From Candidatus Bipolaricaulota bacterium (GTDB taxonomy: Bacteria > Bipolaricaulota > Bipolaricaulia > Bipolaricaulales > Bipolaricaulaceae): DNA of 34,141 bases. Within the stretch, counting starts at the first letter, position 1. Every line of letters starts with the position of its first letter. Below, one piece after another: positions 1 through 34,141 of this stretch. Location of the stretch: contig JANXBC010000002.1 of assembly GCA_025060555.1 (NCBI GenBank), positions 1 through 34,141 on the forward strand. Direction: 5' to 3'. Below the pieces are notes generated by a model, which was given only the letters and a program-made list of their open reading frames with translations, did not search any database and was not told where the DNA came from. The position numbers were made by a program, and so were the translations under genes.

Positions 1-567
1 ACGGGGGTGGAGGAAAAGCCTGGGCTCGCCCACCTTTTAGCTCTGGGCGTGTTTCAGGAGTCTTGGCCTGACGAAGAAGCCCTTTGGCCGGGAGTAAAAG
101 CGGCTTTGGAGCAGGCGATAAACGCGGCCCAAGCGGAACGGGCCAGAGAAGGTGAGGCCCTGCGCCAAGCCCTCGAGCGGGAAAAACAAAGGCTTTTAGA
201 TCTCCTTTCTCAAGCAGAAACTCTGGCTACCGAGGATCAGAAACTAGCGGTGGAGAGATTAAAAGAGCGCATAGTGGAACCAGCAAGCCTTGATCCTGCC
301 AGGGTTAATGCGGAGATTTCCCTCCTCCTTGCGCGAAGCGATATGCGGGAGGAGTTGGATCGGCTGCATGCCCATGCTCGCCGGCTTGCTGCCCTCCTCG
401 CCCAAGATGGGTCGATTGGGAAGGAATTGGAATTCCTGGCCCAGGAGATCGGGCGGGAAGCGGGGACCCTTTCCGCTAAGGCCTACGGGGCAAGGCTTGC
501 GCAAGTTGCGTTGGATATGCGTTTGGTTGCGGAACGTATTCGCGAGCAGGCGCGCAACGTAGAATGA
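1..567 (+). CDS. yicC: YicC family protein, C-terminal part (5' end outside window)
   Basis: Frame open from base 1. C-terminus has the YicC/DUF1732 pattern (DMREELDRLHAHARRL...GKELEFLAQEIGREAGTLSAKAYGARLAQVALDMRLVAERIREQARNVE). Followed by gmk, a common neighbour. Confidence 0.9.
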   Translation, partial: TGVEEKPGLAHLLALGVFQESWPDEEALWPGVKAALEQAINAAQAERAREGEALRQALEREKQRLLDLLSQAETLATEDQKLAVERLKERIVEPASLDPARVNAEISLLLARSDMREELDRLHAHARRLAALLAQDGSIGKELEFLAQEIGREAGTLSAKAYGARLAQVALDMRLVAERIREQARNVE

Positions 568-1184
568 AAGACCTTCTTCCCAAAGGCGTTAGGGTTCAGG
601 GAGAGCGGGGAATCGCTTTTGTCATCGCTGGCCCTTCCGGAGCCGGGAAATCCTCGGTTATCTCTGCCCTTCTTTCCCGCGATCCGCGGTTGGTTTTTTC
701 CGTGTCTGCTACGACGCGGCCCCGCCGCCCAGACGAACTACACGGCCGCGATTATTACTTCCTAAGCGAAGAAGAGTTTGACCGCCTCATCGCCCAGGGT
801 GAGCTTTTGGAGTGGACCACTTATCAGGGCTATCGGTATGGCACACCCAAGGCCGAGGTTGTGGACAGGCTTAAGGATGGTTTGGATGTGGTGCTGAACG
901 TGGAGGTGCACGGTGCAAGGGCTATCCGCGCCGCGGGCTTGGGCTTTCCGGTGGTGCTCATCTTCTTGGTACCCCCAAGCTGGGAGGAGCTGGTGCGGCG
1001 GGTACGGAGCCGGGGAACAGAAAGCGAGGAGGCCCTGGCTGAACGCCTGCGCATCGCCCGGGCCGAGATCCAGTGCATCCCGGAGTTCGATTACCTTGTG
1101 GTCAACGACGCCCTTCCTGAGGCGGTAGCGCGGGTGGAGGCCATCATCCAGGCGGAACGGATGAGGATCATCCGATGCGCATAG
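564..1184 (+). CDS. gmk: Guanylate kinase
   Basis: P-loop IAGPSGAGKSS, VSATTRPRRPDELHGRDYYFLSEEEF; ATGA overlap with yicC. Confidence 0.97.
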   Translation: MKDLLPKGVRVQGERGIAFVIAGPSGAGKSSVISALLSRDPRLVFSVSATTRPRRPDELHGRDYYFLSEEEFDRLIAQGELLEWTTYQGYRYGTPKAEVVDRLKDGLDVVLNVEVHGARAIRAAGLGFPVVLIFLVPPSWEELVRRVRSRGTESEEALAERLRIARAEIQCIPEFDYLVVNDALPEAVARVEAIIQAERMRIIRCA

Positions 1185-1531
1185 GAATTGATATTGTGGA
1201 GGTGCCCCGCTTTCAGGCCTTTCTGAGCCGCCGCGGTGAGCGGGCCCTCTTGCGGCTCTTTACTCCCGAAGAACTCGCCTATGCCCAGCGGGGCGAGGGA
1301 GAGTTGTTCGTGCAGCGTCTGGCCGCAAGGTTCGCCGCAAAGGAGGCCTTTTGCAAAGCATTAGGCCGCGGCGTGCCGTTTCGAGAGATCCAAATCCTTG
1401 CCGGAGAAAACGGGCCACGCCTCCTTTGGCGTGGGCAGGAATTTCCTGTTTCGCTATCACACACCGCGGCTTTCGCTGCAGCGGTGGTCCTCATCCCATC
1501 CCAAGCTCGCGCAACCTCTCCCGCAGGGTGA
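1175..1531 (+). CDS. acpS: Holo-[acyl-carrier-protein] synthase
   Basis: MRIGIDIVEVPRF, AARFAAKEAFCKALG, VSLSHTAAFAAAVV; short AcpS-type 4'-phosphopantetheinyl transferase. Confidence 0.93.
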   Translation: MRIGIDIVEVPRFQAFLSRRGERALLRLFTPEELAYAQRGEGELFVQRLAARFAAKEAFCKALGRGVPFREIQILAGENGPRLLWRGQEFPVSLSHTAAFAAAVVLIPSQARATSPAG

Positions 1532-3158
1532 TGGTCTCCCGCACCGGCTGCGCGGACAGGTATTTTTCAGTCTCGGCCTGAGCCATGTCTTCCTGAAGCT
1601 TCTTTACCGAAAGCCGTACTTGCCGCTTGGCCTCGTTGATGCCGATGATCTTAGCCGTGACCTCCTGCCCAAGCCGCAAGACCTCGGAGGGATGACCTAT
1701 GCGCTCGTTGGAGATCTCGGAGACGTGGATTAGGCCCTCCACCGCGGGGGTGATGCGCACGAAGGCCCCGAACTCTTTGATTTGGGTGACCGGGCCGGAG
1801 ACCACCGAACCAACGGAATACTGCTCGAGGAACTCCTCCCATGGGTCTTGCTGCAGGGCTTTGAGGGAGAGGCTAATTCGGCGATTTTGCGGGTCCACTT
1901 TCAGGACCATGGCCCGCACCTTTTGGCCAGGCTGAATCACCTCCTTGGGATGAGAGATGCGCTCCCAAGAGAGCTCCGACACATGCACAAGTCCTTCGAT
2001 CCCGGGCTCAAGCTCAACAAAAGCCCCGAAGTCTGTGATGTTTGTGACCTTCCCCTCTACCAACGCTCCCTTGGGATAGCGATGCTCCACATCTTCCCAA
2101 GGATCGGGGAGGGCTTTGCGCAAGGAGAGGCTGATGCGGCGCTCAGCCTCATTCACCGCAAGCACCACAACCTCGACCTCCTGGCCCGGCTGAACCACTT
2201 CCTTGGGATGCTTCACCGGCGTCCAGGAAAGCTCGGAGATGTGCACAAGGCCTTCCACATCCTCTTCCAGCTCCACAAAAGCCCCGAAGTCCGTGAGGGA
2301 AACAACCCGGCCTTTGACCTTCGCCCCCACAGGATAGCGTTGGGCGATGCCCTCCCACGGGTTTGGGCGCAGACGTTTTATCGATAGAGAAATGCGTTCC
2401 TCCTCGCGGTTAGCTTCGAGGACCATCACCTTGATTTTTTGTCCGGGCCGGAATTTGCCCGGCGGCGGAGCAGGGATATCCTTCCAGCAAATCTCGGTAC
2501 GGTGCACAAGGCCATCGTGGCCACCAACATCCACGAAAACCCCAAAATCTACAACGCTTTTTATCGTGCCCTCGATGACTTTCCCGGGGGTGAGGGAAGC
2601 AAAGAGCGCGTCCTTGGCGCGCTCCTCTTGATCTTTTTGCCATTCTTTGCGGGACACCACGATGTTTCGTGTGCGCCGGGAAAACTCAATGATCTTTAGG
2701 TCCAAAGCTTTGCCCCGCAGCCGCTCGAACTTCGTGGAGATGCCCTTCCCCAGGTGCGAGGCTGGTAAGAAGGCCCGAATACCCCCAAGATCCACCTGAA
2801 AGCCTGCTCCAGAGACCTCGGCCACCACCGTGCCACGCACCGGGGCACTGGAACGATAGGCATGTTCAAGTTCGGCAAACTTCTTGGCAAAAAACGCTTG
2901 TCGCTCGGAAATGTAGACTGTGCCGTTTTCTTCATCGATGTAGGTGATGAGGACCTCCAGGACTTGCCCCGGTTCGACCTTTTCGTGGCCAGGGGCAAGC
3001 TCCTCTTTGGGGAGCACGGCCTCGGACTTGTAACCGATGTCCACTAAAATCTCGCTTTCCCCGACCTGAACCACCCGACCTTGTACCGTATCCCCTCGGC
3101 TGAAAAGCCGGATATCGTTCTCACCGAGGGCTTCCTCCATTTTTATCCACTCCGCCAT
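1491..3158 (-). CDS. rpsA: 30S ribosomal protein S1, six S1 repeats
   Basis: Six S1/OB repeats (e.g. GAKVKGRVVSLTDFGAFVELEEDVEGLVHISELSW). Start placed at ATG 3158 (MAEWIKMEEALGEND) with upstream AGGTGAT; the listed ORF extends to 3224. Confidence 0.95.
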   Translation of the reverse strand: MAEWIKMEEALGENDIRLFSRGDTVQGRVVQVGESEILVDIGYKSEAVLPKEELAPGHEKVEPGQVLEVLITYIDEENGTVYISERQAFFAKKFAELEHAYRSSAPVRGTVVAEVSGAGFQVDLGGIRAFLPASHLGKGISTKFERLRGKALDLKIIEFSRRTRNIVVSRKEWQKDQEERAKDALFASLTPGKVIEGTIKSVVDFGVFVDVGGHDGLVHRTEICWKDIPAPPPGKFRPGQKIKVMVLEANREEERISLSIKRLRPNPWEGIAQRYPVGAKVKGRVVSLTDFGAFVELEEDVEGLVHISELSWTPVKHPKEVVQPGQEVEVVVLAVNEAERRISLSLRKALPDPWEDVEHRYPKGALVEGKVTNITDFGAFVELEPGIEGLVHVSELSWERISHPKEVIQPGQKVRAMVLKVDPQNRRISLSLKALQQDPWEEFLEQYSVGSVVSGPVTQIKEFGAFVRITPAVEGLIHVSEISNERIGHPSEVLRLGQEVTAKIIGINEAKRQVRLSVKKLQEDMAQAETEKYLSAQPVRETITLRERLRELGMG

Positions 3159-3190
3159 TCCAATCACCTCGATAGGTTTCCCCTTGCGGG

Positions 3191-3231
3191 CCCACGTACA
3201 AAGACCCAGGTTAGCGTGGGGCAATCTTATA
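3191..3231 (-). promoter_or_regulatory. Putative rpsA promoter and 5' leader stem-loop
   Basis: Minus-strand TATAAG (3231-3226) followed by inverted repeat CCCACG(3220-3215)...CGTGGG(3196-3191), then SD and ATG at 3158. Confidence 0.4.
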
Positions 3232-3253
3232 CGTGGGAAACTCTCCGCTCAAA

Positions 3254-3874
3254 TCAGAGGCTGAGGAGACGCTCCATTAGGCGTTGGGAAAGAACACGAT
3301 AGCGTTCGGGCTTGGGCAAATCCTGGGGAAGACCTTGGGCCAGGTCTTCCACGGTGAACGGTTGGCCAATGCGGACCTCCACCTTGGGGAATCGCCAGCG
3401 TGGCCGCGGTGGGTAATTTCCATGGGGCACGATCCGCACGGGGATGAACGGGAGGTTCAACAGTTCCGCGAAGCGAATGGCACCGGGCTTTGGTTTGGCG
3501 CCGGGGCGGGTGGTGCCCTCGGGGAAAATCCCGATCCACCGCGCGCGTTTTGCCGCCCGCATTGTCTTCCGGAAATCGCGGGGGCCGAACTCCTCGCGAT
3601 TGATCACCACGGCAAAACCCCACACGAACGGGGCGAACGCCGGGTTTCGCAGCAGTCCATGTCGCGCAAGAAACACAATGCGCCGAAACGGCCCAAAGGC
3701 TACACAGAGGATGGGAATGTCCCAATACGAGCGGTGTGGCGCCACTACAAGGCCCCGGGAAGCTGGTCTTCCCTTAACAGAAAGCCGGAAAGCCCCCCAG
3801 ATTAGGGGGGTGGCGAGCCCCACAAGGAGGGCATAGAAAAGATCACGGATTCGCTCAAGAAGCCAGACGAGCAC
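3254..3874 (-). CDS. plsC: 1-acyl-sn-glycerol-3-phosphate acyltransferase (PlsC family)
   Basis: HX4D motif APHRSYWD, and GIFPEGTTRPG. Confidence 0.88.
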   Translation of the reverse strand: MLVWLLERIRDLFYALLVGLATPLIWGAFRLSVKGRPASRGLVVAPHRSYWDIPILCVAFGPFRRIVFLARHGLLRNPAFAPFVWGFAVVINREEFGPRDFRKTMRAAKRARWIGIFPEGTTRPGAKPKPGAIRFAELLNLPFIPVRIVPHGNYPPRPRWRFPKVEVRIGQPFTVEDLAQGLPQDLPKPERYRVLSQRLMERLLSL

Positions 3875-4472
3875 GTCGCTCCTCCACGAGCTTCAGCACG
3901 AGTTTCAGTACCTCATCGGGGTCTTTTCCCGTGGTATCCAGCACCACTGCGTCGGGAGCAGGCCGGAGGGGAGCACAGGACCGGGTGGAGTCCCGTTCAT
4001 CCCTCCGCCGGATGGCTTCCAAAACTTCCGCGAATGTGCCCCCCTGCTCCCGCTGCCTTCGCCGGGCGCGCTCCTCCAAGGTGGCCCAAAGAAATATTTT
4101 TAGCTCAGCATCGGGCAGAACCACGGTGCCGATGTCCCTGCCCTCCATCACCACGTCTCGCCCCGCCGCGATCCGCCGCTGCAGCTCCACCAGGCGTGCC
4201 CGGACCCGGGCGTCCGCCGCAAGTCGAGAGCTAAGCTCGTCCAGCTCAGGGTTAGACAGCAAATTTGTCACGTCCTCCCCGTTGAGAAACACCCGTCCAT
4301 CCTCACCTACGGTGATGTCCATGTCTTCCAGGGCCAGGCCGCGGTGATGGGCCAAAGCAGCAGCACGGTACATCGCCCCCGTGGGGACGAAGAGAAAACC
4401 CAGGGCATGAGCCAGGCGTTTCCCAAGCGTAGTTTTTCCGGCCGCCGCTGGACCGTCAATAGCGATCTTCAT
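3855..4472 (-). CDS. cmk: Cytidylate kinase
   Basis: MKIAIDGPAAAGKTTLGKRLA, PTGAMYRAAAL, VMEGRDIGTVVLPDAELKIFL. ATG at 4472 overlaps the ispE stop. Confidence 0.95.
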   Translation of the reverse strand: MKIAIDGPAAAGKTTLGKRLAHALGFLFVPTGAMYRAAALAHHRGLALEDMDITVGEDGRVFLNGEDVTNLLSNPELDELSSRLAADARVRARLVELQRRIAAGRDVVMEGRDIGTVVLPDAELKIFLWATLEERARRRQREQGGTFAEVLEAIRRRDERDSTRSCAPLRPAPDAVVLDTTGKDPDEVLKLVLKLVEERRARLAS

Positions 4473-5344
4473 CCTATGATCTTGTACCCGCGGTCCACCG
4501 GCCGCGCAACATGCAAGGCCGCCTCTACCCGCCCCGAAAGCTCGGCCCGTGCCCACTCCGCTTCTTCTACGGAAGGAAACGCAAGAAAGAGGGACGAGCC
4601 TGATCCGCTCATTCCTACGCCTAAACTCGGGATGCCCTCAAGCACAGAGCGAATCCTTTCTAGTTCCGGTCTGAGATGAGCAGAAGCGGGCCAAAGATCA
4701 TTCACGAAGGGCGGGATCTTCGGAACCCCTTGTGGGGGGGAAGGAGGGATACCCAGCCTATCGAGAGTTTGGTACACCGCGGCGGTGGGGCAAGAAAACG
4801 CAGGGATGACCAAAAGAAACGCGGCCGGCAGCGCAAGGTCCACGGGAGTGACGCGGTCTCCGATCCCCTCCACCCAAGCTGGGCTTCTCCCAAGAAAAAA
4901 GGGGACGTCTGCGCCGAGTTTTGCCCCAATCTTTGCGAGTTCGTCCGGGGTTTTCCCGAGGTTATAGAGGGTGTTCAGCCCGGCCAAAACCGCCGCGGCA
5001 TCAGCACTTCCGCCACCAAGGCCTGCACCCGCAGGTATCCTCTTTTTAAGCACAATGCGCACCCCAAAATCTGTTTGGGAAAGGAGCGTTTGAGCCGCGC
5101 GATACGCGAGGTTTTTCTCCGGTGGCCCAAGTTCAACGGAACTCCATAGTTCAATCCCCCGTGGAAGCGGCTCAAGCTGGATTTCGTCAGCTAGATCTAC
5201 TGCGCAAAAGAGGCTCTGAAGGAGGTGATAACCATCCTCCCTCTTCCCCACTATGCGCAAAACGAGGTTCAGCTTTGCGTATGCCAGGACTTTGAGCTGT
5301 TCCCTGGCTTTTTCTTCGGGAGCGCTTCCATAAGCGTGCTTCAT
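4469..5344 (-). CDS. ispE: 4-diphosphocytidyl-2-C-methyl-D-erythritol kinase
   Basis: GHMP kinase motif PAGAGLGGGSADAAAVL, AYAKLNLVLRIVGKREDGYHLL, GMSGSGSSLFLAF. Confidence 0.95.
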   Translation of the reverse strand: MKHAYGSAPEEKAREQLKVLAYAKLNLVLRIVGKREDGYHLLQSLFCAVDLADEIQLEPLPRGIELWSSVELGPPEKNLAYRAAQTLLSQTDFGVRIVLKKRIPAGAGLGGGSADAAAVLAGLNTLYNLGKTPDELAKIGAKLGADVPFFLGRSPAWVEGIGDRVTPVDLALPAAFLLVIPAFSCPTAAVYQTLDRLGIPPSPPQGVPKIPPFVNDLWPASAHLRPELERIRSVLEGIPSLGVGMSGSGSSLFLAFPSVEEAEWARAELSGRVEAALHVARPVDRGYKIIG

Positions 5345-5365
5345 TGGCGAATTATCGCATTTCCA

Positions 5366-6583
5366 TCATTTGTCGGGAGGGAAAATGACAAGGCTTCCGT
5401 CCTTGATCACAGCCCATACCAGATTCTGTCCCATCCAATACGGGATCTCCTCGAACGCTCGAACATCCCAGACCACCAAATCCGCGCGTTTCCCAGCCTC
5501 CACCGAGCCGATCTCCTGGGCGAGGTTGAGGGAAGCCGCGGCGTTCAACGTCACTGCCGTCAAAACCTCCTCCGCTGTCATCCCGAGTTTGAGGACAGCA
5601 AGGCTCATGATGAAGGGTAAGGAGGCAAGAGGGCAAGAGCCGGGGTTGAAGTCCGTGCCCAACGCTACGGGAACCCCGGCCTCGATGAGCCTCCGCGCGG
5701 GCGGATAGGGCTCGTCAAGGAGGAACGCTGTCCCCGGGAGGAGCACGGCCACGGTGCCCCCGCGGGCCAGGGCCTGGATCCCCTCTTCTGAAACGTGCAG
5801 GAGATGTTCGGCCGAGGTGGCCCGAAGGTCCGCCGCGAGCTCCGCCGCACCCACATATGCCAGCTCATCGGCGTGGACCTTGAGGCCCAGGCCCAAGCGG
5901 CGCGCGGCCTCCAGGATCCGGCGGGCCTCCTCCACGGTGTAGAAGCCGCGGTCGCAAAAAACATCGCAGAACCGGGCCAGGCCATCTTTGGCCACGACGG
6001 GCAGCATCTCTTCCACAAGGAGGCGCACGTACTCGTCCCGGCCGACCTCCGGGGGGAAGGCGTGGGCGCCCATGAAGGTGGGCACAAGTGCCATGGGCAG
6101 GGTCTCCGAAAGTCGGCGGATGGCGCGCAAAATCTTGAGCTCGTCCGCAAGGGAGAGGCCGTAGCCAGACTTCACCTCGACCGTGGTGACGCCCTGAGCG
6201 AGCATGCGGAGGAGGCGGGGCTTGGCTAGTTGAACGAGCTCCTCCTCGGAGGCCGCGCGGGTGGCGCGAACGGTGGTGAAAATCCCCCCACCCGTGTATT
6301 TCTCCCCCCTGGCCCGGGCGAGGAACTCCTGAACGCGGTTCCCAGCGAAAACGGCATGGGTGTGGGGGTCCACAAGCCCTGGGGTCACACACCTTCCCGC
6401 GCAGTCTAAAACGGGGCCAGAAAAAGACGGGCACCTCCCTTGGCCTATCGCCGCAATGCGCCCACCGCGAATCGCCACATAAGCGTTTCGCAAGACAACC
6501 AATTCTCTCTGGGCTCTACCGGCTTGCGCTGCTGAGCCCTTAGGCGTAACTAGCTCGCCGATCCCCAAAATAAGAAGGTCCAC
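5366..6583 (-). CDS. hutI: Imidazolonepropionase
   Basis: DPHTHAVFAGNRVQEF, GGGIFTTVRATR, EVKSGYGLSLADELKILR, ALGTDFNPGSCPLASLPFIMSLAV. Start GTG 6583 (or TTG 6589). Confidence 0.95.
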   Translation of the reverse strand: MDLLILGIGELVTPKGSAAQAGRAQRELVVLRNAYVAIRGGRIAAIGQGRCPSFSGPVLDCAGRCVTPGLVDPHTHAVFAGNRVQEFLARARGEKYTGGGIFTTVRATRAASEEELVQLAKPRLLRMLAQGVTTVEVKSGYGLSLADELKILRAIRRLSETLPMALVPTFMGAHAFPPEVGRDEYVRLLVEEMLPVVAKDGLARFCDVFCDRGFYTVEEARRILEAARRLGLGLKVHADELAYVGAAELAADLRATSAEHLLHVSEEGIQALARGGTVAVLLPGTAFLLDEPYPPARRLIEAGVPVALGTDFNPGSCPLASLPFIMSLAVLKLGMTAEEVLTAVTLNAAASLNLAQEIGSVEAGKRADLVVWDVRAFEEIPYWMGQNLVWAVIKDGSLVIFPPDK

Positions 6584-6589
6584 AACCAA

Positions 6590-6612
6590 ATTTTATCGCT
6601 CTCGGTTATACT
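6590..6612. promoter_or_regulatory. Divergent hutI/hutH -10 elements
   Basis: Plus strand TATACT at 6607-6612 (7 nt before hutH GTG 6620); minus strand TAAAAT at 6595-6590 (6 nt before hutI GTG 6583). Confidence 0.5.
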
Positions 6613-6619
6613 GTTTGGT

Positions 6620-8113
6620 GTGATCGAGCTTGATGGTCATCTGACGTTGGATGCTGCGGAGAGCGTCGTTTTTGAGAACAGTCCCGTGAAGATTTCCTTG
6701 CAAGCCCAAGAAAAGATGATCGCTTCCCACCGCGCTCTTCTTGCTGTGCTCAAGGATGGGAAAGCAGTGTACGGGGTGAACACAGGGTTCGGGGCCCTGT
6801 CCCGCGTGCGCGTGCCCAAGGAGGAGCTTTCCCAGCTGCAATTGAACCTCGTGCGTTCCCATGCCGTGGGGGTCGGGGAGCCCCTTCCGGACCGTGTTGT
6901 GCGTGCCGTCCTCCTCTTTCGAATCAACTCTTTTCTCCAAGGGGCGTCGGGCGTGCGGCCGGAGCTTGTGGAGTTGCTGGCGGAAATGCTTAATCGCGGG
7001 GTTTATCCGGTGATCCCCGCCCAAGGCTCGGTGGGCGCCTCTGGGGATCTCGCGCCATTGGCGCACCTGGCCTTGGTCCTGATCGGGGAGGGGCGGGCGC
7101 GCTTCCGTGGGGCGGAGCTTTCGGGTGGGGAGGCGTTGCGCCGGGCCGGGCTTTCCCCCCTTTCCGAGCTTCATCCCAAAGAGGGGCTGGCCCTCCTTAA
7201 CGGCACCTCCGTGATGTTGGCCCAGCTTTTCTGCGCCTGGGTTTTGGGGCAGCGCGCCCTCACCGCAGCCCTGGGAGTGGCTGCCCTCTCTTTTCAGGCC
7301 CTTCGTGGGTGCACCCAACCTCTCGATCCCCGCGTCCACGCATTCCGGCCACATCCAGGACAGGTGAAGATAGCCGAAGCCCTGCGCAATTTTCTTTCGG
7401 GAAGCGCACTCACCGACACCTTCGCGGATGATGTCCAAGACCCTTATTCTCTCCGATGTTTGCCGCAAATCCTTGGTCCGGTATGGGAGACTCTGACCCG
7501 CCTCCGGGAAACTTTAGAAGTCGAGATGAACGCGGCCACGGATAACCCCCTCGTGTTGCCCGAGGGGGAGGTCCTGTGTGGTGGAAATTTCCACGGTCAG
7601 ATTTTAGCCATGGCTGCAGAGGAACTGGGTATAGCCTTGGCGCTCCTTGGCAATTCCTGTGAGCGCCGCCTCAATCTCCTCCTCAATGCCCAAGACCGCG
7701 GCCTCCCCCCGTTTTTGGCGCGCACGCCAGGAAAAAGCTCCGGCCTCATGGTCCTGCAATACACTGCCGCCGCCCTTTGCGCAGAAAACAAGGTCCTTGC
7801 GCACCCCGCTGCTGTGGACACCATCCCTACCTCGGGGGGAAAGGAAGATCACAACTCCATGGGAGGGACATCCACTTGGAAAGCCCTGCGGATCGCGAAA
7901 AACGTTGTAAATCAGGTGGCTTCGGAGGCGGTGGCGGCGCGTTGGGCTGTAGCCCTGCAGGGGGAGGACAAGCTCTCCCCGGCCACACGGAGCTTCTACG
8001 AAAGGCTTAAGGCGCTTGTGCCGCCCCCGGGTGAAGACCAAGACATGAGCGAGCATATCGCTCGTGTCGCTGAAAACATCGGGGAAGGAGGGCTTACTAT
8101 CCATGGGATTTAA
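6620..8113 (+). CDS. hutH: Histidine ammonia-lyase
   Basis: MIO motif GSVGASGDLAPLAHLALV, YGVNTGFGALS, DNPLVLPEGEVLCGGNFHGQ. Confidence 0.96.
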   Translation: MIELDGHLTLDAAESVVFENSPVKISLQAQEKMIASHRALLAVLKDGKAVYGVNTGFGALSRVRVPKEELSQLQLNLVRSHAVGVGEPLPDRVVRAVLLFRINSFLQGASGVRPELVELLAEMLNRGVYPVIPAQGSVGASGDLAPLAHLALVLIGEGRARFRGAELSGGEALRRAGLSPLSELHPKEGLALLNGTSVMLAQLFCAWVLGQRALTAALGVAALSFQALRGCTQPLDPRVHAFRPHPGQVKIAEALRNFLSGSALTDTFADDVQDPYSLRCLPQILGPVWETLTRLRETLEVEMNAATDNPLVLPEGEVLCGGNFHGQILAMAAEELGIALALLGNSCERRLNLLLNAQDRGLPPFLARTPGKSSGLMVLQYTAAALCAENKVLAHPAAVDTIPTSGGKEDHNSMGGTSTWKALRIAKNVVNQVASEAVAARWAVALQGEDKLSPATRSFYERLKALVPPPGEDQDMSEHIARVAENIGEGGLTIHGI

Positions 8114-8996
8114 AGCGGGAACAGTCGCTGTTGTGGGCAAGACCAACGTGGGGAAGTCCTCGTTCATCAACGCTGTGCTGGGCCGAAAAGTGGTCATCGT
8201 CTCAGATCGGCCCCAGACCACGCGCAACCGCATCCGCTGCATCTACAACACCGAGGGCGCCCAGGTGGTGTTCGTGGATACTCCTGGACTACATCAACCG
8301 GTGAACAAACTTTCCGCCCATCTTCTTAAGGAGGCTTTGCGGGCACTGGCCGGCGTGGATGAACTCGTATACATGGTCGAACCCACAGGGAAAGTGGACA
8401 AGTACGATGAGACGATACTTCCCCGTATCCAATCTCTTCCCTGCCCGAAGGTGTTGCTGGTGAACAAGATCGACCTTGCCAAGGGAAACGATCTTCCCGA
8501 GACCCTTCTGGCCTATGATCGGCTGGGGATCTTCAACGACCTCGTGCCCATCTCCGCAAAGCGTGGAACGAACGTAGATCGCGCCCTTCAGGTAATCATA
8601 AATCATCTTCCTGAGGGAGAGCCTTTGTTTCCTCCAGATCTAGCCTTTCCCACTGACCGCCCATTGGAGTTCATCGTGGCGGAACTGATCCGGGAAAAAA
8701 TTTTCACCCTTACGTACCAGGAAATCCCCTACTCCACGGCGGTAGTGGTGGAAGAGATTCGTGAGCGGGAGGACAAACCACTCCTTGAGATCTACGCCAC
8801 AATTTATGTAGCTAAAGACTCACAAAAGGGGATCATAATCGGGGCTGGGGGGCAAAAGCTCAAAGAAATTGGGAGATTGGCGCGGCTGGAGCTAGAGGCC
8901 ATGTTGGGAAAGAAGGTTTTCCTTTCTCTGCAGGTGCGGGTGCGGCCGAAATGGACGGAGGATGAAGCGGAGATCGCCCGACTCACCGGCGATTGA
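8103..8996 (+). CDS. era: GTPase Era
   Basis: G1 GKTNVGKSSFINAVLG, DTPGLHQP, NKIDLAKG, C-terminal KH domain (IIIGAGGQKLKEIGRLARLELEAMLGKKVFLSLQVRV). ATG 8103 overlaps the hutH end. Confidence 0.96.
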   Translation: MGFKAGTVAVVGKTNVGKSSFINAVLGRKVVIVSDRPQTTRNRIRCIYNTEGAQVVFVDTPGLHQPVNKLSAHLLKEALRALAGVDELVYMVEPTGKVDKYDETILPRIQSLPCPKVLLVNKIDLAKGNDLPETLLAYDRLGIFNDLVPISAKRGTNVDRALQVIINHLPEGEPLFPPDLAFPTDRPLEFIVAELIREKIFTLTYQEIPYSTAVVVEEIREREDKPLLEIYATIYVAKDSQKGIIIGAGGQKLKEIGRLARLELEAMLGKKVFLSLQVRVRPKWTEDEAEIARLTGD

Positions 8997-9010
8997 TATA
9001 CTAGCCATTG

Positions 9011-9874
9011 ATGTCCACCGAGATAGTCATTGAGCCAGTCTGCGATTTCCCTGGGTATCGCGCTTGCGAGCTTTTACAAAAGGAGGTGTGGGGGTTCCAG
9101 GACATTTCTGTCGTTCCTGATCACGCCCTTCACATGATCGTTCAAGCCGGCGGCCTGCTTTTGGGGGCATTCGATGGGGTTGGTCCGGGCCGGGCAATGG
9201 TGGGCTTCTCCCTCTCCGTTTTGGGCCTCTGGGAAGGAAAAAGGCTTCGGCACCACTCCCTCATGACCGCGGTGAAGCCCGGGTATCAGGATCAAGGGAT
9301 CGGGCAAAAGCTCAAACTTGCCCAACGCGAACACGTTCTGAAGCAAGGGATCGACGTCATCACCTGGACCTTTGATCCCCTGGAGTCCCGCAACGCTCAC
9401 TTCAATTTGAATAAACTCGGTGGGATAGTGCGAAGCTATATTCCCAATTACTTTGGGGAGGAAATGCGGGATGCCCTAAACCGTGGTCTTCCCAGCGATC
9501 GGTTTCTTTGCGAGTGGTACCTGAACTCGCCGCGTGTGCGCTCCAGGATTGCGGGAGGGAAAATGCCAGAGCTTCGGCTCTCCGATGTAGAGGTGATAAA
9601 TCGCACCCAGCGGCTTCCCTCAGGGCAACGGGCGCCGGCCGGGGGCCGGTTGGAGCTCTCCGCACCATTCTTGTTCTTCGAGATCCCCAGCAACCTGCAA
9701 GCACTGAAACGCGAGAACCTCACGATAGCACGAGCTTGGCGGGGGGAGTGCCGAAAATTCCTCATGCCGTACTTGGAGGGAGGTTACCTTATCAGTGGGC
9801 TCGTCCGCCAAGGGGATCGGAGTTTTCTCCTGCTGGAGAGGGCAGAAGCGGAGGAGGTGCTAGCCCAGCCGTGA
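9011..9874 (+). CDS. GNAT superfamily acyltransferase, COG3375-like
   Basis: LQKEVWGFQDISVVPDHALHMIVQAGGLLLGAF...HHSLMTAVKPGYQDQGIGQKLKLAQREHVLKQGIDVITWTFDPLESRNAHFNLNKLG; next gene is GTGA-coupled. Confidence 0.8.
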   Translation: MSTEIVIEPVCDFPGYRACELLQKEVWGFQDISVVPDHALHMIVQAGGLLLGAFDGVGPGRAMVGFSLSVLGLWEGKRLRHHSLMTAVKPGYQDQGIGQKLKLAQREHVLKQGIDVITWTFDPLESRNAHFNLNKLGGIVRSYIPNYFGEEMRDALNRGLPSDRFLCEWYLNSPRVRSRIAGGKMPELRLSDVEVINRTQRLPSGQRAPAGGRLELSAPFLFFEIPSNLQALKRENLTIARAWRGECRKFLMPYLEGGYLISGLVRQGDRSFLLLERAEAEEVLAQP

Positions 9875-10983
9875 TCAAATTGGAGCGGATGTCCCTGTTT
9901 TTGGTGGAGTTGCCCCTGGTAAGCCCATTCGCCACAAGTTTTGGGGAGGAACGCGTAAAGCATGCGCTCCTTGTGGCTCTCACCGGGGATGGGGTCATGG
10001 GATGGGGGGAGTGTGTGGCTGGGTCCGGACCGTGGTTTTCCTCGGAAACCGTGGAAACCGCTCGTTACGTGATTTCCGAACACATCCGACCTATCCTGAG
10101 CGCCCACAAACTCATCGAACATCCATCGGATATGCCCAAGCTCCTCTCTCCCATCCGGGGGCACCAAATGGCGAAGGCTGCAGTAGAAGCAGCAACCTGG
10201 GACCTCTATGCCCGGACGCAAAAAAGGCCGCTCTTTCAGATCCTGGGAGGCGTGCGCGAGGAGATCCCCGCTGGTGTCAGCGTGGGTATCCAGCCCGATA
10301 TCCCCACCCTCCTCGCCACCGTGGAAAACTTCCTTCACGATGGCTACCAACGGATAAAGCTCAAGATAAAGCCGGGTTGGGATTTGGCGCCTGTGGGGGC
10401 CGTGCGCGAACGCTTCCCGGACATCCTCCTCTCCGTCGACGCCAACGCTGCCTATCGTTTGGAGGATTTCCCCACCCTAAAAGAATTGGATCGATACGGG
10501 CTTCTTATGCTTGAACAGCCCTTGGCTTTTGATGACCTTTTGGAGCACGCGCGCCTTTCACAAACTCTTTCCACCCCCATTTGTTTGGACGAATCCGTGG
10601 ACTCGGCGCATCGAGCTTGGGAGGCCCTGGAACTTGGGGCCTGCCGGATCATCAATGTCAAGCAAGGCCGCGTGGGTGGCGTCACCGAGGCCTTGGCCAT
10701 CCACAATCTGGCGTTGGCGCGGAAGGTCCCGCTTTGGTGTGGTGGCATGTTGGAAACGGGGATTGGAAGAGCGCTCAATGTGCATTTGGCTACTCTGCCC
10801 GGCTTCACCCTCCCGCACGACATCTCTGCCACGCGGCGCTATTTCCGCGAGGACATCTCCGAACCGCCTTTTGACCTGCAAAACGGTTATATTCCGGTGC
10901 CAAAGAAACCGGGCCTGGGGGTGGAGATCAATTGGGACCGGCTCCTGCGCTCTTGTACGTGGAGCCGGACCTGGAAGCTTTGA
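9871..10983 (+). CDS. Enolase-superfamily N-acylamino acid racemase / o-succinylbenzoate synthase
   Basis: KLKIKPGWD, LSVDANAAYRLEDF, LLMLEQPL, CLDESVDSAHRAWEALELGACRIINVKQGRVGG, WCGGMLETGIGRALNVHLA. GTG 9871 overlaps the upstream stop. Confidence 0.88.
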   Translation: MIKLERMSLFLVELPLVSPFATSFGEERVKHALLVALTGDGVMGWGECVAGSGPWFSSETVETARYVISEHIRPILSAHKLIEHPSDMPKLLSPIRGHQMAKAAVEAATWDLYARTQKRPLFQILGGVREEIPAGVSVGIQPDIPTLLATVENFLHDGYQRIKLKIKPGWDLAPVGAVRERFPDILLSVDANAAYRLEDFPTLKELDRYGLLMLEQPLAFDDLLEHARLSQTLSTPICLDESVDSAHRAWEALELGACRIINVKQGRVGGVTEALAIHNLALARKVPLWCGGMLETGIGRALNVHLATLPGFTLPHDISATRRYFREDISEPPFDLQNGYIPVPKKPGLGVEINWDRLLRSCTWSRTWKL

Positions 10984-10992
10984 GGAGGGAAG

Positions 10993-11664
10993 ATGCGCAA
11001 GCTTGAACTAGCCCGGCTCATTGATCACACCGCTTTGGGGCCCGATGTGGACCGCCCGCGCGTGGAAAAAATCTGCCAAGAAGCGATCCAGCACAAGTTT
11101 TATTCTGTCTGTGTACCCCCTACCTTCGTCGGCCTGGCCCGACAAATACTGCGGGACACGGGCGTGAAAATTTGTACGGCGGTGGGTTTCCCGCATGGAC
11201 AGCATCGCCCGGAGGTGAAAGCCGCGGAGGCCCGCATGGCGGTGGAGGATGGTGCCGACGAGGTGGACATGGTGATCCATGTCCCCGCCCTGAAAGCGCG
11301 GGACTACGCCTACGTCTTTGGGGAAATCCGGGCTGTACGGGAAGCCACGCAGAAGGCGGCGCGTCCCATTGTGCTCAAAGTGATTCTGGAGTGCGCTCTT
11401 CTCACGGACGAGGAGAAGGTAGCGGGGGCGATCTTGGTGAAAGCGGCCGGCGCGGATTTCGTGAAAACCTCCACAGGTTTCGGCCCAGGCGGTGCCACCC
11501 CCGAGGATGTGGCCCTTCTCAGGCGGGTTGTCGGCCCAAATTTTGGGGTCAAAGCGGCCGGCGGAATCCGTGACTATGCGACGGCGGTGCGCATGGTCGA
11601 GGCTGGGGCCAATCGTCTGGGAGCTTCTCGCTCCCTAGAAATCCTCGCCGGTGCTCCTGATTGA
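10993..11664 (+). CDS. deoC: Deoxyribose-phosphate aldolase
   Basis: LIDHTALGPD, TAVGFPHGQHRPEVKAAEARMAVEDGADEVDMVI, VKTSTGFGPGGATPEDV, KAAGGIRDYATAVRMVEAGANRLGASRS. Confidence 0.96.
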   Translation: MRKLELARLIDHTALGPDVDRPRVEKICQEAIQHKFYSVCVPPTFVGLARQILRDTGVKICTAVGFPHGQHRPEVKAAEARMAVEDGADEVDMVIHVPALKARDYAYVFGEIRAVREATQKAARPIVLKVILECALLTDEEKVAGAILVKAAGADFVKTSTGFGPGGATPEDVALLRRVVGPNFGVKAAGGIRDYATAVRMVEAGANRLGASRSLEILAGAPD

Positions 11665-12362
11665 CCTTGGCTGAGCTTTTCCGCGACCGCGCCCTCGTTC
11701 TGCGGGCCCAAGATCACGCGGAAACCGACCGAATCGTATCCGTCCTCTCCGAAAACCGCGGGCAGCTGGAGATCTTGGTCAAAGGCGCACGGCGAATAGA
11801 GCGCAGCTGGGGAGCAATTTTAGATATCCTCAACTTGGCGGAGATCATTTACTATCGCCGCCGCTCTGGGCTCCATTTGTTGCGTGAAGCCTGGCTTATT
11901 CAGGATTTTCCTGGGCTACGCGTGGACCTTCCCCGGCTGGAAGCGGGGTTGATCCTGACCCGCTGGGCGCGGGAGCTCGTACCGCATGAGTTTCCTGATC
12001 CCCGCCCATTTCGGTTGACCCTAAATTTCCTGCGCGCCCTGGAGGAAGGGGGGGCGCCGGAGGTCCTTCTCCGTGCCTATGAGCTTCGCCTCCTTAGCCT
12101 CCTGGGATATAGACCGGTGTTGAACGGTTGCCTTTCCTGTGGCGGCAAAGAAGGGCTGACCTGGGCGGCGGACAGGGGTGGACTTCTTTGCCGAAAATGT
12201 GGGGGAAGCGGGGAAGAAGTGCCCTCCCGCGTGTGGAACACCATGGGCGCAATGCTGCGTTTGTCAATGCCTGCCCTTCTACGCTTGCGCATCCCTGAGG
12301 ACGATCTAAATACGATGGATTCCCTTATCCACGCGTTCCGCGCGGTCCAGCTCGCGCGCTAG
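11661..12362 (+). CDS. recO: DNA repair protein RecO
   Basis: RALVLRAQDHAETDRIVSVLSENRGQLEILVKGARR; zinc-binding CLSCG...CRKCGG. Confidence 0.88.
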   Translation: MTLAELFRDRALVLRAQDHAETDRIVSVLSENRGQLEILVKGARRIERSWGAILDILNLAEIIYYRRRSGLHLLREAWLIQDFPGLRVDLPRLEAGLILTRWARELVPHEFPDPRPFRLTLNFLRALEEGGAPEVLLRAYELRLLSLLGYRPVLNGCLSCGGKEGLTWAADRGGLLCRKCGGSGEEVPSRVWNTMGAMLRLSMPALLRLRIPEDDLNTMDSLIHAFRAVQLAR

Positions 12363-12396
12363 CCTCAAGATGCGGGGGAAGATATATTCTGGCCCC

Positions 12397-12645
12397 GTGG
12401 AGCTGCGCATTTTTTCCTGTGAACGTCCGGTGTTTGCCGGGGAAGTTCAGGCGGTTTTCGCGAAAACCCCGCTGGGGTGGTTCGGCATACTCCCCCACCA
12501 CGCTCCCGCCGTCTTTCTCCTTCGGGATTCACCTGTACGCGTGAAGCTTGCGGAGGGAGAAAAACTCTTCCATGTAAAAGGTGGGGTTCTGCGGGTGCGG
12601 GAGAACCGGGTGACCATAGTTGCTGCCGAGGTCCGACATGCATAG
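12397..12645 (+). CDS. F-type ATPase epsilon-subunit-like beta-sandwich domain protein, standalone
   Basis: VELRIFSCERPVFAGEVQAVFAKTPLGWFGILPHHAPAVFLL...KLFHVKGGVLRVRENRVTIVAAEV resembles the AtpC N-terminal domain. C-terminal helices and neighbouring atp genes absent. GTG 12397 follows TATATT (12383-12388); the ORF table start is 12370. Confidence 0.72.
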   Translation: MELRIFSCERPVFAGEVQAVFAKTPLGWFGILPHHAPAVFLLRDSPVRVKLAEGEKLFHVKGGVLRVRENRVTIVAAEVRHA

Positions 12646-13858
12646 GGTGTTCATAACGGGTTTTGGCATCGTCAGCCCCATTGGGATTGGGAAGAACGCT
12701 TTCTTTCAGGGACTTAAGGCCGCCCAAGTGGGGATCAGGCGTGTGGACTACGACCTTGAGCTCACAGGAGTGGCCGCGAAGGTCGCTGCTCCCTGCGATC
12801 TTTTTGATCCCCTCGCGTTTCTTCCCCCAAAGAGGGCGAAGAGGCTTGGCCGGGCCTCCCAAATGGCAGTGGTGGCCGCTCGTTTGGCTGTGGAAGACGC
12901 ACACCTGAGCCTAAGCGGAACAGGAGCGGTGGTAGTCGGCACAGGAATCGGCGCATTGGAAGTGCTTTTGGAAAATCACCAAGTATTCCTTGACCGTGGC
13001 CCAGATCGGGTTTCACCTTTCCTAATCCCTCTTATGATGCCCAATGCTCCCGCGGCGGAGATCTCCATCGACTTGGGCATCAAGGGGCCAAGCTTCGGTG
13101 TGGCCACCGCTTGCGCCGCCAGCACCCATGCCATCGGGATCGCCTTTCACATGGTCCGCCAAGGCTTGGTGGATTGGGCCTTGGCCGGGGGAACAGAGGC
13201 TGTGATCTTGCCCATCGTCCTCGCTGCCTTCGATCGCATGGGCGCCCTTTCCCGTAATCCCGAGCCCGAGAGTGCCTCGCGCCCATTTGACCGCGACCGC
13301 GATGGATTTGTGCTCGGCGAAGGAGCAGCGATTGTCGTGTTAGAAAGCGAAGAGCATTTGCGCTCGCGGGGGGGTGAGGCCGTGGGAGAAATCGTGGGGT
13401 TCGGGCAGAGCTCCGATGCGTTTCATATCACGGCTCCACCGGAGGACGGAGAGGGAGCTTATCAAGCCATGGCCACCGCCTTACGCGACGCCCATCTTTC
13501 CCCAGAGGATGTGGACTACGTAAACGCGCACGGCACCTCCACCCCCCTCAATGACCGGGCGGAGACAGCCGCGATAAAAAGGCTCCTTGGCCCGCGGGCC
13601 TACGAGGTCCCCGTGAGCTCGATAAAGGCCCAGATCGGTCACCTTTTGGGCGCGGCCGGGGCGGCAGAAGTGGGGGCGGTTTTGTTTTCCTTCGCTGAAG
13701 GGCTTATCCCGGCCACCGCCACCTGGCGAAATCGCGATCCCGAATGTGATCTGGATTACGTACCCGGCATGCCTCGGCCGGCACGGATCCGGGTAGCTTT
13801 GAAAAATTCCTTTGGGTTCGGGGGGCAAAATGCCTCCCTTGTTTTGCGGGCAGTGTGA
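12638..13858 (+). CDS. fabF: 3-oxoacyl-ACP synthase II
   Basis: [28 protein letters not shown] (active Cys), [32 protein letters not shown]. Confidence 0.95.
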
Positions 13859-14754
13859 AAGGAGTGAGGACGCGAGAGATCCGCGTGGCGATTGTGGGCA
13901 CGAAGTTCATGGGGCGCGCCCATGCGAACGCTTATCGGCAGGCGCGGGCCTTCTTTTCGCTGCCAATTTCTCCGTCCCTTTCCCTGGCATGCGGGACCAA
14001 CGAGGGGGAAACACAAGAGTTTGCCCGGCAATTCGGCTTTGCCCGCTACACCACCAGGTGGGAAGAGGCGGCCACTGCGACGGATGTGGACTTAGTGGAT
14101 ATCTGCGCTCCTAATGATCTTCATGCGCCGATCACGGCGGCCGCGGCAAAAGCAGGGAAAGCGGTGTTCTGCGAAAAGCCGCTCGCCAGAAACCTTGAAG
14201 AGGCCAAAAACATGTGCAAGGCCGTAGCCGAAGCGCGGGTACCCAACATGATCTGCTTCAATTACCGATTTTTCCCGGCCATTCAGCTTGCAAAAAAGCT
14301 CATCGCTGATGGGGCACTCGGAGAAATCCGCCAATTCCATGCCCTTTATCTTCAGGATTGGGGCCTCAGGCCAGGACTCCCCCTCACCTGGCGATTCCAA
14401 AAGGAACGGGCCGGCTCCGGAGCTTTGGGCGATACCGCCGTGCACATCGTCGATCTTGCTCGGTTCCTTGTGGGTGAAATCGCCGAGGTCACGCGCATGC
14501 TCACCACCTTTGGGGGTTCCGCAGGATCCTCGTGACCGAAGACGTTCATCCGTACGCGAAGAACTGGTGGCCCACCGGTCATATCCTGGGCTACGAGCAC
14601 ACCTTCGTTCACGCCGTGGTGGAGCTTTGCCGCGCCCTTGCGGAGGGAAGGGATCCCGAACCAGGTTTCCTCGAAGGGCTGAGGGCCCAGGCTGTGTTGG
14701 AGGCTGTGGCTCTTTCCGGGGAAAGCCGTCGTTGGGAGCGCGTCCCCCGCTAGA
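13855..14754 (+). pseudogene. Gfo/Idh/MocA-family oxidoreductase, apparently disrupted by internal deletion and frameshift
   Basis: N-terminal Rossmann part 13855-14535 ([64 protein letters not shown]). Typical C-terminus in another frame from ~14520 ([43 protein letters not shown]). The middle beta-sheet segment is missing. Confidence 0.75.
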
Positions 14755-15754
14755 ACTGCTGCAAAAAACGCACGTCGTTTTGCCAAAAGATGCGGATGTC
14801 CTCGATGCCGTAGCGTAGCATGGCCATGCGCTCAATCCCTAGCCCGAAGGCGAAGCCCGTGACCTCCTCCGGGTCGTATCCCACCTCCTCCAAGACCCGC
14901 GGGTGGACCATTCCTGCGCCCATGATTTCCAACCATTTTTCTGTGCCCTTCTTTCGAATATGTACCTGGGCTGAAGGTTCGGTGAACGGGAAGAAATCCG
15001 CAGAGAAACGCATTTCGTAGCCTGGCCCGAAGAAAGCCCGCACGAACTCCCCAATCACCCATTTGAGGTGCGCAAACGTTAGACCTCTCTCCACCCATAA
15101 GAGCTCCACTTGATGGAACACTGGGGAATGGGTGGCATCGGGGTTATCTCGGCGGAAACACCGGCCTGGACAAATTATGCGCACCGGCGGCCTCCGGGTC
15201 CTCATCACCCGGATCTGCACAGGCGAGGTATGAGTGCGAAGAAGTGTGCCTTCTCCAAGGTAAAAGGAATCCCATTCATCCCGGGCGGGATGGTCCGCGC
15301 CGATGTTGAGGGCCTCAAAGTTGTAGTATTCCGTCTCGATCTCCGGGCCGCTTGCCACGTCAAACCCAAGCCGAAGAAAAATCTCTTCTATCTCCAGCCG
15401 AACTTGGGTGAGAGGATGGAGTTTTCCCAGCGGCCGCCACTTTCCGGGAAGTGAAAAATCGTAGCGTTCGCGGGCAAGTTTTGCTAGGCGTGCCTGTGCC
15501 GCGATGAGGGCTCTTTTCTCCGCGAGAGCGGATTCTATGCGCTCTTTGAGAACATTCAAAATCTTGCCAGCCTCGGCGCGGTCAGAAGCGGGGAGCTCCT
15601 TCAGCGCCGAAAAAAGCTGGGTAAGCATGCCCCTCCGCCCCAAAAACTTGATTCTCACAGATTCTAAATCCTCCGGGCTCGCTAGGTTAGCGGAGACCTC
15701 CTCCCACGAACGCCAAAGGGCGTGCGCTTTTTGCGAAAGCTCCTCGAGGGTCAT
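14750..15754 (-). CDS. pheS: Phenylalanine--tRNA ligase alpha subunit
   Basis: HPLTQVRLEIEEIFLRLGFDVASGPEIETEYYNFEALNI, HPARDEWDSFYL, DATHSPVFHQVELLWVE, GFAFGLGIERMAMLRYGIEDIR. ATG 15754; the listed ORF extends to 15790. Confidence 0.97.
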   Translation of the reverse strand: MTLEELSQKAHALWRSWEEVSANLASPEDLESVRIKFLGRRGMLTQLFSALKELPASDRAEAGKILNVLKERIESALAEKRALIAAQARLAKLARERYDFSLPGKWRPLGKLHPLTQVRLEIEEIFLRLGFDVASGPEIETEYYNFEALNIGADHPARDEWDSFYLGEGTLLRTHTSPVQIRVMRTRRPPVRIICPGRCFRRDNPDATHSPVFHQVELLWVERGLTFAHLKWVIGEFVRAFFGPGYEMRFSADFFPFTEPSAQVHIRKKGTEKWLEIMGAGMVHPRVLEEVGYDPEEVTGFAFGLGIERMAMLRYGIEDIRIFWQNDVRFLQQF

Positions 15755-15762
15755 GGCCCCCA

Positions 15763-15804
15763 AGTGTACGGGAGCGCTGCGTTCATCCACAACACCCGTA
15801 TAAT
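15763..15804. promoter_or_regulatory. Divergent pheS/DUF362 leaderless promoters
   Basis: Plus TATAAT 15799-15804, 9 nt before ATG 15814; minus TACACT 15768-15763, 8 nt before pheS ATG 15754. Confidence 0.5.
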
Positions 15805-15813
15805 TCGCGCACT

Positions 15814-16896
15814 ATGCCCATCGTGTGGTTTACAGATTTTTCCGCATCGCCGGAGATGGGGGTCTTGGAAAAGCTTCGTCCGCTCCTTTACGAAGCCGGC
15901 TTACCGCAAATCTTCAGGCCTGGGCAGTTTGTCGCCATAAAACTACATTTTGGCGAGCGAGGGAACCTCGCGTACCTCCGACCGAACTATGTGCGGGTGG
16001 CAGTGGAAGAGCTGCAGAAGCTTGGGGCCAAGCCGTTCCTCACCGACGCTAACACCCTCTACACCGGCACGCGATCCAACGCCGTGGATCACCTCTTCAC
16101 CGCGGCGCAAAACGGGTTTGTCCTAGAAGTGGTGGGAGCTCCGGTGATCATCGCGGATGGTCTGCGCGGCACAGAGGAAGTGGAGATCCCAGTGGACGGG
16201 GTTCACGTGAAGCGCGCGAAAATCGCGGCGGCGATAGCCATGGCTGATGCCCTCCTTGTCCTCACTCACTTCAAAGGGCATGAGCAGGTGGGATTTGGGG
16301 GAACCCTCAAGAATTTGGGAATGGGCGGGGCTTCCCGGGCCGGAAAAATGGAGCAGCATTCGGTGTCTAAGCCCAGGGTAGAAGAGGCGCGCTGCCAAAG
16401 CTGCGGACTTTGCGCGCGCTATTGCCCCACCAAAGCTATCACCTTGGCTGAATACCCGGTGATCGATTACGCCCTCTGTCAAGGCTGCGGGCAATGCGTA
16501 GCCATGTGCAGTTTTGGTGCCATGGTCCCCGTTGAGGATGCCTCCGCGCAGCTCCTCGCCCAAAAGATTGCGGAGTATGCCAAGGCTGCGTGGAACAAGC
16601 GCCCAGCCTTGTTCGTCTCCTTCATCAGCGAGGTTTCCCCTGACTGCGATTGCTGGGGGATGAACAGACCCCCTGTGGCCCCGGATTTGGGGATTTTGGC
16701 CAGTACTGATCCCGTGGCCTTGGACCAAGCATGTATAGACCTTGTCCTGTCCGCATTGGGTTACGATCCCTTTTTGCGTGCGCATCCTCAGGCCTCCTGG
16801 GAGGAGCAATTGGCTCATGCCGAGCGCATCGGCTTGGGATCCCGATCTTATGAGCTCCGCAGTATTCTGACAGGTCTGGATCGCCCAGGGCCCTGA
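15814..16896 (+). CDS. DUF362 domain protein with two 4Fe-4S clusters
   Basis: DUF362 pattern (VAIKLHFGERGNLAYLRPNYVR; FKGHEQVGFGGTLKNLGMG) plus ferredoxin motifs CQSCGLCARYCP and CQGCGQCVAMC. Confidence 0.88.
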   Translation: MPIVWFTDFSASPEMGVLEKLRPLLYEAGLPQIFRPGQFVAIKLHFGERGNLAYLRPNYVRVAVEELQKLGAKPFLTDANTLYTGTRSNAVDHLFTAAQNGFVLEVVGAPVIIADGLRGTEEVEIPVDGVHVKRAKIAAAIAMADALLVLTHFKGHEQVGFGGTLKNLGMGGASRAGKMEQHSVSKPRVEEARCQSCGLCARYCPTKAITLAEYPVIDYALCQGCGQCVAMCSFGAMVPVEDASAQLLAQKIAEYAKAAWNKRPALFVSFISEVSPDCDCWGMNRPPVAPDLGILASTDPVALDQACIDLVLSALGYDPFLRAHPQASWEEQLAHAERIGLGSRSYELRSILTGLDRPGP

Positions 16897-16913
16897 TTTA
16901 CAATATTCAAGCC

Positions 16914-18011
16914 ATGAGCGAATACGCGGAGCGCCGGAAAAGGCTTTGGGAAAAAGTTCGGGCCCAAGGGGTGGATGCCTTCCTCATCGTGAACGTGGAG
17001 GGCTCGGAGTATCCTAACCTCCGGTACCTCACGGGCTTCACCGGGACGTTCGGGGTGCTGATACTCGCCGAAAATGCGCTGTTTCTCACAGATCCGCGTT
17101 ATACGGAACAGGCCCAACGCCAAGTGGATCTCCCGGTTGTGGAGGTGCGGGGACGTTGGATTCCTCAACTCATAGAGAAGCTGCAGGCTCTGGGAGCAAA
17201 GCGGATTGGCCTTGGCAGCCAACGCACCACCCTCCACCTTTTTGAGGAACTTAGGAAAGCTGGGGAGGGTTTGGAATTCGTGCCTTTGGGTTCCCCGGTG
17301 GAGGAGCTGCGCAAAGTAAAGACGGAAACAGAAATTCAAAGGATAAAGGAGGCGGTAGAGCTCACGGAGGCCGGGCTACGGTGGATCTTGGGACAACTGC
17401 GACCGGGGATGACCGAGCGAGAAGTCGCCCTGGAATTGGAGTTCTGGTACAGGAAAGAAGGCACGGACCATGTGGCGTTTGAGCTCATCGTTGCCGCTGG
17501 TCCCAATAGCGCCATGCCCCACTACCGCGGTGGGCCTTGTCCTCTCCGCCGCGGCGAGGTTGTGCTTTTTGATATCGGTGCGCGCGTGGATGGCTATTGC
17601 GCTGATCTCACCCGCGTGGTGGCCTTGGGTAAACCTGATCCTGAGGTTCAGGCCGCGTACAAGCTCGTACGCGCCGCAAACGAAGCGGGGATCAAGGCGA
17701 TCGCCGCCGGCGCTCGCGGGAAAGACGTGGACGCACAAGCACGCCGGGTCATCGAGGAGGCGGGATTGGGAGAACGCTTTGGCCACGGACTGGGGCATGG
17801 GGTAGGGTTAGAGATACACGAGGGCCCGCGCCTTTCCGCAACCTCTGAGGATATCCTTGAAACGGGAAACGTTGTTACCGTTGAGCCTGGTGTTTATTTC
17901 CCCGGGAAATTCGGCATCCGCATCGAGGATTTGGTTGTGGTGAGAGAAAAAGGAGCCCAAACCCTATCCACGTTCCCCAAGGACGAGCTTTTGGTGCTCG
18001 CTTGGAGGTGA
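16914..18011 (+). CDS. M24 family Xaa-Pro peptidase
   Basis: GPNSAMPHYRGGPCPLRRGEVVLFDIGARVDGYCADLTRVV, GHGLGHGVGLEIHEGPRLS, GNVVTVEPGVYFPGKFGIRIEDLVVV. Confidence 0.95.
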   Translation: MSEYAERRKRLWEKVRAQGVDAFLIVNVEGSEYPNLRYLTGFTGTFGVLILAENALFLTDPRYTEQAQRQVDLPVVEVRGRWIPQLIEKLQALGAKRIGLGSQRTTLHLFEELRKAGEGLEFVPLGSPVEELRKVKTETEIQRIKEAVELTEAGLRWILGQLRPGMTEREVALELEFWYRKEGTDHVAFELIVAAGPNSAMPHYRGGPCPLRRGEVVLFDIGARVDGYCADLTRVVALGKPDPEVQAAYKLVRAANEAGIKAIAAGARGKDVDAQARRVIEEAGLGERFGHGLGHGVGLEIHEGPRLSATSEDILETGNVVTVEPGVYFPGKFGIRIEDLVVVREKGAQTLSTFPKDELLVLAWR

Positions 18012-18013
18012 AC

Positions 18014-19042
18014 ATGGAGCTCAAAGAGATCCCCGAAAGGGTCCGGAAGAAACACGGCATTCCCATAACCAGGCGGGACGTTGTTCGCGTGTTCTCCGCG
18101 GTCCTTGCTTCCTCGGATATTTGGCGCATTGTGGACCTCGCCGGGATCCCAGTCCTTGCCACCTGTGAGGTGTTGCAGGCCTTGGCGGAGAAAGGCTTGG
18201 TCGAGTTCAAAAACGCGCGGGTGGTGGTGACCGAGGAGGGGCGCAGGAGGGCCATGGACTTAGGCATTAGTGAGGCTAAGGAGCTCTCCTGTCCACGCTG
18301 TCGGGGCCGTGGGCTCGAGCTCTCCTTATTTTCTAAATTGGCAGAGGAATTTCACCGCCTGGCAAAGGACCGGCCTGAAGCGGCTCAGGAATTCGATCAA
18401 GGCTATGTTACGGAGGAAACAACCATCGCCAGGATCGCCCTCAAAGAACTCCTCGTCCTGGGTGATGACGACCTCGTTTCCCTTGCCGCTTCGCTCACGC
18501 GGCTGCCGCGGCGCGTGGCCGTGCTCGATGTGGACCTGCGGATCGTGCGGTTTTTGCAAGAGCTGGCCAGGAGGGAAAAGCTCGTTCTCGAGGTTTACCA
18601 ACATGATCTACGTGAACCCCTGCCTCCAGAGCTTCGGCGGCAGTTCGACACGTTTGTGTGCGACCCCACTGAGAGTTTTCGTGGATATCTCGCGTTTGCC
18701 CAGCGGGGAATCGCTGCCCTGCGCGGCCCAGGCGGCGCGGGATATTTGGGACTTACGCGCCTTGAGGCCTCGCTTGAAAAATGGCGGAAAATAGAACTCG
18801 CTCTTCTTGAGGCCGGCGCAGTGATCACCGATCTTTTCCCTAATTTCCACGAATATGTGAACTGGCCATATATTGAGACCATGCGGGCCTGGCCTTTCCT
18901 TCCGGTGAAAAGGGTCCCCGGCCGATTCGAACCTTGGTATCGCTCAGCCCTGATCCGCATTGAGCTTGTGGAGGAAACGAAGGTGGAAAACGTGCGATAT
19001 GCGGGTGACATCTTCACCGACGAGGAGGCGGCCACTACCTGA
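18014..19042 (+). CDS. bpsA: Branched-chain polyamine synthase A-like (N4-bis(aminopropyl)spermidine synthase, DUF43 family)
   Basis: SRCP/SCPRCRGRG zinc motif, LGDDDLVSLAASL, VAVLDVDLRIVRFL, VCDPTESFRGYLAFAQRGIAALRG; SD GGAGGTG before ATG 18014; adjacent polyamine genes. Confidence 0.85.
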   Translation: MELKEIPERVRKKHGIPITRRDVVRVFSAVLASSDIWRIVDLAGIPVLATCEVLQALAEKGLVEFKNARVVVTEEGRRRAMDLGISEAKELSCPRCRGRGLELSLFSKLAEEFHRLAKDRPEAAQEFDQGYVTEETTIARIALKELLVLGDDDLVSLAASLTRLPRRVAVLDVDLRIVRFLQELARREKLVLEVYQHDLREPLPPELRRQFDTFVCDPTESFRGYLAFAQRGIAALRGPGGAGYLGLTRLEASLEKWRKIELALLEAGAVITDLFPNFHEYVNWPYIETMRAWPFLPVKRVPGRFEPWYRSALIRIELVEETKVENVRYAGDIFTDEEAATT

Positions 19043-19052
19043 GGCCAGCGGC

Positions 19053-19058
19053 TATAAT
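19053..19058 (+). promoter_or_regulatory. -10 element upstream of PvlArgDC, leaderless configuration
   Basis: TATAAT, 10 nt before ATG 19069. Confidence 0.5.
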
Positions 19059-19068
19059 CGCCTTGGCC

Positions 19069-19671
19069 ATGCCACGCAAAGCAAAACCGGCGCCGGCGGT
19101 TGCGGAAGCTCCCGTGGCTCTTCCCTGGCCCCTCGTGCCCCGAAAAGTGTTCTTCACCCGTGGGGTTGGGCGTCACCGGGATGAGCTGCGCTCGTTCGAG
19201 TTGGCCTTGCGAGACGCGGGCATCGAAAAATTGAACCTGGTGCATGTCTCGAGCATTTTGCCCCCTGGGTGCAAAATAATCCCGCGTTCGGAGGGCCTTA
19301 AGGAGATAAAGCCTGGACAGATTGCGTTTTGCGTGTTTTCCCGCTGCGCATCCAACGAGCCGCACCGGCTCATCGCCGCCGCCATTGGTTGTGCCATCCC
19401 CGCTGATCCCAACGCCTACGGCTACCTCTCCGAATACCACGCATTTGGGGAAAACGAAAAACAAGCCGGGGACAAGGCCGAGGATCTGGCGGCCTCCATG
19501 CTCGCCTCTACGCTAGGGATCGAATTCGACGATGAGCTCGTTTGGGATGAGAAAAAGGAGATCTGGCGCATAAGCGGGAAGATCGTGCGGACCATGAACG
19601 TCACTCAATCGGCGATCGTCGACAACAAGGGCTATACCACGGTCCTTGCCGCCGCGGTTTTCCTGTTTTGA
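19069..19671 (+). CDS. pdaD: Pyruvoyl-dependent arginine decarboxylase
   Basis: LVHVSSILPPGCKIIP (Ser-Ser self-cleavage context), GQIAFCVFSRCASNEPHRLIAAAIGCAIP, YGYLSEYHAFGENEKQAGDKAEDLAASML. Confidence 0.92.
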   Translation: MPRKAKPAPAVAEAPVALPWPLVPRKVFFTRGVGRHRDELRSFELALRDAGIEKLNLVHVSSILPPGCKIIPRSEGLKEIKPGQIAFCVFSRCASNEPHRLIAAAIGCAIPADPNAYGYLSEYHAFGENEKQAGDKAEDLAASMLASTLGIEFDDELVWDEKKEIWRISGKIVRTMNVTQSAIVDNKGYTTVLAAAVFLF

Positions 19672-19680
19672 GGAGGGAAA

Positions 19681-20724
19681 ATGCTGAAGAAGAAAGACTA
19701 TCTGCGTGAGCCAGTGCAGCACATTGATCCAAAGAGTTTCAATGCCGTTCCCATTGTAGAGGCGATGGCCTTAATGTCTTATCAGGCGCGAAACCTCGCG
19801 CAAGCCGCAAAGATTTATGACCGCATGTTGGCCGACCTAGACTGCACGATCATCTTGTGCCTTGCCGGCTCCCTCGTTAACGCCGGCCTCAAACAATGTC
19901 TCGTGGACCTCCTCCGGCACAACATGGTAGACGTGGTGGTGGCCACCGGCGCGAATATCGTGGATCAAGACTTCTTCGAGGCTTTGGGCTTCAAACACTA
20001 TATTGGCAGCCCCGACGTGGATGACAACGAGCTCCGCGAGCTTCACATCGACAGAATCTATGACACATTCATCGATGAGGATGAACTGCGGGTTTGCGAC
20101 CATACGGTGGCAAAAATCGCCGAGAGGCTTCCGCCTGGGGTGTACTCCTCCCGGGAGTTCCTGCGGGAGATGGGCCGGTACCTTGTGGAGCAGGGGCTGG
20201 GAAGGGATTCGATCGTACGGGTTGCCTACGAAAAGGCCATTCCCATTTTCGTGCCCGCTTTTTCCGATTGCAGCGCGGGCTTTGGCCTGGTCTTACACCA
20301 GTGGCAGCATCCTGAACGGCATGTTTCCATCGATTCCGTGAAAGATTTTCTGGAACTCACGCGGATCAAGATCGCGGCGAAAGAGACCGGGCTAGTGATG
20401 CTCGGGGGTGGCGTGCCCAAGAACTTCGCCCAGGATGTGACGGTGGCCGCTGACGTTTTGGGGTTCCCTGTGCCCATGCATAAGTACGCCATTCAGATCA
20501 CCACTGCAGACGTGCGCGACGGTGGCCTTTCCGGATCTACCCTCAAAGAAGCAAGCTCATGGGGCAAGGTAGCACAGGGCTTTTCCGAAATGGTCTGGGC
20601 TGAGGCCACTTTGGTCCTTCCAATCCTCGTGAGTTATGTGTATCACAGAAATACCTGGCGAGCGCGTGCGGAAAGGCGCCTTTCCGACTGGCTAGATCAA
20701 CCGGCCTCCCTGCCCGCTTCGTAG
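19681..20724 (+). CDS. Deoxyhypusine synthase-like protein
   Basis: MALMSYQARNLAQAAKIYDRML, LAGSLVNAGLKQCLVDLL, ATGANIVDQDFFEALG, MLGGGVPKNFAQD (lysine matching the catalytic Lys region), SGSTLKEASSWGKV; SD GAGGAGGG. Confidence 0.9.
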   Translation: MLKKKDYLREPVQHIDPKSFNAVPIVEAMALMSYQARNLAQAAKIYDRMLADLDCTIILCLAGSLVNAGLKQCLVDLLRHNMVDVVVATGANIVDQDFFEALGFKHYIGSPDVDDNELRELHIDRIYDTFIDEDELRVCDHTVAKIAERLPPGVYSSREFLREMGRYLVEQGLGRDSIVRVAYEKAIPIFVPAFSDCSAGFGLVLHQWQHPERHVSIDSVKDFLELTRIKIAAKETGLVMLGGGVPKNFAQDVTVAADVLGFPVPMHKYAIQITTADVRDGGLSGSTLKEASSWGKVAQGFSEMVWAEATLVLPILVSYVYHRNTWRARAERRLSDWLDQPASLPAS

Positions 20725-20754
20725 CGAACTCTGGCCTCTCCCCCCTCTTGTTCG

Positions 20755-20860
20755 TAAAATTCGGCCGTGACCCGACTGCGTTCGGGTGGTCAGACCCGTT
20801 TGGGCCCAAACCCAAATGGGTTGTTTTTTGGCCAACACTTGCCCGGGGAGGAGGTGAAAG
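20755..20860 (+). promoter_or_regulatory. Putative speD leader with overlapping hairpins and U-tract
   Basis: TAAAAT 20755-20760; hairpin ACCCGA-CTGCGT-TCGGGT 20770-20787; 14-nt palindrome GTTTGGGCCCAAAC 20798-20811; AACCCA-AA-TGGGTT 20809-20822 followed by GTTTTTT; SD GGGGAGGAGGTG before ATG 20861. Confidence 0.5.
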
Positions 20861-21208
20861 ATGCGGGAGCTCGGGAGGCACCTTGTGGTGGAGCTGTGGG
20901 GATGTCAACAAAACTTGAACAATCCGGAGGAGATCCGGAAGGCCTTGGTGGAGGCCGTCCGGCGGGCCGGTGCCACCCTCATCGACGTCCAAGTACATAC
21001 GTTCAACCCGCACGGAATATCCGGCGTTGCCGTCATCGCCGAATCCCATATTTCGCTGCACACCTGGCCTGAGCACGGGTATGTGGCCCTCGACGTGTTC
21101 ACCTGCGGGGAGAAAGTGGTGCCGGAGGCGGCTTTCCAGGTGTTCCGGGAGCTCTTCCGCCCCCAGCGCACCCACCTCATCGAGATCAAGCGCGGGATCC
21201 AACTATGA
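20861..21208 (+). CDS. speD: S-adenosylmethionine decarboxylase proenzyme (prokaryotic class)
   Basis: VVELWGCQQNLNN, AVIAESHISLHTWPEHGYVALDVFTCG including the pyruvoyl-forming Ser. Confidence 0.96.
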   Translation: MRELGRHLVVELWGCQQNLNNPEEIRKALVEAVRRAGATLIDVQVHTFNPHGISGVAVIAESHISLHTWPEHGYVALDVFTCGEKVVPEAAFQVFRELFRPQRTHLIEIKRGIQL

Positions 21209-22077
21209 CCGGCGGAAGACAACCAGGAGAGGACTGGTTATGTGAAGAACAAGCGCCGGGCCTTTGGCTTTGCCTTGGGGTTCGCAGGTGGCTCGTCCGC
21301 CGGAGAACAGCGTACCAGGCATTGGACCTGGTAGAAACTGAGGGTCACGGCCGGGTCCTTGCCCTGGACGGGAAATTTATGCTTTCTGAGCGCGACGAGT
21401 TCTTTTACCATGAGATGTTGGTGCACCCCGCGCTCCTTGCTCACCCCTCCCCGGAGCAAATATTGATCGTGGGTGGGGGAGACGGAGGGGCCTTGCGCGA
21501 AGCCCTCCGTCACCCGCTCAGACGGGCGGTCCTCGTGGAAATCGACGCCGGGGTCCTCGAAGCAGCACAGGAATGGCTCCCCTCCGTGCACCAGGGAGCG
21601 TTCAGCGACCCCCGTGTGGAGGTGGTGATCGCCCCAGGCGAGGATTTCCTGCCCAAACACGCTGAGGAGTTCGACGTGATCATCGTGGATTCCACTGATC
21701 CCATTGGTCCGGGGGCTGCTTTGTTCAACGTCTCCTTCTTTGAGGCTTGCCGTGCAGCTTTACGCGAGCCGGGCTTCCTTGCGCTGCAAACGGGAAGCCC
21801 CTTCCTCCAGCCAAGCGAGCTTAAGGCCGTGATCCATGGTCTTGCCGCGCTCTTCCCCGTGGTCGTTCCGTATCTGGGCTTCATGCCCCTCTATCCCTCA
21901 GGGATGTGGAGCTATGTGTTAGCGAGCACCAAGCCTCTTCCCACCGCGGAGGAATTTACACAGCGTTTTTTACAAAGGGATCTGCGTACTCGCTATTTCA
22001 CCCCGGCCATGTTCCAGGCGGCCACGGTCATCCCCCCTTTCTTAAAGGAGGCCCTCCACTCATGCCCCAACGCCTGA
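21205..22077 (+). CDS. speE: Spermidine synthase family aminopropyltransferase
   Basis: LALDGKFMLSERDEFFYHEMLVHPALLAHPSPEQILIVGGGDGGALREALRH, VIIVDSTDPIGPGAALFNVSFFEAC; ATGA overlap with speD. Confidence 0.95.
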   Translation: MTGGRQPGEDWLCEEQAPGLWLCLGVRRWLVRRRTAYQALDLVETEGHGRVLALDGKFMLSERDEFFYHEMLVHPALLAHPSPEQILIVGGGDGGALREALRHPLRRAVLVEIDAGVLEAAQEWLPSVHQGAFSDPRVEVVIAPGEDFLPKHAEEFDVIIVDSTDPIGPGAALFNVSFFEACRAALREPGFLALQTGSPFLQPSELKAVIHGLAALFPVVVPYLGFMPLYPSGMWSYVLASTKPLPTAEEFTQRFLQRDLRTRYFTPAMFQAATVIPPFLKEALHSCPNA

Positions 22078-22871
22078 GTTTCCTTGGGACAAGCCTGGAC
22101 TATGCTGAGGCGAAGGTGGTTGTGCTTGGGGTTCCGCTTGAGCGCACCAGCAGTTGGCGCACCGGCCAAGCCCAAGGACCAAACGCCATCCGCGCCGCTT
22201 CTGATTCCGTGGAATTTTTTTCCGCGCATTTCAGGAAAGATGTCCGGAACGCAAAAATTGGCGATCTTGGGGACCTCGACCCCTATCGATCAATTGAGGA
22301 GATACTCGCTGAGGAGGAAGCGGAAGTCACAAAGATCCTGAGTGATGGAAAGGTCCCGATAGTGTTGGGCGGCGAGCACACCATCGTTGTTCCCGCAGTG
22401 CGTGCGGCTGCGAAATTCGGCCCCCTTCAACTCCTGGCCCTGGATGCCCACTCCGATCTGCGAGAAGAATATTTGGGGCTGAGGTTTTGCCACGCTACCG
22501 CTTTACGTCGGGCGAAAGAAAGGGTGGAGAACATGGTGATCGTTGGTGCACGCTCATTTTTTGGGCCGGATCTGAGCGAGCCCATCTTCGCCACCCCTGA
22601 GGAATTCGCTACCAGATTGCGCCCGGAACTTCCGGTTTGGCTGAGCATTGATCTCGATGCCCTCGATCCCAGCCTCTGTCCGGGGGTGACCAACCCCGAG
22701 CCAGGCGGGCTCTCCTGGGCGGAGGTCCTCGCGATATTCCGCACGCTTCAGGGATTCAAGGTGATTGGGATGGATCTCGTGGAGTTAGCCCCACCTTGGG
22801 ATCCTTCCGGTGTCTCTGCGGTCTGTGCGGCTAAGCTCATCATTGAGGCCATCGCCGCCCTCTGGGCATAA
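22062..22871 (+). CDS. speB: Agmatinase / N1-aminopropylagmatine ureohydrolase
   Basis: GGEHTIVVPAV, LALDAHSDLREEYLG, SIDLDALDPSLCPGVTNPEPGGLSWAEV. ATG 22062 inside the longer listed ORF; overlaps speE. Confidence 0.92.
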   Translation: MPQRLSFLGTSLDYAEAKVVVLGVPLERTSSWRTGQAQGPNAIRAASDSVEFFSAHFRKDVRNAKIGDLGDLDPYRSIEEILAEEEAEVTKILSDGKVPIVLGGEHTIVVPAVRAAAKFGPLQLLALDAHSDLREEYLGLRFCHATALRRAKERVENMVIVGARSFFGPDLSEPIFATPEEFATRLRPELPVWLSIDLDALDPSLCPGVTNPEPGGLSWAEVLAIFRTLQGFKVIGMDLVELAPPWDPSGVSAVCAAKLIIEAIAALWA

Positions 22872-22924
22872 CTCGTTTAGGCAAGACATCCTCTTTCCCC
22901 TAAAATTGCGGCCAATGATGCACT

Positions 22925-25288
22925 ATGAGGTGCGGTGAGGAGAGGGAGCTTGCCGTAGTGGCAGCGGTGGCCAAGGCCTCTCTTTCTGGCCAAGACCCGA
23001 AGGAGTTCTGCCAGCAGGTCCTGGCTGGGATCCTTCCTGTCCTGGGATTGGACGCCGGCGCAGTCTACCTCCTTCACCGTTCACAATTCGTCTTGCTTGC
23101 TCACTACGGCCTGTCTTCGGAGTTCGTGGCCCAGGCCAGTGTGACCCCCCGTGATCACCCATGGCTCGGCCGGGCTGTGCGGGAACGTCGCACCCTCTGG
23201 GTGCAAGAATTCTCCTCGCCGGTAACTAGGGCCGAGGGGATGAAGGCGGCGGTGTTGCTCCCCTTGGTCATGGGGGAGAAGGAGCTTGGGGTGCTCGCGG
23301 TGGGCACGCGCTGCGCTTGGGAACCAACCCCCTCGGACCAACGGGCTCTCGAGCTTGCCGCCCATATCTTCGCACTAAGCCTGACCCAAAAGCTGGAAAC
23401 CTCGGAGAAGGCCGAGTTACTTGCCCGCTACCAAAACTTCGTGGAGAACGAGATCTTTGGGGTCTACATCGTTCAAGATGGCCGGTTTGCGTTTGTGAAT
23501 GAAGGGCTTGCGAAAATACTCGGCTACCGTAGGGAAGAACTCCTCAACCGCCCATGCCTGGAGGTGATACACCCTGACGACCGCGCGCGGATAACTCAGG
23601 GCTTGGAAGCGCAGCTCAAGGAGGGGTCAGGCACGCGACGCCGCCAAGTCCGAGTTTTAGCGCAAGATGGAAGCGTCAAAGTCGTGGAAATCCAAACTTG
23701 GCCAATCCAGCTTTCTGGCCAGCCGGCGGTCCAGGGGGTTGCCCGCGATGTGACGTGGGAGGCACAGGTTGAGAAGCTTCGGCAGGACTTGCTTTCTGTA
23801 GCCACGGAAATTTTGGCGGGAACCGATGTCTCAGCAATCCTTCGGCGCGTGGCTCAAGCGGTGGTGGAGCATTCACCCTTTCGGCGGGCGGTGGTGACCT
23901 TATATGACCTGCGGCATGAACCCCCGTTCTTAGGTCCCACTGTGGCCATTGCCACCGCCGGTCTCACCGCAGAGGAAGAGGAACAGCTGCGTAGCCAAGG
24001 CGGTCTCCCTCCCCACCACCGTGCCATGGCGTTTCAAGAGGAGTTCCGGATCGGTCAGTCGTACTACATCTCTCATGACCGGGTCCCCTGGGAACCTACA
24101 TATGGTCTTCCTGGAAGGAATGCCTCCGATGGTTGGCATCCCGACGATTTTCTGTTCATCCCATTGCGAGGAAGGTTAGGAATCATCGGCCACATCTCTG
24201 TGGACGAACCTGTGACACCGAAGGCGCCGACGCTGGAGATGTTGGAGCCGATCGAATTATTCGCGGGTCTGGCTGCCTTGGCAGTGGAACGGGCGTTCCA
24301 GTTGGAAGAGCTGCGGCGGCATAAGGAGTGGCTGCGCGGAGCCTTCCGCTTGGCCCACGAGCTTGGGCGCTGTAATTCCCTAGAAGAGCTTTTATCCGAA
24401 GCATTAGGAACTCTCGCAAGAGAAGTGCGGTATGAGTTTGGCGCGATCCTCCTCCGGAAGGGTGGGGAGCTGGAAGTGGCGGCCACGCACTCTTCCCTCC
24501 CCGGTTTCCAATACACCTTGGGGCAGCGCATACCCCTCACCCTGGGCGTGGTGGGCTGGGTTGCGACCCACCGTCAACCCCTGCGGTTGAACGATGTGCT
24601 AGGGGATCCACGCTATGTGCCCGTCCACCCGGAAATTCGTGCGGAGTTAGCTGTACCCATCCTCTTTGGCGAGGAAGTTCTGGGCGTGGTGGATGTGGAA
24701 AGTGTAACGCCTGGTCGTTTTAGGCCTGAAGACGAGGAGTTCCTCGCCGCCGTGTCGGACCTTTTGGGCACTGCCATCGAAAGCCTCAGGGCCCGCGAGA
24801 CCCTCCGCGAGCTCAGCCTCCGGGACCCCCTCACTAACCTCTACAACCGCCGATATTTGTTGGAGGTCCTCGCGCGGGAGATCGGCCGAGCTCACCGCTA
24901 TGGCCACCCCTTCAGCCTTGCCATCCTAGACCTCGATGAATTTCGCAAGGTAAACAATCGTTTTGGCCACGCCACAGGTGACGCTGTTCTCCAGGGTGTA
25001 GCCGAAATATTGTTGCGCAACTTGCGGGCCTGCGACTATGTGTTCCGCTACGGGGGCGACGAGTTCCTCCTTGTCTTGCCGGAGACCACGCGGGCCGGCG
25101 CAGAAGAAGCCGTGGCGCGCTTACGTGGCCGGCTGCGCACATGGAGCCGGGGACTTAATCTTGGCTTTCCCTTGGATTTCTCCGTAGGTATTGCCTGTTT
25201 CGATCCCGCTGATCCCCGCCCCCTCGAGGACCTCCTGCGAGAAGCTGACGGAAGCTTATACGCAGAAAAGCGCGCTCGTCTAGGCTAA
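22925..25288 (+). CDS. GAF/PAS sensor diguanylate cyclase
   Basis: GAF-like N-terminus, PAS (NEIFGVYIVQDGRFAFVNEGLAKILGY), two further GAF-like segments, C-terminal GGDEF domain (FRYGGDEFLLVLPET) with RACD I-site five residues upstream. Confidence 0.93.
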   Translation: MRCGEERELAVVAAVAKASLSGQDPKEFCQQVLAGILPVLGLDAGAVYLLHRSQFVLLAHYGLSSEFVAQASVTPRDHPWLGRAVRERRTLWVQEFSSPVTRAEGMKAAVLLPLVMGEKELGVLAVGTRCAWEPTPSDQRALELAAHIFALSLTQKLETSEKAELLARYQNFVENEIFGVYIVQDGRFAFVNEGLAKILGYRREELLNRPCLEVIHPDDRARITQGLEAQLKEGSGTRRRQVRVLAQDGSVKVVEIQTWPIQLSGQPAVQGVARDVTWEAQVEKLRQDLLSVATEILAGTDVSAILRRVAQAVVEHSPFRRAVVTLYDLRHEPPFLGPTVAIATAGLTAEEEEQLRSQGGLPPHHRAMAFQEEFRIGQSYYISHDRVPWEPTYGLPGRNASDGWHPDDFLFIPLRGRLGIIGHISVDEPVTPKAPTLEMLEPIELFAGLAALAVERAFQLEELRRHKEWLRGAFRLAHELGRCNSLEELLSEALGTLAREVRYEFGAILLRKGGELEVAATHSSLPGFQYTLGQRIPLTLGVVGWVATHRQPLRLNDVLGDPRYVPVHPEIRAELAVPILFGEEVLGVVDVESVTPGRFRPEDEEFLAAVSDLLGTAIESLRARETLRELSLRDPLTNLYNRRYLLEVLAREIGRAHRYGHPFSLAILDLDEFRKVNNRFGHATGDAVLQGVAEILLRNLRACDYVFRYGGDEFLLVLPETTRAGAEEAVARLRGRLRTWSRGLNLGFPLDFSVGIACFDPADPRPLEDLLREADGSLYAEKRARLG

Positions 25289-26172
25289 AGGGCCGCAGCC
25301 ACTCCCGGGACCCGCGGGAAAAGCCGCGTCTCACGCACATCCTGTAGTCCAAGGAGAAAGCGCACCAGGCGTTCAATGCCGATTCCAAAGCCGGCGGAAG
25401 GAGGCAGTCCCTCCTCCGCAAGCTTGAGAAGCGAGGTGTAAGCCACAGGGTCCAGACCTTGGCGGATGATCCGCGTCCTTATGCGTTCAGGAAGATGTTC
25501 ACGCTCACCACCGGAGAGGGCTTCCCCATAGCCCTCAGGATAAAGGAGGTCCATGTCCACCAGGATTCCCGGCCGATGGAGATCCTCGCGGTCGTAAAAC
25601 TCCCGCTGATCGATAGGAAAGTCTATGACCCACACAGGAGTGGAGTGGCGATGGGAGAGGGCAAGCTCGAAGTCCTCACCAAACTCGTGGTACGCCTCCT
25701 GCCAGGTGACGCGGGGAAATGGACGCGGGTATTCAGGCAGTTCTCGACCAAGCTTAGCCAGTTCTTGTCCAAACTCGCGCCGTATCTCCTGGACAATGTA
25801 GAGGAAAAGCCTTTCGCCAAGGGCCATGATCTCTTCGCGTTTGGCCTCGCGCACCTCTAGATCGAGTTGGACGAATTCAAATAAGTGTCGCCTCGTGTTC
25901 GCTCGCTCCGGGGGCTCAAGGCGCACGTTTGGGGAAAAGGAGAAGATCTTCGGGCATACCCGCACCGCGGCCTGTTTATGGAAGATCATGCTGCGGGTGA
26001 GGTACCAATCCTGTCCGTAGGCGGAAACGATGGCACGATCTGGGGTAGTGCGCAGAGGATCAGTTACGGGGGCAAGGATCACCGGAAGGAGCTCCACAAA
26101 ACCTTGCGCAACCAAGAACTCTCGCGCCGCGCCAAGCACAGCACTCGTGACCTCTAAAATCAACGCCTTCAT
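25285..26172 (-). CDS. Archaeal-type asparagine synthetase / AsnRS paralog (class II synthetase core without anticodon-binding domain)
   Basis: FHKQAAVRVCPKIFSFSPNVRLEPPERANTRRHLFEFVQLDLEV (motif 2-like) and GFGIGIERLVRFLLGLQDVRETRLFPR (motif 3). Only 295 aa and begins at the catalytic core. SD AAGGAGGG. Confidence 0.8.
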   Translation of the reverse strand: MKALILEVTSAVLGAAREFLVAQGFVELLPVILAPVTDPLRTTPDRAIVSAYGQDWYLTRSMIFHKQAAVRVCPKIFSFSPNVRLEPPERANTRRHLFEFVQLDLEVREAKREEIMALGERLFLYIVQEIRREFGQELAKLGRELPEYPRPFPRVTWQEAYHEFGEDFELALSHRHSTPVWVIDFPIDQREFYDREDLHRPGILVDMDLLYPEGYGEALSGGEREHLPERIRTRIIRQGLDPVAYTSLLKLAEEGLPPSAGFGIGIERLVRFLLGLQDVRETRLFPRVPGVAAAL

Positions 26173-26236
26173 TTATCCCTCCTTGGATTTAAAAAAGAAG
26201 ACCAAAAACGAGGGCACTTAATGCACTGGGACTCTT

Positions 26237-26268
26237 AAAGAAAGGAAATTACGCCCCAGCCGGGGCGT
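26237..26268 (-). terminator. Putative intrinsic terminator
   Basis: Minus strand ACGCCCC-GGCT-GGGGCGT followed by AATTTCCTTTCTTT. Confidence 0.45.
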
Positions 26269-26530
26269 TAGCCGGACCAAGCGGGAAGAGGAACTTCTGT
26301 CCGCGTGGCACAAAGGAGAAATACAACGAATGCCCGCCTTCGTCAAGGGGCACATTGCCTTGTGCAACCGTTATCGAAGGGGCCAGTGCTCTAGCCTTGG
26401 GCTATCAGGGGAGGTCGTTTCCCAAGGGCCGGCGCAGAGCCAAGAAAATGAAGAAGCCAAGGGGACCGAGGGGAAAAACAACCATTCTGGGACAACTTTT
26501 TTGCGCTAGCCCCTAGACATCCCGTAGGGG
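26237..26530 (-). ncRNA. Candidate structured RNA or leader in the asnA-like/dinB intergenic gap (family unknown, strand tentative)
   Basis: Stem pairs: 26510-26515/26525-26530; 26388-26392/26436-26440 enclosing 26395-26401/26421-26427; 26337-26342/26375-26380 enclosing 26350-26354/26361-26365; 26251-26257/26262-26268, followed on the minus strand by AATTTCCTTTCTTT. Confidence 0.4.
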
Positions 26531-26565
26531 TTGAGAGAGGGAAAAAGAGGTTTACGATTTTGTTG

Positions 26566-27714
26566 ATGCCACGGTGGATCTTGCATGTGGACATGGACGC
26601 ATTTTATGCCTCAGTAGAGGAACTGGATCATCCGGAGCTACGGGGTAAACCGGTGATTGTTGCGGGGCCAGAGCCGCGCGGAGTAGTGGCCACTGCTTCC
26701 TACGCCGCTCGCCAATTCGGGGTCCGCTCGGGCATGCCCACCACGCAAGCTAAACGGCTGTGCCCGCACGGCATATTCTTGCCGCCGCGCTTTGATCGCT
26801 ATGAGGAGATGGCGCAAAAGATTCGGGCCATCCTCAGCGAATACACACCCTTGGTGGAACCCGTGTCCTTGGACGAAGCTTTTTTGGATTTAAGCGGGAG
26901 TGAGCTTTTGTATGGCCCTCCGGAGAGGATCGCGGAGGAGATCCATATGCGTATCCCCAAGGAGACGAATCTTTCCTGCTCCGTGGGCGTTGGACCGAAT
27001 AAGCTTGTGGCCAAACTCGCCTCGGACGCAGCAAAGCCCGGCGGACTCAAGATCGTATATCCAGAAGAAGTGCAAAGCTTTCTAGATCAACTCCCTGTGG
27101 AGAAGCTATGGGGGGTGGGGCCGAAGACCGCTGCTCGCCTGGAGGAGAAAGGCGTGCGCACCGTGTATGACTTGCGGCAGGTTCCGCTGGGGCTTCTGCG
27201 TTCCTGGTTTGGCCCAAAGGGCGGGGAGGCTCTTTGGCAATTGGCACGCGGCCTCGATGAGACACCAGTGGTGCCGGTGCGGGAGAGCAAATCCCTCTCC
27301 CACGAGGTCACTTATGCGCAGGACATCTTTGCCAAAGAAAAGGTTGAGGCTGAATTGCGCCGGCTCGCGCTCTTGGTGGTGGATCGCTTGCGCGCCGAGC
27401 GCCTCCTAGCCCAGACGGTGCAGATCAAAGTGCGCTTCGCCGATTTCACTACGTGCACGCGCCAAACGAAGCTCCCAGAGCCCACCGACCAGGCCATGAT
27501 TGTGGCTGCGGAGGCTGTCGGACTACTTTCCCGTGTACAGATCCCGCCTGGGCAAGGTGTGCGGTTGTTGGGCGTAGGGGTAGCTGACCTCGTGCCCGCC
27601 ACGTTTAGACCCCTCCCCCTTTTCCTCGATCCCAAACTTGGGGACGTTTTGTGCGAGGTGCGCCAAAAGTTTGGAACTGACGCCCTCCGCCTTGGGAACT
27701 CTAGCTCCAAATAG
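26566..27714 (+). CDS. dinB: DNA polymerase IV (Y family)
   Basis: WILHVDMDAFYASVEELDHPELRGKPVIV, SYAARQFGVRSGMPTTQAKRLCP, VSLDEAFLDLSG, SCSVGVGPNKLVAKLASDAAKPGGL. Confidence 0.97.
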   Translation: MPRWILHVDMDAFYASVEELDHPELRGKPVIVAGPEPRGVVATASYAARQFGVRSGMPTTQAKRLCPHGIFLPPRFDRYEEMAQKIRAILSEYTPLVEPVSLDEAFLDLSGSELLYGPPERIAEEIHMRIPKETNLSCSVGVGPNKLVAKLASDAAKPGGLKIVYPEEVQSFLDQLPVEKLWGVGPKTAARLEEKGVRTVYDLRQVPLGLLRSWFGPKGGEALWQLARGLDETPVVPVRESKSLSHEVTYAQDIFAKEKVEAELRRLALLVVDRLRAERLLAQTVQIKVRFADFTTCTRQTKLPEPTDQAMIVAAEAVGLLSRVQIPPGQGVRLLGVGVADLVPATFRPLPLFLDPKLGDVLCEVRQKFGTDALRLGNSSSK

Positions 27715-27740
27715 CCGCGTGTGTTACCCTTTGCATTGCT

Positions 27741-28826
27741 ATGTTTCGCAAGCTCTTGAGCGTGGTCATCTGGGTGGTACCGGCGTTTGCGGTGAGTATT
27801 TGTCAATATCAAGCTCCAACAACAAACTTCTTGCGCGGAGACGCAAGTTTAAATTATCAATATTTTGAAGATCCCGCTACCCTTGGGCCGGACATAAGCA
27901 CGGGAAAATTCACGCTCGCGGGGGAGTGGTTAGTGGACTCCCCGGCGCGTGGTATTGGCCTTGTTTTTCAGGGGGATTTCACGTTTTACGGGCTTGCCTT
28001 GACCTCCGCGTTCACCCAACTTTCCGGTACCTTCCGGGAGTATCCCATTCCCGCTCTTTCTTACTTCGTCTTCGGTGGGGTAGAGGGGAGCGTGGACACC
28101 CGCTACACCCGGCCGCTGGTGGAGGCACGGGCGGGGGTAGGATATGGCCGTTTCACAGATGTGACCCCGCTTGTGCGGGCCCTTCGTATCGAGGAGAAAC
28201 TCCTTCAGCGGGGTACGCTCCTTGCCGCGCTCCGTGAAAGCACCCTCCTTGGGCTGGCTCAGGAAATTGGCCGCCAGCAAATGTATAGTTCCCTTTCCGA
28301 CCTCGCAGCCGCACTGGCCAAAATTCTCTCTGCGGAGATCGGGGTGAACTTGGATCCCCGCAGCATCCTCCTCATTGAAGAAGTTCTGAATGAAAAAGGG
28401 ATAGAGCGATATTGCGGCTGGACGGTGCAGTTCGGCTTGGGCTACGTCCTCAGCCGCCCCCAACCTGGCTCTGTTCTCACCTTTAACCTCTCCCTCCAGG
28501 CGGCGGTGAGCCCAGACCCCCGCGCCCAAATCCTTTTTAAATCAGATCTGTCCGCGCCGTATCAGGTGTTTGAGGAATATACACTAAATTTGAGCGCTTC
28601 CTACACTTATCGCCTAAATGAGGATACGCTTTTTTCCGCTCAGTACGCGCTGCGCCAAATAAAACCGCGTGGACAGGTCCCGGCCGGGACGCAAAGCGCT
28701 ACCTTTCAGCTCACTTTTGAACTGGGTGGCGCCACGGTGAGCCTGCAGGTGGGATTTTCCAAACTGGCTGAAGCCCGGGATTGGACGCAAGATCTGCGTA
28801 TCTCCGCAGGATGGCAACTTTGGTGA
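27741..28826 (+). CDS. Putative outer-membrane beta-barrel protein with signal peptide
   Basis: N-terminal signal-like [20 protein letters not shown]-terminal half of alternating-residue strands ([28 protein letters not shown]...[23 protein letters not shown]) ending in aromatic ISAGWQLW. Confidence 0.6.
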
Positions 28827-29032
28827 GGAAGATCATTGTCTTCCCGATCAGGATCTATCAACGTGTGATTTCCCCAGTTTTGCCGCATCGGTGCCGGTTT
28901 CACCCCACATGCTCGGAGTACGCGATAAGCGCAATCCTTCGCTATGGTCTGGTGCGGGGGGGATGGCTGAGCCTGCGGCGACTTCTGCGCTGTGGCCCTT
29001 GGGACCCTGGCGGCTACGACCCTCTCCCCTGA
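28811..29032 (+). CDS. yidD: Membrane protein insertion efficiency factor YidD
   Basis: [61 protein letters not shown]. Confidence 0.96.
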
Positions 29033-30177
29033 CGGAATTCCGCCTGTACCTTTTGGAAAACCTCGGGATCAGTCCAAAGCTCGATGCAAGTTGCGGCTAG
29101 TGCTTTCGCTGCTGCGATCATGGCTTGCCTTGCTCCCTCGCTCTTGGCCGCCGCGGCAAACTCCCGCGAGTGGCCGGGAATTTCCCCCACCCCGATGCGA
29201 ATGTAGGGGTGGATGGCCGGAACCTCCCAAGATACATCGCCCATATCCGTGGACCCCATCCACCCCTGCGGCTCCTCCGGAGGATAACCAAGCTCCCGAA
29301 GGTACTTGGCAAAGACCTGGGCCATCGTCTTATTTGGCCGAATTGCCTTGTATTCGTGGCCAACCTTCGTGAAGGTGAGGGATGCGCCTGTGGCCAACGC
29401 GGCTCCCTCGGCGCAACGCCTCAATTTTCCCACAAGTTCATCGCGATAGCTATTCTCCGCGGCGCGTACATAAAACAGGGCAGCAGCGTATTCCGGGACG
29501 ATGTTGGGTTTCACACCCCCGTGGGTGATTATCCCGTGGATCCTCGCGCCATCTTTGATATGTTGCCGAAGAGCATTGAGACCCACAAAGGTTTGGATCA
29601 CTGCATCCAACGCATTTATCCCCTTCTCTGGTTCAGAGGAAGCGTGCGCGGCCTTGCCATGGAACTCGATCTTCACTTCGGTTATAGCTAAGGAACCGCG
29701 GTCCACCACCGTTTGGTCTGAGGGATGGACCATCATTGCTGCGTCGATGTTCTTGAAGACCCCGGCCTGGATGAGCTTTATTTTCCCGCCGCCCCCTTCC
29801 TCGGCCGGGGTCCCGATCACAAAAAGTGTTCCCGGCAGCTTTTCTTTGAACGGCGCCAGTCCTAACGCTGCTCCCACGGCGATGCTGGCGATGAGATTAT
29901 GGCCACATGCGTGCCCAAGCTCAGGGAGTGCATCATATTCAGCAAGAATCGCGATGCGCGGGCCTGGCTTCTCTGCAGGATGCACGGCGCGAAATGCCGT
30001 GGGTAAACCACCTACCCCGCGTTCCACGCGAAAACCCCCGCGCTCCAGTGTCTCCGTGAGCCAAGCCACCGCTTTCTCTTCCTGAAACCCTAACTCCGGA
30101 TTGGCGTGGATACGCAAAGCTAAATCCCAAAGATCATTGGAAAGGGCATCGATTCTCTGCCAAACATCCGTCTTCAC
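29014..30177 (-). CDS. M20 family amidohydrolase/peptidase (AbgB-like)
   Basis: [93 protein letters not shown] 30177 overlaps the ctpA stop. Confidence 0.92.
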
Positions 30178-31307
30178 TGCCCCACCCCCACGGGGACTTG
30201 TGACGCCAGCCACTCCAGCGCCGCCTTGAGGTCCAAATCCTCCTCGTCGCTCTTCCCTTCAGGAACAAAGATATCGGGGGTGAGCCCTACGTCGTGGACC
30301 TGGCGACCTTTAGGAGTAAGGTATTCCCCAGTGGTGAGCTTCAACATCCCACCATCGGGGAACCGGAGAACGATTTCCTGAATCAAACCTTTCCCGAAGG
30401 TTTTTCGACCGACGAGCACACCGACTTTGTAGTCCTGGATGGCTCCAGCCACGATCTCCGCCCCGGAAGCGGTGCCCTCGTTGACCAACACAGCCACGGG
30501 CACGTTAGGGAAGGAGTTGCCGCGGGAATTGTAGAGGCGTTCACCAAAGGAAGGGCCGCGCGTGCGCACAATCGGCCCGCGATCGATGAAGTAGCTTGCC
30601 ACCTCCACCGCGGAAGAAAGGAGCCCCCCCGGGTTGCTCCGCAGATCGAGGACGACCCCGCGCACCTCCTCCAGGGGGAAGGAAAAGAGGGCGCGGCCGA
30701 CCAAAGCGGGGGCTTCCTCATCAAACCGCAGTACCCGCACGTACCCAACCTTGTTTTCCGCAAGATACTCGGAGCGCACGGCCTCCACTTTGATGCGCGC
30801 CCGCACGATGGTGAGCGTCTCCACCTTCCCATCGGGATGGCGAACCTTGAGGGTCACGGGCGTGCCTTCAGGCCCGCGGATGTGCATGGAGGCCTGTTCC
30901 AAAGTCCAACCCTCCGTGGATTCCCCGTCCACCTCAAGGATCACATCGCCTGGCTGGATGCCCGCCTTTTCCGCCGGCGTATCCGGAAGAGGCGTGACCA
31001 CGGTGATCCAGCCCTTCCGGATGGTGATCTCAATGCCAACGCCCGTGTATTCGCCAGCCAAGCTTCGTTGCCACTCCTCATATTCCTCGGGGGTGAAGTA
31101 CGTGGAATAAGGGTCGCCCAAGCTTTGGACCATGCCACGGATGGCCCCTTGAATGAGCTGGGTATCGGTGACCTGATCTGCCCAAAGGTAGTAGTGGCGG
31201 ATCACGTCATAGACTTGGGAGAGGGGCTGGAAAATATCGGTGACTTGGCCGGCTCCGAAGCCAAGAACGCCCAACAACGCCAGTACAATTAAAAATTTGC
31301 GCATCAT
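30174..31307 (-). CDS. ctpA: S41 family C-terminal processing peptidase
   Basis: Signal peptide, PDZ (GIQPGDVILEVDGEST), VVLDLRSNPGGLLSSAVEVASYF, VNEGTASGAEIVAGAIQD, GRKTFGKGLIQEI. Confidence 0.95.
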   Translation of the reverse strand: MMRKFLIVLALLGVLGFGAGQVTDIFQPLSQVYDVIRHYYLWADQVTDTQLIQGAIRGMVQSLGDPYSTYFTPEEYEEWQRSLAGEYTGVGIEITIRKGWITVVTPLPDTPAEKAGIQPGDVILEVDGESTEGWTLEQASMHIRGPEGTPVTLKVRHPDGKVETLTIVRARIKVEAVRSEYLAENKVGYVRVLRFDEEAPALVGRALFSFPLEEVRGVVLDLRSNPGGLLSSAVEVASYFIDRGPIVRTRGPSFGERLYNSRGNSFPNVPVAVLVNEGTASGAEIVAGAIQDYKVGVLVGRKTFGKGLIQEIVLRFPDGGMLKLTTGEYLTPKGRQVHDVGLTPDIFVPEGKSDEEDLDLKAALEWLASQVPVGVGQ

Positions 31308-32386
31308 CTCACCCCGATGGCCCGGGCAAGTTCAAGGAACACCGGGTCCACCGGCTTGGGGCTCTGGGGAAGGGCCTCGCTTAAGGGCACGGCCACAATA
31401 TCGTGACCACGCAGGCCCACCATGACCCCGAATTTCCCGCGCAAAGCGAACTCCACCGCCGCGGCCCCAAAACGCGTGGCCAAAAGGCGATCGAACGGGG
31501 TGGCAATGCCACCGCGCTGGAGGTGCCCCAACACTACCACCCGGCACTCCATACCGCGTTCGCGCAGCCGATCCGCAAGCCAATAACCCACGCCGCCAAG
31601 TTGAACGTGGCCAAACGCATCCACGCGCCCTTCTTGCGCCACAGGCTTCCCGCCAAGCTCCAGCGGGCGCGCTCCCTCCGCAACTACGATTATGGAAAAC
31701 GTGCGGCCTCGGGCAAGCCTAGCTTCCACGCCCCGCAGCACCTCGTCCACAGAGAACGGCTCCTCGGGCACAAGGATCACGTCACCGCCACCGGCGATCC
31801 CCCCAAGGAGCGCGATCCATCCCGAATCCCGCCCCATCACCTCCACGATGAACACCCGATGATGGGACTGCGCGGTGGTATGTAGGCGGTCCAAAGCCTC
31901 GGTGACCACGGCCAACGCAGAATGGAAACCAAGACAATAATCGGTGCCCGCTACGTCGTTGTCGATGGTCTGAGGTATACCCACCACCTTCACCTTATAC
32001 CCCTCATAGAGCCGCCAGGCCACGCCCAACGTATCGTCCCCACCGATGGGGATGAGCGCGTCTATTTTGCGCTTGGCCAAGGTGTTGAGGATGCGCTCAA
32101 CCTTTTCCGTGGGCTCCCATACGGTCTTCCCGTCTTTCTGCACCTTGCGGAAGGGGTTGGTGCGAGAGGTACCGAGGATCGTGCCGCCTTGGGGAAGGAT
32201 GCCAGACACGCTGTCCAGGGTGAGGCTTACTGCGTCATCTTCAATTGGTCCGCGCCAGCCATCCCTGAAGCCTATGATCTCGATGTTTTCTTGTACGGCA
32301 CGCCGGACGATAGCCCGAATGCAGGCATTGATGCCCGAGGAATCCCCCCCACCCGTAAGGATACCGATCCTTTTCAGCTCAGCCAT
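31304..32386 (-). CDS. pfkA: 6-phosphofructokinase family, phosphoryl donor uncertain
   Basis: GILTGGGDSSGINACIRAIV, PIGGDDTLGVAWRL, VVGIPQTIDNDVAGTDYCLGF, EVMGRDSGWIAL, GHLQRGGIATPFDR. Confidence 0.93.
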   Translation of the reverse strand: MAELKRIGILTGGGDSSGINACIRAIVRRAVQENIEIIGFRDGWRGPIEDDAVSLTLDSVSGILPQGGTILGTSRTNPFRKVQKDGKTVWEPTEKVERILNTLAKRKIDALIPIGGDDTLGVAWRLYEGYKVKVVGIPQTIDNDVAGTDYCLGFHSALAVVTEALDRLHTTAQSHHRVFIVEVMGRDSGWIALLGGIAGGGDVILVPEEPFSVDEVLRGVEARLARGRTFSIIVVAEGARPLELGGKPVAQEGRVDAFGHVQLGGVGYWLADRLRERGMECRVVVLGHLQRGGIATPFDRLLATRFGAAAVEFALRGKFGVMVGLRGHDIVAVPLSEALPQSPKPVDPVFLELARAIGVR

Positions 32387-33377
32387 AAATTGACCTCCCT
32401 CCTGATCCGACTTGATCGATCATTTCCTCGGCCACCCGCTGGATGGCAACTTGGATCTCTTTGCCCAAAACACGGGGATCGAAGATCTTCTTATTTGGTG
32501 ACCATTGCGCGCCCTGGGCTTCGAACGTAATCGGGTCAAACGAAACGCCATCGGGCGGGACGATGTCCGTGCGGTGGGTGAGGTAAAAGGTAGCGGCGGT
32601 GCGGGCGTAAACATATTGGTAAGTCGTGTCTTTGTTCACTTTGCAAACCCCGGCGTCGACCAAAGCGCGCACCTGTTCAGCGGTTAGTCCGGAAGCCCCG
32701 TGCAGGACAAGTGGCCGCTCAAGCCCAGCTGACCTTAGTTTCTCGTCGATCTTCTTCGCCAAATCCACGCGCAGCTTCAGTTCCTTCCCCGCGGAAACGC
32801 CATGTTGCGTTCCCACAGAGACGGCCAAAAGATCTACCCCCGTTCTCTCCACGTACTCCACAGCCTCAGCAGGGTCAGTATAGAAAGCCTCATCTGAAAC
32901 GATCCCTTCCTCAGCTCCTTTTATGCGGCCAAGCTCCCCTTCCACCAAAACTCCATAAGGCCGAGCAAGCTCCACCACCCTCTTGGTGATGGCCACGTTT
33001 TCCTCAAATGGCCGATCGGAAGCATCGATCATCACTGAGGAACAAAGGCCTTCTTTCACGGCGGGCACGATGAAGGAGTCGATGGCATCCGGTGTCACAT
33101 GGTCGAGGTTAATGAAAACCCCGATTTGATAGTCTGCCGCGATCGCGCGCACATAGGAGAAAAGGGCGCGCAGGCCAGCTAAGGGCTTCCCGCCCCCGGC
33201 GAACTTGGCCGCGCCCTGCGAGATCTGCAGAAGAAGGTCGCTTCTTTTGGCGGCGTGCGCAGCCAAAATCCCTAAAAGCACGTTGGTTTCAGCGAAGTTG
33301 TTGGCCAAAAGTGCAAACTTTTCGCGTTTAGCCTTAACATAAACTTGAGCCAGCTCTTTCCCCCCAAGGAATGGCAT
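32379..33377 (-). CDS. fba: Class II fructose-bisphosphate aldolase
   Basis: FINLDHVTPDAIDSFI, VEGELGRIKGAEEG, LLAVSVGTQHGVSAG, LVLHGASGLTAEQV. ATG 33377 with SD GGAGGGGG. Confidence 0.92.
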   Translation of the reverse strand: MPFLGGKELAQVYVKAKREKFALLANNFAETNVLLGILAAHAAKRSDLLLQISQGAAKFAGGGKPLAGLRALFSYVRAIAADYQIGVFINLDHVTPDAIDSFIVPAVKEGLCSSVMIDASDRPFEENVAITKRVVELARPYGVLVEGELGRIKGAEEGIVSDEAFYTDPAEAVEYVERTGVDLLAVSVGTQHGVSAGKELKLRVDLAKKIDEKLRSAGLERPLVLHGASGLTAEQVRALVDAGVCKVNKDTTYQYVYARTAATFYLTHRTDIVPPDGVSFDPITFEAQGAQWSPNKKIFDPRVLGKEIQVAIQRVAEEMIDQVGSGGRSIYG

Positions 33378-33412
33378 ACCCCCTCCTTGAACTCCCGAAT
33401 GATACGCGCGAA

Positions 33413-34141
33413 CTACAGGGTTTCGAGGGCCCGGGGTGGTTCCCGCCCCAGGCTGCGCCAAGCCTGAATAAGATGGGATCGGAAGATCTTGCTAAAGTGC
33501 GGAGTAAGCGGCGTATGGTTACGAGAACTGCGCCACCAAAACCAGTCGCTCCCCTCCGCCACGTGCACGTGCGCCAAGGCCCGAGCTCGCCCATCGGGAT
33601 CCGGACACTCCTGGATGGCCGCGTGGGCCTCGGCCAGGGCCTGCCAGGCCCGGTTCTGCAGGGGCTCGCCGATCCAGGTGCGGAAGTCCGCGTCGATCCA
33701 GGAGCCCGACCAGAGGTCGAAAAGCTCCCGCTGCGGGCCAAACCGCGCGAGGTAGTCCCCCACGGAGGTGGGGCGGAAGCGCCGCTGCACCTCCTGGTAG
33801 AGCCGGAGGAGGAAGGGCCGGCCGTTTTGGGCGTAGTGATCCCAGGCGTTCTCCCCGTCCATGGCGATGAGCACGAGGGGCGGCGCCGAACCCCGCCAAT
33901 TCCGGGCCACCGCCGCTACCCGGGAAAGGAAGTCCTCCACCGCCGCCTCCACCGGCCACGCGCCGTAGGTGAAGCTGAGGAGGTTGGAAAGCACGGTGTC
34001 GCGGAAGACCACGAGGATCTCCTGGCCCGCGAGGCGCAGGCGCCAAGGCTGGTAGAGCTCCTCGGGCGCGGGCGGCCGGCCCAGGGTCCGGGCGAGGATC
34101 TCCCCGTCCGTGGCCACCCAGGCCACGCCCAAATCGGCCAG
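33413..34141 (-). CDS. Glycoside hydrolase family 57-like protein, C-terminal part (5' end outside window)
   Basis: LIAMDGENAWDHYAQNGRPFLLRLYQEVQ and VAEGSDWFWWRSSRNHTP, typical of GH57/COG1449; frame open to the window edge. Confidence 0.87.
   Translation of the reverse strand: MADLGVAWVATDGEILARTLGRPPAPEELYQPWRLRLAGQEILVVFRDTVLSNLLSFTYGAWPVEAAVEDFLSRVAAVARNWRGSAPPLVLIAMDGENAWDHYAQNGRPFLLRLYQEVQRRFRPTSVGDYLARFGPQRELFDLWSGSWIDADFRTWIGEPLQNRAWQALAEAHAAIQECPDPDGRARALAHVHVAEGSDWFWWRSSRNHTPLTPHFSKIFRSHLIQAWRSLGREPPRALETL

Follow-up and report, generated by a model that had tools for sequence, protein, structure and literature searches.

What occupies the long gap between asnA and dinB in this Bipolaricaulota genome, and does it act on asnA? 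A large gap had been claimed at this place in the window (the whole 34,141-nucleotide stretch of DNA analysed), and the start positions of both genes bear this out, giving 387 bp. On the minus strand, asnA begins with an ATG at 26172; the plus-strand start of dinB is 26560 (TTG) or, more likely, 26566 (ATG, MPRWILHVDMDAFY). To judge from sequence comparison, the gap is mostly ordinary spacer, and its asnA-side third is a conserved minus-strand leader of asnA (Table 1). This part is probably a 5′ leader that controls asnA by ribosome-mediated attenuation, sensing charged tRNA-Asn. Elsewhere in the window we noted a run of polyamine genes (19681-22871), comprising a 1,9-bis(guanidino)-5-aza-nonane synthase-like gene (NF002699), spermidine synthase and agmatinase, and, 3′ of dinB, a 361-aa ORF (27741-28826) without a Pfam or NCBIfam match.

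Table 1 Features of the asnA-dinB region, in window coordinates
Feature	Position	Strand	Description
asnA	25285..26172	-	Archaeal-type asparagine synthetase A, 295 aa; NCBIfam NF005054, score 354 bits (cutoff 309)
Gap	26173-26559		387 bp, between asnA (-) and dinB (+)
Shine-Dalgarno (SD) of asnA (AAGGAGGG)	26177..26184	-	Separated by 4 nt from the asnA start codon (ATG, 26172)
Spacer segment CCCTCGTTTTTGG	26202..26214	-	Predicted local pairing with the asnA SD (CCAAGGAGGG)
Leader ORF, (V/M)PRGQKFLFPLGPANAPAGA-stop	26249..26311	-	20 codons, predicted leaderless (translation); tail PLGPANAPAGA conserved in eight genus genomes
Hairpin S3, ACGCCCC-GGCT-GGGGCGT	26251..26268	-	Made up of the final codons of the leader ORF plus the stop codon's first base; identical to inverted repeat I15 (ACGCCCC/GGGGCGT) of the gap
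Conserved Asn codon (AAC)	26267..26269	-	Single, abutting S3; invariant columns A34 A35 C36 in alignment A1
Leader segment CCCGCTTGG	26277..26285	-	Counterpart of the anti-SD CCCCTTGGG of SD-led relatives; best SD duplex -13.1 kcal/mol
Predicted -10 hexamer TATTTC	26318..26323	-	17-nt spacer to the -35 hexamer in the window
Predicted -35 hexamer TTGACG	26341..26346	-	Part of the predicted promoter of the asnA leader
Spacer upstream of dinB	26347..26559	.	Without conservation; contains most repeats listed in the original prediction

The asnA side of the gap

Among 59 relatives, credible matches to the gap were confined to ~26237-26350 and came from ten genomes of the same family, always upstream of asnA and at one place per genome. 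The dinB-side ~210 bp gave no match beyond ~26350 in these 59 relatives. The single weak match from a different family (L011, E 0.009) appears to be fortuitous. When 100 Bipolaricaulota genomes were searched for the end of the leader peptide with a degenerate pattern, 10 had it, each at one site and only upstream of asnA; the reversed control pattern matched none.

The conserved part includes a predicted promoter, which in the window's genus resembles TTGACR-N17-TATTTC. Its -35 hexamer reads TTGACN in all seven readable members of the window's genus and in L035, with a spacer of 16-18 nt across these loci, and a GTG start lies exactly 6 nt 3′ of the -10 hexamer in all eight. This constant distance suggests a leaderless transcript, with the predicted +1 at or next to the G of the GTG. 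Comparison of eight genus genomes demonstrates a leader ORF: over the last 11 sense codons the variable columns are distributed 0/0/5 by codon position, all five variable sites are synonymous, the stop codon alternates between TAA and TGA, and the frame is preserved over variable N-termini. Members of this genus have only the one Asn codon, with no additional in-frame Asn. As a separate observation, the start of the leader ORF has apparently switched between SD-led (GGCGGGGGTGATG) and leaderless within one family (window 26173-26311 compared with L031-L047). The leader's own SD in SD-led members, GGCGGGG, complements CCCCGCC just 5′ of the Asn codons, a stretch that reads CCCGGCC in the leaderless genus.

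The hairpin S3 covaries across phyla. In the alignment 97.8% of its cells are paired, and its covariation score is 0.528 compared with 0.221 when shuffled (0/500) and at most 0.243 in slid versions. Three pairs have changed on both sides in a compensatory manner, and the arm variants include GCC..GGC, GTC..GAC, GCCTC..GAGGC and GCCG..CGGC. These values come from alignment A3, in which arms were trimmed by hand and identical arms merged, a procedure that leans towards a hairpin, yet sliding destroys the signal. Column counts were limited to the S3 arms because the MAFFT alignments A1, A2 and A4 lost the register of the SD or of the 3′ arm. S3 may set the timing of the leader or fix its fold. 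The original prediction had noted it as a 7-bp GC hairpin plus a T-rich tail; the hairpin proved to be this conserved element, but the tail (TAATTTCCTTTCTTT) is not a terminator-like U-run. Held to conservation and covariation, the region therein divides: the hairpin shows both, and the dinB-side two thirds do not.

Asparagine codons upstream of asnA in other genomes

The asnA loci that we located come from 100 genomes of the phylum, named genomes from other groups and further genomes from two other phyla. These loci share an upstream design in which one or more Asn codons stand directly 5′ of the GC hairpin S3, and a stop codon lies inside the hairpin or at its end. All of the window's family has this design before asnA, as do most other Bipolaricaulota and members of other phyla. 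The archaeal asnA loci examined have no such leader upstream, and no clear leader precedes asnA in the Bipolaricaulota loci L100/L142 and L147. Leaders of relatives carry 2-8 Asn codons at or near the position of the Asn codon in the window. Examples are GPANTNAPLGA-stop and GPANNAPYGA-stop within the window's family, NNNHPLTCNNAPCGANN-stop and VNNPFFFVHNPNASF-stop in other Bipolaricaulota, and FNNNNNNNVPLL-stop, NNNNVPF-stop and FFNNNVPR-stop in other phyla.

Since the S3 finder itself requires one Asn codon, the evidence was limited to any further Asn codons. Within 13 codons upstream of the anchor, the counts in frames 0/+1/+2 demonstrate the placement of these codons in the leader frame: 9/0/0 for SD-led family members, 24/3/1 for other Bipolaricaulota and 16/0/2 for other phyla. 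A short ORF that carries, in frame, codons for the amino acid made by the downstream gene is a mark of ribosome-mediated attenuators; by sequence it is present across the family, with one Asn codon in the window. In five loci of other Bipolaricaulota (L082, L085, L087, L089 and L096) we also observed two Asn clusters and, between them, a pyrimidine-rich stretch (NNPFFFVHNPNA) that might itself base-pair with the SD.

Two distant genomes from two other phyla carry an Asn-codon asnA leader followed by an intrinsic terminator with a competing antiterminator pairing (L152, 1252-1360, KVNNNNNIRPP-stop; L155, 1331-1433, MRDNKNKDPGFLL-stop). This is the layout of classical transcription attenuation, and it supports asparagine sensing independently of any translational model. 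On the strength of its family, the window's leader would be expected to sense asparagine as well.

Shine-Dalgarno pairing and the proposed regulatory output

In SD-led genera, the asnA SD (CCCAAGGGGG and variants) is complementary to the bases immediately 5′ of the Asn codons (CTCCCCTTGGG and variants). The segment beside the Asn codons is the best SD partner in 12 of the 14 SD-led family loci, where 3.0 would be expected by length, and changes in the anti-SD and the SD track each other in several genera (CTAG in L032; CTCCCTTGGG/CCCAAGGGAG in L044-L047). Cognate pairing exceeds genus-permuted pairing (p 0.013), and compared with shuffles of the same leader segment the anti-SD has a modest energy advantage (median p 0.098). 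These comparisons demonstrate the anti-SD complementarity of the SD-led leaders. When SD-led RNAs were folded from the anti-SD segment to the asnA start, the mean pairing of the SD with the anti-SD was 0.77 in the free RNA and fell to 0.01 when a ribosome was positioned over the Asn codon. A stall model on longer RNAs, with assumed ribosome footprints, raised SD accessibility only from 0.29 to 0.35. Mutually exclusive structures are supported by folding in the SD-led relatives but unsupported in the window's genus. From the complementarity and folding in SD-led relatives we therefore infer translational attenuation there.

The mechanism that we propose begins with a ribosome translating the short leader ORF, whose Asn codon(s) lie directly 5′ of S3 and whose stop codon lies inside S3 or at its end. 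When Asn-tRNA is ample, the ribosome would complete the ORF and leave, the leader would refold, and the asnA SD would be sequestered. In SD-led relatives its partner would be the segment that immediately precedes the Asn codons; in the window's genus the pyrimidine-rich spacer apparently takes this part. Under a shortage of Asn-tRNA, the ribosome would halt on an Asn codon, covering that upstream segment and the 5′ arm of S3. We infer that this stalling would release the asnA SD, giving more asparagine synthetase when asparagine is short.

Predictions for the leaderless genera centre on the spacer, with which the SD pairs at 0.79. Sequestration by the spacer is significant genus-wide against shuffled spacers (Fisher p 0.008 over 8 loci); for the window alone, 12% of shuffled spacers were as low as the real one. 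The partition function in the window's genus favours this local partner over the counterpart of the anti-SD. Of the 9 leaderless loci, 2 have their best SD partner close to the Asn codon (2.1 expected), and simulated stalling did not free the SD in the window's genus (unpaired 0.21 to 0.22). For the window, then, sequence comparison supports the asnA leader, its ORF and S3 well; the output step, with one Asn codon and weak anti-SD pairing, is a presumed one.

The output might instead be transcriptional: S3 (or Rho) would terminate transcription except when a ribosome, stalled at the Asn codon, keeps the hairpin from forming. L152 and L155, as distant Asn-codon asnA leaders with intrinsic terminators and alternative pairing, fit such a step, and so do the position of S3 directly 3′ of the Asn codons everywhere and the pyrimidine-rich spacer after S3 in the window. 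However, no U-run follows S3 in the window or its family, nor in most relatives, and the SD complementarity of the SD-led relatives points to translation. An intrinsic terminator between the leader ORF and asnA is absent from the window and its family and was seen only in L152 and L155. We consider transcriptional control by S3 unlikely, and the output of attenuation is best explained as translation in SD-led relatives and termination in the two distant genomes. The original prediction of a transcription-attenuating leader for an asparagine-synthetase-like gene is supported for the leader and, by what the family suggests, for attenuation; the sequence here does not show its transcriptional step.

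Less probable still is nascent-peptide arrest, in which PLGPANAPAGA itself, rather than a lack of Asn-tRNA, stalls the ribosome. Such a variant is conceivable in the window because the peptide is invariant in its genus while the codons vary (0/0/5). Moreover, LGPAN is kept between genera despite differing Leu codons (TTG, CTT, CTC, CTA), and the window's genus has just one Asn codon. Against this, S3 and the SD pairing also constrain the same nucleotides, and outside the family the peptide differs and just the Asn codons and S3 persist.

The inverted repeats that first drew attention to the gap do exist, CCTTGGG/CCCAAGG (I13) among them and with I1 and I8 imperfect, but they are not above chance. 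Repeats of at least 7 within 60 nt number 2 in the gap and 1.7 in dinucleotide shuffles, and those of at least 6 number 10 and 7.4. The nested repeats at 26337-26440 lie mainly upstream of the predicted asnA transcript and lack conservation. Folding of the gap is average compared with its shuffles (plus strand z -1.0, minus strand z -0.9), and an Rfam search of it gave no match at the gathering score and chance-level matches only at E up to 10. The idea that a ~290-nt minus-strand non-coding RNA occupies the gap, suggested by its inverted repeats and GC-rich stretches, is very improbable, since Rfam, folding and repeat shuffles all speak against it, the dinB side is not conserved, and what is conserved comprises a 20-codon ORF with its own promoter inside the gap.

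Comparison with known systems

Our literature search, with subscription journals mostly outside its reach, found no published asparagine-codon leader or attenuator of asnA. We lean towards the view that these leaders of archaeal-type asnA form a family, so far undescribed and spread over several phyla, that responds to asparagine. Its Asn codons would abut a conserved hairpin, its ORF would carry an anti-SD, and evolution would have switched between SD-led and leaderless starts and between translational and transcriptional output. If so, asparagine would join the amino acids sensed by leader peptides, and the uncultured Bipolaricaulota would gain a concrete case of ribosome-mediated gene control. 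The family would also provide a natural series for attenuator evolution, from SD-led to leaderless, from many Asn codons to one, and from translation to termination.

In Firmicutes, asparagine genes are regulated by T-boxes, which sense the charging of tRNA-Asn by binding the tRNA directly. The asnA leader would sense the same signal, but it has no Rfam T-box match; no Rfam leader or T-box family reached the gathering score for it. In the trp leader, segments 1:2 place the regulatory codons beside a hairpin that holds the stop codon. The asnA leader resembles this arrangement, with its regulatory codons next to a stop-codon hairpin. Among trp/his-type transcription attenuators, the principle of which is given in PMC1183508, L152 and L155 look like true members, whereas the window's leader has no terminator.

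The polycysteine uORF attenuators of mycobacteria, which are leaderless (Canestrari et al. 2020, from the description in PMC9031893), offer a parallel to the mechanism proposed for the window's leader: the speed at which a short leaderless ORF is translated varies with an amino acid and governs the genes downstream. They contain cysteine runs; the asnA leader has Asn codons, just one of them in the window's genus, and its ORF ends at a conserved hairpin. In actinobacteria, the LEU element that precedes leuA, in which leader codons pair with the leuA SD (Seliverstov et al. 2005, PMC1262725), shares with the asnA leader a leader peptide rich in codons for the pathway's amino acid and a leader codon region that pairs with the SD of the biosynthetic gene. 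The LEU element differs in serving leucine and leuA, in that the codon run itself pairs, and in its proposed pseudoknot; in the asnA leader, the Asn codons have the pairing segment on their 5′ side and a separate hairpin on their 3′ side.
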